Made by a program: the position numbers and the translations under genes. A DNA stretch of 64,000 nt. It comes from Leptolyngbya boryana PCC 6306 (lineage in GTDB: Bacteria > Cyanobacteriota > Cyanobacteriia > Leptolyngbyales > Leptolyngbyaceae). Every line of letters begins with the position of its first letter. Positions within the stretch are counted from its first letter, which is position 1. Under the pieces are notes generated by a model. It was not told the DNA's origin. It saw nothing but the letters and a program-made list of their open reading frames with translations, and did not search any database. Location: assembly GCF_000353285.1 (NCBI RefSeq), contig NZ_KB731324.1, forward strand, positions 3,924,577 through 3,988,576. Direction: 5' to 3'. Shown piece by piece: positions 1 through 64,000 of this stretch.

Positions 1-472
1 GCCCAAACTCAGGACGAGACGCACTATCAAATAGCACGACATCAGTCAGACGAATCTTCGATCGATTCTCTTCTACGCCTGGAACTGAAAATAACGTATC
101 TCCTGGATTCGTTCCAAGCACCAAAATACTGCGCGTCTGAGGGGTCGGTAGACCCTGCCAATACGGATTCTTCCAAATTCCAAACCCAATGTAAATCGGA
201 CTAATCGACTTCACTCCGGCAAAGCCTAACGACTGATAGAGCCGCCGCTCTGGAAAGCTTTTCATGGCAATCAAGGAAGTCGATTGTGGACTGACCAAGA
301 AAATATCGCCTTCAATGTTCTGATGTAGTGTGACAGCGCTATCAAATAAGGCATCCTGAAATCCTAACTGCAGAAACATCAGAATGACGGCAAAGCCAAT
401 TCCAGCTAATGCAACAAGCAACCGAATTTTCTCGCGCTTAAGTTGTAACCAAGCTAGAGGAATTGCAAACAT
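1..472 (-). CDS. devC: DevC-type ABC transporter permease, partial
   Basis: The reading frame opens with MFAIPLAWLQLKREKIRLLV at 472 and runs off the left edge, so only about 157 N-terminal residues are present. One membrane segment (about residues 17-35) is followed by an extracytoplasmic stretch starting QDALFDSAVTLHQNIEGDIF, which is typical of DevC and the MacB-like FtsX family. In the DevBCA exporter this permease pairs with the membrane-fusion protein DevB and the ATPase DevA; in heterocystous species the system exports glycolipid. The gene lies 12 bp downstream of devB on the same strand, so an operon is likely. devA is probably outside the window. The substrate here is unknown. Confidence 0.9.
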   Translation of the reverse strand, partial: MFAIPLAWLQLKREKIRLLVALAGIGFAVILMFLQLGFQDALFDSAVTLHQNIEGDIFLVSPQSTSLIAMKSFPERRLYQSLGFAGVKSISPIYIGFGIWKNPYWQGLPTPQTRSILVLGTNPGDTLFSVPGVEENRSKIRLTDVVLFDSASRPEFG

Positions 473-484
473 TAACCGCTCCCC

Positions 485-1654
485 CTATGGTTCGATCACA
501 ACTTTCACTTGCAAGTTCGTCAATCCTGCAACGGGTTCACTGTTGTCTAGGCGAATTTTGACTTCTACGACTCGCGTATCGGTTTTATCGACCGGATCAG
601 TGTTCAAAACTTCGTTCTTACGCACTTGTAAGCCAACGCGATCGACGGTTCCGGTGAGTTCTCCCGGAAAAGCAAACCCTGTGATTTTCGCACGTTGTCC
701 CGGTTTTACTCGACGGATAAAATTCTCATCGATTTCAGCAACAACATACATCTGATTGGTGCGACCGAGATCCATGACTCCTTCATTTCCAACAACTTCG
801 CCTGGATCGCTATGAATTTTCAAGACTTGACCTTCAGCAGGCGCACGGACGATCGCTTTATCTAAATCTGCTTTTGCTCGCTGAAAGTTTGCCATCGCAA
901 CCTGTACGCCTGCTGCTGCTTGCTGTACATCGGTTGGGCGCACTTCGGCAACACTTTCTAACGTTTGCTTTGCCCCTTCAAACTCAAGCTGTGCTTGTGC
1001 GACCGCTGCGGAAGCTTGTTGTCGCTGTTTTTCTGTGGTGTCCAGAGCCAGCTTACGATTTCTCACCTCTGATTCGTTCACGGCTCCTTCTTTGAAGAGT
1101 GTCGAAAAGCGATCGTAATCCCACTTTGCTTTCTGAAATTCTGCATCGACTCGCGCATACTCTGCTTCTGCTTTCGGCAATTCTGCCTGTGCGCGCAGTA
1201 CAGTTGCCCGTTGAGCGTTGATATCGCCTCGTTTTGCTCCGGCTTGCACTTGTGCCAATCTCGATTCCGCTTCTTTGACTTGTGCTTCTGCCTGCATGGC
1301 AGTGGCTAACAGCGATTGGTAAGTATCGAGAACAGCTAAGGGCTGATTTGCTTTAACGTTTGCGCCTTCTTTGACTAAAACTCGTTCAATTCGCGATCCG
1401 CCAAATCCGCCCGCAGCAGACGCACTCGGAGCCGAAACTTTAATCACACCGCCTTCTGGCTCTAATCGTCCTAGTGCGCTGACTGCATCGGGTTGAGAGG
1501 ATGGTTCTTGCTGGGATGGGCTAGCAGACGATTGCGATGTGGGACGAAAAATTGAATAAGAGAAAATGCCAAAGCCAGTTAAAGCGAGTGCGATCGCAGA
1601 CCCAATCAACACCACGCGCGCACCACCAGGTTTCATCAGCGGTTTCAGACTCAC
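485..1654 (-). CDS. devB: DevB-type membrane-fusion (HlyD family) protein
   Basis: This 389-residue protein links an inner-membrane ABC exporter to the outer membrane. One N-terminal membrane helix lies at about residues 14-32 and is followed by a Ser/Gln-rich linker. Next come a lipoyl-like half motif (RIERVLVKEGANVKANQPLA), an Ala/Gln/Glu-rich coiled coil (about 115-260), the second lipoyl half (VRAPAEGQVLKIHSDPGEVV) and a beta-barrel region. The start is GTG at 1654, with AGGAG about 9 bases upstream. It directly precedes devC. Family membership is clear; the exported molecule cannot be read from the sequence. Confidence 0.92.
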   Translation of the reverse strand: MSLKPLMKPGGARVVLIGSAIALALTGFGIFSYSIFRPTSQSSASPSQQEPSSQPDAVSALGRLEPEGGVIKVSAPSASAAGGFGGSRIERVLVKEGANVKANQPLAVLDTYQSLLATAMQAEAQVKEAESRLAQVQAGAKRGDINAQRATVLRAQAELPKAEAEYARVDAEFQKAKWDYDRFSTLFKEGAVNESEVRNRKLALDTTEKQRQQASAAVAQAQLEFEGAKQTLESVAEVRPTDVQQAAAGVQVAMANFQRAKADLDKAIVRAPAEGQVLKIHSDPGEVVGNEGVMDLGRTNQMYVVAEIDENFIRRVKPGQRAKITGFAFPGELTGTVDRVGLQVRKNEVLNTDPVDKTDTRVVEVKIRLDNSEPVAGLTNLQVKVVIEP

Positions 1655-1811
1655 AACGGAACTCCTAGCTTATGGTAAGCAAGAAAAAAGAACGGGAGCG
1701 AAGTTCTTCTATTATGAACCAATTATTACTGAATATGAAGAATTTAACAGCAAACTTCTGTTGCCCCCATTCTCCCAACTTGCAACCCTTTGAGGACTGC
1801 GATAAAACCGA

Positions 1812-2915
1812 TTACCGAGGTTCCATCGTTGGCATTTGTTCAGGTGAGATCGCGATCGCAACGGTGCGATCTTTTCGTCTGACTTGGACATTTAATCTGC
1901 CATGAATTCCGGCTTCATCGACCTGTTGTTGAATCATTTTGACTTGTTGAACAGGCTGATCGTTAATCATTTCAATCACGTCTCCGGCACGGAGTCCAGC
2001 TTTTGCAGCAGGTGTTCCTTGACCAACTTGCACGACTAAGATCCCTTGATCTTGCTCAACTTTTAGACGGCTATTCGGTAACTGATTGACATAGTTCTTG
2101 ACATTCGGATCTAGCGCGACTAATTGCACTCCGATGTAAGGATGCGTTGCTGCTCCTGTTGCGATTAATTGTTCTGCAATTGTCTTAGCTGTGTTAATTG
2201 GGATCGCAAAGCCTAATCCTTGTGTGCCCTGAATGATAGCTGTATTGATCCCAATAACTTCGCCTTGAGCATTGAGCAATGGACCGCCAGAATTACCCGG
2301 ATTGATGGCTGCATCTGTTTGCAAAAAGCCGACACGTTTATCTGGAACACCAATATCGACACTCGATCGCTCTGTGCCACTAATCACACCGACGGTCACG
2401 GTTTCTTGGAGCCCGAGCGGATTCCCAATTGCGATCGCCCACTGTCCTTGCCGCACTTGATCCGAATCACCTAATGTCACTGTGGGCAAATTATCAGTTT
2501 CTACTTTAATCACAGCAACATCTGTGACGGGGTCTTTTCCGAGCACTTTGCCTTCTAAAACACGCCCATCTTGAAATGTTACGGTGACGGTATCTGCGCT
2601 ATCTACAACATGGGCATTGGTAAGGATTTGCCCGACTTTGTTGATCACAAATCCCGAACCTAACCCGCGCAATACCCGACCTGGCGCTGCTTGCGGATTT
2701 CCTAAAAATGGACGTAATGCTGTGGGAACTTCACCCCCTAAAGTTCGAGAGACATTGACCTGCACGACCGCATTTTCCGCGCGATCGACAGCATTCATCA
2801 CAAAGTTGTCATCTAAATTTCCGAAGGGAGCCGCTTGTGCTGGGAAGCTGAGCCATAGCAGTCCAATCCATACGATCGCGCTACTGAGCCAACCCCACTG
2901 AAATGGTTTATGCAT
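1812..2915 (-). CDS. HtrA/Deg-family periplasmic serine protease
   Basis: This 367-residue trypsin-like protease has one C-terminal PDZ domain, as in cyanobacterial HhoA/HhoB/HtrA. A signal peptide (hydrophobic to about residue 27, ending SFPAQAA) sends it to the periplasm or lumen. The catalytic triad is visible: His102 in TNAHVV, Asp132 in DPVTDVAVIKV and Ser209 in the GNSGGPL motif. The PDZ domain spans about residues 265-355 (GTPAAKAGLRAGDVI). Its usual role is protein quality control under light or heat stress. It sits alone between devB and a divergent kinase. Which Deg paralogue it is cannot be settled without a tree. Confidence 0.93.
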   Translation of the reverse strand: MHKPFQWGWLSSAIVWIGLLWLSFPAQAAPFGNLDDNFVMNAVDRAENAVVQVNVSRTLGGEVPTALRPFLGNPQAAPGRVLRGLGSGFVINKVGQILTNAHVVDSADTVTVTFQDGRVLEGKVLGKDPVTDVAVIKVETDNLPTVTLGDSDQVRQGQWAIAIGNPLGLQETVTVGVISGTERSSVDIGVPDKRVGFLQTDAAINPGNSGGPLLNAQGEVIGINTAIIQGTQGLGFAIPINTAKTIAEQLIATGAATHPYIGVQLVALDPNVKNYVNQLPNSRLKVEQDQGILVVQVGQGTPAAKAGLRAGDVIEMINDQPVQQVKMIQQQVDEAGIHGRLNVQVRRKDRTVAIAISPEQMPTMEPR

Positions 2916-3281
2916 AATTGTTCCCTTATGTTTAGATCGGAAAGTTTTAACTAAAAAATTAGCCTATTCACAGCGTAGAGGTTGTCGTCAAATCGCCTTC
3001 ATTCCTACGATAGAACTTCGCACTGATGCGATACAAATGTGTTTGGGCTTTCAAAAATCAAAAATAACGGATAAACTCTATTACTTCTCAAACCAATCTT
3101 TTGAACATTCCTTTGACATTTCTCACTTCTCTCCCTTCAGGAGTATTCTCATCGTTAAGAGGAGTGGTCATTCTCTAGAGAGTTTGTGTGAAGACAATCA
3201 GTCCTACCTCAACGCATCACTCTGAGCCTGAATAGCATTGATAACCCAGATTATCGTCGCATTGTCAATTTTATCGATCGT
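2916..3281. other. Intergenic region, no gene seen
   Basis: This 366-base gap separates the divergent protease gene and the REC-PAS kinase gene, so both promoters should lie here. It is AT-rich. I see no RNA gene, no strong hairpin and no convincing reading frame; the frame at 3037-3225 lacks recognisable protein character. Confidence 0.5.
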
Positions 3282-5309
3282 ATGACCTGTTCTACTCAAA
3301 CGCTGCTTCTCATTGGAGATTGCCTGCCGGATCGAGAGAGATATCGGCAGTATTTGATGTCGGATTCGGAGTACGCCTATCGCTTGTTGGAAGCTGAATC
3401 GATTGCAGAGGCATTAGAAATATGTCGAACCCAAGCGATCGATGTGATTCTCTTAGAGTATGTGCTACCCGATGGGAATGGTCTTGAGATGATTCAAGCA
3501 CTTCACGCGCAGAGTAAGGATGGAAGCCCACCGATGGTGATGATTACAGATGGAGGAGATGAAAGACTTGCAGTACAAGCGATGAAGCGAGGAGCAGAAG
3601 ATTACCTAGTAAAACATTATCTCACACCAGAACTCTTGCAGGTGACGATACGAAGCGCGATCGAGAGTGCTCGATTACGATTACAACTGCAACAGGCGGA
3701 ATCTGAGCAACTGCGGTACGAAAACGATCTCAAATATCATCAGCACCAGCTTCAAGAATCAGAGCAACAATTACAACTCGGTATCAAAGTCGCGGGCGTT
3801 GCCTTGGCTCGATTTGATTATGTCTCGAATACAGTCACGCTTTCTCCCGAAGCGGCAGTTCTCTATGGAATTGAAATTACAGATTTAACCGTCACCCGCG
3901 ATCGCTTTCACGCGAACGTTCATCCTGACGATCGCGATGAACTGGCTCGCCTGATTGCACAAGCGATGCATCCCGCTGGAGCGGGTTGGTTTGCTCATGA
4001 ATATCGGATTCGGGGGCGAGATGGCGCGGTGCGTTGGCTAAGTGTGCGAAAACAAATCTTCTTCGATCGTTCGGGTCAAACACCCCGTCCAGATTATGCA
4101 ATTTTGGCAGCGATCGATGTGACTCAAGCGAAACAGCACCAAGCCGAACGCCAACAAGTTGAAGAAACACTACGCCAAAGTGAAGAACGCTATCGGTATC
4201 TATCCGGTCTGATTCCGCAGTTAGTTTGGATTGCAACTGCGGAGGGCGTAATGCTCGATGTGAATCAACGCTGGACGGAGTTCACTGGATTGACGCTACA
4301 GCAAGCTCAAACCGATGGCTGGCAGCAGATCGTTCATCCTGAAGATGTTCCTATTCTCACTCAAGCCTGGCAACAGGCACAGCAAGAAGGCAACTCTTAT
4401 CAAGCCGAAGGGCGGATACAACGAGTAGACGGCATTTATCGCTGGCATTTGCATCAAGCGACACCGTTGAAAAATGCTCAGGGGAAAATCATCAAATGGT
4501 TTGGAACAGCAACCGATATTCATGACCTCAAGCAGATTGAGGCAGATCGAACTCGATTGCTGATGGAAGCGCAAGCCGCACGAGAAGAAGCTGAAGCAGC
4601 GAATCGGAGTAAAGATGAGTTTGTCGCTGTCGTCGCGCACGAACTGAGATCGCCTCTTAACTCGATCGCAGGCTGGGCAAAGCTTTTACAAACTCGCAAG
4701 CTCGATGAAGCAACAATGGCAAAAGCGCTTGATACAATCTGGCGCAATACTCAAGCACAAGTGCAACTCGTCGAAGATTTGCTCGATATTTCTCGCATGG
4801 TTCGAGGAACATTGCATCTGCAAATTGCGGCTGTGAATTTGATCGAAGTGATTGAATCGGCTTTAGATGTCGTTCGCCCCATGACCGAGGCTAAGCCGAT
4901 TCAGATCGAAATGCACTTCGCTGCTGTACCACACATTGCAGGGGACTTTCATCGTCTTCAGCAGATTGTCGTTAACTTGATGACAAATGCAATTAAATTC
5001 ACACCTGCGGGGGGACGAGTCGAGATTTCTCTATCTGCGATCGAGTCTGAAGTGATGCTGCAAGTTCAGGATACGGGAAAGGGCATTGCGCCTGAGATCT
5101 TGCCGCAAATTTTTGAGCGCTTTAAGCAAGGTCAGCAGAATATGGGGTCGAAAGATGGTTTAGGCTTGGGACTAGCGATCGTCAAAAATCTCGTTGAATT
5201 ACATCACGGCACGGTTACGATAGAAAGCCCTGGCATTGGGCAAGGAGCAACTGTTACAGTACGCTTACCAAGATACAGTCCCCGTGCTGCTTTGTTGGAT
5301 CACAGATAG
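3282..5309 (+). CDS. Histidine kinase, degenerate receiver-PAS-PAS-HisKA-HATPase
   Basis: The protein has 675 residues. An N-terminal receiver fold (about 5-125) is followed by a short coiled coil, two PAS/PAC domains (about 160-285 and 295-420), HisKA with the phospho-His motif VVAHELRSPLN (about 450-515), and an HATPase domain with N box NLMTNAIKFT and G boxes DTGKGI and GLGLGLAI. The receiver is abnormal: the usual Asp phospho-acceptor is Glu59 (ILLEYVLPDG) and the acidic pair reads IGD instead of VDD, although the Lys in DYLVK is kept. The kinase at 14425 has the same kind of receiver with normal residues. No membrane segment is seen, so the protein is soluble. Its signal is unknown. Confidence 0.92.
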   Translation: MTCSTQTLLLIGDCLPDRERYRQYLMSDSEYAYRLLEAESIAEALEICRTQAIDVILLEYVLPDGNGLEMIQALHAQSKDGSPPMVMITDGGDERLAVQAMKRGAEDYLVKHYLTPELLQVTIRSAIESARLRLQLQQAESEQLRYENDLKYHQHQLQESEQQLQLGIKVAGVALARFDYVSNTVTLSPEAAVLYGIEITDLTVTRDRFHANVHPDDRDELARLIAQAMHPAGAGWFAHEYRIRGRDGAVRWLSVRKQIFFDRSGQTPRPDYAILAAIDVTQAKQHQAERQQVEETLRQSEERYRYLSGLIPQLVWIATAEGVMLDVNQRWTEFTGLTLQQAQTDGWQQIVHPEDVPILTQAWQQAQQEGNSYQAEGRIQRVDGIYRWHLHQATPLKNAQGKIIKWFGTATDIHDLKQIEADRTRLLMEAQAAREEAEAANRSKDEFVAVVAHELRSPLNSIAGWAKLLQTRKLDEATMAKALDTIWRNTQAQVQLVEDLLDISRMVRGTLHLQIAAVNLIEVIESALDVVRPMTEAKPIQIEMHFAAVPHIAGDFHRLQQIVVNLMTNAIKFTPAGGRVEISLSAIESEVMLQVQDTGKGIAPEILPQIFERFKQGQQNMGSKDGLGLGLAIVKNLVELHHGTVTIESPGIGQGATVTVRLPRYSPRAALLDHR

Positions 5310-5336
5310 ACAGAAAAGATAAAAGCAGAGTACGGC

Positions 5337-6161
5337 TCATGCACTTCGGAGACGATGGTACAGACTCGTTTTACCTTGAACTGCTTCAAATCGAGAATCC
5401 AAGTGAAAAGTAGTTTCGCCGCCGCCTAGAAACAAGTAGCCATCCTGCTGTAAATAGGTCTGAACTTTGTTCAAAATCGATCGCTTGGTCTCAACATCAA
5501 AGTAAATCAGAACATTTCTGAGAAAAATAACATCCATTTTTGGCAGGACGCTCCAAGATTGAATCAGGTTCAGGGGTCGAAACTCAACCATCTGTTGAAT
5601 TTCATGAATGATTTGCCAAGATTGCTCAGTCTTATAGAAATAGCGATCGCGCAACTTAGGTGTTAATCCTCGCTCGACCTCTAAACTGCTATACCGTCCC
5701 TGCTCGGCTCGATCCAAAGCCTGCTGAGAAAAATCACTCGCAATAATCCGAACTGTCCAAGTGGAAAGTTCTGGAAAATTTTCTCGAATCAACATCGCAA
5801 CGCTATAGGGTTCCTGCCCGGTTGAGCAAGCTGCGCACCAAATATGAATGGTTTTCTGTATGGCTCGCGCTGCAATCAGCGCCGGAAGCACACAAGATTG
5901 CAGTGCTTCAAAAGGATAGCGATCGCGAAAAAAAGACGTTTCATGGATCACTAAAGCTTCGATAGCTTGATGATGCACATGACTCAAAGGACTTGTCTTC
6001 AGATATTCAACGAATGGCGCGAGAGATGCAAATCCAGCTTGAGTCGCAAGTTCACTCAGATATAAGGTAGCGAGATAGTCTTTGTGTGGCTCTAGCACAA
6101 CTCCAGACTGCTCTCGCACCAAATGACGAAGATACTCAAAATCAAACGAAGAATTGGGCAT
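5337..6161 (-). CDS. cheR: Chemoreceptor methyltransferase CheR
   Basis: This 274-residue SAM-dependent enzyme methylates glutamates of the chemoreceptor. It has the helical CheR N domain (about 1-75), the HETSFFRD segment, the SAM-binding motif AACSTGQEPYSVAM, IIASDFSQQALDRA and FLRNVLIYFD, and a C-terminal LGGGETT. The usual Asn of the TNETxFFRD segment is His here. The start codon overlaps the cheB stop by one base (TAATG), so the two are translationally coupled. No NWETF-type tether is visible at the end of the receptor encoded upstream. Confidence 0.95.
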   Translation of the reverse strand: MPNSSFDFEYLRHLVREQSGVVLEPHKDYLATLYLSELATQAGFASLAPFVEYLKTSPLSHVHHQAIEALVIHETSFFRDRYPFEALQSCVLPALIAARAIQKTIHIWCAACSTGQEPYSVAMLIRENFPELSTWTVRIIASDFSQQALDRAEQGRYSSLEVERGLTPKLRDRYFYKTEQSWQIIHEIQQMVEFRPLNLIQSWSVLPKMDVIFLRNVLIYFDVETKRSILNKVQTYLQQDGYLFLGGGETTFHLDSRFEAVQGKTSLYHRLRSA

Positions 6162-7240
6162 TAGGTAGTGCTCCGCATCGAGTTGGACGCGCGACTGACC
6201 CGGCGTAAAATCTCGGGCATCATGTCATCGATCGCGAACACTGCATCTGCAAGTCCTGCATTCACTACAAATTTCGGCATTCCCCAAACCACACTGCTCG
6301 CTTCATCTTGAGCCAAGATTTGCCCATGCGATGCGCGAATTTTGTAGCAACCTTGTAGCCCATCTTGTCCCATGCCTGTTAAAACGACACCTAAAGCACG
6401 ATCGCCATAAGTCTCTGCGACGGATGCAAATAAAACATCGACCGACGGACGGCAAGAATTGCGAGGCGGAGTTTGATCCAATACAAGCTGCACCTCTGAT
6501 CGAGTGTGTTGCACGCTCAGATGATAATCTCCGGGTGCAATCCAAATCGTGCCGGGCTTCAAACATGCGCCCATCGTTGCTTCGCGCACAGACAAAGGGC
6601 ATTTTGCCGTCAGTCGTTCGGCGAGTAGCTTTGTAAACATGGGTGGCATATGTTGCACAATCAGGATGGGAACTGGAAAATCAGCAGGTAAGGTTGAAAG
6701 TATCCGAGCGAGTGCATTCGGTCCGCCCGTTGAAACTCCGATCGCGACAACCTCAGCGAGGGCATTAGTTCTAGTTGAGGTTGTAGAAACCGCAGGTAGG
6801 GAAGATGCGATCGAAGGTTTCATGCTTTCTCTGCGGCTTAAGACTTTGATTTTTGGAATTAGAGTTGCTTCTAGATATTGAGTGACATCTCCTGTATTGA
6901 GCATGTGGTCTGGCTTTGTCACATAGTCTGAGGCTCCCAAAGCGAGTGCGTCTAACGTAATAGATGCTCCTTTGAGAGTCATTGCACTAAACATAATCAC
7001 AGGGATCTTTGGGTCAAGGTTGCGGATATGACTTAAAGTTTGTAGCCCATTGAGATCAGGCATTTCTATATCGAGAATGATCACGTCGGGCTTAAGCTGT
7101 GGCAGTTTTGCAAGAGCAATTCGTCCTGTTGCTGCAACTCCTACGACTTCGATGTGCGGATCGGTCGCTAAGATTTTACTCAAACGGCTTCGCACCATGA
7201 CCGCATCATCCACAATCAAAACTCGAATTTTTTGCATCAT
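6161..7240 (-). CDS. cheB: Chemotaxis methylesterase/deamidase CheB
   Basis: This protein of about 359 residues removes the methyl groups added by CheR. The receiver is intact, with acceptor Asp in VIILDIEMPD (about residue 57). After a Ser/Thr-rich linker comes the esterase domain with the catalytic Ser in GVSTGGPNAL, His in IVQHMPPMF and Asp in LTGMGQDG. I chose the ATG at 7240; an in-frame GTG at 7246 and an ATG at 7237 are also possible. It follows the receptor gene after a gap of about 120 bases and overlaps cheR by one base. Confidence 0.95.
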   Translation of the reverse strand: MMQKIRVLIVDDAVMVRSRLSKILATDPHIEVVGVAATGRIALAKLPQLKPDVIILDIEMPDLNGLQTLSHIRNLDPKIPVIMFSAMTLKGASITLDALALGASDYVTKPDHMLNTGDVTQYLEATLIPKIKVLSRRESMKPSIASSLPAVSTTSTRTNALAEVVAIGVSTGGPNALARILSTLPADFPVPILIVQHMPPMFTKLLAERLTAKCPLSVREATMGACLKPGTIWIAPGDYHLSVQHTRSEVQLVLDQTPPRNSCRPSVDVLFASVAETYGDRALGVVLTGMGQDGLQGCYKIRASHGQILAQDEASSVVWGMPKFVVNAGLADAVFAIDDMMPEILRRVSRASNSMRSTT

Positions 7241-7364
7241 GCTCACAGGATAAAGGGCAGTGCCGATTTGATGTTGACTATAACCTGTTCTCAGATGCTT
7301 TCTAAGAGCACAACTGACAGTTGAGTGAGCCTGTATTGTCGCAAATTCTCTTCCCTAGAAATGT

Positions 7365-8780
7365 TCAACTGCTTAGACCTCGAAACTGCTGAACAATGTT
7401 TTGCAGGTTGACTGCCATTCGTGCTAGTTCCGTTGCTGCTTGGGCTGTGTTGTCTGCTCCAGTGGTTGTCATTTGAGCATTGTCTGCCAAAACCCCAATA
7501 TTTTTCGCAATATCAGAGCTTCCCTGTGCAGCTTCTGTAACATTACGAGCAATTTCATTCGTCGTTGCTGTTTGTTCTTCTACAGAACTCGCGATCGTAT
7601 TTTGAATATCATTAATTTGATTAATGACTGCGGTAATCTGAGTAATTGCTTCGACTGCACCTTTTGTATCGGTCTGAATCGCTTCAATTCGCTGGCTGAT
7701 ATCTTCTGTTGCATGAGCAGTTTGTTTCGCTAATTCTTTCACTTCGCTGGCAACAACGGCAAATCCTCGACCTGCATCGCCTGCTCGTGCTGCTTCAATT
7801 GTGGCATTCAAGGCGAGGAGATTTGTTTGCTGAGCGATCGAGGTAATGACTTTGATCACCTTACCAATTTCAACACTGCTTTGACCGAGTTTCGTAATCG
7901 TGGCATTCGTCTGATCCGAGGTTTTTACTGCATCCATCGCGACCTGTGCTCCTGCTGCTGCATTTTTAGCAATTTCGCGAATGCTCAGGTTCATTTCTTC
8001 GATCGCGGTCGCAACGGTGGCAGCGTTCTGGCTGACTTGTTCTGCTGAGACAGACGCAGAAGTCGCTTGTTCAGAAGTTTGTCCGGCGTTACTTGTCATT
8101 TCTCGGCTCACGGCTGTTAATTCTTCTGATGCGCTTGCAACGGTTGCCGAAATTTCTCCAATTTCACCTAATGAGTCCCGCAGGTTCTGAATCATTTGAT
8201 TGATATCATCAGTGAGCACCCGAAACTCTCCGACATTTTCTGCTGTAATTTGGTTTGCGAAGTCTCCTTGAGCAACTGCACGCGAAATGTGAGCAATACT
8301 GCGAATCTGCTCGTTGACTTGACTCGACATCTGATTGACGCTCTCAATCAGGGCTTGCCAGTCTCCGGATATATCTTTGACGGTTGCAACTGAGTCGAGC
8401 TTGCCTTGTGTTCCAATTTCGCGGGTAACACGGGTGACTTCACTTGCGACTAACTGGAGTTGATCTGCTATGGCATTGACCTGTGTTGCCACTTGCAGCA
8501 CTTCGCCTGCAAGTGGTTGCTCCTCAATTTCTAGCGCAATTCTTGCATTCAGGTTTCCTTGTGCGATCGCGCTGAGGACTCGTTCTACTTCACTCATGCC
8601 TTGAGCAAAGTGCTGATGATGGCTGACCCATTGATTAAATTCTTGAGCAATCTCCTCAAGTCCGTTACTTTCATCGAGGCGGACTGAAAGATCGCCTGCA
8701 TTGACTGCCTGCATTGCTGCGAGCAGTGTTGCTTTCATTGCAACTATCGAATCTTGCTTTTGTGATGAGTTAGAAACCAT
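7365..8780 (-). CDS. Soluble methyl-accepting chemotaxis protein
   Basis: The protein has 471 residues and no hydrophobic segment, so the receptor is cytoplasmic. The N-terminal half looks like tandem HAMP-type helical units (about 15-210; repeats like [11 protein letters not shown] and [11 protein letters not shown]). The C-terminal half is the long signalling hairpin with the conserved tip [20 protein letters not shown] (about residue 325), which binds CheW and CheA. No ligand-binding domain such as PAS or GAF is present, so the signal may come from a partner. The start is ATG at 8780 with GGAGAG upstream. It lies 9 bases after cheW. Confidence 0.95.
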
Positions 8781-8789
8781 TGCTCTCTC

Positions 8790-9215
8790 CTAATCTAGAA
8801 TCTTTGCAGTATTGAGAACGAGTAAAAAATCTTGCTCAAGTTTGTATGCTCCTTTTAGAAAAGTTCGCATCTGAGGATTCAAATTACTCGGAGGTGGATC
8901 AAATGTGCTGCTCGAACAGTGCAGCACATCTCCAATGTCATCCACAACGAAACTGACCGTATCCTCGATCGTATGAACAATGATGTTGTAGATGGTTTCA
9001 TCGCTTCTGACGCAGGGTGTCGATCTCAGGGCTAAACGACAAGCTAAATCAACGACTGGAATGATTTGCCCACGGAGATTCATCAATCCGCAAATCTCCG
9101 GCGGTGCGAGGGGAATTCGGGTGAGTGAGGGTTGACAAATAATTTCTTGAACATCCTCAATTTCAATGCCAAAGTAAGAACCATTGAGATAGAAGGTGCA
9201 GATCTGTTGAGTCAC
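8790..9215 (-). CDS. cheW: Chemotaxis coupling protein CheW
   Basis: This 141-residue single-domain scaffold connects the receptor to CheA. CheW hallmarks are the opening strand (FYLNGSYFGIEIEDVQEI), ICGLMNLRGQIIPVVDLACR and VSFVVDDIGDVL. The length is normal for the family. Translation starts at GTG 9215; a GGAGG ribosome site lies within the last codons of cheA, whose stop is only 6 bases upstream. This indicates tight operon coupling of cheA, cheW and the receptor. Confidence 0.95.
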   Translation of the reverse strand: MTQQICTFYLNGSYFGIEIEDVQEIICQPSLTRIPLAPPEICGLMNLRGQIIPVVDLACRLALRSTPCVRSDETIYNIIVHTIEDTVSFVVDDIGDVLHCSSSTFDPPPSNLNPQMRTFLKGAYKLEQDFLLVLNTAKILD

Positions 9216-9221
9216 TACAGT

Positions 9222-11333
9222 TTACCTCCAGCTCTCGTCAGAGACGAGGTAGGGATTTGCTAGCTTGACGATCGCATCTAAATCTAACATCTCAGTAATT
9301 TGACCTTGCACACTGGCATAGCAGGACGAACCCGGACGAATCGCTGCTCCAGTCACCGTGAGCGATTCTTCTACAATGTCGAGAATCTGATCCACAATCA
9401 ATCCAATCACCTGATTGTGTTCACGCTCGATGACAACGACCGCAATAGATTCCTCGAATTCATGGCTCGATCGAGGAATTCGGCTCAACACAGCTTGCAG
9501 ATCAATGAGCGCTACAACGCGATCTCGATACTGCATCAAATATTGTTCTCCGACTTTTTCGATCTTTTGGCTAGCAATCATTTCAAGCCGAGTTGACTGA
9601 GTGAGAACAATGCCCATCCGAGTATTGTGATGCCCTAGAACAATCAAGATCAATTGCCGATTTTCCGGGGTTGGTTCAGCAGCAATGATCTGGTTGAATG
9701 AGGGCTGAATTCCTGCATATCGTGCCACTCCGACTGCATCCAGAATCAATGCTGCACTGCCATCTCCTAACACTGTCGCACCTGCAAATACTTCTAGCGA
9801 CTTTATCTGTTTGCTCAGTGGCTTTACGACAATCTCTTGGGTATCTTCGATTTGATCGACAATCAGCCCAAATCGATAGCTCTCTGCGTCAATGACAACA
9901 AAGTAAAGCAGATCACTCGAAGACATCGGAAGCTGGAGCACAGTAGCCAGATTGACCAAGGGAAGAATGTGTCCTCGTAGTCGATAAACGGGCGCATCGA
10001 ATAAGGTTTCAATCTGCTGATCGATGCGATCGCGTCCTTCGATCCGAATCAGTTCTTGGACACTCGACTGAGGAATTGCAAATCGTTCCCCGCCACTTTT
10101 CACAAGCAAGGTCGGAATGATCGCTAGAGTAAGCGGAATGTTCAGGCGAAAGGTAGTTCCTTGCCCGACCTGGCTTTCAACTTCAATCGAACCATTGACG
10201 GATTCAATGTTCCGCCGCACAACATCCATACCAACGCCACGACCTGAAAGATGAGTCGCTTCATTGAGGGTCGAGAATCCAGGAATAAAAATCAGATCGA
10301 GCGCTTCGCGATCGCGCATCGATTCGGCTTGCGCTGCACTAATCAGTCCAAGCTGCTGCGATCGCGCTTTCAGTTGAGCCGGATCAATTCCAGCCCCATC
10401 CTCTCGAATTTCTAGGATCACTTTCCCATTTTCTTGCGAAGCTCTCAGCTTTAACGATCCTTGAGCCGATTTCCCGGCTGCAACTCTCACCTCCGGTGGC
10501 TCAATCCCATGATCAATACAATTGCGAACGAGATGCATCAGTGGATCTTTAATCGCGGCAATGATATTGCGATCGAGTTCCGTTTCACTGCCTTCGAGTT
10601 CGAGTGCAATTTCTTTACCACAGGCGATCTCTAGCTCTCGGACTAATCGAGGTAAATTGCGCCAAAGCGTATTAATTGGCTGCATTCGCGCCCGCATGAT
10701 ACTATCTTGCAGTTCATTGGTAATCAAATCAATCTGTCGGCACGTAGCCATCAAGGCTACATCACTGCTATCCGTAGTCAGCTGTAGCACTCGATTCCGG
10801 GCAATAACGAGTTCCCCAACGAGATTCATGACCTGATCCAGCAAGTCAACCTGCACGCGAATCGTTGAATCAAGCGTAGTTAAGCTTGTTGAGTCCGAAT
10901 CTTCTAGCACTCCTGAACGAGTTGCAGCCTGGTGCTCTGAGCTATAGAGTACTGTCAGCTTGGTGATGAAACGCGAATAGTCTGCGGTTCCTTCGGTTTT
11001 AGTCGTTTCAATCGTTTTAAGCAGTTGCCGAATGGTATCGGTTAAGTCAAGTAAAACGGTTGCTACACCAGGTGTCATTTTAAACTCGGCGGTGCGAATT
11101 CCTTCTAAAAGCGTTTCTCCAGCATGAGCGATCGCGGCAAGCGTCGGTAAAGGCAAAAAACCACAATTGCCTTTAATTGTATGGAGGGCACGATAGAGCC
11201 GATTGAGGCGATCCGGATCAAGCGCATGCCGTTCTAAGTCCAAAACATCTTGCTCAAACTGGTTCAAAATCTCGTAACTCTCAACCAGAAAAGCTGCTAA
11301 ATCCTCTGCATCGATTTCATGTAGAGACTCCAT
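9222..11333 (-). CDS. cheA: Chemotaxis histidine kinase CheA with two CheW domains
   Basis: This 703-residue kinase has an N-terminal Hpt domain with phospho-His51 (ALHTIKGNCGF), then about 50 linker residues and no recognisable P2 response-regulator-binding domain. The dimerisation helices (about 155-220) and HATPase follow (N box LVRNCIDHGIEPP, G1 DGAGI, G2 GRGVGMD). The C-terminal part holds two successive CheW-like domains (about 410-545 and 560-695). There is no receiver domain, so output must go to a separate protein such as the receiver at 11814. It is the first gene of the cheA-cheW-mcp-cheB-cheR run and is divergent from the plus-strand group starting at 11469. Confidence 0.95.
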   Translation of the reverse strand: MESLHEIDAEDLAAFLVESYEILNQFEQDVLDLERHALDPDRLNRLYRALHTIKGNCGFLPLPTLAAIAHAGETLLEGIRTAEFKMTPGVATVLLDLTDTIRQLLKTIETTKTEGTADYSRFITKLTVLYSSEHQAATRSGVLEDSDSTSLTTLDSTIRVQVDLLDQVMNLVGELVIARNRVLQLTTDSSDVALMATCRQIDLITNELQDSIMRARMQPINTLWRNLPRLVRELEIACGKEIALELEGSETELDRNIIAAIKDPLMHLVRNCIDHGIEPPEVRVAAGKSAQGSLKLRASQENGKVILEIREDGAGIDPAQLKARSQQLGLISAAQAESMRDREALDLIFIPGFSTLNEATHLSGRGVGMDVVRRNIESVNGSIEVESQVGQGTTFRLNIPLTLAIIPTLLVKSGGERFAIPQSSVQELIRIEGRDRIDQQIETLFDAPVYRLRGHILPLVNLATVLQLPMSSSDLLYFVVIDAESYRFGLIVDQIEDTQEIVVKPLSKQIKSLEVFAGATVLGDGSAALILDAVGVARYAGIQPSFNQIIAAEPTPENRQLILIVLGHHNTRMGIVLTQSTRLEMIASQKIEKVGEQYLMQYRDRVVALIDLQAVLSRIPRSSHEFEESIAVVVIEREHNQVIGLIVDQILDIVEESLTVTGAAIRPGSSCYASVQGQITEMLDLDAIVKLANPYLVSDESWR

Positions 11334-11394
11334 ATTTTCAAGCGTACTCCAGCTTTATCCTTCAACATCCTAAGCAGCATCCTTATCTGTCAGG

Positions 11395-11412
11395 ATCTAT
11401 CTTAAGATAGAT
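11395..11412. promoter_or_regulatory. 18-bp perfect palindrome between divergent genes
   Basis: The sequence ATCTATCTTAAGATAGAT reads the same on both strands. It lies 62 bases before the cheA start and 57 bases before the InsA-like gene, in the only intergenic space between the two halves of the che island. The symmetry and position suit an operator for a dimeric regulator. There is no T-run, so a terminator is unlikely. The binding protein is unknown. Confidence 0.5.
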
Positions 11413-11468
11413 GTTTAAGCAGTAGACAACGCTGAACACTAATGATATTTTCATTTGAAAGCATCGCC

Positions 11469-11771
11469 ATGGAATGCCCAAACTGTGGTTCGCATCAGTT
11501 ACAGCGCAATGGATACCGCAGTCAGATCCAGTGCTACAAATGCAAGGACTGTGGACGGCAATTTCTTGAGACTTACAAGCAGATGCGATACTCAGAGGAG
11601 GTGAAGCACTTTTGCATTCGGATGTATTTTCAGGGCATGAGTGCTCGTAGCATTGAACAAGTTACGAACATTCACCACACAACGATTTTGTCATGGCTGC
11701 GTGAAACAGATGTTGACGTCTTAGAGCTGCTCTGTGCAGAGCAGCATTCTATAGAAAAATTAGAATTGTAA
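11469..11771 (+). CDS. InsA-like zinc-finger/HTH protein (IS1-type remnant or solo)
   Basis: This protein of about 100 residues resembles the N-terminal part of IS1-family transposases. A four-Cys zinc finger (MECPNCGSHQL...CYKCKDCGRQF) is followed by a helix-turn-helix (RMYFQGMSARSIEQVTNIHH, then TTILSWLRE). The DDE catalytic domain that normally follows is absent, and no second frame for it exists before the next gene. The start at ATG 11469 begins the conserved part; an in-frame ATG at 11442 adds nine residues. No terminal inverted repeats were found. It is either a decayed transposase fragment or a DNA-binding protein that has been kept. A 9-bp inverted repeat (11726-11745) lies inside its 3' end. 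Confidence 0.7.
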   Translation: MECPNCGSHQLQRNGYRSQIQCYKCKDCGRQFLETYKQMRYSEEVKHFCIRMYFQGMSARSIEQVTNIHHTTILSWLRETDVDVLELLCAEQHSIEKLEL

Positions 11772-11813
11772 ATATTTGCTGAATTATCTCCTTCCAAGAG
11801 GCATAAGTAGACT

Positions 11814-12188
11814 GTGGATACATCGAATTTGGTATCAGTGTTAATTGTGGATGATGCAGCCTTTTCGCGCCGAATGCTGCGGAAATACGTCGAGGCAGAA
11901 GGTTGCACGGTTCTAGAAGCAACTAATGGGCAAGAAGCACTAGAGATGGTGAGTCAGCATCAACCGGACTGTATTTTCGTCGATTTACTGATGCCCAACA
12001 TTGATGGGTTTCAATTTTTACAGAAGCTTCGGGAAGAGGGCTGTGCGATTCCGGTCGCGATCGTCAGTGCAGACATTCAAGATTCTTCTCGGCAGCGTGG
12101 ACTCGAACTTGGAGCCGCAGCATTTCTGAATAAACCCGCAAAAGAAGCTGAAGTTCGCCAGACGGTTCAACAACTTTTGCAGTGCTGA
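11814..12188 (+). CDS. CheY-like single-domain response regulator
   Basis: The protein has 124 residues and consists of one receiver domain. Intact residues are the acidic pair in LIVDDAAFSRRML, the acceptor Asp in CIFVDLLMPNIDGF, Ser in AIVSADIQ and Lys in FLNKPAKE. Translation starts at GTG 11814. It is followed after 10 bases by the CheC-type phosphatase gene, so it is the natural output protein of the divergently encoded CheA and the natural substrate of CheC. It has no DNA-binding domain. Confidence 0.93.
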   Translation: MDTSNLVSVLIVDDAAFSRRMLRKYVEAEGCTVLEATNGQEALEMVSQHQPDCIFVDLLMPNIDGFQFLQKLREEGCAIPVAIVSADIQDSSRQRGLELGAAAFLNKPAKEAEVRQTVQQLLQC

Positions 12189-12198
12189 GGAGCAATGA

Positions 12199-12840
12199 AT
12201 GACTTTAATCACTGAGAAGCAGTTAGATGCTTTGCAAGAATTCATTAATATTGGCATCGGGCGGGCGGCTGGAATGCTCAATGAAATGCTGGATACTCCG
12301 ATTCAGCTCTGTGTTCCGATGCTCCAGATGTTTGAGGGTGCAGCTCTTAAGCAAAAGCTCGCCCAACGACTCGATCCGCATCACTTTTCTGCAGTGAGAT
12401 TAGGCTTTAGTGGGAGCTTTAGTGGGAGTGCCGAACTGCTCTTTCCGACCGAAAGTGCTTCAGCCCTAGTCGCACTCCTGACTGGCGAAGACCGAGATTC
12501 TCCAGACCTCGATGGTGTCAAGATTGGCACTCTGACCGAAGTAGGCAATATCGTCATCAATGGCATTCTCGGATCGATTAGTAACTTACTCAGTGAGCAT
12601 ATGAGCTATGCTCTCCCGTCTTACCATGAAGACACGATGGAGCACTTGTTACTGTCGAACCATCTCTTCAAAGTTGATACCATTTTTTTGCTTGCACAGG
12701 CTCGATTTGAGATTAAACAGCTTGAAATTGTGGGTGAGATTATTTTAATTTTTGAGATGACTTCTTTTAGTGAGCTACTAGCGTGTATCGATCGAGAACT
12801 TGCGCTAATCTCGCAATCTTCAGAAAAAGGAGCCGTTTGA
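12199..12840 (+). CDS. CheC-type CheY-P phosphatase
   Basis: The 213-residue protein has two copies of the CheC active-site pattern (E-x2-N-x22-P): Glu14, Asn17 and Pro40, and Glu114, Asn117 and Pro140. The first also has the upstream Asp10; the second has Gly at that place. Such proteins dephosphorylate CheY-like receivers, and here one is encoded immediately upstream. Start ATG 12199 follows a GAGGAG ribosome site that overlaps the end of the receiver gene. No membrane segment is seen. CheC is well known in Bacillus and archaea; here it sits outside the cheA operon but in the same island. Confidence 0.88.
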   Translation: MTLITEKQLDALQEFINIGIGRAAGMLNEMLDTPIQLCVPMLQMFEGAALKQKLAQRLDPHHFSAVRLGFSGSFSGSAELLFPTESASALVALLTGEDRDSPDLDGVKIGTLTEVGNIVINGILGSISNLLSEHMSYALPSYHEDTMEHLLLSNHLFKVDTIFLLAQARFEIKQLEIVGEIILIFEMTSFSELLACIDRELALISQSSEKGAV

Positions 12841-12844
12841 TCTC

Positions 12845-14434
12845 ATGTCCTACCTCGACGATCGCTTTAGTCTGCTCGATCAAATGCCACTCGGGATTTG
12901 TGTGCTCCGATCGGACTATCAAGTCGTATTTTGGAACAGTGCGCTAGAAGAATGGACGCAGATTGGGCGCAAGCGGATTGAGGGGCAAGCGATTTGTGAC
13001 TTTTTTCCTCACTTTCGTCAATCGCTTTATACCAATCGCCTCGCTCCGATTTTTGAGGGAGGACCACCGACAATTTTCTCCTCACAGCTTCACAAATACA
13101 TCATTCCAACTGCGTTCTCGGATGGCAGACAGCGGATTCAACATACCACCGTGACTTCGATTCCCGCGACTCAAGGAGACGGATTTTATGCAATGCTGTC
13201 GATTCAAGATGTCACCGATTTGACCTTTCAGGTGCAAGAGTATCGTCAAATGCGCGATCGCGCTTTAGCTGAAGCTGAGAACCGCAAACTCGCTCAAGAA
13301 AGCGCTGAAGTTGCCAATCGAGTCAAAGACGAGTTTCTGGCGATCGTCTCTCATGAACTCCGTACCCCGCTTAACCCGATTTTAGGCTGGTCGAAACTGC
13401 TCTGTGAAGGCAAGCTTTCAGGCGAGGTCGCTCAACGCGCGCTCAATACGATCTTTAGAAATGCAGCGTTGCAAGTGCAATTGATCGATGATTTGCTCGA
13501 TGTGTCTCGCATTCTGCGCGGCAAATTAAGCCTCAAGTGGGGGATCATTGATCTCATCGCTGTGGTGCATTCTGCGCTCGATACGGTTCGTTTGATGGCA
13601 GATAACAAAAGAATTAAACTGCAGTTTGATGCTGAGGCTTCGATGATGATTCGGGGTGATGCGACTCGCTTGCAGCAAGTCGTGTGGAATTTGCTCACGA
13701 ACGCGATTAAATTTACACCTGAAGCAGGACAGATTGAGATTTCCTTAAGCGATGCAGAAAATTTTGCAGTTTTATCTGTTCAAGATACGGGTAGAGGCAT
13801 CACCTCAGACTTTCTGCCTTATGTGTTCGAGTCGTTTCGGCAAGAAGATGCTTCTAGTACGCGCAAAATTGGCGGGCTAGGACTCGGATTAGCAATTACT
13901 CGGCATTTAGTTGAACTGCATGGCGGAACGATTGAAGTGCACAGTGGCGGGGCGGGGCAAGGCTCAGTGTTTATTATCAAGCTGCCGATCGCTGAGCCTC
14001 GATTTCAGGCTCATTTACACCCAACCGACTTCAAAGGTGATGAGTTACCTAGCTTGGCTGGACTGCATATTTTAGCTGTGGATGATGAGCAGGATGGGCT
14101 GGATTTCCTAAAGTTTCTATTGGAAAGTTGTGGTGCGACCGTCACGGCTGTCGATTCTGTGTCAGAGGCAATGACTGCACTGAATCGTGCTCGATTCGAC
14201 TTGATTGTGACGGATCTCAGTATGCCGAGTGCGGATGGATTTGAATTGATTGAATCGGTACGATCGCGCTCGGATGCCGCGCGATTGATTCCCGCGATCG
14301 CACTGACGGCTTATGCCTCTGAAGCGACTCAGCAACAAGCGATTCTGGCTGGATTTCAACGGCATTTAGTCAAGCCTCTGAATCCTGACGAACTGATTCA
14401 AACCGTCAACCAACTTGCAACGACTCAGGCATGA
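12845..14434 (+). CDS. Hybrid histidine kinase PAS-HisKA-HATPase-REC
   Basis: The protein has 529 residues. A PAS domain (about 10-120) is followed by a short helical linker, HisKA with IVSHELRTPLNPILGW (about 160-225), HATPase (N box NLLTNAIKFT, G boxes DTGRGI and GLGLGLAI) and a C-terminal receiver with acceptor Asp in LIVTDLSMPSADGF and Lys in HLVKPL. A ribosome site AAAGGAG precedes ATG 12845 and lies in the end of cheC. It is the last gene of the plus-strand group, and its final 10 bases overlap the convergent kinase gene at 14425. It is soluble, and its signal is unknown. Confidence 0.93.
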   Translation: MSYLDDRFSLLDQMPLGICVLRSDYQVVFWNSALEEWTQIGRKRIEGQAICDFFPHFRQSLYTNRLAPIFEGGPPTIFSSQLHKYIIPTAFSDGRQRIQHTTVTSIPATQGDGFYAMLSIQDVTDLTFQVQEYRQMRDRALAEAENRKLAQESAEVANRVKDEFLAIVSHELRTPLNPILGWSKLLCEGKLSGEVAQRALNTIFRNAALQVQLIDDLLDVSRILRGKLSLKWGIIDLIAVVHSALDTVRLMADNKRIKLQFDAEASMMIRGDATRLQQVVWNLLTNAIKFTPEAGQIEISLSDAENFAVLSVQDTGRGITSDFLPYVFESFRQEDASSTRKIGGLGLGLAITRHLVELHGGTIEVHSGGAGQGSVFIIKLPIAEPRFQAHLHPTDFKGDELPSLAGLHILAVDDEQDGLDFLKFLLESCGATVTAVDSVSEAMTALNRARFDLIVTDLSMPSADGFELIESVRSRSDAARLIPAIALTAYASEATQQQAILAGFQRHLVKPLNPDELIQTVNQLATTQA

Positions 14435-17166
14435 TTGAATACCTTCACGATCGCATTAATCAAGTCATCGGGTTCTACAGGCTTCGCTAAATGGGCTTGG
14501 AATCCAGCCCCCAAGGCGCGATCGCAGTCTTCGGGTTTAGCAAAAGCAGTCAGCGCGATCGCCTTGACAGATTGACCTTGTGGTAATTGTCGAATTCGCT
14601 GCAACAACAAATACCCATCTTCTTCTGGCATACCAATATCACTCAGCAGTACATCTGGCACAAACTGTTGAAATATCCCATACGCTTGTGCCGCAGAATG
14701 AGCGATGGCAACGGTTGCTCCAAAATCGCTCAGGACAAACTGAAGATAGTCACAAGTATCAAGGACATCATCGACAATGAGGATCTTGACCTTGCTCAAG
14801 TCTGCGATCGTAGGATTCGGCTCAATCGAGGTCGGTTGAGCAACCTGATCAATCAGTGGAAACCTGACTGTAAACGTTGCACCTTGATTTAGCCCCGGAC
14901 TCTCAACCTGAACGGTTCCGCCATGCAATTCAACTAAATGCCGCACAATTGCAAGTCCTAGCCCTAATCCATCTTTCGATCGGGTGGTGCTATTTTCCAC
15001 TTGTCGAAATCGCTCAAAGATATACGGCAAAAAATCAGCACTGATGCCTTGTCCTGTGTCGGTTACACTGATAGCAGCATCATTGCCGACCTGCTCTAAC
15101 GAGACGGTAACATGTCCGCCGTTGGGGGTAAATTTAATCGCATTCGTCACGATATTTGTCAGGATTTGCTGCAGCCGATTGGCATCTCCTAAAATCCGTC
15201 CGACTTCTGGCTCAATGGTCGAACAGAGTCGAATTTGCTTTGTGGTTGCTGCAAGCTGTCCGTTTGCAACGACAACTGTGATAATTGGGGCTAAATGTAT
15301 GGGCACACAATCTAAGCGGAGTTGACCGCGCAGAATGCGAGACACATCGAGCAAATCTTCGATTAACTTGACTTGAGCTTGCGTATTGCGCTCGATCGTT
15401 TCTAACGCTTGTTCAACTCTCGCAGAATCAAACTGACGAGAACGCAGCAGTTTTGTCCAGCCCAGAATCGCATTCAGGGGCGATCGCAGTTCGTGAGAGA
15501 CGATCGCGAGAAACTCATCTTTGGTTCGATTTGCCAGTTCAGCCGCAGCACGAGCGTTCTGAGCTTCGGCAAGTAACATTTCTCGCTCGCGCTGGAGCTG
15601 TTTTTGTTCGGTTAAATCGACCACAAAGCTAATGCCGCGATGGTGTGATCCTTCAAACATCACCCCCCCCAAAAGCACACTAATGCGGCTACCATCTTTG
15701 CGAATGTATTCTTTCTCTAAGGTGTCCGAGGTTTGCTGGCGCATTTTCTCGATCGACGCATCGCTAAGCTGGATCTGTTCTGGCGGGGTCAAAGCTCTCC
15801 AGTTTACTTTCCCAGCATGTAAGTCTTCACGCGTGTAGCCAACTAAATTGAGAAAAGCATCATTCGCATCTAAAACTGTTCCATCTGCATCCCAGAATTC
15901 AATGCCGATTAGATTCAAATCAACCAATCGTTTGAGTCGAGCTTCGCTCTCTCGCAAGTCTGCTTCGGTTTGCTTACGATTACTAATATCAATCGTACTT
16001 CCTACAATGCGGATCGGTTGACCTGTAATGTCTTTGACGACTAAACCCCGATCTTCAACCCACAGATAATGCCCGTTGCGATGGCGCACTCGATATTCTG
16101 CACAATAGCGATCGAGGCTTTCTAAGTGCTCATTTAAGTTACTGAAATCAAATCGAGCCAGGTCTTCAGGATGGATTTGTTGCCACCACCATTGCAGCGA
16201 AGGATCGACTTCTTCAGGACAATAGCCACACAGATCCATCAAGCCTCGTGAACGGTAAACGGTATTATTTTTGAAATTCCAATCGTAAATCAAACCATTG
16301 GTCGCCATGACGGCAAGCTCAAAGCGTTCGGTTGCTTGCTGCAAGGACAATTCAGTCGCTTTTTGCTCGCTGATGTCTCGTCCTGCGGCTTGAAATTCGA
16401 TGATTTGATCTGCTGAATTGAAAATGGCGCGATTTGTCCACTGCTGCCAGCCTATCTCCCCGTTCGATCTGCAAACTAAATGTTCTTGAATCAGAGTCGG
16501 ACGATCTGGAGTTAATGTATTGAGTACATCAATCTGTTGCTGAATCTGCTCACGAGCACCTTCGGGGATCAGGTGCAAAAAATTCTGTCCGAGCAAGGTT
16601 TCGGCAGTCGTCCCAAAGTAGCGACAGTAAGCAGGATTGACAAAAGTCAGTGTTCCATCGGGAAGAAAGTGGCAAATCAAAACGGCTTGATCTTGCACGA
16701 TCGCCTGATAGCGTTCCTCGCTGTCTCGCAAAGCCTGTTGTGTTTGCTGGAGTGCTCGTCTCAGTGCAGTATGTTCGATCGCAGTTTGAAGGGTCAATCT
16801 CAAGCGGTTTGGCGTAATCTGACTTTTGACTAAATAATCTTCTGCACCGCTTTTCATCGCCTGATCTGCGATAGATTCATCTTCTTGCTCGATGATCATC
16901 ACGATCGGCGGAAAAGTTTTGCCCCCTTGAGCTTTCAACTTTGCCAAAAACTGAAGCCCATCTAAATCTGGCAGCCGAAAGTCAAGCAAAATTCCATCGA
17001 TTTGCTGCAACTCGCATACCTTCAACCCATCGAAAGCTGATTCTGCCTCTAAAATTGTGTAGGTTATTCCTGGATCATTCGTTAAGTAACGGCGATACAT
17101 TTGCCGATCTTGAAAAAAGTCATCAACAATTAGAACCGTCTGTTGGCTTTGCGTCATTGTGCTCAT
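14425..17166 (-). CDS. Hybrid histidine kinase REC-PAS(3)-HisKA-HATPase-REC
   Basis: The protein has about 913 residues. The N-terminal receiver is intact (VDD pair, acceptor Asp in ILLDFRLPDLDG). Three PAS/PAC domains follow (about 140-265, 270-395 and 405-525), then HisKA with IVSHELRSPLNAILGW (about 550-615), HATPase (N box NIVTNAIKFT, G boxes DTGQGI and GLGLGLAI) and a C-terminal receiver with Asp in VLLSDIGMPEEDG. The start is ATG 17166; TTG 17172 and ATG 17157 are alternatives. It is a clear paralogue of the kinases at 3282 and 12845. Receivers at both ends suit a phosphorelay hub. It shares 10 bases with the convergent neighbour. Confidence 0.92.
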   Translation of the reverse strand: MSTMTQSQQTVLIVDDFFQDRQMYRRYLTNDPGITYTILEAESAFDGLKVCELQQIDGILLDFRLPDLDGLQFLAKLKAQGGKTFPPIVMIIEQEDESIADQAMKSGAEDYLVKSQITPNRLRLTLQTAIEHTALRRALQQTQQALRDSEERYQAIVQDQAVLICHFLPDGTLTFVNPAYCRYFGTTAETLLGQNFLHLIPEGAREQIQQQIDVLNTLTPDRPTLIQEHLVCRSNGEIGWQQWTNRAIFNSADQIIEFQAAGRDISEQKATELSLQQATERFELAVMATNGLIYDWNFKNNTVYRSRGLMDLCGYCPEEVDPSLQWWWQQIHPEDLARFDFSNLNEHLESLDRYCAEYRVRHRNGHYLWVEDRGLVVKDITGQPIRIVGSTIDISNRKQTEADLRESEARLKRLVDLNLIGIEFWDADGTVLDANDAFLNLVGYTREDLHAGKVNWRALTPPEQIQLSDASIEKMRQQTSDTLEKEYIRKDGSRISVLLGGVMFEGSHHRGISFVVDLTEQKQLQREREMLLAEAQNARAAAELANRTKDEFLAIVSHELRSPLNAILGWTKLLRSRQFDSARVEQALETIERNTQAQVKLIEDLLDVSRILRGQLRLDCVPIHLAPIITVVVANGQLAATTKQIRLCSTIEPEVGRILGDANRLQQILTNIVTNAIKFTPNGGHVTVSLEQVGNDAAISVTDTGQGISADFLPYIFERFRQVENSTTRSKDGLGLGLAIVRHLVELHGGTVQVESPGLNQGATFTVRFPLIDQVAQPTSIEPNPTIADLSKVKILIVDDVLDTCDYLQFVLSDFGATVAIAHSAAQAYGIFQQFVPDVLLSDIGMPEEDGYLLLQRIRQLPQGQSVKAIALTAFAKPEDCDRALGAGFQAHLAKPVEPDDLINAIVKVFNHA

Positions 17167-18174
17167 CAACAAGGAAACGAATGAAAACAGGACATACTTT
17201 CTAGGCTTATATCAAAGTTTGAATGCCAGTTCAGCAAAGATAAATTGGTTCAGCACTCTCTTTCCTCTAAGATGCGTTCGATCTGAGCTTGATCTCAGTC
17301 ACACAATTAACAGCAACGTAAGAATGCATATCAAAATCTCTCGTGATTAAGCAAAAATCATATCTATCTACAGAGGGGTTTAAGTTAATCTGTGAAGTGA
17401 TAGGAGTATCAATTTCAAAAAGGAATGAGCGTTGATTCACCGAGAATTTCCCGAATGCGTTGCTGTCTCTAGATTCCCTCTCAGCCTCGAAGAGGGGAAC
17501 AAAACGCCCGGTTTTTCTGCTGCATTTGGAAAGAAGAAATCCTTGGATGAGAGCAAACTCAGACGATTTAGGCTGGTGAGTAATTGAATTGATAATTCTA
17601 GGCGGATGATCGATTTCCTAAAGTAATTCTGCTGGCTCTAAATCGTTTTTCTAAATAGGAATAAGATTATCATTTTCCAGACGAATTGCGTCTACAAATA
17701 AACTCAGGATTTCTCCAAAATTTCTTCAAATTTAAAAAGTACAATAAAAGGCTTTTTAGAATTGATCATGAACGCGAATTATTCTGTTAAGGCTCTTGCC
17801 AATCTTTCTAGCCAAGATATTTCAACACAGATGACAAGTTGCTTCATTACAAGGTTGCCCCAAGCTGAAGATGTGAGTGAACGAGGGTAAACGATCACGA
17901 TGCTGCACAACGTTCAGAACATGAGGGTGAATTTTGAAGATGAATTTATGATCCGCATGAAACGATGCAATCGTACAGTTCCATTAGGGGTAAATTATCT
18001 ATAAGAAGTCTTAGTGACAGCAAGACTTTCGATAGCAACGGTTCTATGTTCTCGACAGCTTTGTATTGCTCCATACTTAAGAAGCTAAATATCCGATACA
18101 GGGAAGATGTAAAAGATAATGGAGAAGATACTTCGCAAAGAGAGAAATATCCACTTCAATCTGGCTTAGAGTTT
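17167..18174. other. Large intergenic region with little content
   Basis: About 1 kb separates the hybrid kinase from the receiver gene. It is AT-rich compared with its surroundings. A small hairpin (CCCTCT/AGAGGG) occurs near 17475-17495. One 40-codon frame (17768-17890) is listed separately. No tRNA, no transposase remnant and no longer convincing gene is visible. The in-frame extension of the receiver upstream of 18175 (from 17965) lacks protein-like composition. Confidence 0.4.
17768..17890 (+). CDS. Possible 40-residue small protein
   Basis: ATG 17768 opens a 40-codon frame (MNANYSVKALANLSSQDIST and onward) ending at TAA 17890. A TACAAT-like box lies about 25 bases upstream, and there is no clear ribosome site. 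I recognise no family. It is listed only because the surrounding kilobase is otherwise empty; chance is the most likely explanation. Confidence 0.15.
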   Translation: MNANYSVKALANLSSQDISTQMTSCFITRLPQAEDVSERG

Positions 18175-18549
18175 ATGTTAGCCAAGCGGATTCTGCTGAT
18201 TGATGATGAAAGAAGACTGGCTCGGGTCATTCAAGCCTGTCTGAGCAAACTTGGAGGTTGGACAGTGATCGTTGCAACATCAGGGGCAGACGGATTGACG
18301 AAGGCTGAAACAGAACAGCCAGATGCAATCTTACTAGATATCATGATGCCGGACATGGATGGAATCATGCTCTTACGACACTTGAAGAAACATCCAGTCA
18401 CCGCAGCCATTCCAGTTATTCTTTTGACTGCCAAGCTACCTGCGATCGCGGCTGATCCAAACCATCCCCTACCGATTTCCGGCATGATTGCAAAACCATT
18501 TGAGCCGTTAAATTTAGCAGAACAAATTGCAGAAATTTTGGCATGGTAA
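18175..18549 (+). CDS. Stand-alone response regulator receiver
   Basis: This 124-residue receiver domain has the acidic pair in ILLIDDERRLARV, acceptor Asp in AILLDIMMPDMDG, Thr in VILLTAKLP and Lys in MIAKPFEP. I chose ATG 18175 because the domain begins right after it (MLAKRILLIDD); the frame stays open upstream to 17965 but that part has no domain character. There is no output domain. It may accept phosphate from one of the nearby kinases, but no partner gene is adjacent. Confidence 0.85.
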   Translation: MLAKRILLIDDERRLARVIQACLSKLGGWTVIVATSGADGLTKAETEQPDAILLDIMMPDMDGIMLLRHLKKHPVTAAIPVILLTAKLPAIAADPNHPLPISGMIAKPFEPLNLAEQIAEILAW

Positions 18550-18734
18550 CTACCAGGTCACATTTATAAGACTGGTACGGCAACGCTCAATTCCACTTCC
18601 GCGCAGCAGACAGGACTGCCATAGTAAATTTAAGCTTTTCTTAAAAGCCTGTTCTATCGCGTGGAAGATTTGTGATGAACTCTTGACCTAGTAAGCTACC
18701 CATAGCATTAGCAACGAGTTGGGTTTGGCTTAGC

Positions 18735-18947
18735 ATGAACGCTTCAAATCAATGTTTTATTTGCTCTCATACTTTACTCTCCCATGTACTGCATGGAGAG
18801 AAGAATTGGTATTGTAGCCACTGTCGTGAATACTTTCCGGCTTCATTTCACCAACGGATACATGCAATGAATACGATTAGACATGAAAGTCTGACCCGAA
18901 CTCGCCAACCTTCGCATCGGCTACTACAACCTGCCGCGATCGCTTAA
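18735..18947 (+). CDS. Small zinc-ribbon-like protein
   Basis: The protein has 70 residues, with two Cys pairs (CFIC and CSHC, spaced about 20 residues, with the intervening GEKNWY stretch), which suggests a single zinc ribbon. The Arg/His-rich tail has no further domain. Short proteins of this CxxC...WYCxxC type recur in cyanobacteria, but I know no assigned function. It lies convergent to thiC. Confidence 0.6.
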   Translation: MNASNQCFICSHTLLSHVLHGEKNWYCSHCREYFPASFHQRIHAMNTIRHESLTRTRQPSHRLLQPAAIA

Positions 18948-18955
18948 AAAGCAAG

Positions 18956-18997
18956 CTTGCCCTCTAAATTCCTAAGATTTGTGAGTTTAGAGAGCAA
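18956..18997 (-). terminator. Terminator of thiC
   Basis: On the minus strand, just after the thiC stop, a stem of TTGCTCTCTAAA paired with TTTAGAGGGCAAG (one mismatch, AT-rich loop) is followed within a few bases by TTTTT. This fits a factor-independent terminator. Confidence 0.6.
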
Positions 18998-19014
18998 GAC
19001 TGAGTAACAAGCAA

Positions 19015-20403
<1,389 letters not shown>

Positions 20404-20407
20404 TTAA

Positions 20408-20485
20408 TGAGCTTCCCTTCGCTGGCATTACCCAGTCTCAGGTTCTAAGGGTTTGTTCTCAGCCCAGTCGGGCACCCCTAGCTTG
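20408..20485 (-). ncRNA. TPP riboswitch (THI element)
   Basis: Read on the minus strand, the leader has GGGGTGCCC, then CTGAGA, ACCCTTAGAACCTGA and GGGTAATGCCAGCG followed by AAGGGAAGC. These are the conserved blocks of the thiamine pyrophosphate aptamer in the right order and spacing. The closing P1 helix can form from the AAGCT segments at each end. It ends about 20 bases before the thiC start codon, which suggests control of translation initiation, by masking the ribosome site. Confidence 0.95.
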
Positions 20486-20599
20486 ATTGTCTATCGTACC
20501 AGTCTGAGCGCAGAAATGCAGGATATGTCGCGATCGTTTCAGTCAAGAAAAGTTTGATGTAGAAGCGCGATCGTAGATAAACAAGCTGCCCACAAAAGG

Positions 20600-20631
20600 A
20601 AGCCCTCGATTGCAGAACAATCGAGGGCTTT
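20600..20631 (-). terminator. Terminator of apcE
   Basis: A perfect 13-bp stem (AGCCCTCGATTG on one side, CAATCGAGGGCT on the other) closes a five-base loop 30 bases after the apcE stop. On the minus strand it is followed by CCTTTTGT, a weak T-tract. Confidence 0.7.
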
Positions 20632-20660
20632 ATCATTCAACCGACTTTAGTTAGAGCAAA

Positions 20661-24319
<3,659 letters not shown>

Positions 24320-24781
24320 TTAATTGCCCGTCCGTACGATTAAACGATACTCTCGATTGGTGTTTGGAGTTACGGTTCCCACCCAGACTTGGTAAGTGCC
24401 GGGTTGCAAGTCTTTCTCTCGTAAGCGAGCATCTTTTTTAGAGCCAGCATCGGCACAGCGTACTCCGCCGGGTCCTGACATCAGTAAAGTGGTGTCGCTG
24501 CCGCCGCTATCGACTCGAAGCGTCAGAGTAGAGACTGGTTTTTTCAGCACGATCGTATGATCGGGATTCGGATCGCCAAAGCCAAGACATTTGCGTTCGG
24601 ATCGATCGCTGTTGCTGACAACGGCAGGTAGGGAAGTTGTTCCTCCAGTCGATCCCATCATCATTCCCGATGAAGTTTGATCGTCGATGGTCAAAGTTTT
24701 AAAGTTATTGGGTTGTGCCAGTGCAGGCAGAGTAAGAGTGATCGCACTCACTAGCACTCCGCTCAAAAGTCGCCTGATCAT
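24320..24781 (-). CDS. Secreted protein of unknown function
   Basis: The 153-residue protein has a clear signal peptide (hydrophobic to about residue 22, TLPALAQ). The mature part has TLTLRVDSGGSDTTLLMSGP and DLQPGTYQVWVGT, which look like a beta-sandwich similar to bacterial pre-peptidase C-terminal domains. Two Cys (in RKCLGFG and VRCADAG) might form a disulfide. I know similar secreted proteins in cyanobacteria but no function. It stands alone, with divergent and convergent neighbours on either side. Confidence 0.75.
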   Translation of the reverse strand: MIRRLLSGVLVSAITLTLPALAQPNNFKTLTIDDQTSSGMMMGSTGGTTSLPAVVSNSDRSERKCLGFGDPNPDHTIVLKKPVSTLTLRVDSGGSDTTLLMSGPGGVRCADAGSKKDARLREKDLQPGTYQVWVGTVTPNTNREYRLIVRTGN

Positions 24782-24959
24782 TGTAAAATTCCCTGCGTGA
24801 AGTGTGAATAATCGTTTCTTAACCGCATCTAATTTGTATTCTAGAACCGAAGAGAGGGGCGATCGTCAGTGAGTGTTCGCTTTTCAGACTGCCGTTGGCA
24901 AGCGTCCTGTAGCGCCATATAAATCAGCATTTATTGATACATTCAGAGTCAGGAGAGTC

Positions 24960-25115
24960 ATGCCATTTTTCATTTTGGCTGTGCTACCATTTCTAGGGCT
25001 TAGCGTGGTTAAAGTAATCTTATTTCCTTCAGAAGTCCTCACATATTTCCAGGTTCCCGTTTGGGTCTTCTGGTTTACCATACTCAGTGGATTGACTTGG
25101 CTCCTGAAAGATTGA
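24960..25115 (+). CDS. 51-residue hydrophobic peptide, probable membrane protein
   Basis: ATG 24960 is preceded by AGGAGAG four bases away, one of the best ribosome sites in the window. The product has two hydrophobic stretches (MPFFILAVLPFLGLSVVKVI and FQVPVWVFWFTILSGLTWLL) with a short loop that should span the membrane twice. The frame is open further upstream (to 24873) but that part lacks a ribosome site. The function is unknown; it precedes the GAF hybrid kinase by about 110 bases. Confidence 0.6.
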   Translation: MPFFILAVLPFLGLSVVKVILFPSEVLTYFQVPVWVFWFTILSGLTWLLKD

Positions 25116-25228
25116 CCATTTTTTAGTGCGGCTCTCATATCCGTATCGCAGCGATTAATAGCGATTAATACAGTTGCGCACTGTTTGACCTGGTATAAAA
25201 AAACCGCCAGTTGTCCGCGAAGAAAATT

Positions 25229-28200
25229 ATGATCGCATCCCCGGAACAAGAAGCGGCGAGACTCATCACCCTCTACGGGTACGGCATTCTAGACCAGTCC
25301 TGTCGGGAACTGTTTGATAGCCTAACTCACTTGGCAGCACAGATTTGTGACGTTCCGATCGCACTGTTAGGGTTGATGGATACCGATCGCTTAGTCTTTA
25401 AGTCCAGTGTCGGAATCGATGCGACTGAAATGCCTCGCCGTAAATCCATGTGTAACCATACATTGACGAAATCGGATGTCGTCGTCGTCGTGGATGCGTC
25501 TGGAGATGAACGGTTTATTTGTCATCCTTTAGGATCGTCGGCTACTCCCCCCATTCGATTTTATGCAGGAATGCCATTAATTGATGCAGAGGGGTACGCG
25601 TTGGGGACGCTTTGCGTGATGGATTATGTGCCCCAGAGTTTAGATGCGCAGCAGAAAACGGCGTTGCGATCGCTGGCTCAACAAGCTGTGACATTACTAG
25701 AGCAGCAACGAAAAATCTTTGAACTAGAGCAAAGGGCTGCACAAGGGCGATCCACAGGAATGCAGCTTCAGCTCCAGCTTCAGCATCTTGTGACACGCGT
25801 TCTCGCGGAAGCGCCATCGTTAAATGAAGCAACACCACGATTGCTGCAGACAATCTGTGAACATACCAATTGGGATTTTGGGGAGTTGTGGATTGCCGAT
25901 CGTACTGCCAACGTGATTCGCTGTCAGGCACATTGGAGTCGATTAGCCGCTCAGTTTCATGAGTTTTCAAATTCCTCGGAATCGTGGGTATTTGCACCGG
26001 GTTATGGGTTGCCCGGACGAGTTTGGAGCAGTGGGCAACCGCTTTGGATGAGCGATGTGGTCTACGACAAAATGTTTTTACGATCGCATATTGCGGCTCG
26101 AGTCGGACTGCACGCGGCAATGGGCTGTCCGATTCTGAGCCGAGAGCAGACGGTTGGTATCATTGCGCTGTTTAGTCATCGGGTACGACCGCCGGATGCG
26201 GAAATGATGACCGCGATGATGGTGGCAATCGCGGCACAAGTTGGACAATTTATTGAGCGCAAACAAGCCGAAGAAGAAGCGCAACGGCAAAATGCGCGAT
26301 CTCAATTACTCGCAGCCATTACGTTGAAGATTCGGCAATCGTTGCATCTGAATGAAATTCTAGAAACGACTGTGGCAGAAGTGCGGCAGTTTTTGCAAAC
26401 TGATCGAGTGATCATTTATCGATTTGAGCGAGAGCTATCAGGAACAGTAGTCGTTGAATCTGTTCGTGCGGGCTGGAGTTCGGCACTGGGTGCACACTTT
26501 GAGGAAGCCTGCTTCAGAGAGGGACCTTGGAAATGGTATCAGCAGGGCGGAACGATCGTGGTCGATGATACTGAACTTGCTGATCTGATGCCGTATCAGC
26601 TGCGATTACTCCAACAGCTTGAAGTCAAGGCGACCTTAGTCGTTCCAATTTTGCAGCATCAAGACGATGCAGTAGAACCGCAATTATGGGGGTTGTTAAT
26701 TGCGCACCAGTGCGAAAGCACGCGTCAATGGCAAGCGTTTGAAGTCGAGTTTTTAGTGCAGCTCGCGAATCAAGTGGCGATCGCTTTAATGCAGGCAAGA
26801 CTGCTCGATCAAGAGCAACAGCAGCGATCGCGCTTAACCGAGCAAAATTTAGCCTTAGAGCAAGCGAGAGCCGCAGCAGAACGAGTTTCTCAGATGAAAA
26901 GTACGTTTCTTGCCACCATCAGCCATGAGATTCGGACACCCATGAATGCTGTCCTCGGGATGACTGGATTGCTCTTAGATACAGACCTGAATCCGACTCA
27001 GCGAGATTTTGTCGGAACCATTCGGGCGAGCGGCGATAACTTACTGACCCTGATGAATCAGATTCTCGATTTCTCGAAGCTAGAAGCGGGAGAAATGGAG
27101 CTAGAAACGCTCGATTTTAATCTCACGACTTGTATCGAAGAAGTCGCTGATCTGTTTGCACCTGCTGCTTTTGCGAAGGAATTAGAGATTGCAACATTGA
27201 TTCATCATGATTTACCGATCGCGCTGCGCGGCGATGTTAGCCGATTACGCCAAATTCTCACGAATCTCGTTGGGAACGCGATTAAATTCACCAAACGGGG
27301 TGAAGTCCTGATCGAAGCGATTTTAGACTCCCAAACCGCTAGCGAAGCAACGATTCTCTTTTGTGTCAGCGATACAGGAATTGGAATTCCTCAAGAGGCT
27401 CAAGCACGGCTTTTTCAACCCTTTGCTCAAGTCGATGCATCAATGACTCGGCAATATGGGGGAACCGGGCTAGGATTAGCGATTTCGCGGCAACTCGTCG
27501 AATTGATGGGTGGTTCGATCTCGGTTGAAAGCGCGCCAAACGCTGGCTCCAAATTCTGGTTTTCCTTGACGTTTGCAAAGCAATCTCAACCGCTTGTTGC
27601 ACAAGATAGTGATGACAATGCTCTGACCCAAATTCCAGATTTAGCCAATTTGCGATTGCTGGTTGTCGATGATCACGAAACGAATCGAACGATTGTTCGC
27701 TCTCAAGTTTCGGCGTGGGGGCTTGAGGTCGAAGAGGCGGAGAATGCAACGATCGCTCTGCAAAAATTACGCGATCGCGCTCATGCTGGAATGCCTTACG
27801 ATCTTGCGATTCTTGATATGCAAATGCCTGAGATTGATGGCGAAATGTTAGGCGCACAGATTAAAGCCGATCCAACACTTGCGCATACCCGGTTAATTAT
27901 GCTCACCTCTGCCCATCGCTGGGGCGGTGCGAAACGTATGAAAGAGCTTGGGTTTTCCGCATATCTGATCAAGCCAGTCAAACAATCCCGGTTGCTTGAC
28001 TGCATGATGAATACGATGCAGAACGTGGACGCGATCGAGAAAAACACAGCAATTCCGGTGTTGTCTGAAAAAACAAACTCAAAGCTCAAAATTCTCTTGG
28101 TTGAAGACAATATTGTCAATCAGAAAGTAACTTTGAATCAACTGAAACATTTAGGCTACACTGCTGACGTTGCGGCAAACGGAAAAGAAGCGATCGACAT

Positions 28201-28807
28201 ACTGCATCAAATTCCATACAACCTTGTATTGATGGATTGTCAGATGCCAATTGTCGATGGCTACGAAGCGACCCGCTTGATCCGATCTCAGCAATCCTCG
28301 CGTCGCATTGTGATTATTGCGCTCACAGCAAATGCCATGCTTGAAGATCGCGATCTCTGCTTAGCATCAGGAATGGATGACTATTTGAGTAAGCCAATTT
28401 CCAAAGAGAAGCTAAGCGAAAAGCTGACCTACTGGGGTGAGTTTTTAGAACAACAAGTAGTAAAACAGACTATGACTTTAGCGATCGATTGGGAGCATCT
28501 CCATCAAATCTCAGACGAAAATGAAGCGTTTGAGAGAGAATTATTGCAAATTTTTGCAGAAGATTCGCATCAGCATCTCAATGCTGCAAAAACTGCATTA
28601 GCCAGCGAAAACGCGATCGACCTTTCTCGTGCAGCGCATCACATTAAAGGGGCAAGTGCAAATGTGGGTTTATATGAAATGCAATCAGTTGCATCAATGC
28701 TAGAAGTTCAGGCATTGCAAAATGATTTAACACAAGCCCCCCTGCTCATCATGCAACTCGTGGAAATGCTGGAAGCGTTGAATCAATTTCTGACGAATCA
28801 AACCTAA
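25229..28807 (+). CDS. Hybrid histidine kinase GAF(3)-HisKA-HATPase-REC-REC-Hpt
   Basis: The protein has about 1192 residues. Three GAF domains (about 15-170, 190-345 and 365-535) are followed by a coiled coil, HisKA with [16 protein letters not shown] (about 560-625), HATPase (N box [11 protein letters not shown] boxes DTGIGI and GTGLGLAI), two receivers (Asp in [13 protein letters not shown] and [13 protein letters not shown]) and an Hpt domain ([13 protein letters not shown]). The third GAF resembles the bilin-binding type but has Tyr-Gln where the Cys-His pair is expected. The start is ATG 25229; an upstream TTG at 25211 is less likely. It carries every step of a phosphorelay in one chain, and the final acceptor is not encoded nearby. 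Confidence 0.93.
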
Positions 28808-28858
28808 TCAGGGGGGTGTGAGAATGTTTTGAAAGTAATCATTGAGACGCATTCACCT

Positions 28859-28984
28859 GCCCTGAAATTCCATTCCAGGTTAGCAGTGCGAAGTCCTTTG
28901 ACGAGAACTGGATTGCTCAAACCTTTGTATTAGAAAGTTGCACAGACTTCACTTCACTAGCCCCGAATTTCATTCCAGGGTGAG
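28859..28984. repeat. Two imperfect copies of a 25-base repeat
   Basis: The segments GCCCTGAAATTCCATTCCAG (28859 on) and GCCCCGAATTTCATTCCAGG (28960 on) match closely and lie 101 bases apart between two plus-strand genes. Each contains a short CCTG/CAGG-type inverted end, so each can fold into a small hairpin. They look like a dispersed intergenic repeat. The rest of the gap (28808-29096) holds nothing else recognisable. Confidence 0.55.
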
Positions 28985-29096
28985 ATGGCAAGGTGAGCAA
29001 AGAGACTTTTTATACTTCTAAAGCCTCCTTTGAAAACAGCGATCGATTTAACCGATCGTTGTTCTTTTCATACTCACTTCTTAATGTTGCTATGAA

Positions 29097-30317
29097 ATGC
29101 TACTGCTTATGAGAAAACTGTTTCACAAAAGCTGGATTGCACCGTTCTTAGCAATCGTATTGCTCATTCTTTTTCTCAGATCTGCTGTAACCGCTCAAAA
29201 TCTGACGACCTTAGTTGGATTTGCTGCTTTGCCTGCGGATGTATTTGTTCCGGGTGCAAATTCAGGTGCAAAAATCTCAGCAAACGGGCGGACGGGCAGT
29301 TTTAATGGACAACCGATTCAAGGATTGAGCGCGGTGCAATTTGCCGATCGCGATTCTTTCTGGTTCTTGACAGACAACGGATTTGGATCAAAAGAGAACA
29401 GCTCAGACTTCTTACTCAGACTTTATCAAGTCACACCGAATTTCCGAGGCAGAGGCGGAAACGGAGAAGTGAAACCACTCAAATTTTTTCAACTGATCGA
29501 TCACGATCGCAAAGTGCCCTTTAAGTTGGTCAACGAAGAGAGCCGTATGCTCACGGGTGCAGATTTCGATCCTGAATCCTTGGTGATTGCCAGCGATCGC
29601 TCAGTTTGGATCGGGGATGAATTCGGTCCTTATTTATTGCATTTTGATCAATACGGCAAGCTTCTAGCTCCACCGATTTCGACTCCCGATCTCAAAGGAG
29701 GATGGGTACGATCGCCTCAAAGTTCGGACAAGCCCAACCTCGCTGCATCAAAGGGATTTGAAGCGATGGCAATCAATCCCGATCGCACCAAAATTTATCC
29801 AATGCTTGAAGGAACTGTGAAAGGTGATCCTGAAGGAGTGTTGAGAATTTATCAAGTGGATGCACAAACGGGGAAATTTAACGGATTAGCTGGTTATTAC
29901 AAGCTCGAAAATTCAGAACATGCACCGGGTGACATGACTGTCATTAATGAAAATGAATATTTAGTGATTGAGCGAGATGCAAAACAGGGAAAAGAAGCGA
30001 AATTCAAAAAAATATACAAAATTGATTTAACCAGGAAAGATAAAAATCAGTATTTTGAAAAACAAGAGATTGCTGACTTATTAAATATTGAAGATCCAAA
30101 TGATCTGAATCGAGATAAAAACAAACAGTTTCAGTTTCCATTCGTCACGATCGAAAATCTGCTCGTGCTTGATGCCAACACCATTCTGGTTGCAAATGAC
30201 AATAATTACCCATTCACAATGGCTCGTCCTCCCTATATCGACAATACGGAAATTATCTTACTCAGACTAGCTCGATCGCTCAATTTAGATTCTCGTATCG
30301 GTTTACCCAAACGTTAG
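29097..30317 (+). CDS. Secreted phytase-like esterase family protein
   Basis: The 406-residue protein has an N-terminal signal segment (hydrophobic about 13-32, RSAVTAQ). The remainder matches the esterase-like domain of the phytase family: LSAVQFADRDSFWFLTDNGF, the ADFDPESLVIASDRSVWIGDEFGPYLLHFD block, GFEAMAINPD and FVTIENLLVLDANTILVANDNNYPF. These suggest a beta-propeller that binds metal through the DNG and DEFGP acidic residues. The likely role is extracellular release of phosphate from esters, but substrate specificity is not visible. The next gene begins 3 bases after its stop, so they are co-transcribed. Confidence 0.85.
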   Translation: MLLLMRKLFHKSWIAPFLAIVLLILFLRSAVTAQNLTTLVGFAALPADVFVPGANSGAKISANGRTGSFNGQPIQGLSAVQFADRDSFWFLTDNGFGSKENSSDFLLRLYQVTPNFRGRGGNGEVKPLKFFQLIDHDRKVPFKLVNEESRMLTGADFDPESLVIASDRSVWIGDEFGPYLLHFDQYGKLLAPPISTPDLKGGWVRSPQSSDKPNLAASKGFEAMAINPDRTKIYPMLEGTVKGDPEGVLRIYQVDAQTGKFNGLAGYYKLENSEHAPGDMTVINENEYLVIERDAKQGKEAKFKKIYKIDLTRKDKNQYFEKQEIADLLNIEDPNDLNRDKNKQFQFPFVTIENLLVLDANTILVANDNNYPFTMARPPYIDNTEIILLRLARSLNLDSRIGLPKR

Positions 30318-30320
30318 ACT

Positions 30321-31079
30321 ATGAATCACTTTCGCGTTCTCAAACTCATTCCTTTTGTAGCTCTCTTTGTGACTCTGGCAGGTTGTGAAAAAACTTTAGA
30401 TACTGAAAAAATCGAAGAAATCATCAAATCTGGCATCACAAAACAAGGTGGAAGCGCTGTAAAATCCGTCATTTGTCCTGCCAATATCAAACCAAAAGCA
30501 GCGAGCACCTTTGAATGTGTCGGTGTCCTCGACGAAAAGGTTGGATTTGCGATTTCTGTTCAACAGCGAGACGACCAAGGCAGTATCACTTGGGACGCAA
30601 CCAGCGTCAAAGGCTTGCTCAATATGGCACAACTGAAAACCGAATTTGAGCAAGGGCTGCAAAAAGAAATGGGTCGAGCTGCGATCGATTGTGGGGGAAC
30701 AAATCTTTATCGACCCGTCAAACCTGGCGAAACTTTTGAATGTCAGCTCCTCAAGCATGAAGAGAAATCTGAAAAAACTGTTCGTTCCAATCAACCAGAA
30801 GACAAACCAGCAAAGCAACCCGATCAACCCAAGGAAACAATTCAAGTCACGGTTCAACCTTCTGGTGCGATTAACTGGCAGCGCATCATCAAGGTCAGCG
30901 ATCCCAAACCAGCCGCGATCGCAACGAATGCAGGCACACCATCCCTAGCCTCCACAGCACCAATGATCTCTGAATCCAAGCCACCAGAAACCTCCACAGA
31001 TGCTTCTGGTCAATCCTCTGGGCTGCCTGCACAAACCGCTGAAGAAGCGCTGAATACGCAACCGCCCCCAGAGGATTAA
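30321..31079 (+). CDS. Lipoprotein with DUF4333-like domains
   Basis: The 252-residue protein has a lipobox (VTLAGC, Cys22), so it is membrane-anchored on the periplasmic side. Two related halves follow, each with a conserved Cys: KSVICPANIKPKAASTFECV and AAIDCGGTNLYRPVKPGETF followed by ECQL. This pattern is typical of DUF4333. The C-terminal third is Pro/Ser/Thr-rich and probably disordered. It is coupled to the phytase-like gene. The function is unknown. Confidence 0.8.
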   Translation: MNHFRVLKLIPFVALFVTLAGCEKTLDTEKIEEIIKSGITKQGGSAVKSVICPANIKPKAASTFECVGVLDEKVGFAISVQQRDDQGSITWDATSVKGLLNMAQLKTEFEQGLQKEMGRAAIDCGGTNLYRPVKPGETFECQLLKHEEKSEKTVRSNQPEDKPAKQPDQPKETIQVTVQPSGAINWQRIIKVSDPKPAAIATNAGTPSLASTAPMISESKPPETSTDASGQSSGLPAQTAEEALNTQPPPED

Positions 31080-31087
31080 CTAGAAAA

Positions 31088-31465
31088 TTAACTGCGGAAC
31101 ACCTGTTTCAGCACCTCTAGGCGAGAACACTCCCAATAATCCACATGTTCTGAAATCAGACCATCTGAGTTCACGTGCAACTCACTCCATCCTGGAATCC
31201 TCATCCGGGGCTTCCAGGGTAGAGGCGCATTCCAACTCAAAATCCATCGCGTCTTGATTTCATTCTCGGTTTGTACGATCGAGATCAAATCCATCTGGAC
31301 ATCCACAAACCAAGTCTCGATAAACCGGATCATTTTTTGATAGCGATCAATGCCACGAAACTCATTCATCGGATCTTTGAACCAAACATCCGGTGCATAA
31401 ATGCTGTACGTTTGGTTAGCTGGAAATCTCGCATAATCTTCGCGCAACACTTTCACCAAATTCAT
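31088..31465 (-). CDS. DUF2358 (SnoaL-like fold) protein
   Basis: The 125-residue protein has the DUF2358 signature: LREDYARFPANQTYSIYAPD, VWFKDPMNEFRGIDRYQKMI and a Trp-rich strand (TRWILSWNAPLPWKP). The fold is predicted to be NTF2/SnoaL-like. It is common in cyanobacteria and plastids, with unknown function. Its start overlaps the stop of the upstream gene by four bases (ATGA), so the pair is translationally coupled. Confidence 0.85.
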   Translation of the reverse strand: MNLVKVLREDYARFPANQTYSIYAPDVWFKDPMNEFRGIDRYQKMIRFIETWFVDVQMDLISIVQTENEIKTRWILSWNAPLPWKPRMRIPGWSELHVNSDGLISEHVDYWECSRLEVLKQVFRS

Positions 31466-32031
31466 ACGTCTTCTCCCTCATCCCAGAGTCGTCGCAGTTG
31501 ACGCTGCCAAGCGTCCATGGTTTGTTCCCTCGACTGCACTCCCATCGCCAAATCACCCATCATTCCTTCTTGATAAAAGCGATCGAGCATCTGAATCGTT
31601 GCTTCCAAGGATTGCCCCTGAAGCTTCGCTGCCTGCACAATTTGTCGGATCTGCTTCTCCACAAAGGCATTGAACAGATCTGTTAATCCTGCCTGCTGTA
31701 ACGCGATCATTCGTTCAAGCGCAGCTTGAAAATCTCTGGTCGTCAATCCCGCGATCGCATGTTGAAACACTGCCCAAAGTACGCCTTGATGCAACCCATA
31801 GCGCACCTCTTGCGTGACATCAAAATTCGATTCGAGTAGCTGTTCTAAATAAGGTTCCGCATCTTGAGCAGGTGCGATCGGGAGCAATGCCCTGACCCAA
31901 GACTCATCTTCTGAAAGTAATATCAATAATCGAAACTGGGGAGTTTCAACTTGAAATGAACCTGGAGCCAACGCCTGGACTTGATCCCCAAACAGAACAG
32001 TCAACGTCGAAGACAATTCATCTAACGTCAT
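31462..32031 (-). CDS. Conserved hypothetical protein, possible YbjN/CesT-like fold
   Basis: The 189-residue soluble protein has an N-terminal alpha/beta part (FQVETPQFRLLILLSEDESW, LLPIAPAQDAEPYLEQLLES and NFDVTQEVRYGLHQGVLWAV), which recalls the YbjN or type-III-chaperone fold. The C-terminal part is long and helical and rich in Gln, Ala and Leu. I do not recognise a named family. It is coupled with the DUF2358 gene by a four-base overlap. Confidence 0.65.
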   Translation of the reverse strand: MTLDELSSTLTVLFGDQVQALAPGSFQVETPQFRLLILLSEDESWVRALLPIAPAQDAEPYLEQLLESNFDVTQEVRYGLHQGVLWAVFQHAIAGLTTRDFQAALERMIALQQAGLTDLFNAFVEKQIRQIVQAAKLQGQSLEATIQMLDRFYQEGMMGDLAMGVQSREQTMDAWQRQLRRLWDEGEDV

Positions 32032-32134
32032 AATTCATCAAATTCATCAATAGAGCACAGATAACTAGAGAATGCAGAACACTAACCACTTAGCGTCGTG
32101 TCTCATCCCTCTAATGTAATCAGGATTCTGCCCA

Positions 32135-32165
32135 TAAAAAAAATCGATCGAGTACTCGATCGATT
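32135..32165 (-). terminator. Terminator of the DUF4912 gene
   Basis: Positions 32142-32165 form a 24-base perfect palindrome centred on AGTACT with flanking CGATCGA/TCGATCG. On the minus strand it is followed directly by eight T residues. It stands about 60 bases after the stop at 32223. Confidence 0.8.
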
Positions 32166-32222
32166 GGAAGGGAGAACTGAGAACGAGGTGAGCCGAAGCG
32201 CTGCTCACCTCTTGGCATTACA

Positions 32223-33473
32223 TTAGACGAGCCATTCTTCGATCGCTTCTTCTTTCGTATTCGTACGACGCGCAGGCGTTTCACGCTCGAACTTCATATG
32301 AATCTCGCGATTTTGTTCGCCATCTGCGGCAACCGCCATGATCGGGAAGTCGATCAAACCGTCCTGGAAGGACATTTGGAATCGGAACGTACCATCGGGA
32401 TTCAGCGTGATGGGGCGACCGCCGATCGTCACAGTTGCATCTGGCTCAGTTGCACCGTATACAATCAATTCCGCATCCGCAATCAACCAGAATTTCCGGG
32501 GACGAATTGGCGGAGCAGACGCTGAGAACCCAACACCCGACATATTGACTCCCGAAGCAGTCGGCAATGCCCACATGCCTACACCCGATGGGAAGACGTA
32601 AGAACTGATCGTGTCTAGATGCGAGACAGAAGCAGAGTGCTGCATCGAACCGTAGAGCGATCCCGCAATTCGCATTGCTTCGGTCGTTTGCGCCATGCCA
32701 AAGATTTCGTCGTAAATCGGATTGCTTTGAGCACCGCCAACGCCTGTGCCCATTGCTTGCTTCTTAGTCGGCGGAACCAATTCCAGAAGCGTCTTGCCGC
32801 GCAGATCTTCATCCCAAGCCAAGGTGATGAAATGATCTTCGATCCAGTCAGACGGGTAAACCGGAGGAACGCGCACCGATGCGGAGCGTGCCAGAACTAA
32901 CCAGCGACCATCTCCCGCCCGGTAGCCAATTTCAATCGCATAATCGCGATCGCTGACCGGAACAGGCAAATACCATTCCCGCGCCATCTCATCACAGGGA
33001 TATTCTTGAACGCTGTGCGGGCTTTGGTAATCCAAATTTACGTCAGTGACATCGTACACACGCAGTGCTAATTGCTGTCCACCTTGGCGACGTAGGTCTT
33101 GCTTGTGCTCATTGGGAATGTCCCAGTATGTATATGCCCATTGAGGATCGCGGGGCATCAATACAATGCGGCTTTCTCCATATCCTTCTGGAAGATCCAT
33201 TAAATCGGCATCAACCGTTGCTAAAGTCGTTGCCGTGAAGGATTGAGCGTCGTCTTGTCCAACATCGAATTTAGTTGCTTCCACAGCTTCTTGTGCCTCT
33301 ATGGTACGGGGGGACGGGGTAGGGGTCGAAAATCGTGTCCGTTCAATCTCCTGAATCGATGCGAGAAGCTGGTCTTTTCGCATTCGGCTATAGCGAGATA
33401 CGCCATATTCGCTAGCAACTCGACGCAATTGCCGCAAGGTCATTTCAGTGAGAGGGGGACGTTCTGTAGCCAT
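32223..33473 (-). CDS. DUF4912 protein with N-terminal Rho_N-like domain
   Basis: The 416-residue protein begins with a SAP/Rho_N-like helical motif (MTLRQLRRVASEYGVSRYSR followed by MRKDQLLASI, residues about 10-45). DUF4912 follows (about 100-235: RIVLMPRDPQWAYTYWDIPN and FITLAWDEDL), and the C-terminal beta-rich part (PRKFWLIADAELIVYGATEP) resembles an immunoglobulin-like fold. The Rho_N motif suggests nucleic-acid contact, but the role is unknown. The family is conserved across cyanobacteria. The upstream region carries repeated GGGATC boxes. Confidence 0.85.
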   Translation of the reverse strand: MATERPPLTEMTLRQLRRVASEYGVSRYSRMRKDQLLASIQEIERTRFSTPTPSPRTIEAQEAVEATKFDVGQDDAQSFTATTLATVDADLMDLPEGYGESRIVLMPRDPQWAYTYWDIPNEHKQDLRRQGGQQLALRVYDVTDVNLDYQSPHSVQEYPCDEMAREWYLPVPVSDRDYAIEIGYRAGDGRWLVLARSASVRVPPVYPSDWIEDHFITLAWDEDLRGKTLLELVPPTKKQAMGTGVGGAQSNPIYDEIFGMAQTTEAMRIAGSLYGSMQHSASVSHLDTISSYVFPSGVGMWALPTASGVNMSGVGFSASAPPIRPRKFWLIADAELIVYGATEPDATVTIGGRPITLNPDGTFRFQMSFQDGLIDFPIMAVAADGEQNREIHMKFERETPARRTNTKEEAIEEWLV

Positions 33474-33793
33474 ATCACTTCTCCGTGATTGTGTTGATTG
33501 TCCTTATCTCAAGCGGTCGGGGGATCACCCAACTTAATTTCTCTTAATCTTTGGGGATCGCAAGATGCCTTACATAGTGCCGGAATCTTCTCCCAGGATC
33601 AAGGGGTGAAAGCGCTTGATTGATCAGGCTTTTACGATTTTTCAGGCAATTCAGGGATCGCAATGTCATCAAATCATAACAATTTGGGATCACTTTAGCG
33701 TTCTGGGATCGCATAATGTCAAGATTTGATGACAAATGCAGTTCGCAGGGGCTTTCCTGTACACTGCTCTAAAGCCTCTTTACTGAATGACAT
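33474..33793. promoter_or_regulatory. Divergent intergenic region with GGGATC boxes and inverted repeat
   Basis: GGGATC occurs at 33521, 33554, 33654 and 33705 (with GGGAT also at 33686 and AGGATC at 33595), mostly as GGGATCGCA. A perfect 12-bp inverted repeat, TGTCATCAAATC (33664-33675) with GATTTGATGACA (33723-33734), encloses two of the boxes. The region lies between the divergent DUF4912 and DUF2993 genes. No protein is encoded here. Binding sites for a regulator or a structured leader are both possible. Confidence 0.45.
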
Positions 33794-34549
33794 ATGACTT
33801 TGAGCGATCGCGATACGAATGAAATTGAGACTGCTGCAACAGGAACTCGATTAATCAGTAAAGTTTTGGCTCCGGCTGTTCGACTCTGGTTAAGATCTCA
33901 AGTCGAGCAAGTTGAGGAGTTACAAGTTCAGATTGAATCAGGAGATCGGCAAATTCTCTCAGGCTGTATTCCTCAACTTGCGCTGACCGCGAGAAATGCG
34001 ATTTATCAAGGTCTTGCATTCAGCCAGATTCAACTGACAGGGCAAAATATTCGCGTAAACGCTGGTCAAATTGTCCGAGGCAAGCCGTTACGACTGCTTG
34101 AGCCGATCTCTGTTCAGGGATCAGTTTTATTAGAAGCGACGGATCTGAGTTCGTCTCTAAATGCGCCTTTACTGAGAACTGGCGTGATTGAATTTTTACA
34201 GACTCTTCTGAGATCAGGTGCCGCAGGAGTCAGTAGCAATCGCGAATTGAATTTGCAGAATCTCTCGATTCAACTGCGCTCCAATCTCGTGGTGTTAGGG
34301 GCAGATTTGATCTCAGATAGTGGAAATGCAACGCCGATCGCAATTCGGACAGGTTTTGATTTAGCTGCACCCAATTTATTGAAATTGGTCAATCCGCAAT
34401 GGCTACCTCATGCAACTGCCAAACGAGGCTTACCGCTTTCAGATCTAGACGGGTATACCTTTAATTTAGGCAGCGAGACGGAGATTCACGAATTGACGAT
34501 CGAACCTGACAAGGTGACTTGTATTGGTAAATTAATGGTGCTTCCCTAG
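33794..34549 (+). CDS. DUF2993 (LmeA-like) protein
   Basis: The 251-residue protein has the DUF2993 pattern: ISKVLAPAVRLWLRSQVEQV, VQIESGDRQILSGCIPQLAL, IYQGLAFSQIQLTGQNIRVN and LLEATDLSSSLNAPLL. The fold is a curved beta-sheet resembling lipid-binding (tubular lipid-binding or LmeA) proteins. No signal peptide is visible. The family is widespread in cyanobacteria and a role in lipid handling is inferred from the fold only. Confidence 0.8.
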   Translation: MTLSDRDTNEIETAATGTRLISKVLAPAVRLWLRSQVEQVEELQVQIESGDRQILSGCIPQLALTARNAIYQGLAFSQIQLTGQNIRVNAGQIVRGKPLRLLEPISVQGSVLLEATDLSSSLNAPLLRTGVIEFLQTLLRSGAAGVSSNRELNLQNLSIQLRSNLVVLGADLISDSGNATPIAIRTGFDLAAPNLLKLVNPQWLPHATAKRGLPLSDLDGYTFNLGSETEIHELTIEPDKVTCIGKLMVLP

Positions 34550-34568
34550 CCATTTGGGGAGTGGGAAG

Positions 34569-34612
34569 TGGGGAGATAGGGAGCAGAAATCTTGAATTTC
34601 TCCCTATCCCCC
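34569..34612. repeat. G-rich hairpin repeat
   Basis: GGGGAGATAGGGAG pairs with CTCCCTATCCCC (one bulge), and the inner AGAAAT/ATTTCT extends the stem. It lies between the convergent DUF2993 and cdsA genes and may stop transcription. Similar G-rich elements occur at 50701 and 58960. Confidence 0.6.
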
Positions 34613-34658
34613 TATCAGACTGATTGTGATGAACGACAGGGCTGAGCACGATTGAGCA

Positions 34659-35531
34659 TCAAGTCTTAGGAAGCAGCGGCAAAACTAAGGTGACGAAATA
34701 ATAGACGAGCGGTGCTGTAAAGACGTAGCTATCTGCGCGATCGAGAATTCCGCCATGTCCTGGAATCAGTTGCCCTGAATCTTTTACGCCTGCATCACGT
34801 TTCATCATCGACTCGGTTAAATCTCCGAGTAGACTAGCGATTCCAATCAACAAGCCGAAAATAACTCCGGTAATTGGCCATCCTGACCAATCGAGATACC
34901 AAGAGCCAATAACTGCTACAGCAACACTGGCAGAAACTCCAAACACTGCGCCTTCAACCGTTTTCTTCGGGCTGATATCCGATAAGCGAGTTCTACCAAT
35001 CCAACGACCCACGGTGTAGGCTCCGATATCTGCTGCCCACATACAAACGAAAGCGAGTAGGGTGTGGGTTAAGCCTTGAGGTAAGTTCTCAAACCCCTGC
35101 CAGGACAAAATCCAGAACCCGTCCAGTGGAAGATTGCTGAGATCGGCTTGTCCAAGCGATCGCAATCGAATCCAAAAACTGGGCAGATATCCTACGTAGA
35201 AGAGTCCCATGATCGAAGCGGAGATATCCGCGATCGTGGCGAATTTTGGCTGAAATAGTAGGTAGAAGCAAATCAACGTTCCGGCTACCGGAAAGATGGC
35301 ATCGGCAAGCGAAGGATTGAGATTTGAGATGAACAATAGGATCTGAGTGACAACGAGTGTTGTTTTTCCAGCAGGAGCGATGCCTTTGGCGCGGACAAGC
35401 TCGAAGTATTCTAGCTGCCCCAGATAAATGATGACGCCAAAAAAAGCGGTGAAATACCAGCCGCCCAGCAGAAACATCACCAACGCGATCACGATCGCTA
35501 CAATTCCACTAAAGATGCGAGACCAAGGCAT
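34659..35531 (-). CDS. cdsA: Phosphatidate cytidylyltransferase
   Basis: This 290-residue integral membrane enzyme makes CDP-diacylglycerol for phosphatidylglycerol synthesis. About eight membrane helices are visible. The family signature is near the C terminus: LLGDLTESMMKRDAGVKDSG, then QLIPGHGGILDRADSY, with the catalytic Asp and Lys residues. SDISPKKTVEGAVFG is the other conserved block. It lies alone on the minus strand, about 160 bases after the cbiT stop. Confidence 0.95.
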   Translation of the reverse strand: MPWSRIFSGIVAIVIALVMFLLGGWYFTAFFGVIIYLGQLEYFELVRAKGIAPAGKTTLVVTQILLFISNLNPSLADAIFPVAGTLICFYLLFQPKFATIADISASIMGLFYVGYLPSFWIRLRSLGQADLSNLPLDGFWILSWQGFENLPQGLTHTLLAFVCMWAADIGAYTVGRWIGRTRLSDISPKKTVEGAVFGVSASVAVAVIGSWYLDWSGWPITGVIFGLLIGIASLLGDLTESMMKRDAGVKDSGQLIPGHGGILDRADSYVFTAPLVYYFVTLVLPLLPKT

Positions 35532-35695
35532 AAGACTGTTTAGCGTTCACGACAAGAACTTGGTCTAACTGTCCCTTCTTAAGTCAACTGATCTGGCACA
35601 CTCCTGAATCTGGGACTGGATAAGATTTTGGTTAAGAAGGTTAAGAGTCATTTGGATCACTTTATCAGAGTGACGTGTCCAGGATGTGGAATTTT

Positions 35696-36298
35696 TTATT
35701 CAAGTTTTTCGCCGCTCAATACAAAAATTGGATCAACTCCGACGAAAGATTGGCTTGTACCACGGGTTTCCAGGCGATTGATTGCGGATTGGACAACTTC
35801 AATATTGCGGGCGTGAAGTTCAGCGAAACTTTCTGAAATTTTATAGAGGTTTTCTAAATTTGCAGCAGTAGCGACGATTCGACCTTGAGGTTTGAGGTGT
35901 TTCCAGACTTCGCTAAGGGTTTCTTTGATGGATTTTGTGCCTTCAATACAGACTCGATCGGGCATTTGCTTCAGCGTTTTCAGACAGTCGGGCGCACTGC
36001 CCTCGATGACTTTGACGTTTTTTACGCCGAAGCGATCGCAGTTGCGCTGGATGAGATTAGCAACATCTTCATCGCGCTCGATCGCGATAATTTGCCCTTG
36101 AGGACAAAGTAATCCCGCTTCGACCGGAATCGTTCCGGTTCCGGCTCCAATGTCCCACAAGACTGAATTTGATTTGAGCCGAAGCTGACACAGCATGAGC
36201 AGTCGAATTTCACGCTGGCTCATGGGAATTCCAGGTAAGTTTTCAAATAACTCATCAGGAATACCGGGAGTCACATAAGACCAGAGAGGAGAAGACAT
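35696..36298 (-). CDS. cbiT: Cobalt-precorrin C15 methyltransferase CbiT
   Basis: The 200-residue SAM-dependent enzyme begins with the CbiT-specific segment TPGIPDELFENLPGIPMSQR. The SAM site is WDIGAGTGTIPVEAGLL, and IAIERDEDVANLIQRNCDRF and EGSAPDCL follow. It methylates C15 and decarboxylates in corrinoid (cobalamin) synthesis. CbiE is not fused or adjacent. The end of the gene is 62 bases upstream of an unrelated gap. Confidence 0.9.
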   Translation of the reverse strand: MSSPLWSYVTPGIPDELFENLPGIPMSQREIRLLMLCQLRLKSNSVLWDIGAGTGTIPVEAGLLCPQGQIIAIERDEDVANLIQRNCDRFGVKNVKVIEGSAPDCLKTLKQMPDRVCIEGTKSIKETLSEVWKHLKPQGRIVATAANLENLYKISESFAELHARNIEVVQSAINRLETRGTSQSFVGVDPIFVLSGEKLE

Positions 36299-36363
36299 AA
36301 TAAACGCGAGGCAAGAGGCTTAACCTTATTGTGATTCAGGAATCGTGATTCAGAAATCGAAAT

Positions 36364-37785
36364 CTAGCGTAAGACTTTTAACGTATTGAGAGAGGAATCG
36401 CTACAGCCGCTAATAAATCCGCCTGCTGCAAGGACTGCTTTGAGAGACGCGATCGCGCCTTTTGTAATTCGCTCTCCTGGTAGCAAGACTGGAATGCCAG
36501 GCGGGTAAGGACAAATCAATTCAGCACTGACGCGATCGATTGCCAGATGAGTTTCAACTGTTTCTGATCCTGCAAAGAACGCTTCTCGCGGAGACATGAC
36601 CGTTTCAGGCAAATCAAACTCAGAAATTTGCATCGGCGAAAATGACCCAGAAGGAAGCTGTTTCAAGGCTTGCACTAATTGATCGATGTCCGTTTCTGTA
36701 TTTCCTAAACTGATGATAAAAGTCAAATGCTGAAGCGAGGGTAATTCAGCCGTTACACCCAGATTTTGGTGGAGGATTTCGTCTGCTGTAAATCCATCGA
36801 TTCCGAGTTGAGAAACGGTAACAGTCAGACGAGTTCGATCGAATTGAAATGGTTCTGGGGGCTGAAAAACTGAAAGATTTGGAATTTCTGCAATACTCGA
36901 TCGAGCTTGATCGGCAAGCTCTAAAGTTCTTGCCATCAACTCTTTTCCTTCAATTGCCATCTGTGCCCGTGCCGCATCCAGAGAAGCTAAGAGTAAATAA
37001 TTTGGACTCGTGGATTGAACGAGTTGCATTGATCGAGCAATCCGATCTCGATCAATGCGCTCTCCCTGAACATGCAGCATCGAGGCTTGAGTGAGTGCAG
37101 AGAGCGTTTTATGCGTTGATTGCACTGTTAGATCTGCGCCTGCTGATAGGGCTGAAATAGGCAAATCAGGATGAAAGGCGAAATGTGCGCCATGTGCTTC
37201 ATCCACTAAAAGCGGAATTCCCGCAGCATGGGCAAGATTTGCGATCGCTTGAATCTCCGCACAGACCCCGTAATAGGTTGGATAAACGATAAGAATCGCT
37301 TTGACATCAGGATGAGTTTGAAGTGCGATCGCAACTGTTTCAGGTGTAACACTGTGCGCGATGTCTAGATTTGCATCATATTCAGGCTGTAAAAAAATCG
37401 GCATCGCACCCGACAAGATCAAGCCAGAAATTGCCGACTGATGCACATTTCGAGGCAGAAGAATTTTATCGCCTGGATTGCAGGTTGCCAGAATCGCCGC
37501 AATGATGCCCGCAGTTGAGCCATTGGCAAGAAACCAGGTTTGCCCAGCCCCAAAAGTTTGGGCAGCTAAAGTTTGAGCTTGCGCGATCGCACCTTGAGGC
37601 GCAAATAAATTATCGAGTTCCGGCAATTCGGGCAAATCGGCTTGTAATGTGCGATCGCCAACGAGTTGCTGAAATGCCTTGAAACTCCCCTGACCACGCT
37701 TATGCCCCGGTGTATGAAACGCAGCATTTTGGCTTTCAGCACACTCTGCCAAGATTTCGAGTAATGGGAGTCGATCAAACTGCAT
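36364..37785 (-). CDS. PLP-dependent Orn/Lys/Arg decarboxylase family protein
   Basis: The protein has about 473 residues. N-terminal domain features are AAFHTPGHKRGQGS, WFLANGSTAGIIAAILATCN, VDEAHGAHFAF and the PLP-lysine motif STHKTLSALTQ. A shorter C-terminal domain follows (CPYPPGIPVLLPGERI). This is the short-form family found in cyanobacteria and Firmicutes; the substrate could be arginine, lysine or ornithine. I start at ATG 37785, which overlaps the stop of the upstream 78-residue gene by 11 bases; an in-frame upstream start at 37809 is less likely. Confidence 0.88.
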   Translation of the reverse strand: MQFDRLPLLEILAECAESQNAAFHTPGHKRGQGSFKAFQQLVGDRTLQADLPELPELDNLFAPQGAIAQAQTLAAQTFGAGQTWFLANGSTAGIIAAILATCNPGDKILLPRNVHQSAISGLILSGAMPIFLQPEYDANLDIAHSVTPETVAIALQTHPDVKAILIVYPTYYGVCAEIQAIANLAHAAGIPLLVDEAHGAHFAFHPDLPISALSAGADLTVQSTHKTLSALTQASMLHVQGERIDRDRIARSMQLVQSTSPNYLLLASLDAARAQMAIEGKELMARTLELADQARSSIAEIPNLSVFQPPEPFQFDRTRLTVTVSQLGIDGFTADEILHQNLGVTAELPSLQHLTFIISLGNTETDIDQLVQALKQLPSGSFSPMQISEFDLPETVMSPREAFFAGSETVETHLAIDRVSAELICPYPPGIPVLLPGERITKGAIASLKAVLAAGGFISGCSDSSLNTLKVLR

Positions 37786-38011
37786 TCTTGTGACGCTTGA
37801 GCATTTCAAGTTCTTCGCGCAGTTGTCCAGGACTCATGACGGGATTGCAATCGTCAAACGTCACCGCATCAATATCCAGGAATTGAGCTAACGCCATCTC
37901 AATCACGAGTTCGATCGGAAATTGATTTGCAGTCGCATAGGCTTCCAGCGCCTGCCGAATTTTCTCAGGAACCTGAATGTTTAGCTGCGTTTCGGTTTGA
38001 GACTGCTGCAC
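37775..38011 (-). CDS. Small conserved protein upstream of the decarboxylase
   Basis: The 78-residue protein has a ribbon-helix-helix-like start (TQLNIQVPEKIRQALEAYAT followed by ANQFPIELVIEMALAQFLDI) and ends LREELEMLKRHKNAV. The beta strand plus two helices suggests a small DNA-binding or antitoxin-like protein, though this is not certain. It overlaps the decarboxylase start by 11 bases, so the two are made together. Confidence 0.65.
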   Translation of the reverse strand: MQQSQTETQLNIQVPEKIRQALEAYATANQFPIELVIEMALAQFLDIDAVTFDDCNPVMSPGQLREELEMLKRHKNAV

Positions 38012-38162
38012 TGCGCTTCATGAAGAAGGACACTGGACATTATAAATCTGTTCACCAATCGATCGTGATCTGACTCCACCCTCAAACGCTGACCGAATGA
38101 CAGATGAATCTTGATTTCTGACTTTCTAGGTTAGAGAAGCCAAATTATCGTTAGGATATCTT

Positions 38163-38318
38163 ATGGTTTATTCGCCGCCGAATCCGGTTCCATCGCCGTT
38201 GCCAAATCCGACTCCAGAACCGAGTCCGATCCCCGCACCGATACCTGATCCGACTCCGGAACCTGTTCCTGGAACTGAACCGGAGCCGATGCCTGACCCT
38301 GTTCCGACTCCGTCGTAA
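38163..38318 (+). CDS. 51-residue proline-rich peptide
   Basis: ATG 38163 opens a frame of 51 codons in which proline alternates with Asn, Thr, Glu, Ser, Ile and Asp: it starts MVYSPPNPVPSPLPNP and continues with PEP, PIP and PDP units to VPTPS. About 40 percent of residues are Pro. The even spacing predicts a polyproline-II rod. No signal peptide or membrane segment is present. GGATAT precedes the start by 4 bases, a weak ribosome site. It lies 30 bases before ychF on the same strand and may share its transcript. Function is unknown. Confidence 0.5.
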   Translation: MVYSPPNPVPSPLPNPTPEPSPIPAPIPDPTPEPVPGTEPEPMPDPVPTPS

Positions 38319-38348
38319 CCGATTTATCCTTTTATTTCACACACAAAC

Positions 38349-39440
38349 ATGTTAAGAGCCGGGATTGTTGGACTGCCCAACGTTGGAAAATCAACCTTAT
38401 TTAATGCGGTCGTTGCCAATGCAAAAGCCCAAGCCGCCAACTATCCCTTTTGTACGATCGAACCCAATGTCGGGACGGTCGCTGTGCCAGACGATCGCTT
38501 GAAAGTTCTCTCTGACATCTCAAAATCAGAAGAAATTATTCCAGCCCGCGTTGAGTTTGTAGACATTGCGGGACTCGTCAAAGGTGCATCTCAGGGTGAA
38601 GGCTTGGGAAATAAGTTTTTGGCAAATATCCGCGAAGTCGATGCGATCGTGCATGTCGTCCGCTGTTTCGATGACGATGACATTATTCACGTCTCTGGCT
38701 CAGTTGATCCAGCACGAGATGTCGAAGTGATCAACTTAGAATTGGGACTAGCGGATTTAGATCAAATCGATCGTAGAATCGAGCGCAGTCGCAAACAAGC
38801 TCGTACCAGTAATGAAGCCCAACAAGAAGTCGAAATTCTAGAACGGCTAAGTGCTGCCTTGAACGAGGGAAAATCGGCTCGTCAAGTGGTTCTGAATGAG
38901 GAAGAAGAACTAATTATCAAACCGCTAGGATTGCTCTCGCGTAAGCCTGTCATCTATGCCTGTAACGTTTCGGAAGATGATTTAGCCACCGGAAATGAAT
39001 GGGTTGAACAAGTGCGGAAACTTGCAGCCCAAGAGAATGCTCAAGTCGTTGTCATTTCGGCACAAGTCGAATCTGAACTCATCGAACTGCCTGAAGAAGA
39101 TCGCGCTGACTTTCTTGCCTCGTTAGGCGTTGAAGAAGGCGGATTGAAATCGTTAATCCGCGCAACTTATGCATTGCTTGGACTACAGACTTACTTTACA
39201 ACCGGGCCTAAAGAGACCCGCGCTTGGACAATTCGCGCTGGTATGCTCGCTCCCCAAGCCGCAGGTGTAATTCATACTGACTTTGAACGGGGATTTATTC
39301 GAGCAGAAACAGTGGCATATAAAGATTTAGTCGAACTCGGTTCGATGAATGCTGCTAAAGAGAAAGGGCTAGTTCGTAGTGAGGGCAAGGAATACACCGT
39401 CCAAGAAGGCGATGTGATGCTGTTCCGATTTAATGTGTAG
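38349..39440 (+). CDS. ychF: Ribosome-binding ATPase YchF
   Basis: This 363-residue OBG-family protein has G1 [16 protein letters not shown]3 [20 protein letters not shown] and the YchF-type G4 segment (YACNVSED) that favours ATP. A coiled-coil region (about 125-185) and the C-terminal TGS domain ([19 protein letters not shown] and [13 protein letters not shown]) complete it. The length is standard. It binds the ribosome and takes part in stress responses. A terminator lies about 110 bases downstream. Confidence 0.97.
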
Positions 39441-39492
39441 TTTCTGTAAATACGGTTACGTATTTGCGCTAACACCACTGTATAATCACGTA

Positions 39493-39582
39493 CATAAGGT
39501 TTTTGCGGGAACTTCTACGCCACCCCTCAAAGAACTGCCTTGAATTTGCCCTCGATCAATTATTTGATCGGGGGTTTTTAGT
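39493..39582 (+). ncRNA. Candidate small RNA downstream of ychF
   Basis: TATAAT at 39481-39486 is followed about 60 bases later by a strong terminator hairpin (39549-39574) with TTTTT. If the box is an active -10 element, an RNA of about 90 bases would be made that contains no reading frame. The -35 region is poor. It does not match a known cyanobacterial RNA that I can recall. The alternative is that the hairpin simply ends the ychF transcript. Confidence 0.35.
39549..39580 (+). terminator. Terminator after ychF
   Basis: CCCTCGATCAA pairs with TTGATCGGGGG around a short loop and is followed by TTTTT. It ends transcripts from ychF or the candidate small RNA and lies before the Get3-like gene. 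Confidence 0.85.
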
Positions 39583-39655
39583 TCGGAGAAACTGTCGATC
39601 GACGCTAGAATTAAGTAAAAGAATGTAAAGAAATTCTCAGACAGGACTCGATTAA

Positions 39656-40846
39656 ATGCGCGTAATTCTGATGACAGGGAAGGGCGGAGTCGGTAAAACT
39701 TCGGTCGCAGCAGCAACAGGACTTCGCTGTGCCGAATTGGGATACCGGACTTTAGTATTGAGTACTGATCCAGCACACTCTCTCGCCGATAGCTTTGATC
39801 TGGAGTTGGGACATGAGCCAAAACAAGTTCGCCCAAATCTCTGGGGAGCAGAACTCGACGCGCTGATGGAATTAGAGGGCAATTGGGGAGCGGTCAAACG
39901 CTATATCACCCAAGTCTTGCAGGCGCGCGGTTTAGAAGGCGTTCAGGCAGAAGAGTTGGCGATTTTGCCGGGAATGGATGAGATCTTTGGATTAGTGCGG
40001 ATGAAGCGGCACTATGACGAAGGCGAATTTGATGTGCTGATTATTGACTCGGCTCCGACGGGAACAGCATTGCGATTGCTGAGTTTGCCGGAAGTTGGCG
40101 GTTGGTATATGCGGAAGTTTTACAAACCGTTTCAGGGCATTTCGGTCGCGTTACGTCCTCTGGTTGAGCCGATTTTTCGCCCGATCGCTGGCTTTTCCTT
40201 GCCGGACAAAGAGGTGATGGATGCGCCCTATGAGTTTTACGAGCAGATTGAAGCGTTAGAAAAAGTGCTCACTGATCCCACTCAGACCACGGTGCGATTA
40301 GTGATGAATCCCGAAAAAATGGTGATTAAAGAATCGCTGCGTGCTCATGCCTATTTGAGTTTGTACAACGTTGCGACGGATTTAGTTGTGGCAAACCGGA
40401 TTATTCCTGAATCAGTGACTGATCCCTTTTTCCAACAGTGGAAAGAGAACCAAAAACAATATCGCGAAGAGATTCACTCGAATTTTACGCCCTTGCCGAT
40501 TAAGGAAGTCCCGTTATATTCGCAAGAAATGTGTGGATTAGAGGCGCTCGATCGCTTAAAAGAAACGCTGTATCCCAACAACGAAGATCCGTCACAGGTT
40601 TACTACAAAGAAACGACCTTGCGAGTTGTTCAAGAGCAGAACCAGTACAGCTTGGAGCTTTATTTGCCAGGGATCGAGAAATCTCAGATTGAACTGAGCA
40701 AAACAGGCGATGAACTGAATGTACGCATCGGGAATCATCGGCGCAATTTGGTGTTGCCGCAAGCGTTAGCAGCCCTGCAGCCGTCTGGAGCAAAAATGGA
40801 AGAGGACTATCTCAAAATTCGATTTAGCGATCCCGCAAGAGCTTGA
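39656..40846 (+). CDS. ArsA/Get3-type ATPase with C-terminal Hsp20-like domain
   Basis: The protein has 396 residues. The deviant Walker A GKGGVGKT (residues 8-15), [15 protein letters not shown] and [13 protein letters not shown] define the ArsA/TRC40/Get3 family. Residues about 315-395 ([20 protein letters not shown], then [16 protein letters not shown]) form an alpha-crystallin-like fold. No CxxC zinc site typical of eukaryotic Get3 is seen, nor the arsenite-binding Cys triad. A role in protein targeting or chaperoning is more likely than arsenite export. It stands alone. Confidence 0.9.
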
Positions 40847-40895
40847 GACATACTGCTTTCATCTTCTAACCACTCCGCAGTTGAACTCTAAATCA

Positions 40896-40936
40896 AAAAG
40901 AACTCCAGTTTTTCTAACAACTTGGAGTTCTTTTTG
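40896..40936. terminator. Bidirectional terminator between Get3-like gene and pstB
   Basis: AAAAAGAACTCCA pairs perfectly (13 bp) with TGGAGTTCTTTTT across a 15-base loop. T-runs on both strands allow it to end both convergent transcripts. Confidence 0.85.
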
Positions 40937-40958
40937 AGTTTGACGGCTAGACGAAGGA

Positions 40959-41765
40959 TTAACCGAAACGACCGCTTACATAAGCTTGAGTTGCTTGTTC
41001 TTGGGGGTTTTGGAAGATTCTTTCTGTGCGATCGTATTCCACAATGTAGCCTGTTCTATGCCCCTTCGCATTCGCTTCCACATTGAAAAATGCCGTGTAG
41101 TCTGACGCACGAGAAGCCTGCTGCATGTTATGAGTCACGATCACGATCGTATATTTCTCTTTCAACTCTTGCAGCAGATCCTCAACCTTCAGCGTCGAAA
41201 TTGGGTCAAGTGCCGAACAGGGTTCATCCATCAGAATGACATCCGGCTGCACCGCAACCGCACGCGCGATACAAAGCCGTTGCTGTTGACCACCAGACAG
41301 ATCGGTTCCGTACGCTTTTAGCTTATCTTTCACATCGTCCCAGAGTGCAGCCTGCTTGAGCGATCGCTCGACCAACTCATCCATATCGCCTTTGAAGCCT
41401 AACAAGCGAGGTCCAAACGCAACGTTGTCATAAATCGACTTCGGAAATGGATTCGGCTTCTGGAACACCATCCCAATCCGTCGGCGCACCTCGACCGGAT
41501 CAATATCCTTCGCATACAGATCTTGGTCGTGGTAGTACATCTTGCCATCCAGATGGAATGACTTGATCAAATCGTTCAGGCGATTGAAGCAACGCAGTAC
41601 CGTACTTTTACCGCATCCCGAAGGACCGATAAACGCAGTGACTGCGTTTTTGGCAATCTCGATCGACACATCGCGCACCGCCAAGAAATTCCCATAATAG
41701 ATGTTCACATCTTGCGTGCGAAAGACTGATTCGGTTGTGCGAGCGTCTTGAGTTCTGGAAGTCAT
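40959..41765 (-). CDS. pstB: Phosphate ABC transporter ATPase PstB
   Basis: The 268-residue ATPase powers high-affinity phosphate uptake. Walker A is GPSGCGKST, the Q-loop VFQKPNPFP, the signature [14 protein letters not shown], Walker [13 protein letters not shown], and the switch His is in IVTHNMQQ. The C-terminal segment [20 protein letters not shown] is PstB-typical. It is the last gene of pstS-pstC-pstA-pstB. Confidence 0.97.
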
Positions 41766-41811
41766 ACCGTTTATATAAGGAAATAAAGTTGAATGCGTTG
41801 CAAATCGGCAC

Positions 41812-42693
41812 TTAGCGACGTTTGATTACCATCCGAGACAGGATACTCGTGATTAACACGAGTGCAACCAAGACGAGAGAACCTGCCCAAGCTAGCTCTT
41901 GTTGAGCCTTGAAAGGCGATGTGGCAAAGTCAAACACCAAACGCGACATCGTTGCTGTCGGCTGCCACAAGGTTGTATTCCAAAATCGATTAAAGGAAGC
42001 CGTAAACAGCACTGGAGCCGTTTCTCCTGCGGCACGCGCTACCGCAAGCATAATTCCAGTCACGATCGCTGGAATTGCAGCAGGTAAAACAATTTTGAGC
42101 GTTGTCTGCATCTTTGTCGATCCTAACCCAATTGCAGCCTGACGGTATTCATTTGGAACCGACTCTAAGGCTTCAGCAGAGGTTCTAACAATGGTTGGCA
42201 GCATCAATACTGCTAAAGCAAAGCCGCCAGCTACAGCAGAAAAGGTTCCAGTTCGCAGCACCACAAGCGCATAAGCAAATGCCCCAATCACGATCGAGGG
42301 CACTCCACTCAAAACGTTGGTCAAGAAGTTGACCGTTTCTGCAAACTTCGTATCGCGCCCAAATTCCGAAAGATAAATGGCACCAACAATCCCGAAAGGA
42401 ATTGCCATCAATGAGGCAATGCCGACCGTCAACAACGTTCCGACAAACGCATTCCCAAATCCACCGCCAGCTAGCCCTGGTGCAGGGGGAAGCTCCAGAA
42501 AGACAGAAGGCGTGAGTCGCGACAAACCATTTGCCAAGACATAAATCATGACCGCTGCTAGCGGAATCAAGGCAAGTCCGGCACACGCAAAGGCGAGAAC
42601 GGTCATTCCTGAAGAAAATAGCGTTCGCGGGGAAGTTGGCGATCGCTTTAAGCTTCTTGCGGCAGATGAAGTTGAAAATTCTGGAGAAGTCAT
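41812..42693 (-). CDS. pstA: Phosphate ABC transporter permease PstA
   Basis: The 293-residue inner-membrane subunit has about six membrane helices and the permease loop [20 protein letters not shown]. The N terminus ([17 protein letters not shown]) is cytoplasmic and basic. It lies 22 bases after pstC and 46 before pstB. The channel forms a heterodimer with PstC. Confidence 0.96.
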
Positions 42694-42715
42694 ATAGTGA
42701 GAGTCCTAAATCTGC

Positions 42716-43672
42716 CTAGAGCTTCATGCTAAAGCGGCGAACAATCCACTCGGCTAGCACGTTCACAATCAGCGTCAAGATAAAGAGAATCAGTGCCGCA
42801 TACATCAGCGAGGCAACCTGCAGTCCACTTGCCTCAGCAAACTGGTTCGCGAGCAAAGAAGCAACCGTTGAGCCTTGCGACAAAATCGAGAAAGTTCGGA
42901 TCGAATCGACGTTTCCGATCACCATGGTGACTGCCATTGTCTCGCCCATGGCACGACCCAGCGCCAGCATAATTCCACCCACAATGCCCGAAAAGGCAGC
43001 TGGCAGTAAAACCCTGAATATTGTCTCCCATCGAGTTGCTCCTAATCCATACGCAGCTTGGCGTAATTCAGACGGAACGGCGACCAAGGCATCTCGGGAA
43101 ATCGCAGCAATAATCGGCAAAATCATAATTGCCAAAATAATGCCTGCTGCATAAATTCCAGGTCCCGCAGGAGCTGTACTAAAAATGGGAATCCAACCAA
43201 AAGCTGCATTTAACCAAATTCCGAACGGGCGCAGAACGGGGATCAACACGAAGATACCCCACAATCCGTACACCACACTGGGAATCGCCGCCAGCAATTC
43301 CACCATAAACACGATCGGTTGTTTGACCCGCGGCGGCAAAAAGTCTTCACTCAGAAATAACGCGACTCCAATTCCCACCGGAACCGCTAGGAGCAGCGCT
43401 AGAAACGAGGTGATTAGCGTTCCATAAATTTGAGTTAGCGCTCCAAACACTTCATCATTCACGCTCCAACGACTAGTCGTGAGAAACCCGAATCCAAATT
43501 TCTGAATGGCTGGAAATGCATCCGTTCCGACTCGACCTGCGATCGTCAACAGCAGGATGCCAATCCCGAGCGCAAAAGCAGCCGTCAACCAAACAAAGCC
43601 ATCGTCAATCCATCGGGACGCATCTGAGCGTTTCCAAGACATGCGCGAAGATCGATCAGCAGGCGAAGCCAT
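42716..43672 (-). CDS. pstC: Phosphate ABC transporter permease PstC
   Basis: The 318-residue partner of PstA has about six membrane helices and the permease loop DALVAVPSELRQAAYGLGAT. The segment FLSEDFLPPRVKQPIVFMVE and the ELLAAIPSVVYGLWGI block are PstC-typical. The gene follows pstS after 112 bases that contain a hairpin (43748-43774). Confidence 0.96.
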   Translation of the reverse strand: MASPADRSSRMSWKRSDASRWIDDGFVWLTAAFALGIGILLLTIAGRVGTDAFPAIQKFGFGFLTTSRWSVNDEVFGALTQIYGTLITSFLALLLAVPVGIGVALFLSEDFLPPRVKQPIVFMVELLAAIPSVVYGLWGIFVLIPVLRPFGIWLNAAFGWIPIFSTAPAGPGIYAAGIILAIMILPIIAAISRDALVAVPSELRQAAYGLGATRWETIFRVLLPAAFSGIVGGIMLALGRAMGETMAVTMVIGNVDSIRTFSILSQGSTVASLLANQFAEASGLQVASLMYAALILFILTLIVNVLAEWIVRRFSMKL

Positions 43673-43747
43673 AAAAAACCTATTCAGAGAAAGTAATACA
43701 ACAAAAAGTGATGCAACAATATCACGGGATTGGGACGGGAATCAGCC

Positions 43748-43774
43748 GGGGAGCAATTTTTCTATATGCTCCCC
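43748..43774 (-). promoter_or_regulatory. Intercistronic hairpin between pstS and pstC
   Basis: GGGGAGC (43748-43754) and GCTCCCC (43768-43774) form a 7-bp GC-rich stem with a 13-base loop, 10 bases after the pstS stop. There is no T-run directly after the stem. Such a structure could raise the amount of pstS mRNA relative to the permease genes by partial termination or by protecting its 3' end. Confidence 0.5.
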
Positions 43775-43784
43775 TAACTTCATC

Positions 43785-44894
43785 TTATTTCCCTGCGACC
43801 TTCACTGTCTCTAATGCAGCCGCAGCTTTTGTCGATAAATCCTCTGGCAGAGGAATGAATCCTAGCTCTGTTGCAAATGCTTTGCCATCGCTGTACGCCC
43901 ATTTAACGAATTCATTGAATGCTTTCGCTTTCGCTGGATCCTTGGGATTTTCGTACAACAGCAAGTAAGTCAAGCCTGCGATCGGGTAAGCCTCTTTGCC
44001 CTCTGGATCAGGAACCTTCATCGCAAAATCAGCGGGAACTGTAGCCCCAACGAATGCTTTCGCTGCCGATTCAGGGGTTGGAGCAATAAATTCACCTGCT
44101 TTATTCTGTAAGCTTGCAGTCGCAATGTTATTTTCCTTAGCAAAGGAATACTCGATATAGCCGATCGCTCCTGCGGTTTGCTGAATTTGAGCCGTGACTC
44201 CCTCGTTTCCTTTCCCGCCCGTTCCAGTCGGCCACTCTACAGATTTGCCTGCTCCTGCTTTCCAGTTAGGGCAAGCTGCTTTAATGTGATTGGTAAAAAT
44301 TGCGGTCGTTCCACTGCCATCAGAACGGTGAACAAAGGTCAAAGGCTGGCTTGGTGCGGATGGATTGTTTGCCTTGATCTTGGGGTCATCCCAGGATTTG
44401 ATCGAACCATCGACAATGCCACACAGAGCTTCACGAGTCAGTTTTAGATCGGTCAAACCCGGTGCATTGTAGCCCATCACAATAAACAGACCCGTCGATG
44501 GAACTTGTACCGCTTTACCCCGATCGCTAGGAACTTTCGAGCGATCTTCGTCTTTGAGTGGATCATCCGAAGCGCCAAAATCGACCGTTTGATCAATGAA
44601 GCGTTTCACCCCTGCACCACTTCCGACCGAATCGTAGCTAATCTGAACGCCTGGATTTTTCTTGTTGTACTCTTGGAACCAACGCTGGTAGAGCAAGCTG
44701 GGCGCACTCGCGCCAGCACCATTAATTGAAGTTGCACCTCCCGGAGCAGCGGCGGGTGCAGCCGGAGCATTGCCTGTTGCACCTTGAGGAGGAGTATTCG
44801 CTGTCTGAGGCGCACATGCCGCGAGTCCCATGATCAGAGCAGCGAGGGAGGTCATCGACACTCCCAAATGAAGTTTTCGGTGAGAAAATGCCAT
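43785..44894 (-). CDS. pstS: Phosphate-binding protein PstS
   Basis: The protein has about 369 residues and a lipoprotein-type signal (MGLAACAPQ lipobox), so it is anchored in the periplasm. Phosphate-contact blocks are GAGASAPSLLYQRWFQEY, SVGSGAGVKRF, DFGASDDPL and THRSDGSGTT-like VHRSDGSGTTAIF. An Ala/Pro/Gly-rich linker follows the lipobox. I chose ATG 44894; ATG 44915 adds seven residues. It is the first gene of the pst operon and a Pho box lies 56 bases upstream of its start. Confidence 0.95.
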   Translation of the reverse strand: MAFSHRKLHLGVSMTSLAALIMGLAACAPQTANTPPQGATGNAPAAPAAAPGGATSINGAGASAPSLLYQRWFQEYNKKNPGVQISYDSVGSGAGVKRFIDQTVDFGASDDPLKDEDRSKVPSDRGKAVQVPSTGLFIVMGYNAPGLTDLKLTREALCGIVDGSIKSWDDPKIKANNPSAPSQPLTFVHRSDGSGTTAIFTNHIKAACPNWKAGAGKSVEWPTGTGGKGNEGVTAQIQQTAGAIGYIEYSFAKENNIATASLQNKAGEFIAPTPESAAKAFVGATVPADFAMKVPDPEGKEAYPIAGLTYLLLYENPKDPAKAKAFNEFVKWAYSDGKAFATELGFIPLPEDLSTKAAAALETVKVAGK

Positions 44895-45421
44895 AAATAA
44901 AACGCAGGGCAACATGATTTATAGGTATCTCCCACAGAGTACACCTATAGATTTAAGACAAGATTAAGGGCAGAAATTTTCTACTCTTAAACCAATCTTA
45001 TGTTGCCTGCGTTACAGACAGAAGTGGCTCTTCTTGCAAAGGATCGCTAAGATTCACCACAACATATAAACTCGATCACTCTAGATTCAGCGAACTAGCA
45101 CTGACTCTTTTTCAAGGTTCTCTAATATTGTAACGTTTTGTCAACTTTCTGAGACAAGTTTCTCAGAGCAAATTACATCTAGAAATAGTTCGTTGCCTTC
45201 TCTAGCATAAGAATTAACGACTCTGTTTATCGACTTGATAAAAATTCCTATTTTTACAGGTAGACGAATGGCAGGTCTTGTGCTTCTCATTCTAGAGAGG
45301 GTCAGGTATAATACTCTAACAACGAAAGTTTGGCGATCGCGATTTGGGGGAGAGGATATCGATTCCTGCTGAATTGACAATCACCGACTTTGCCCCTCAC
45401 ACGAATGGTTTGGAGAGTAAC
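44895..45421. other. Intergenic region between pstS and the RRM gene
   Basis: This region of about 530 bases separates divergent genes. It holds the Pho box of pstS (44950-44968) and a TATAAT (45307-45312) that would give the RRM gene a leader of roughly 100 bases. No gene is seen. A short inverted repeat (CTGAGA/TCTCAG, about 45149-45166) is the only other structure. Confidence 0.5.
44950..44968 (-). promoter_or_regulatory. Pho box upstream of pstS
   Basis: On the minus strand the sequence reads CTTAATCT-TGT-CTTAAATC: two 8-base direct repeats with a 3-base spacer, as expected for the cyanobacterial PhoB/SphR box (PyTTAAPyPyT). The first copy is a perfect match, the second matches six of eight. 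It is 56 bases upstream of the chosen start, so phosphate-starvation activation of the pst operon is likely. Confidence 0.75.
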
Positions 45422-45718
45422 GTGACTATTTACATTGGAAACTTGTCTTTTCAGGCAACTGAAGAAGATCTGAAGGAAGTGTTTGCAGAATACGGCGAAG
45501 TCAGCCGAGTTAGCCTTCCGACAGACCGCGAGACAGGTAGAAAACGTGGATTTGCCTTTGTCGAGATGGCAGATGATGCTCAAGAAGATGCCGCGATCGC
45601 TGAACTGGACGGCGCAGAGTGGTTGGGTCGCGAGCTAAAAGTCAATAAAGCGAAACCGCGTGAGCCTCGTGCAGGTGCGGCTGGAGGCGGTCCACGCGGC
45701 GCTAGAAATAATTATTAA
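45422..45718 (+). CDS. RRM-type RNA-binding protein
   Basis: The 98-residue protein has one RNA recognition motif: RNP2 IYIGNLSF and RNP1 RKRGFAFVEM. The C-terminal tail is short and Gly/Arg/Ala-rich (RAGAAGGGPRGARNNY). I start at GTG 45422, since family members begin at this point and GGAGAG lies 7 bases upstream; an upstream extension to 45344 would add 26 residues unlike the family. Cyanobacterial members of this family are often cold-induced and have long 5' leaders, which fits here. Confidence 0.92.
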   Translation: MTIYIGNLSFQATEEDLKEVFAEYGEVSRVSLPTDRETGRKRGFAFVEMADDAQEDAAIAELDGAEWLGRELKVNKAKPREPRAGAAGGGPRGARNNY

Positions 45719-45729
45719 TCTTGAGACCC

Positions 45730-45764
45730 AAAGCGGACTGAATTCACGTGATACAGTCCGCTTT
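45730..45764. terminator. Bidirectional terminator between RRM and DUF937 genes
   Basis: AAAGCGGACTG pairs with CAGTCCGCTTT (11 bp, 13-base loop) between two convergent genes. T-rich flanks are modest (CGCGTTT on the plus strand). Confidence 0.65.
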
Positions 45765-45771
45765 CGCGTTT

Positions 45772-46293
45772 CTACCCGCGTTGGCTGAGAAATTGACCAG
45801 CCATCCCCATCATGTCGCCAATATCAACATCGCCATCGCGATCGGCATCTAGAAAAGCATTCAGGACGGGATTACCCGACTGAGCGCTCTGCTGTTGTGC
45901 GGGCGCTCCACTTTTTAGCATGTTGAGAACGAGCGGCACCAGTACTGGCAGCATCGACATTATCAAATTGGAGTCGATGCCTGTATGTTGTGAGATGCTT
46001 TCGGCGACTTGCTGCTGCATGGAGCCAGGAAAGATTGCATTCACCGCTTGGGGATTGTTGCCGAGTCCAGCAAATTGGTTGACCAGCGAGTAAGCTTGGT
46101 CGTTTCCTTGGTTTTGTAGCGAGGAACGAACATGTCCGCCGAGGAGCGACATGACCGCTTGAGTTGCGCCAGAATCGATACCTTGATTGCCAGCCACTTG
46201 CTGAGCAATGCCTAGAATATTGCCAAGCTGGTCGGTTGAACCTTGTTGCTGCGGATTCGCAACTGCACTGATGATTTGATCAAATAGACTCAT
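45772..46293 (-). CDS. DUF937 protein with an EF-hand-like tail
   Basis: The 173-residue protein starts with MSLFDQIISAVANPQQQGST; the DUF937 (YidB-like) helical region follows, with GQNPVL-type repeats. Near the C terminus the loop DADRDGDVDIGD (about residues 153-164) has the acidic spacing of a calcium-binding EF-hand or dockerin loop. The start is ATG 46293 with AAGGAA upstream. There is no signal peptide. Function is unknown. Confidence 0.8.
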   Translation of the reverse strand: MSLFDQIISAVANPQQQGSTDQLGNILGIAQQVAGNQGIDSGATQAVMSLLGGHVRSSLQNQGNDQAYSLVNQFAGLGNNPQAVNAIFPGSMQQQVAESISQHTGIDSNLIMSMLPVLVPLVLNMLKSGAPAQQQSAQSGNPVLNAFLDADRDGDVDIGDMMGMAGQFLSQRG

Positions 46294-46476
46294 AAGGTTT
46301 TTCCTTGAAGCGTTTCTATTTTGAAAGCGCACGAACTTTTTGACGATAAAAAATTTGTCTGAGGAAATCAAGAGGTGGTTCTGTATCGTTAGGATTGCTT
46401 CAGAATCATTGAATTGGCAAAATTCATCAGAATATTCGTCAGAATAAAGGTTGCCCCTCACGTTTTGACCAACGCT

Positions 46477-48069
46477 ATGCCTTTATCTCGACTGGTAACA
46501 CTGATTGTCGGCGTTTCTGTCATTTTGGGATTGATCATTTGGCTTGTCAGTTCGCTGACTCAGTTAACTTGGGCGATCGGGAATCCGTTGCTGGCAAATG
46601 CGCTGATTGGGTTGGTGATGATTTTGCTGGTTGGGCTGATTGCAGCGTTTGCGTATTATTTTTTCTGGTTGCCAAAGCAGGCAAAGCGGAAAAAACAACG
46701 GCGATCGCTGCCGAGAGTTTCAGCGGTCAAATCCGAGGCGGCGCAGGAGAATCTCCAGGCTGTGCGGCAGCAGATGGCGCAGATTCAAGATGAAGTGGCG
46801 CGGCGTGAATTGATTCTGCGATCGAAAGAGATCGAGCAGAATTTAGCGCGAGGGGAGTTGAAGGTTGTTGTATTTGGCACAGGTTCGTCGGGTAAAACTT
46901 CACTCGTCAATGCATTGATGGGGCAAATTGTGGGTGAAGTCGGCGCACCGATGGGGACAACTGATGTGAGTGCAACGTATCGATTAAAGGTAAAGGGAGT
47001 CGATCGAGAAGTGATTCTCATTGACACTCCTGGAATTCTCGAAGCTGGAGTTGCGGGAACTGATCGCGAAACTTTGGCACGGCGTTATGCAACTGAGGCG
47101 GATCTTTTACTATTTGTGCTGGATAATGATTTGCGCCAGTCGGAGTATGACCCATTGAAAGGCTTAGCAGAAATTGGCAAGCGATCGATCGTGGTTCTCA
47201 ACAAAGCAGATTTATACACGCAAGAGGATTTAGACGCGATTTTAGCTCGGTTAAGAGAGCGGGTTCGGGGCGTTGTAAGGGTTGAAGATGTTGTGGCGAT
47301 CGCAGCGAATCCGCCGATGATGCAAACTGAAGAGGGCGAATGGTTACAGCCTGATCCAGAAGTCATGATGTTGATTGAGCGAGTCGCGGAGATTTTACGA
47401 ACCGAAGGTGAGGATTTACTTGCCGAAAATATCTTGATTCAATCTCAGCGCTTGGGAGAAGAGGCGCGGCGATTAATTGATCAGCAGCGGCGCAGACAGG
47501 CAGAAAAACTGGTCGATCGATATCAATGGATTGGCGCAGGCGTAATTGCTGTTACTGCGATTCCCGGTGTGGATTTACTAGCAACGGCTGCAGTCAATGC
47601 TCAAATGATTGTTGAGATTGGTCGGATTTATGGCTGTGAGATCTCGACAGAGCAGGCGAAAGAGATGGCTTTGTCGTTAGCAAAAACGATGGTTGGATTG
47701 GGAATTGTGAAAGGTGCGATCGAGCTTGTGAGTACAGCATTGCAAGTAAGCATCGGCGGATTTTTACTCGGTCGAGCGATTCAAGGGGTGAGTGCGGCTT
47801 ACTTGACGCGAATTGCAGGTAGAGCTTTTATTGAGTACTTCCGCAATGATCAAGATTGGGGAGATGGCGGTGTAACAGAAGTCGTGCAGCGACAGTTTCA
47901 GTTAAATCGGCGCGATGAATTTATCAAAGCCTTTATGCAAGAGGCGGTGATGCGAGTGGTTCGCCCCTTACAGCTTGAGATGAGAGAAGAACCGCTTGAA
48001 GAGTTGAGAATGCCAGAGTATGAGGAAGTTTTGCTCGATCGAGAAGAAACGATCGACGATTGGAAATAG
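46477..48069 (+). CDS. Membrane GTPase, Era-like with DUF697
   Basis: The protein has 530 residues. Two N-terminal membrane segments (about 5-28 and 38-62) are followed by a basic stretch and coiled coil, then a GTPase domain with G1 GTGSSGKTSL, G3 DTPGI, G4 NKAD and SIVVLNKADLY. The C-terminal DUF697 region (about 345-480) has further hydrophobic segments. Such proteins are common in cyanobacteria with unknown function. I start at ATG 46477; the frame stays open upstream to 46414. The start is divergent from the DUF937 gene. Confidence 0.85.
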   Translation: MPLSRLVTLIVGVSVILGLIIWLVSSLTQLTWAIGNPLLANALIGLVMILLVGLIAAFAYYFFWLPKQAKRKKQRRSLPRVSAVKSEAAQENLQAVRQQMAQIQDEVARRELILRSKEIEQNLARGELKVVVFGTGSSGKTSLVNALMGQIVGEVGAPMGTTDVSATYRLKVKGVDREVILIDTPGILEAGVAGTDRETLARRYATEADLLLFVLDNDLRQSEYDPLKGLAEIGKRSIVVLNKADLYTQEDLDAILARLRERVRGVVRVEDVVAIAANPPMMQTEEGEWLQPDPEVMMLIERVAEILRTEGEDLLAENILIQSQRLGEEARRLIDQQRRRQAEKLVDRYQWIGAGVIAVTAIPGVDLLATAAVNAQMIVEIGRIYGCEISTEQAKEMALSLAKTMVGLGIVKGAIELVSTALQVSIGGFLLGRAIQGVSAAYLTRIAGRAFIEYFRNDQDWGDGGVTEVVQRQFQLNRRDEFIKAFMQEAVMRVVRPLQLEMREEPLEELRMPEYEEVLLDREETIDDWK

Positions 48070-48079
48070 ATAAGTAGAT

Positions 48080-48325
48080 TCAGAAACGCTCGCTTACCCT
48101 AGCAGCAATTACGGCGTTGATGTAGCTAAAAATTTCGTCGAGTTCTGAGATCGCCTCTAGTTCTAATATTTCTTCTGAACTCAGGGTGTCGGCTTTTTTC
48201 TTATCCAGAAGAGTTTGTAGGCGATCGCTCAACTCATCCGTAAATTTAAACAAAGTGAGGTGATTGATCTGCTGAATCTGTAATCCTTTTGGAAGCAAGG
48301 TAGAGGGCTTAGGCAAGGTTGTCAT
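48080..48325 (-). CDS. Small conserved protein, 81 residues
   Basis: It contains two predicted strands followed by a helical part (LSDRLQTLLDKKKADTLSSE, LELEAISELDEIFSYINAVI). Related short proteins occur in many cyanobacteria. It is perhaps an antitoxin-like protein, though no toxin gene is adjacent. It is convergent with the GTPase gene. Confidence 0.6.
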   Translation of the reverse strand: MTTLPKPSTLLPKGLQIQQINHLTLFKFTDELSDRLQTLLDKKKADTLSSEEILELEAISELDEIFSYINAVIAARVSERF

Positions 48326-48519
48326 GATTGGAGTTTACCAGTGCAGCACAGAGCGATCGTAGCAGCTTGTTTAGAGGAAGTCAGGCTCGATTGAGCAAAA
48401 AAGACCGACGATTGGAAATAATTTTTTGCCAAATCTGCATAAGGCTCGATCGCTGTCCCTACTGAGTGAGTGTAGAGGATGAAACACCTTAAACACACAC
48501 TCAATCAGAGGAAACAATC

Positions 48520-49209
48520 ATGAAACTCATTCAATTCTCCAGCGCTTTGGTTCTTGCTTCGACTCTCTTTACTGGTTTACTTCCCATGCAGGCTCGTGCA
48601 AATGATGATTTGTTCGGGAAATTGGCAGACAAGATTCAGTGCAGTACAGCGGATGTTGCGCTCGGTAACAATACTCGCAATAACATTCAACGCAACAGTT
48701 CTTCTCGTCAATCTGCGGCTTCTAACAGCAATTCGGCTTGGGGCAATGCCTCGAACAGCCAATCGGGCAAGAAAACGCATAACGATGGCGGTGGCGGATC
48801 GGTGAGTGTGCTTGGATTGTTCAGCGTGGGTGGATCAGGTGGTTCACAAGGCAGCCAAGAGAGCAAGTCGAGCAGTTCCAGCGCTTACGGTCGGAACAAT
48901 GCTGCTCAAAACTCCAGCCGCTCTAGCAATTCTTCTTACAGCGATCGTAGTACTTCTACCGTGGCAGTTGGAAAAGTGAAAGATTGCGATTCTAACAACG
49001 CCGCTGCTGCTGCAATTATCACAACGGTTGATACAAACCGGACTGCAAAAGATATCGCAAACATCAATGCTGATGTGAACAAGTATGGAATCGATGCTCA
49101 AGTGAAGATCAACTCTGATAACAACAAAACGGCAGTTGATTTGTTTAATGCTCAACGTCGCTCTGGTCAAGTCAACAACTTGATTCAATGGTACACACCG
49201 CAACGCTAA
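48520..49209 (+). CDS. Secreted Ser/Asn/Gly-rich protein
   Basis: The 229-residue protein has a signal peptide (MKLIQFSSALVLASTLFTGL, cleavage near QARA). The mature protein is dominated by Ser, Asn, Gly and Gln up to about residue 150. A more ordered C-terminal part has VGKVKDCDSNNAAAAAIITT and NADVNKYGIDAQVKI. Cys occurs at CSTADVALG and KDCDSNN, which could form a disulfide. GAGGAAAC precedes the start by about 8 bases. I know no family; a surface or sheath component is possible. Confidence 0.7.
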   Translation: MKLIQFSSALVLASTLFTGLLPMQARANDDLFGKLADKIQCSTADVALGNNTRNNIQRNSSSRQSAASNSNSAWGNASNSQSGKKTHNDGGGGSVSVLGLFSVGGSGGSQGSQESKSSSSSAYGRNNAAQNSSRSSNSSYSDRSTSTVAVGKVKDCDSNNAAAAAIITTVDTNRTAKDIANINADVNKYGIDAQVKINSDNNKTAVDLFNAQRRSGQVNNLIQWYTPQR

Positions 49210-49248
49210 TCGAAACGTTCAGAAATCTAGGATGAACTAAGGGAATGA

Positions 49249-49272
49249 GGAGGTCGATCGACCTCCTTTTTT
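49249..49272 (+). terminator. Terminator of the Ser/Asn-rich gene
   Basis: GGAGGTCGATCGACCTCC is an 18-base perfect palindrome followed by TTTTTT. It lies 40 bases after the stop at 49209. Confidence 0.9.
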
Positions 49273-49282
49273 GTGATCTTGA

Positions 49283-49888
49283 TTAGCGAGGTAACACATC
49301 GTCCAGTCTTAAATTGATATGAGGAAACAAAGGAGAGATAATATTTTCACCTAAGCGAAATTGCTGCGGTTCGTAGAGCTTCCCAACTCGCTGATTGACC
49401 GTAAAAGTAGGTTGTTTTGGATCACCGATGAATCGGATGCCTCCAAGCCCACGAAAGTCGATAATCCAGTATTCAGCAATGCCCATCAGCGCGTATTCTT
49501 CAACTTTTCGCGCGTAGTCATTTTCCCAATTGGTACTGACAACTTCAACAACCATTTTGACCGATTCACCTCGCACAATCACGGGTTCTTGTTGCCAGTA
49601 GGGTTCATTCATTAATGCAGCTTCATCTAGCACAATCACATCTGGACGGCGGGCAGTTGCCTCGTCTCCCGAAGGACGCAAGATACAGCTTTTTGGGATC
49701 AAGAACGGTAAGTTTTGTCGATCGATTTCTAAGCTCACTTTGCTGGCAACTTTTCCCGCAACAGCTTCGTGAGGCCCGGTTGGTTCCATATCAATGATTT
49801 CTCCGTTCGCCAGTTCGTAGCGAGACTGATCGCCGTACTGTTGAATGAATTCCTCGAAACTGAGCAGTCTGAGCGGTGTATATGCCAT
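49283..49888 (-). CDS. Uma2-family PD-(D/E)XK nuclease
   Basis: The 201-residue protein has the Uma2 pattern: SFEEFIQQYGDQSRYELANG (start), RRPDVIVLDE, VVEVVSTNW and KVEEYALMGIAEYWIID, which form the predicted nuclease core with Asp, Glu and Lys. Cyanobacteria carry many copies; their biological role is mostly unknown. No transposon ends flank it. Confidence 0.88.
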   Translation of the reverse strand: MAYTPLRLLSFEEFIQQYGDQSRYELANGEIIDMEPTGPHEAVAGKVASKVSLEIDRQNLPFLIPKSCILRPSGDEATARRPDVIVLDEAALMNEPYWQQEPVIVRGESVKMVVEVVSTNWENDYARKVEEYALMGIAEYWIIDFRGLGGIRFIGDPKQPTFTVNQRVGKLYEPQQFRLGENIISPLFPHINLRLDDVLPR

Positions 49889-49916
49889 AGAAAGCTGCCT
49901 CTATTCCCGATCGATA

Positions 49917-50693
49917 TCATATCTTTTCTTGCTGTCTTCGGGCTTCGTACAGGATCAAAGCAGTCGCGATCGCAACATTCAAAGACTCTACTCCCGGAGC
50001 TAATGGAATAGTGACTTGAATATCTGCGAGTTCAATCAATTCGTCAGACAATCCGGCTCCCTCATTCCCCATCAAGACCAAACTCGGCTGAGTAAAATCA
50101 ATTTCCCAGTACGTTTGAGTTGCACTTGGAACAGTTGCAATGACTTGCATTCCCTGTTGTTTTGCTTTCAGAATATCGGTTCTGAGATCTGAAGTAGACA
50201 TTGGTAGGCGGAACCATTGCCCAGAAGACGATCGTAAAACTTTCGGGCTTTCTAAATCCACACAATCAGCACTTAGCCAAAGTCCTTCTACTCCCGCTGC
50301 TGCTGCGGTGCGAATAATTGTGCCGAGATTGCCAGGGTCTTGAATCGTTTCGAGCACTAGACCGAGTTTTGTAAACTGAACGGGCTGAGTGTGAAAGCGA
50401 TCGACAGTTGCGACAATTCCATCGGGTTCAACGGTGGTTGCGATCGCTTTTAAAACTTCAGGTGAAACCAGTTCGATGCGGCTCGATCGAGCTTGAATCT
50501 TTTGCCATAGCGATTCATGATTTTGCTGCCAATGCTCGGTGTAGCAAACCGTATTCAGCGCCACCCCAACTGCACAGGCTTCTTCAATTAAATGCGTTCC
50601 TTCCAATAAAAAAAGCTGCTGTTCTCGCCGTTCTTTGGCGCGATGCAGCTTTCGGAGTTGCTTAACTAATGGATTTTGGAGACTGGTGAGCAT
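49917..50693 (-). CDS. TrmH/SpoU-family RNA methyltransferase
   Basis: The 258-residue enzyme carries the N-terminal substrate-binding domain (LTSLQNPLVKQLRKLHRAKE followed by FLLEGTHLIEEA) and the SPOUT knot domain: LETIQDPGNLGTIIRTAAAA, LMGNEGAGLSDELIELADIQ and VTIPLAPGVESLNVAIA. It probably transfers a 2'-O-methyl group to rRNA or tRNA. The exact target is not visible. It follows pgk in the same direction after a strong hairpin. Confidence 0.9.
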   Translation of the reverse strand: MLTSLQNPLVKQLRKLHRAKERREQQLFLLEGTHLIEEACAVGVALNTVCYTEHWQQNHESLWQKIQARSSRIELVSPEVLKAIATTVEPDGIVATVDRFHTQPVQFTKLGLVLETIQDPGNLGTIIRTAAAAGVEGLWLSADCVDLESPKVLRSSSGQWFRLPMSTSDLRTDILKAKQQGMQVIATVPSATQTYWEIDFTQPSLVLMGNEGAGLSDELIELADIQVTIPLAPGVESLNVAIATALILYEARRQQEKI

Positions 50694-50700
50694 GACAGAA

Positions 50701-50751
50701 AGTAGGGAGTGGGGGGCAAGAATCTAGAATACTATCTCCCCACTCCCTACT
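50701..50751 (-). terminator. G-rich hairpin after pgk (repeat family member)
   Basis: AGTAGGGAGTGGGG (50701-50714) pairs perfectly with CCCCACTCCCTACT (50738-50751), a 14-bp stem with a 23-base loop, 12 bases after the pgk stop. The minus-strand flank is TTCTGTC, so it is a poor intrinsic terminator but a strong barrier. Similar elements are at 34569 and 58960. Confidence 0.7.
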
Positions 50752-50762
50752 CCCCAACAAAC

Positions 50763-51968
50763 TTACGCTTCGTCTAGCGCTGCAATTCCTGGAAGCTCTT
50801 TACCTTCGAGCAGTTCCAAACTTGCACCACCACCTGTAGAAATGTGGCTCATTTGATCCGCTAAGCCAACTTTCTCAACGGCTGCAACAGAGTCGCCACC
50901 ACCGATGATCGTGGAGGTTCCTTTGGGAGTTAATTCTGCTAGGGTATGTGCGATCGCTTCGGTGCCTTTCGCGAATTTGTCCATTTCAAATACGCCCATC
51001 GGCCCGTTCCAGATTACGCTCTTGCACTGTTCCAAAGCGGCTTGGAAGGTTTTCACAGAATCGGGACCAATGTCTAAGCCCATCCAGCCGTCAGGAATGC
51101 TGTCAACACTGACGGTTTGGGTATTTGCATCCGGTGAGAAATTGTCCGCAACCACAACATCAGTTGGGAGGAGTAAATCTACTCCTTTTTCTTTGGCTTT
51201 CGCTTCTAAGGCTTTTGCCAATTCCAATTTGTCTTCTTCAACCAAAGACTTACCGACTGCCAAGCCGCGCGCTTTATAGAAGGTGAAGACCATACCGCCA
51301 CCGATCAGCAGTTTGTCTACTTTGTCGAGCAGGGTTTCGATGACACCGATTTTGCTCGAAACTTTCGAGCCACCGACGATCGCTGCTAACGGACGTTTGG
51401 GGTTCTCGATCGCGCTTTGCAGATACTCTAGCTCTTTCTCGATCAACAAACCTGCAACCGAAGGCTTCAGATACTTCGTGACCCCTTCAGTCGAAGCATG
51501 CGCCCGATGCGCAGTTCCGAATGCATCGTTAACATAGAGATCAGCAACAGATGCCAATTTCTCAGCAAATGCAGGATCGTTCTTTTCTTCTTCTTTGTAG
51601 AACCGAACGTTTTCGAGCAGAACGACATCACCGGGCTGCATTGCATTCACGGCTGCCGTTGCTTCGTCGCCAATACAATCATTGGTTTTGACGACGGGTT
51701 TACCCAGAAGTTCTGACAGGCGAGTGCCGACGGGGGTGAGACGATATTTATCTTCGGGACCGTTTTTCGGACGACCAAAATGGCTGCACAAAATCACTTT
51801 TGCGCCTTTGGAAGTTAAAGCGTTGATTGTTGGCAGCGCGGCACGAATTCTCGTATCGTCAGTGATATTGCCTTGTTCATCTAACGGTACGTTAAAATCT
51901 GCGCGAACCAAAACACGCTTGCCTTGTAAATCGGCGGACGATAAATCATTAATAGTTTTCTTCGGCAC
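50763..51968 (-). CDS. pgk: Phosphoglycerate kinase
   Basis: The 401-residue glycolytic and Calvin-cycle enzyme has [67 protein letters not shown] and the C-terminal [11 protein letters not shown]. The start is GTG 51968 ([20 protein letters not shown]), which gives the normal length. It is likely transcribed from the region 51969-52082. Confidence 0.98.
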
Positions 51969-52082
51969 AGTGCTGGCTCCTAAGTGAGTCTTTCTACCTA
52001 TTTCTTATTTTTCCATTAATCGCGTCACCTACGATCGAAGATTCTGCGATGCTGATAAGTAAGTTGAGAAATTCTGGACATT

Positions 52083-52481
52083 ATGTTTAAAACTGTGTTG
52101 TTTCCAATCGATGAAAGCCGCGATTCTCGTCAAGCCGTCGAGACTGTTGTAGAGCTTGTCAAATTTCACCAGAGTCGCCTGATTTTATTATCTGTGGTGG
52201 AAGCAAATTCTGATCACCCCGATGCAATGGCTTCGGCAGAAGCGGTAGCGAATTTGCTGCAAAATGCAAAATCGGTATTTTCTCAGAGTGGAATTGAAGC
52301 AGAAGCGATCGAGCGTGAGGGCAAGCCTGCCTTTACGATTTGCGATGTTGCAGATGAGATAGGGGCGGATCTCATTATCATGGGCTGTCGAGGATTGGGA
52401 CTGACGACCGAAGGCGCATCGGATAGCGTTACGAATCGGGTGATCAGTCTTTCTCCTTGTCCTGTTTTAGTCGTTCCTTAA
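52083..52481 (+). CDS. Universal stress protein A family
   Basis: The 132-residue protein has the usual UspA start (MFKTVLFPIDESRDSRQAVE) and end (LIIMGCRGLGLTTEGASDSV followed by TNRVISLSPCPVLVVP). The ATP motif G-x2-G-x9-G-S/T is imperfect: Asp stands where the second Gly is expected. It is probably soluble, single domain and of unknown trigger. Not coupled to neighbours. Confidence 0.88.
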   Translation: MFKTVLFPIDESRDSRQAVETVVELVKFHQSRLILLSVVEANSDHPDAMASAEAVANLLQNAKSVFSQSGIEAEAIEREGKPAFTICDVADEIGADLIIMGCRGLGLTTEGASDSVTNRVISLSPCPVLVVP

Positions 52482-52638
52482 ATCGGATAAAAAAGTCGAG
52501 CAATTGCAGAGAAAGCGGGCAATCGTCTCCGCTCAATTTTCATTCTCAATTTCCGCAATCCGTGCTGAGGTCGAAGCATTTGTTTAACCGATAAGAGCGC
52601 GATCGTACTAGCATGGATTGTCACTCTAGATCTTTGCT

Positions 52639-53475
52639 ATGTCTTCCCCGCCGATTCAATGGTATCCCGGTCATATTGCCAAAGCTGAAAAAGCGCTGCT
52701 CGAACAGTTGAAGCGCGTGGATGTCGTGCTAGAAGTTCGAGACGCGCGGATTCCGCTTTCGACGCATCATCCGCAGGTCGATCAGTGGATTGGAGAGAAA
52801 GGGCGGATTTTGGTGATGAATCGGATGGATATGATCCCGCCGAAAGCTAAAGAGCAGTGGACAGAGTGGTTTCGTGATCGCGGAGAGGAGCCTTTATTCA
52901 CAGATGCTCAGCATGGCAAAGGAATTGAAGCGATCTCCAAAGCGGCTCAGGCAGCGGGGGTGAAAATGAATCAAAGACGGCTCGATCGAGGAATGTTGAC
53001 TCGTCCGGTTCGTGCAGTGGTGATTGGATTCCCGAATGTCGGTAAGTCGGCTTTGATTAATCGGTTGCTGAAAAAGCGAGTGGTCGAAAGTGCTCGGCGC
53101 GCTGGCGTGACTCGGCAATTGCGATGGGTGAGAATTTCCGATCAGATTGAGCTACTGGATGCACCGGGAGTTTTGCCGAATAAATTGACGAATCAGGAGG
53201 CAGCAATTAAGTTAGCCATCTGTGATGATATTGGAGAGGCAGCGTATGACAATCAGCGAGTTGCTTCAGAGTTGATTGAACTGATCAGATCGTCTTCGGC
53301 ATTGGAGACCCGATATGGATTGGAACTTGGAGATTTAACCGGAGAAAGTTATCTCAAAGCTTTGGCAGAGGCGAACTATAAAAATGATGCAGAGCGGACA
53401 GCGCGGCAGATTTTGACGGATTTTCGCAAAGGCAATTTAGGCGCGATCGCATTAGAAATGCCTCCCGAAGATTAA
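52639..53475 (+). CDS. rbgA: RbgA/YlqF-type ribosome biogenesis GTPase
   Basis: This 278-residue circularly permuted GTPase has G4 VMNRMDMI (NKxD variant) before G1 GFPNVGKSALINRL and G3 DAPGVLP. WYPGHIAKAEKAL near the start is characteristic. It helps assemble the large ribosomal subunit. It precedes the RsbRD-type kinase by 50 bases on the same strand. Confidence 0.93.
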   Translation: MSSPPIQWYPGHIAKAEKALLEQLKRVDVVLEVRDARIPLSTHHPQVDQWIGEKGRILVMNRMDMIPPKAKEQWTEWFRDRGEEPLFTDAQHGKGIEAISKAAQAAGVKMNQRRLDRGMLTRPVRAVVIGFPNVGKSALINRLLKKRVVESARRAGVTRQLRWVRISDQIELLDAPGVLPNKLTNQEAAIKLAICDDIGEAAYDNQRVASELIELIRSSSALETRYGLELGDLTGESYLKALAEANYKNDAERTARQILTDFRKGNLGAIALEMPPED

Positions 53476-53525
53476 TCTTTCGCTAGATAGGCTCTGGATT
53501 TTTTCGACTCACCTACAATCTTCGC

Positions 53526-54728
53526 ATGCAGGATTTTAGTCAGTTACTCAAAGACAAAGTGGATTCAATTCGGCATGACTGGGCAGATGCTGTCGCTCAC
53601 GATCGCCAAATTCCCAGCGCAGAAAGTCTGAGTCAAACTGCGATCGAAGATCACATTGATTTAGTCTTAGTCGCAATGTCACAAGCATTGTCCCAGATTG
53701 AAGAAGATGATACCGCAGCAGTTGAGGCAGCTAGTATTTCTCATGGGGTGCTGCGGGCGAATCAGGGATTTGATCCGACAGAAATCGCCCAAGAATATCA
53801 TTTGCTGCGAAAAGTCATTTTTGAGAGTATCCGATCTGAATTGCTCAAAGGAACGGCTGAAGAATTATTTCGAGCGGTCAATGTGATTGATTCTGTCATT
53901 GATTCTGCGATCTCACAGTGTTTTAAAAGCTATGTGAATGAGCGATTACAGGAACTTGAGCAAGTTCAAAGTCAGCTTTCGTTGACGGTTTCAGAATTGA
54001 AGCGATTAGCTCGATCGAATGAAAATAGCCTCGCGACTTTGGCACATGAACTGAGAACGCCGCTGACCTCGATTATTGGATATGCTGACCTGTTTTTAAG
54101 ACAATCGAAACAGGAGCACGATACCTCTGGCATCCGCAAACGTGACCGTGATTCGCTCTCCAGCCTCGATCACATTGAGCAAGTCTTGCAAGGTGGGCGA
54201 AGATTACTGCGATTAATCAATGATGCACTAGAGCTATCACGATACGAAGCGGGGAAAAAGCAGGTGATTCCAGAAGCGATCGAAGTATCAGAGTTGATGC
54301 AAGCAGTGGGGAAAGTGATTCAGCCCTTAGTTGATAATCGCAAGTTGCAGCTAAAGGTCAACCTTGAGTTTGCACCGAAACAAGTCATTAGCGATCCGCT
54401 ACGATTGCAGCAAGTTCTGACCAATCTGTTGAGTAATGCAGTCCGCTATACAGAGACAGGGACGATCACGCTAACCTGCCAAGAACTCAGTCATAATCGA
54501 TGGTCGATTTCTATTGCTGATACTGGAATTGGCATTGCACCAGAAGATCAGTTACGTCTGTTTGTCCCATTTGAACAGGTTGGGTCATTCAAGTCGCCGG
54601 ATAGTACGGGGTTAGGATTAGCGATCGTGGCTCGGCTAGTAGAACTGTTGCAGGGTCAGATTTATCTTTCATCGCAACTCGACGAAGGCTCAACATTTAC
54701 GGTGATTTTGCCGATAGAAATTGATTAA
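53526..54728 (+). CDS. Sensor histidine kinase with RsbRD-type N domain
   Basis: The 400-residue protein begins with an all-helical domain (about 5-145: LLKDKVDSIRHDWADAV and SHGVLRANQGFDPTEIAQEY) of the RsbRD type, then a coiled coil, HisKA with TLAHELRTPLTSIIGY (about 175-245) and HATPase (N box NLLSNAVRYT, G boxes DTGIGI and GLGLAI). No membrane segment. It has no receiver of its own. Its partner is unknown. Confidence 0.9.
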   Translation: MQDFSQLLKDKVDSIRHDWADAVAHDRQIPSAESLSQTAIEDHIDLVLVAMSQALSQIEEDDTAAVEAASISHGVLRANQGFDPTEIAQEYHLLRKVIFESIRSELLKGTAEELFRAVNVIDSVIDSAISQCFKSYVNERLQELEQVQSQLSLTVSELKRLARSNENSLATLAHELRTPLTSIIGYADLFLRQSKQEHDTSGIRKRDRDSLSSLDHIEQVLQGGRRLLRLINDALELSRYEAGKKQVIPEAIEVSELMQAVGKVIQPLVDNRKLQLKVNLEFAPKQVISDPLRLQQVLTNLLSNAVRYTETGTITLTCQELSHNRWSISIADTGIGIAPEDQLRLFVPFEQVGSFKSPDSTGLGLAIVARLVELLQGQIYLSSQLDEGSTFTVILPIEID

Positions 54729-54806
54729 TCTCAATCTCTTGTAGGATTTGCATTTCGGCTCCGCTCACCCCATGCGAAGGGCGAAGCGAAGCCGAAATGC
54801 AGCTAG

Positions 54807-55307
54807 TTACAATCCGGTTTCAGAATCGTGTTCGACAGCGTTCGGGTCAACGCCCATCGGTGCAACATAGTTCCGGAAGAAAGTAATTTGTTGCTCAAAT
54901 TCCATTGCTTTTACACGATCGAGCAATTGCTGTGCCTCTTGAGGAAGCTGATAATCTGCTGGCATCGGGATGATCGTTCCATTGTCCATTCCCTGTGATA
55001 AGAGATACCAGAACAGCAATTTTGTTGTATCTCCCACTGCACCGTATTCCCGAGTCAGTTGAGTATTTCGACGAGCGATCAGATCACGCTGGACGTTTAA
55101 TTGTTCTTCACGAGGCAGGTCTTTGACTTGATTAAACAATCCTTCTGCGATCGCGGGAGAAACAGTACTTGCTCCAGGAGCAGCAGGCGTGACCGCTCCG
55201 CCCATTTCCTTGTAGATAAAATAGAACAATGCAAGCTGTGTATCCGCATCTAAGCCCTGAAATGCTTCGACTAAATCACTAGCAGTGTTTGAAGTCACGT
55301 AAGACAT
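54807..55307 (-). CDS. Helical carotenoid protein (OCP N-terminal-domain homologue)
   Basis: The 166-residue protein matches the orange carotenoid protein N-terminal domain: FQGLDADTQLALFYFIYKEM, GAVTPAAPGAS, KLLFWYLLSQGMDNGTIIPM and ITFFRNYVAPMGVDPNAVEH. The Tyr (residue 32) and Trp in LLFWY near residue 109 match OCP residues lining the carotenoid. HCP proteins quench singlet oxygen or act as effectors; no CTDH partner or ketocarotenoid gene is nearby. The ATG at 55307 starts the conserved sequence. Confidence 0.9.
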   Translation of the reverse strand: MSYVTSNTASDLVEAFQGLDADTQLALFYFIYKEMGGAVTPAAPGASTVSPAIAEGLFNQVKDLPREEQLNVQRDLIARRNTQLTREYGAVGDTTKLLFWYLLSQGMDNGTIIPMPADYQLPQEAQQLLDRVKAMEFEQQITFFRNYVAPMGVDPNAVEHDSETGL

Positions 55308-55456
55308 AAAATAATTCTCATTCGACCTCAAAACCGTAACAAAGCGAACAAACTCGCTCGACTTGCGCGAGACAGACGTTTTAACCTAACTGGAGACAGA
55401 GGCATGATCCCGGAATCCTCAGCACTGTAGAAAGCGATGTTTCAGCCTTTCGACTT

Positions 55457-57754
55457 ATGCCTCAAGTTTTTGGAAAGCTCCCGACCACCCGACAGCCTTG
55501 GATTTCCTTAGGAAACGTCGATCACATTGAAAAGCACGATCGCGGAGTAATTCTCACTTGTGGCACAGCAAAGCTAAAGCTCACGATTCTAGCTGCTAAC
55601 CTCGTTCGAGTTCAACTTGCACCCCAAGGTGAATTTCTTCCAAGGCGATCGTGGGCAGTCAATCGACCCGATGAAGAATGGGAGCAAGTACCATTTGAGC
55701 TAGAAGAAAACGAGATTAGAACCTCTCAAATTCGAGTCGTGATTCAGCGATCGCCCTGTCGGATTCAATGGTTTGATCAATCTGGGCAACCCTTCGCGCA
55801 TGATACAGACATGGGCTGGCGAATGGGTCAAATTGCCTGCTGGAAGCGGATTGAAACAGAAGAGCATTTCTATGGATTCGGAGAGAGAGCGGGACTGTTA
55901 GATAAGCGATCTGAAGTCAAGACCAATTGGACAAAAGATGCGCTAGATTACGACGCGATCGACGATGAAATGTACCAAGCTATTCCATTCTTCATCACAC
56001 TCCGTCCGCAGCTTACCTATGGCATCTTTCTCAACATTACACACCTCAGCCAATTTGATTTAGGTGCGTCTGAGCCAGGAATATGGCGAATGCAAGCTCA
56101 AAGCCAAGAATTAGACTACTACGTGATTCACGGTGATGCTCCAGCCCAAATTTTAGAAACGTATACCGCTTTAACCGGACGGATGCCTTTGCCGCCAAAA
56201 TGGGCACTTGGCTATCATCAATGTCGATGGAGCTATGAAACGGCTGAGGTTGTGCAGCAAATCGCGCATGAATTTCGATCGCGCAAAATCCCCTGTGATG
56301 TAATTCACTTCGATATCGATTATATGAATGGATATCGAGTGTTTACTTGGAGTCCAAAGCGGTTTCCTGATCCAGCCAAGTTGATCCAACAGCTTAAACA
56401 AGAAGGCTTTAAAACCGTCACGATCGTTGATCCAGGCGTGAAGTATGAACCAGATGGAGACTATCTTCCCTATCACGAAGGCTTAGCAAAAGATTGCTTT
56501 GTTAGAAATGCAGATGGCAGCTTAGTGTATGGGTATGTATGGCCTGATAAAGCTGTCTTTCCGGATTTCTTACGGGCTGAAGTCAGGCAATGGTGGGGAG
56601 AATGGCAGCGTACTCTCACAGAGGTCGGAGTCGAAGGCATTTGGAATGATATGAATGAACCTGCGCTCACCGATCGACCATTCGGTGATGAGGGAGTCCA
56701 TATTCCTTTTCCTATGGATGCGCCTCAAGGCAATCCTGGAGAAGGGGGAACTCACGCAGAAACGCATAATCTGTATGGCTATAACATGGCAAGAGCTTCA
56801 GCAGAAGGATTAAGACAGCTTCGAGATCAGCGATCGTTTGTGCTGACTCGCTCTGGTTTTGCTGGAATTCAGCGCTGGTCGGCTGTATGGACAGGAGACA
56901 ATCAATCGCTGTGGGAACACCTCGAAATGTCATTGCCGATGCTGATGAATTTGGGACTCTCTGGAGTGAGCTTTGTGGGTTCGGATATTGGGGGATTTGC
57001 TGGCAATGCAACCGGAGAACTTTTTGCCCGATGGATGCAGATCGGAATGTTTTATCCATTGATGCGCGGGCATTCTTCGCTCACAACTGCGCAACATGAA
57101 CCGTGGGTATTTGGAGAACGAGTCGAAGCCATTTGTCGCGAATATATCGAACTTCGGTATCAATTGCTTCCTTACCTCTACACCTTGTTTTGGCAGTCTT
57201 CTCAAACGGGCGCACCGATCCTTCGACCTCTGCTTTATGAATATCCGAATGATTCAAAAACCTACCATCTGCATGATCAATTACTCCTCGGTTCGTATCT
57301 CATGGCGGCTCCTGTGTATCGTCCTGGCGTAGAGTGTCGAGCAGTTTACTTACCCGAAGGAACTTGGTTTGATTGGTGGACAGGTGAAAAATATGAGGGC
57401 AATCAACATATCTTGGCTCATGCTCCACTAGAAAGGATGCCGATGTATGTCAAAGCAGGAGCAATTATTCCCATGCAGCCAGTCATGCAGTATGTGGATG
57501 AACATCCGATCGCTCAACTGAAAGTCCGGATTTATCCAGGTGTAGGAGAGTTTACGCTGTACGAAGATGATGGTCGATCGCTGAATCCAGACTATCGAAC
57601 GACTACTTTCCAGGTGAACGATACGATCGTCAAAATTCAGCCGAGTCACGCCGTTCGCGATCGCACAATGCTGGTCAAAATGGTCGGAGTGGGCGAACAA
57701 TCAGTTTCAGAAGATGGCAGTGCGAAACAATTGAATTTTCATTCCCATACCTAA
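55457..57754 (+). CDS. GH31 alpha-glucosidase family protein
   Basis: The 765-residue protein contains the GH31 catalytic block WNDMNEP with nucleophile Asp398 and acid/base candidate Asp481 in WTGDNQSLW. Other family blocks are FHFDIDYMNGYRVFTW-type CDVIHFDIDYMNGYRVFTW, VRNADGSLVYGYVWPDKAVF and LTRSGFAGIQRWSAVWTGDN. A beta-sandwich domain precedes the barrel. No signal peptide, so it is cytoplasmic; it could act on maltooligosaccharides or glycogen products. Confidence 0.95.
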   Translation: MPQVFGKLPTTRQPWISLGNVDHIEKHDRGVILTCGTAKLKLTILAANLVRVQLAPQGEFLPRRSWAVNRPDEEWEQVPFELEENEIRTSQIRVVIQRSPCRIQWFDQSGQPFAHDTDMGWRMGQIACWKRIETEEHFYGFGERAGLLDKRSEVKTNWTKDALDYDAIDDEMYQAIPFFITLRPQLTYGIFLNITHLSQFDLGASEPGIWRMQAQSQELDYYVIHGDAPAQILETYTALTGRMPLPPKWALGYHQCRWSYETAEVVQQIAHEFRSRKIPCDVIHFDIDYMNGYRVFTWSPKRFPDPAKLIQQLKQEGFKTVTIVDPGVKYEPDGDYLPYHEGLAKDCFVRNADGSLVYGYVWPDKAVFPDFLRAEVRQWWGEWQRTLTEVGVEGIWNDMNEPALTDRPFGDEGVHIPFPMDAPQGNPGEGGTHAETHNLYGYNMARASAEGLRQLRDQRSFVLTRSGFAGIQRWSAVWTGDNQSLWEHLEMSLPMLMNLGLSGVSFVGSDIGGFAGNATGELFARWMQIGMFYPLMRGHSSLTTAQHEPWVFGERVEAICREYIELRYQLLPYLYTLFWQSSQTGAPILRPLLYEYPNDSKTYHLHDQLLLGSYLMAAPVYRPGVECRAVYLPEGTWFDWWTGEKYEGNQHILAHAPLERMPMYVKAGAIIPMQPVMQYVDEHPIAQLKVRIYPGVGEFTLYEDDGRSLNPDYRTTTFQVNDTIVKIQPSHAVRDRTMLVKMVGVGEQSVSEDGSAKQLNFHSHT

Positions 57755-57803
57755 CAACAAGCTGAATTGTAATTCTTTTACTCAGTAGCAATGTCTCACT
57801 TAA

Positions 57804-57831
57804 AACTCATTGCAATGCGTTGCAATGAGTT
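57804..57831. repeat. Perfect 12-bp inverted repeat after the GH31 gene
   Basis: AACTCATTGCAA, loop TGCG, TTGCAATGAGTT. It lies 50 bases after the GH31 stop and 160 before the patatin gene. No T-run follows, so it looks less like an intrinsic terminator and more like a binding site or mRNA structure. Confidence 0.55.
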
Positions 57832-57990
57832 ATCGTTACCCAAGCCAAAACCATTACTTCAAGTCGCTATGTAACCGACACAAATCCATTTCTGCTCAAA
57901 ATCAAAAATCTGCTGACGATCGAACCGTACAACCGGGGAACGCTGAACTTAATTGTTTAGATAATCGAACTCAGCGATTTCAGGGGACAG

Positions 57991-58920
57991 ATGAAAAAAA
58001 TTCTGAGCATTGATGGTGGTGGAATCCGGGGAATTATTCCTGCGCTGGTTCTCGCAGAATTAGAGCAAAAAATTGGCAAGCCGACTTCAGAAATTTTTGA
58101 CTTAATTGCTGGCACTTCAACTGGTGGAATTTTAGCTCTAGCATTGAGCCAAGACGACGGACAAGGAAATCCTCAGTATTCCGCCAAAGATCTGATCCAG
58201 CTCTACGAGCAAGAAGGAAAAAACATTTTCCCTAAATCAGTGTGGCAAGATGTTTCTACCCTGTGTGGTCTAGCAGACGAAAAATATCCCAGAGAAGGCA
58301 TTGATACAGTCCTGGCAAACTACTTTGGCTCGGCTCGGCTCGGCTCATGTCTGACCAAAACGGTAGTCACTGCATATGATATTCAAAATCGTGAACCCCT
58401 CTTTCTAAAAAGCTGGCGACCCGGACATCAATCCATTAAATCGGTTGATGCTGCACGTGCAACTTCGGCGGCTCCGACTTATTTTGCACCTGTGAAAATG
58501 TCTATCGAAAACAAAGATAGAGTGCTGATTGATGGCGGCATTTTCATCAATACGCCGTCGGTGTCTGCGTATGTTGAAGCTTTAAGGATTTTCCCAGAGG
58601 AGAAAGATTTTCTGGTTGTTTCCTTGGGAACAGGTGAGCTAAACCGACCGATTCCGTACCGTCAAGCAAAAGATTGGGGAATCGTCGAGTGGCTCAACCC
58701 CTTGCTGAGTTGTGTGTTTGATGGAGTCTGCGATGCAGCCAACTATCAAATGAGCCTACTACTAGAAGGAAATTATTACCGCCTGCAAACCTGGCTTGAT
58801 AAGGCAGTAGATGAGATGGATAATGTGAGCGATGAAAACATGGCAGCCCTGAAAGCTGAAGCTGCTACCTTGCTCAAAGAGCATCAAGATGACATTCAGA
58901 GACTGTGTAGCATTCTGTAG
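57991..58920 (+). CDS. Patatin-like phospholipase
   Basis: The 309-residue protein has the oxyanion motif GGGIRG, nucleophile Ser43 in GTSTGG and catalytic Asp181 in IDGGIF. AGGGGA precedes ATG 57991. It resembles CapV-type patatins of anti-phage systems as well as housekeeping lipases. No cyclase, ubiquitin-like or E1/E2 gene is adjacent, so a defence role cannot be claimed. It probably hydrolyses acyl lipids. Confidence 0.9.
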   Translation: MKKILSIDGGGIRGIIPALVLAELEQKIGKPTSEIFDLIAGTSTGGILALALSQDDGQGNPQYSAKDLIQLYEQEGKNIFPKSVWQDVSTLCGLADEKYPREGIDTVLANYFGSARLGSCLTKTVVTAYDIQNREPLFLKSWRPGHQSIKSVDAARATSAAPTYFAPVKMSIENKDRVLIDGGIFINTPSVSAYVEALRIFPEEKDFLVVSLGTGELNRPIPYRQAKDWGIVEWLNPLLSCVFDGVCDAANYQMSLLLEGNYYRLQTWLDKAVDEMDNVSDENMAALKAEAATLLKEHQDDIQRLCSIL

Positions 58921-58959
58921 GCATCGAAATTTTCGGAGTCTAGCCGTTACGTGTATTGA

Positions 58960-58998
58960 GTGTGGGAAGTGGGGAGCAAGTTGGAGGTGGGTTCTCTC
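58960..58998. repeat. G-rich intergenic repeat fragment
   Basis: GTGTGGGAAGTGGGGAGCAAG and nearby GGAGGTGGG resemble the G-rich arms found at 34569 and 50701, but a full complementary arm is lacking here (only TTCTCTCTATC follows). It lies between the patatin and FTR1 genes. Confidence 0.4.
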
Positions 58999-59006
58999 TA
59001 TCAGAT

Positions 59007-59951
59007 TTATTGGGATGAATTAGTAGGTTTACGGCGTAGAGGAAACAGCGATCGTCCTAACAGCGATTGAAAATAGGCTCCACCAACTGTAATTAGAAAG
59101 ACGAAATATGCGATCGCTTGAACCAAATACAAGCGATCGGTATACCCCAACAATGCGCTCAAAATTGAGCCTGGAAACTGTTCAGCAGGCATGATCTTGC
59201 TGAAATTCCACACCATTGGACCTAAAACACAATCTCGATCTTGAGGTTTCGCAAATCGTTCATAGTAAAAACAAAGCGAAGCCGATTTGCGATCGACTTG
59301 AGCTAATGCGTTCATGCCAGCATCAAAATGTCCCAGTGCTGTGACAACCAAGCCAGAAACAATCATCAACAGCAAGATGCCCATAATCATAAAGAACTTC
59401 CGGATATCTAGCCGAACTCCATATCGAAACAGCAGTGCTCCAATACCAGTGGCAAACCCGATACCAGCCAATGCTCCTAGAGTTGGAACGACTCCCTGCT
59501 GAAACTTCCCTGCAATAAATAAAACGGTTTCAAATCCTTCTCGCACAACGGCAAAAAAGATCAGTCCAAAGATCCCCCAACCTGCTTGAGCATCTTGTTT
59601 GATGGTTGATGCGATCGCACCTTCCACATCCTGCTTCAGCGATCGGGCATTCCGAGTCATCCAAATCAGCATCCAACTCAAACAAGCGATCGCAAGCACA
59701 CTAAAACTGGCTTCTAAAAATTGCTCGATCGAAACTCCTGCTGTGCCTGCCTGTTCTACAATCCATCCAAATAACACTCCAATCATTCCACTTGCAGCCA
59801 GCCCAACACCAACGCCAGCCCAAACCCAACCTTTCAAATTCCGTCGATTCGCTTTATTCAGGTATGCCAAAACAATGCCAACAATTAAAGCAGCTTCAAC
59901 ACCTTCACGTAGGGTAATCACAAAGGTAGGGATTGCAGAACTCAGATCCAT
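59007..59951 (-). CDS. FTR1-family iron permease
   Basis: The 314-residue membrane protein has seven predicted helices and two REGxE motifs: TLREGVEAALIVG and VVREGFETVLFIAG, which bind iron. I start at ATG 59951 because GGAG lies 5-8 bases upstream; an in-frame ATG at 59969 is an alternative. It follows the HhH/EfeO-like lipoprotein and the multicopper oxidase on the same strand, so the three form a likely ferroxidase-permease uptake system. Confidence 0.92.
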   Translation of the reverse strand: MDLSSAIPTFVITLREGVEAALIVGIVLAYLNKANRRNLKGWVWAGVGVGLAASGMIGVLFGWIVEQAGTAGVSIEQFLEASFSVLAIACLSWMLIWMTRNARSLKQDVEGAIASTIKQDAQAGWGIFGLIFFAVVREGFETVLFIAGKFQQGVVPTLGALAGIGFATGIGALLFRYGVRLDIRKFFMIMGILLLMIVSGLVVTALGHFDAGMNALAQVDRKSASLCFYYERFAKPQDRDCVLGPMVWNFSKIMPAEQFPGSILSALLGYTDRLYLVQAIAYFVFLITVGGAYFQSLLGRSLFPLRRKPTNSSQ

Positions 59952-59979
59952 AATCACTCCAAATAACATTCAATCCTTA

Positions 59980-60010
59980 GGAGTCAGAGTTTTACAAGAA
60001 CTCTGACTCC
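59980..60010 (-). promoter_or_regulatory. Intercistronic hairpin between the lipoprotein and FTR1 genes
   Basis: GGAGTCAGAGTT and AACTCTGACTCC form a perfect 12-bp stem with a 7-base loop. No T-run follows on either strand. It stands 29 bases before the FTR1 start, close enough to influence processing or relative expression within the operon. Confidence 0.55.
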
Positions 60011-60033
60011 TTGCCACATATAGAATTTAGCTT

Positions 60034-61035
60034 TTAAGAAGCCTTGGCTACCTTTTGAGTGTTGCCCTCAATCTCTTTGACGAGCGCTGAAACCTGATCA
60101 CTGGTTTTAGCAGGAGTTGCAGGAGGTGTAACTGCTGCCCAGGTTGTGGTCAGTTCAGCCATTTTCGTTGAAATGACTTGATGAGCGTCCGGTTGCGTCT
60201 TCAGCATTGCATCAGAAATGCCCTTATAGAGTTCATTTGCATAAAGCACAAAGCCGCGCGAATCCTGGTATTCAATCACTTGAGTAATTTTATTATTTGC
60301 GATCGCGGCTCCATACTCTGAGTTTGCAGTATCTAATAATCCATTGATGACTTGCAAGACAAAGGCAGGATTTTGACGTTGCGATTCGGGTAACGCATTG
60401 ATGGCGGTATCAATTGCCTTGATCGAAGTATCATAGCCAGAAGCAACTTTACTCGCATTTTTTGCACCTGCCTTGACTTCATCTTGCAGTGCAATCAGCG
60501 GATCTTTGAATTCTGGAACTTTGCGATCGTTCAGTTGCTCTTCCACATCGGCATAAATCTCTTCGACAGGATGCCCAATATGAGGTTCTGCTTGATCCGG
60601 CTTTTGCAGGTCAAGTAGCTCTTTTGCAACATAGAGATGCCCTTTCATCAAACCGAGCTTCGTCATGTAATCAACATCTCTGGCTTCACCTTCGAGTTTA
60701 ATATCCTCGATCGTCACCATGTCTTTGATTTGATCAAACTGAGCTTGATTGATCACATTTTTAGCAACTAACTCTTCCGTTTTTCCATAGGGACGACTTG
60801 CTTGGATTTTATTAGAAAGCGCAGGAACACCGAGCTTTGCTTCTAGCTTATCTAGCTCGGACAAGATCGCACTGTTAATGTTAATCTTTCTGCCGCCATG
60901 TGCAGGCTGGCTCGCGGTTGTCGTTGTTGTAGGAGCAGAGCTTGTATTGTTCGCAGTCTGAGAACTACAGGCGATGAGCACACTCAATCCTAGAGCGCAT
61001 AGGAAATAAGCAAGGAATTTAAGTTGTTTCAGCAT
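60034..61035 (-). CDS. Lipoprotein with PsbU-like HhH domain and EfeO-like helical domain
   Basis: The 333-residue protein has a lipobox (SVLIACS, Cys23) and a Thr/Ser/Ala-rich linker. Residues about 50-110 (ININSAILSELDKLEAKLGV, PALSNKIQASRPYGKTEELV) form a helix-hairpin-helix domain similar to secreted ComEA/PsbU types. The rest is helical, with the motif GHPVEEIYADVEEQL containing an HxxE pattern seen in EfeO/imelysin-type proteins. Placement between a multicopper oxidase and FTR1 suggests an iron-binding or delivery role. The exact family was not recognised with certainty. Confidence 0.75.
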   Translation of the reverse strand: MLKQLKFLAYFLCALGLSVLIACSSQTANNTSSAPTTTTTASQPAHGGRKININSAILSELDKLEAKLGVPALSNKIQASRPYGKTEELVAKNVINQAQFDQIKDMVTIEDIKLEGEARDVDYMTKLGLMKGHLYVAKELLDLQKPDQAEPHIGHPVEEIYADVEEQLNDRKVPEFKDPLIALQDEVKAGAKNASKVASGYDTSIKAIDTAINALPESQRQNPAFVLQVINGLLDTANSEYGAAIANNKITQVIEYQDSRGFVLYANELYKGISDAMLKTQPDAHQVISTKMAELTTTWAAVTPPATPAKTSDQVSALVKEIEGNTQKVAKAS

Positions 61036-61133
61036 GATGGTGTTGATGAAGACAGAAAGAGATCGTTTTATAGGAAAAAACCTATCTCAGGGATTGAATT
61101 TAGTCATTGTGTAGCTTAAGTAGAATCTTTGTC

Positions 61134-61148
61134 AATAATGTGATTATT
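61134..61148 (-). promoter_or_regulatory. Possible Fur-type site upstream of the lipoprotein
   Basis: AATAAT-GTG-ATTATT forms an inverted repeat of Fur-box type, 99 bases upstream of the lipoprotein start. It agrees only partly with the 19-bp consensus. The position fits an internal promoter repressed by iron. Confidence 0.35.
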
Positions 61149-61156
61149 AAGTTCAG

Positions 61157-62158
61157 CTAAGCTTTTGAATTCGCAATCACCTCAAACGCGCCCATGCAGC
61201 CAGATTCCGCGATGTAGTCTTGATGCGGATGGAACATAAATTTGCCCGTGTGATGAAAACTAAACTCTAAAATATGCCGTTCTGCGGTTCCCATCGTAAT
61301 CACATCGGTTTCTTCACTCGGTTCTAAGGTGCGTCCTGTGCGATAGACCCGGAACATGTTGGCATGGAGATGAAACGTTGCAACTGGATCGAATTCGATG
61401 AGATTCAAGACATAGAGCCGAATCAGTTGATCTTGCTGGATGGGAATTGGATGCTTCATGTAGTAATCCGGCAAGCCATTGAAAGCAAAAAGCTCGTTTT
61501 TACGATCGTCATTGACGTCATAGCCTGCCATGATCAACACGATTTCATCGGCAGGCGGTCGCGGAGTCGGGGGATCAACAATGAACATACCGTATAGACC
61601 TTTGCCTACATGTCGCGAGATTGGCTCGATATGACAGTGATAAAGATGGACTCCAAATGGCTCTGCGTCAAATTCGTAGATCTGAACAGCATTGTGTTTG
61701 ACAGGTTTTACACCATCCATTTCAGCCGAGTGGACTCCGTGAAAGTGAAGTGAATGCGAGTGCCCGGCTTTGTTGTAGAAAATCACGCGAATGCGATCGC
61801 CTTGGGTTGCCCGAAAGGTTGGTCCTGGAACTCGTCCGTTCAGATTCCAAGTGACAAAAGACGTGGATTGATTGAGTTGCAGCGCCGAGGTGCGGGCTTC
61901 GACTCGAAATTCTCTAACCGTTCGCCCATTTTCCTGAGTAACTGTGCCGTAATCAAAATCGCGCAAAACAGCCGCCGGATTCGCTGCATCTTTGGTTTGA
62001 GGAATGTCAAACGGTGGAACAATCACGTTTTGACGGTTTTTTGACTGAGCGAGCAGGTTGATTCCAAAAGCTGAGCCAGCGAGTCCTACACCGGATAACA
62101 GCCCTAATTGGATCAATTGTCGTCGGCTTAAATGTTGAAAAAGATTAGAAGCTGGCAT
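61157..62158 (-). CDS. Two-domain multicopper oxidase, Tat-exported
   Basis: The 333-residue protein starts with a twin-arginine signal (SRRQLIQLGL and hydrophobic stretch). Domain 1 has HFHGVH and HLYHCHIEPISRHVGKGLYG, which includes the type 1 copper Cys-His pair. Domain 2 has FHLHANMF and MFHPHQDYIAESGC, where the first residue after His is Pro instead of Cys, so only the trinuclear-type ligands remain. This pattern suggests a type-C two-domain oxidase with one type 1 copper. With FTR1 downstream it may oxidise ferrous iron. Nitrite reductase is less likely given the neighbours. Confidence 0.88.
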   Translation of the reverse strand: MPASNLFQHLSRRQLIQLGLLSGVGLAGSAFGINLLAQSKNRQNVIVPPFDIPQTKDAANPAAVLRDFDYGTVTQENGRTVREFRVEARTSALQLNQSTSFVTWNLNGRVPGPTFRATQGDRIRVIFYNKAGHSHSLHFHGVHSAEMDGVKPVKHNAVQIYEFDAEPFGVHLYHCHIEPISRHVGKGLYGMFIVDPPTPRPPADEIVLIMAGYDVNDDRKNELFAFNGLPDYYMKHPIPIQQDQLIRLYVLNLIEFDPVATFHLHANMFRVYRTGRTLEPSEETDVITMGTAERHILEFSFHHTGKFMFHPHQDYIAESGCMGAFEVIANSKA

Positions 62159-62247
62159 CGCAGATTTTGAGAATAAACGAGAAGTCGATCGCTCAAACTT
62201 CGTCGCTCAAAATTATCAATTATTCTGGTTCTGGAATCAAGTGTATT

Positions 62248-62257
62248 AATAATTATT
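62248..62257 (-). promoter_or_regulatory. Possible Fur-type site upstream of the multicopper oxidase
   Basis: AATAATTATT (in context GACAATAATTATTAATAC on the minus strand) is a palindrome lying 90 bases upstream of the oxidase start. It matches about 12 of 19 consensus Fur positions by eye. AT-rich DNA makes chance matches common. Confidence 0.35.
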
Positions 62258-62417
62258 GTCAGTAATGTTTGTGAAAAGCTCAGTCTTTCCGATTTCTAAC
62301 GTGCTTGCAGTCAACTTTTGATGCCGATCAAATTTGATCCCGAATCAAGTCAAGCGGACTGATTCGGGAGACTGAACGGGATCACTAGAGTAGACTTTAA
62401 CCAAAGCAAATCTATTT

Positions 62418-64000
62418 CTATCGATCGCGTTTTACCTGAGCAACTTTCTGAGAAATTTCAGGATTGTACAGCCGCAAATAGTTCCAATAGTTACCGAGCA
62501 CTGCTTTCACATATCCATAGGTTTCAGGATAAGGAATCGCTTCAACAAACTCATCTGGATCTTGCGATTTTGCTTTGCCAAGCCAGCCTGCAACTGCACC
62601 AGGCCCAGCATTATAGCTTGCTACGGCTAGCATCGAATTGTTGTTATACTCCAAATGCGTATGATCCAAATACCAGGTTCCAAACTGAATACTCGTTTCA
62701 GGATCACTGAGTTTGTACTCTTTCACCTTGATATTATTTGCAATGAAAGCTCCCGTCTCAGGCATCACCTGCATCAATCCCACAGCACCCACACTCGATT
62801 TGATATCTGGCTCAAATCGGGACTCTTGCCGAATCAAAGCTGTCACGAGCATCGGATTCATTTGCCGTTGCTGTGACCAGTTTTCAATGTAATTCACAAA
62901 CGGAAAAGGATACAGTGCTTGCCAATACGCAGGCTGTTTTCTCAATTGTTCATACTGAGCTTTTTCTTCTGCTTTTTCGCGATCGCGCAGACTCCCAATC
63001 ATATACAGTCCGTCTAGATTTTCGCCCACACCCAATCGCATCACACCATCGGTAAACTGTTCGGCGATCGAAGGTTGAACTCGATTCCGAAATTCAATCT
63101 GCCAATGCGACCAAGCATCGCGTTCTTGACCTAACTGATAAAGTTCTTTTAGCGCTGGAGATCCGGCTGGTAATTCGGCTCGGAGACTAGGTTTTTCTAC
63201 TTTTGGATTCAGCGATCGTACCGTATTGAAGTCGCCGACATTCCAGCCCAAAATTGCAGCCGATCGCCAAGCATAATAAGACTCATAATGCTCACTGAGC
63301 ACTTTCTGAAACAGTTGGGCTGCTTGATCATTGTCGCCCAATTTTTGTGCCCATTTACCCGCCCAGAATCCAGCTTCAGCGGCAACTTCACTGGTCGGAT
63401 TGTTCGTCAGAACTGGCTCTGCCCACTGTTTTGCCAGTTTGATATTGCCTGCTTTGGCAGCTTGCTGAGCATAAGTCCAGCGCATTTCTGCGGCAGCATC
63501 GGATTGAGCATATTGAGTCAAAACCAACTGACGAACTTGAGCCGCTGTCTTTTCGCTTTTCATTTTGTCGAGGAGTTTTGACTTCTCAACTAAGGCAGTC
63601 GGCGCACGATCGGGAAAATTCTGAGCAATTTGATCCAAATAAGCGATTGCGGTTTGCGGCGTTTCTGCTAACTGAGCCAACCGAGTCAAGGCTAATCCAG
63701 CTTCATCCGACTGCGGAAATTGTTGAATCATTTGGCGGTAGCGTTGCTCTCCCCCCGGCTTGCCGCTGAGATGTAATCCTCTCGCAGATCGATAAGCCGT
63801 TAAGGGAGTTTGAGGCGCGCGCGAATACGCGATCGCACCTTTGTCATACACTTGATTTTCCCAGTATCCAAATGCGATCGCGTCCCAATCTTCAGGCTTT
63901 AACTGGCTACCAAACTCGGCAACCAATTTATCCATTAATGCCGTATACCCGTCGCTGGTGATGCCATATTTCGCAACCAGCATCAGCAATGGAAGCTGTT
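62418..64000 (-). CDS. Soluble lytic murein transglycosylase, partial
   Basis: The frame continues past the right edge, so the N terminus is missing; 527 residues are visible. A superhelical TPR-like region (about residues 40-340, repeats rich in Ala, Gln and Trp) is followed by the GH23 lytic transglycosylase domain: ALIRQESRFEPDIKSSVGAV with catalytic Glu in RQES, GLMQVMPETG, and AVASYNAGPGAV. It cleaves peptidoglycan in the periplasm. The signal peptide would lie outside the window. Confidence 0.93.
   Translation of the reverse strand, partial: QLPLLMLVAKYGITSDGYTALMDKLVAEFGSQLKPEDWDAIAFGYWENQVYDKGAIAYSRAPQTPLTAYRSARGLHLSGKPGGEQRYRQMIQQFPQSDEAGLALTRLAQLAETPQTAIAYLDQIAQNFPDRAPTALVEKSKLLDKMKSEKTAAQVRQLVLTQYAQSDAAAEMRWTYAQQAAKAGNIKLAKQWAEPVLTNNPTSEVAAEAGFWAGKWAQKLGDNDQAAQLFQKVLSEHYESYYAWRSAAILGWNVGDFNTVRSLNPKVEKPSLRAELPAGSPALKELYQLGQERDAWSHWQIEFRNRVQPSIAEQFTDGVMRLGVGENLDGLYMIGSLRDREKAEEKAQYEQLRKQPAYWQALYPFPFVNYIENWSQQRQMNPMLVTALIRQESRFEPDIKSSVGAVGLMQVMPETGAFIANNIKVKEYKLSDPETSIQFGTWYLDHTHLEYNNNSMLAVASYNAGPGAVAGWLGKAKSQDPDEFVEAIPYPETYGYVKAVLGNYWNYLRLYNPEISQKVAQVKRDR

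Follow-up and report, generated by a model that had tools for sequence, protein, structure and literature searches.

A candidate multicopper oxidase, lipoprotein and FTR1 iron-uptake cluster in the cyanobacterium Leptolyngbya boryana

Described iron importers and the Leptolyngbya locus

The yeast Fet3p/Ftr1p system pairs a multicopper oxidase (MCO) with an FTR1 permease that carries REGxE motifs, as set out in the available parts of two accounts (PMC7676907; PMC9174327). The bacterial EfeUOB(M) systems likewise combine a permease of the EfeU/FTR1 type with two exported proteins, one helical and the other an oxidase; in Bacillus subtilis, EfeB oxidises the iron and EfeO delivers it to EfeU, according to the accessible portion of one report (PMC3832793). 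The available text of a review (PMC7676907) presents a cyanobacterial FTR1 permease, cFTR1 (Synechocystis slr0964; Xu et al. 2016), which takes up Fe3+ once the iron has been re-oxidised, and slr0964 is called FTR1 elsewhere as well (PMC11221513). In Leptospirillum, a predicted EfeU-MCO system also places a bacterial FTR1 next to a copper protein proposed as the oxidase, its own feature, in the part of the paper that is available, being a hypothetical cupredoxin resembling oxidase subunit II together with a kelch protein (PMC2631029).

The locus described here lies in a window of 64,000 nucleotides from L. boryana PCC 6306 (contig NZ_KB731324.1, positions 3,924,577 to 3,988,576), the window being the whole stretch of DNA that was analysed. 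As an earlier note on this DNA had stated, three genes run in one direction and encode an MCO, a lipoprotein and an FTR1 permease (Table 1). Among the ORFs of the window, those on either side of the locus encode a lytic transglycosylase and a patatin-like protein (Pfam), and no haem peroxidase EfeB beside EfeU/EfeO is found there. The cluster appears to be a variation on Fet3/Ftr1 and EfeUOB, in which joint action of MCO and FTR1 is predicted from neighbourhood and co-occurrence. Unlike the yeast system, it has a two-domain instead of a three-domain MCO that is apparently Tat-exported, an additional lipoprotein as predicted carrier, and an FTR1 of about 320 aa. In contrast to EfeUOB(M), an MCO replaces the haem peroxidase EfeB, the lipoprotein lacks both GxHxxE and a cupredoxin domain but has a helix-hairpin-helix (HhH) domain, and FTR1 falls under the cut-off of the EfeU equivalog NF041756 (192.8 against 255 bits). 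The MCO is encoded beside the permease, whereas for cFTR1 the review, in its available text, attributes re-oxidation to oxygen (PMC7676907). Such a lipoprotein is not reported in the available part of the Leptospirillum paper (PMC2631029). A search of open-access literature found neither the lipoprotein nor an MCO-FTR1 cluster of cyanobacteria described, and the main text of the Nodularia spumigena CCY9414 genome paper does not mention FTR1, multicopper, iron permease, ferroxidase or EfeU (PMC3610870).

We propose that the cluster is probably a cyanobacterial ferroxidase-carrier-permease iron importer, with docking and chemistry that we infer. The MCO would oxidise Fe2+ to Fe3+ in the periplasm, as EfeB or Fet3 does elsewhere; the lipoprotein would bind Fe3+ on a conserved His/Glu/Asp surface, as EfeO does elsewhere, and pass it to FTR1, which would import it, while the HhH domain may be the adaptor that docks the carrier to FTR1. 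Iron limits cyanobacterial growth, and an enzyme-coupled, copper-dependent route into FTR1 would in this way be made testable in filamentous cyanobacteria.

Table 1. Features of the locus, in positions of the window
Feature	Positions	Strand	Remarks
Two-domain multicopper oxidase (MCO)	61157-62158	minus	333 aa ORF
Lipoprotein	60034-61035	minus	333 aa ORF
HhH domain of lipoprotein, PsbU/ComEA-like	60715-60891	minus	aa 49-107
C-terminal double four-helix-bundle domain of lipoprotein	60037-60690	minus	aa 116-333, predicted
FTR1 permease	59007-59969	minus	320 aa ORF; likely start 59951
Fur-type box TGACAATAATTATTA upstream of MCO	62247-62261	minus	12/14 positions of TGATAATnATTATCA
Promoter-like TTGACA-18-CACAAT upstream of lipoprotein	61106-61135	minus	conserved in four closest relatives
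Perfect inverted repeat, 13-nt arms, 7-nt loop	59979-60011		between lipoprotein and FTR1

The oxidase, the permease and the lipoprotein

The MCO matches Cu-oxidase_3 and Cu-oxidase_2 (Pfam) above cut-off. In an alignment of 30 of the 58 MCO ORFs, all 30 sequences have a twin arginine near the N-terminus and keep 11 His positions and one Cys position invariant (135, 138, 140, 143, 174-176, 183, 263, 265, 310 and 312), which bears out the Tat-exported two-domain MCO of the earlier note; the C-terminal domain reads HPH instead of HCH. In the N-terminal domain, Cys175 and His183 probably belong to the type 1 copper site, individual residues being assigned to individual coppers as is usual for the family. 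The enzyme thus appears to carry an intact copper-ligand set and a Tat-type signal, and a ferroxidase role is predicted. The closest solved structures are 3gdc and 7rab, and the nearest NCBIfam models, all far under cut-off, are those of copper nitrite reductase and copper-resistance oxidases. Outside the iron cluster, relatives of the MCO occur on 131 plasmid records from many unrelated bacteria, and therefore the enzyme family is not specific to iron.

The permease scores 183 bits against PF03239 (cut-off 25.3), and its sequence reads REGVE from aa 21 on and REGFE from aa 143 on, so that its description as an FTR1 with two REGxE motifs holds; it also stays under the cut-off of TIGR00145 (208.1 against 303.8 bits). 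Its true start may be the inner ATG at 59951, because the alignment begins at aa 7 in 35 of 46 linked relatives. Both REGxE motifs are present in all 47 linked FTR1 relatives and in 33 of 40 unlinked ones, the latter comprising 39 of the 47 lipoprotein-free FTR1 genomes and a second FTR1 that the L. boryana genome also encodes.

The lipoprotein, read from its sequence, has a lipobox-like LIAC with Cys23. HHH_3 (Pfam) gives 24.4 bits on the L. boryana protein, slightly below the cut-off of 27, and is found at E up to 0.1 in 46 of the 66 aligned family members (best E 5.4e-8), an alignment that covers 66 of 71 lipoprotein loci plus the L. boryana window. Foldseek pairs the HhH domain with PsbU (4yuu_U2, probability 0.98, E 1.5), and structural alignment with the ComEA-related 2duy gives Z 9.4 and rmsd 2.0 with 62 residues aligned. 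A profile comparison with PsbU, run without a control family on a PsbU profile of 15 filtered ORFs from 21 loci, gives a probability of 51% (P 1.5e-4). The HhH domain is, by these comparisons, apparently genuine, and it shares the HhH fold of PsbU/ComEA-type proteins; in contrast to them, it is here the N-terminal part of a lipoprotein whose gene neighbours FTR1.

The remainder of the protein is predicted to consist of eight long helices. Conserved in it are H133, H152-x-x-H155-P-x-x-E159 and EYQDSRGF (aa 255-262), and we infer that these residues bind metal. The earlier note had called this domain EfeO-like, with an HxxE motif. HxxHPxxE is present in 64 of 66 members, and GxHxxE, defined as the EfeO/imelysin motif in the available part of one study (PMC3143127), in 0 of 66. 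Peptidase_M75 (Pfam) does not match the L. boryana lipoprotein and reaches E up to 0.1 in 2 of 66 members (best E 0.0018, 18.3 bits against a cut-off of 23.5); a PF09375 search of the L. boryana PCC 6306 genome gave 0 matches. Profile comparison of the domain with EfeO/M75 returns a probability of 4.9-6%, the alignment setting the EYQDSRGF loop against the acidic-loop region of M75 with P 0.006-0.008, without unrelated control families. Because the motif is missing, the Pfam score is under cut-off and the profile probability is 5-6%, the domain was not filed as EfeO/M75.

In structure comparison, the similarity to EfeO is suggestive. For the C-terminal domain, Foldseek ranks EfeO, EfeM and Algp7 first (probability 0.94, 0.96 and 0.72), at weak values of E 0.047-0.5 and TM 0.36-0.40, and no Foldseek match has E <0.001. 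On re-alignment of the candidates, general helical bundles rank highest (Z up to 12.0 and 11.5), and the 50 matches listed include no chain of the EfeO family, which does not exclude EfeO kinship; such bundles fit single lipoprotein bundles equally well or better than EfeO. Of the earlier description, then, the HhH domain stands and the EfeO-like part is borne out only in part, kinship with EfeO being suggestive only. A match to an unrelated family, looked for in Pfam and NCBIfam as a refuting test, was not found, and the lipoprotein appears to represent an unnamed family with an HhH domain and two helical bundles.

The lipoprotein could instead have a role in structure or assembly, for example in copper loading of the MCO or in PsbU-like scaffolding, and not be an iron carrier. 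The absence of a proven metal-binding relative, the missing canonical EfeO motif and the weak fold comparison, which general bundles equal or surpass, would all suit such a role. We consider it unlikely in view of the Foldseek ranking, with EfeO, EfeM and Algp7 at the top, of the GGEGGE linkers common to 4 of 8 cyanobacterial M75 EfeO proteins and 10 of 66 lipoprotein members (the short ones), of the partly shared KLWxGxGA leader (4 of 8 and 2 of 66, respectively), and of the occurrence of the lipoprotein in 0 of 8 genomes with M75.

Distribution and genomic partners

The proposed importer was followed through 386 genomes of the cyanobacterial phylum, where the lipoprotein occurs in 71, the MCO in 71 and both in 66 (Fisher 6e-62, kinship ignored), each being present without the other in 5 of 71 genomes. 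In the named loci (the best 80 of 338, whose genomes overlap partly with loci L031-L101), 78 of 80 have FTR1, and 73 of 80 the MCO, on the same strand <4 kb from the lipoprotein. One locus, L098, was left out of the counts of co-occurrence, HhH-FTR1 association and neighbours, as tblastn gave no lipoprotein match; L100 and L101, matched through HhH alone in proteins some 590 aa long, are probably unrelated. The neighbourhood check that the earlier note had proposed thus finds the three genes kept adjacent across many cyanobacteria. Together with the lack of an unrelated family match, this supports its reading of three parts for iron uptake, the middle protein being unusual. The EfeO-like domain of the note is borne out only in part, and its second Fur repeat is not conserved.

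A single fixed unit of all three genes is rejected nonetheless, since the MCO-lipoprotein pair is found without adjoining FTR1 in 18 of 71 loci and FTR1 is often found without the pair (47 of 108 FTR1 genomes are without the lipoprotein). The core is apparently MCO plus lipoprotein, with FTR1 a partner that would have been added in one lineage. Its presence follows the HhH domain: FTR1 adjoins 45 of 46 loci with HhH and 2 of 23 without. The one exception with HhH, L063, runs into a contig edge; of the two without, L077 is split by the contig origin, with the HhH piece at the opposite end of the same contig, and L096 is a gene remnant. L076 falls within the HhH/FTR1 group (SH-aLRT 91, not starred) but lacks HhH as well as an adjoining FTR1, and both appear to have been lost in one lineage. 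The association reflects few evolutionary events, with 4 changes on the tree. In the FTR1 tree, all 47 linked permeases group together with 3 unlinked ones (SH-aLRT 95), and next to this group stands the FTR1 of L227, which adjoins a canonical M75 EfeO. The link between HhH and an adjoining permease would make a clean case of a carrier gaining a partner-specific docking domain.

Neighbours other than these three genes point toward iron. In 37 of 71 loci, the lipoprotein and FTR1 genes have a ferritin-like gene between them, and the examples tested match PF00210. Clusters of a Fe2+-dependent dioxygenase, a porin and a ferric-reductase-like protein, each with one member tested, are neighbours in 7, 9 and 4 of 71 loci, respectively. 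Outside cyanobacteria, the lipoprotein's domain is found in Roseovarius, where a Fe2+-dependent dioxygenase follows directly, and before a CCP_MauG/Cupredoxin_1 protein in Indioceanicola. An HhH-less MCO-lipoprotein pair, accompanied by other iron genes, may have gained HhH on joining an FTR1-ferritin gene pair. In a wider form of the proposal, which we rate as evenly balanced between true and false, the lipoprotein would represent a new iron-carrier family of the periplasm, found in cyanobacteria and some alphaproteobacteria and interchangeable with EfeO in function, with HhH as the docking module acquired at that step; iron would be oxidised, carried, imported and stored in one line, and an enzyme, not free oxygen, would re-oxidise it.

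The pairs without adjoining FTR1 and the common ferritin-like gene are also what might be cited for protection from iron instead of uptake, in which MCO and lipoprotein would oxidise and sequester Fe2+ (or Cu+) present in excess in the periplasm, the product would be cleared by FTR1 or the ferritin-like protein, and import would be a by-product of detoxification. This is distinctly improbable: Fur-type boxes before the MCO and lipoprotein genes (see below) suggest induction under iron scarcity, and REGxE FTR1 permeases are importers in the available parts of the accounts cited (PMC7676907; PMC9174327). Least probable is that the MCO acts on a substrate other than iron, such as copper (in copper tolerance), Mn2+ or organic compounds, with a neighbourhood that reflects shared regulation and not one machine, for the copper-type NCBIfam models, far under cut-off as they are, the plasmid-borne relatives and the genomes with MCO or lipoprotein alone are opposed by the near-perfect pairing of the two and by iron-related neighbours in several independent arrangements, including two phyla.

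Upstream sites and the hairpin

Before FTR1, the perfect hairpin of the earlier note is confirmed (Table 1). Its core with 12-base arms occurs in a single place in the genome, and origin from a dispersed repeat is rejected for exact copies. Perfect stems of at least 8 are found in 25 of 116 lipoprotein-FTR1 gaps, and at least 4 T in the next 7 bases follow in 1; with a T-rich tail in only 1 of 25 stems, no general claim of a terminator or attenuator is made.

The Fur-type site that had been claimed near 62248 is supported by its score against a 7-1-7 Fur consensus, though the published Anabaena FurA consensus matches the site at 12/19, no better than the shuffled mean of 12.2. Boxes scoring at least 11/14 precede the MCO in 62.6% of 123 regions (6.1% shuffled), the lipoprotein in 51.4% of 140 (5.4% shuffled) and FTR1 in 0 of 118 (2.2% shuffled), in a set where related upstream sequences are counted many times because thinning took only identical last 150 bases, and where FTR1 regions may include coding sequence. 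Upstream of the L. boryana lipoprotein itself, the best score is 10/14, which is not good. The Fur-type repeat claimed at 61134 is rejected as a conserved second site: it is not conserved in the four relatives closest to L. boryana (L102, L103, L104 and L107), in which the promoter-like element of Table 1 is conserved instead. As the repeat is unconserved and overlaps this element, transcription of lipoprotein and FTR1 need not come solely from the MCO promoter. By eye, TTGACA with a similarly placed second hexamer is seen in the MCO-lipoprotein gaps of 9 of 10 relatives.

Composition and conservation of the gene cluster

The cluster formed by the genes for a two-domain multicopper oxidase (MCO), a lipoprotein and an FTR1 iron permease is real, conserved and iron-related, and we infer its function from sequence, neighbourhood and regulation. 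It varies a type of uptake system that is already known and has an unnamed lipoprotein family at its centre. The MCO carries two Cu-oxidase domains along with a twin arginine and the full set of invariant ligand positions, its closest solved structures being 3gdc (E 2.8e-83) and 7rab (E 2.2e-74). FTR1 clearly belongs to PF03239 and contains two REGxE motifs. The ORF coordinates leave 121 bases between the MCO and lipoprotein genes and 64 between the lipoprotein and FTR1 genes. Among the matches listed from named genomes, the closest lipoproteins are those of Leptolyngbya sp. Prado105 (83%), Cyanobacteria bacterium FACHB-63 (82%) and Phormidium tanganyikae (81%).

Features of the window, the L. 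boryana genome and the compared loci (L-numbers)
Feature	Position or loci	Strand	Remark
MCO gene	61157-62158	minus	ORF
Lipoprotein gene	60034-61035	minus	ORF
FTR1 gene	59007-59969	minus	ORF
Lytic transglycosylase	62418-63989	minus	flanking gene
Patatin-like phospholipase	57991-58920	plus	flanking gene
Second MCO copy	G000:C3:378986-379903		46% identity
Second FTR1 (L263)	G000:C1:2714680-2715513		54% identical
GGEGGEGG linker, lipoproteins	L081, L083, L085-L087, L091-L095
GGEGGEGG linker, M75 EfeO	L184, L186-L188
GGEGGEGG linker, other	L222:6755-7642
Cobalt-transport-like or MobA-like flanks	L038, L039, L046, L051, L057, L071-L073 and others		Nostoc-type; neighbour clusters 4-9 and 15
TTGATAAAnnnTnTCATTA element	L040, L044, L048, L050-L055 and others		upstream of lipoprotein

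Across the cyanobacterial phylum (386 genomes, 143 genera; matches counted at preset E limits), the lipoprotein was found in 71 genomes and 46 genera, the MCO in 71 and 48, and FTR1 in 108 and 60; the lipoprotein co-occurs with the MCO in 66 genomes and with FTR1 in 61. In the neighbourhoods of every lipoprotein match, all nearby FTR1 matches lie on the same strand, 933 to 1989 bases downstream of the start of the lipoprotein match. Within the best 80 of 338 named loci, FTR1 lies within 4 kb of the lipoprotein in 78 and the MCO in 73, with no room for the gene in one of the remaining two and one of the remaining seven, respectively, and all are on the lipoprotein's strand.

The L. boryana genome also holds a second MCO copy, with one TGA within the matched stretch, and a second FTR1, near which no lipoprotein, MCO or ferritin match was found. 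The flanking patatin-like protein resembles CBASS effectors, narrowly missing the NCBIfam CBASS_lipase cut-off (193.7 bits; cut-off 200) and matching PADLOC phospholipase effectors at E 3.3e-69.

Two lipoprotein forms and their neighbours

Where the lipoprotein combines a helix-hairpin-helix (HhH) domain with the C-terminal domain (form 1), 45 of 46 loci have FTR1 next to it, and the sole exception (L063) stops at a contig edge. Where it has the C-terminal domain only (form 2), FTR1 is next to it in 2 of 23 loci. In one of these two (L077) the contig origin cuts through the locus, and a piece of HhH lies at the opposite end of that contig; the other (L096) is a remnant. The MCO adjoins 18 of the 23 form-2 lipoproteins. 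On the C-terminal-domain tree, the HhH/FTR1 group needs only 4 changes (shuffled mean 17.4), so these observations are far from independent. Locus L076, inside this group (SH-aLRT 91), has neither HhH nor FTR1, an apparent joint loss.

FTR1s linked to a lipoprotein gene form one group (SH-aLRT 95) with three unlinked ones, which keep a ferritin-like gene nearby; the neighbouring branch is an FTR1 adjoining a canonical Peptidase_M75 (M75) EfeO. Of 40 unlinked FTR1 genes, 15 have a ferritin-like gene in their vicinity. We read this history as one lineage having joined an FTR1-ferritin pair with an MCO-lipoprotein pair, together with HhH. The ferritin-like gene (PF00210, 65.7 and 54.8 bits in the examples tested) sits between lipoprotein and FTR1 in 37 of 71 loci, and is missing in 10 of 47 FTR1 loci, the window included.

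Form-2 loci have in their vicinity an Fe2+-dependent dioxygenase, in 7 loci (the single member tested scores 307.5 bits with NF003974, cut-off 143), and porins, in 9 loci of which two have FTR1 (the single member tested scores 517.8 bits with NF033921, 'iron uptake porin', cut-off 100). In 4 loci the MCO and lipoprotein genes are separated by the gene for a ferric-reductase-like protein (the single member tested scores 47.8 with PF01794, cut-off 28). Nostoc-type genomes often flank the cluster with a MobA-like gene and cobalt-transport-like genes (CbiM/N/Q/O, named by eye), which do not speak for iron; one Nostoc-type neighbour tested is a Peripla_BP_2 protein. Outside cyanobacteria, the lipoprotein domain was matched in 2 of 72,556 plasmid records. 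In Roseovarius, an annotated Fe2+-dependent dioxygenase directly follows the lipoprotein-family gene; in Indioceanicola, a CCP_MauG protein with a Cupredoxin_1 domain follows after 3 bases, and a published table assigns EfeO the same Pfam, PF13473 (PMC8209445).

The lipoprotein and a proposed uptake route

AlphaFold2 gave a pLDDT of 87.9 and pTM of 0.78 for the whole lipoprotein, and 97.2 and 0.93 for the C-terminal domain alone, predicted as two groups of four long helices each. The top Foldseek matches of this domain are EfeO (7wgu, probability 0.94), EfeM (7q1g, 0.96) and Algp7 (3at7, 0.72), but with E values of 0.047 to 0.52 and TM scores of 0.36-0.40. The canonical EfeO motif is absent from the lipoprotein. 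EfeM is described as having metal sites at an HxxE motif and an acidic loop (PMC9174327); the lipoprotein has a His/Glu cluster and an acidic loop, with a different motif, and H133, H152, H155, E159 and the EYQDSRGF loop are conserved candidate metal ligands.

M75 proteins occur in 8 of 117 cyanobacterial genomes, none of which has the lipoprotein, and the L. boryana genome has no M75 protein. GGEGGE linkers (4 of 8 cyanobacterial M75 proteins, 10 of 66 lipoproteins) and a KLWxGxGA leader (4 of 8 and 2 of 66), both present in the Indioceanicola protein, hint at a shared context of use for these two types of domain. The long GGEGGEGG linkers, partly with a KLWxGxGAYLL leader, recur in two exported, iron-related families of domains that are otherwise different, as well as in an alphaproteobacterial relative, and may represent a shared module for export or anchoring.

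In the B. subtilis system, Fe2+ is first oxidised by EfeB; the ferric ion is then picked up by EfeO and enters the cell through EfeU (PMC3832793). The MCO would stand in for EfeB and the lipoprotein for EfeO, FTR1 being an EfeU-type permease. HhH would dock the lipoprotein to FTR1, given the near-exclusive association of HhH with FTR1 and a periplasmic setting where DNA binding is unlikely. A review attributes cyanobacterial re-oxidation ahead of cFTR1 to oxygen (PMC7676907); the cluster suggests an enzymatic re-oxidation route in cyanobacteria that carry it.

Regulation

With a 7-1-7 Fur consensus, matches of at least 11/14 were found in 62.6% of 123 MCO upstream regions (6.1% shuffled), 51.4% of 140 lipoprotein regions (5.4%) and 0% of 118 FTR1 regions (2.2%). 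By the published Anabaena FurA consensus (PMC4005646; at least 14/19), the values were 29.3% (9.3%), 24.3% (7.8%) and 3.4% (4.1%), respectively. The window's MCO site is good by the former (12/14) and unremarkable by the latter (12/19), and its lipoprotein region is weak by both (10/14, 12/19). A predicted TTGACA promoter precedes the lipoprotein gene in 9 of 10 relatives inspected, with exact TTGACA in just 42 of 140 lipoprotein upstream regions overall; the MCO may therefore not share its transcript with the lipoprotein and FTR1 genes. In Nostoc-type genomes, the TTGATAAAnnnTnTCATTA element recurs before the lipoprotein gene and differs from the box before the MCO.
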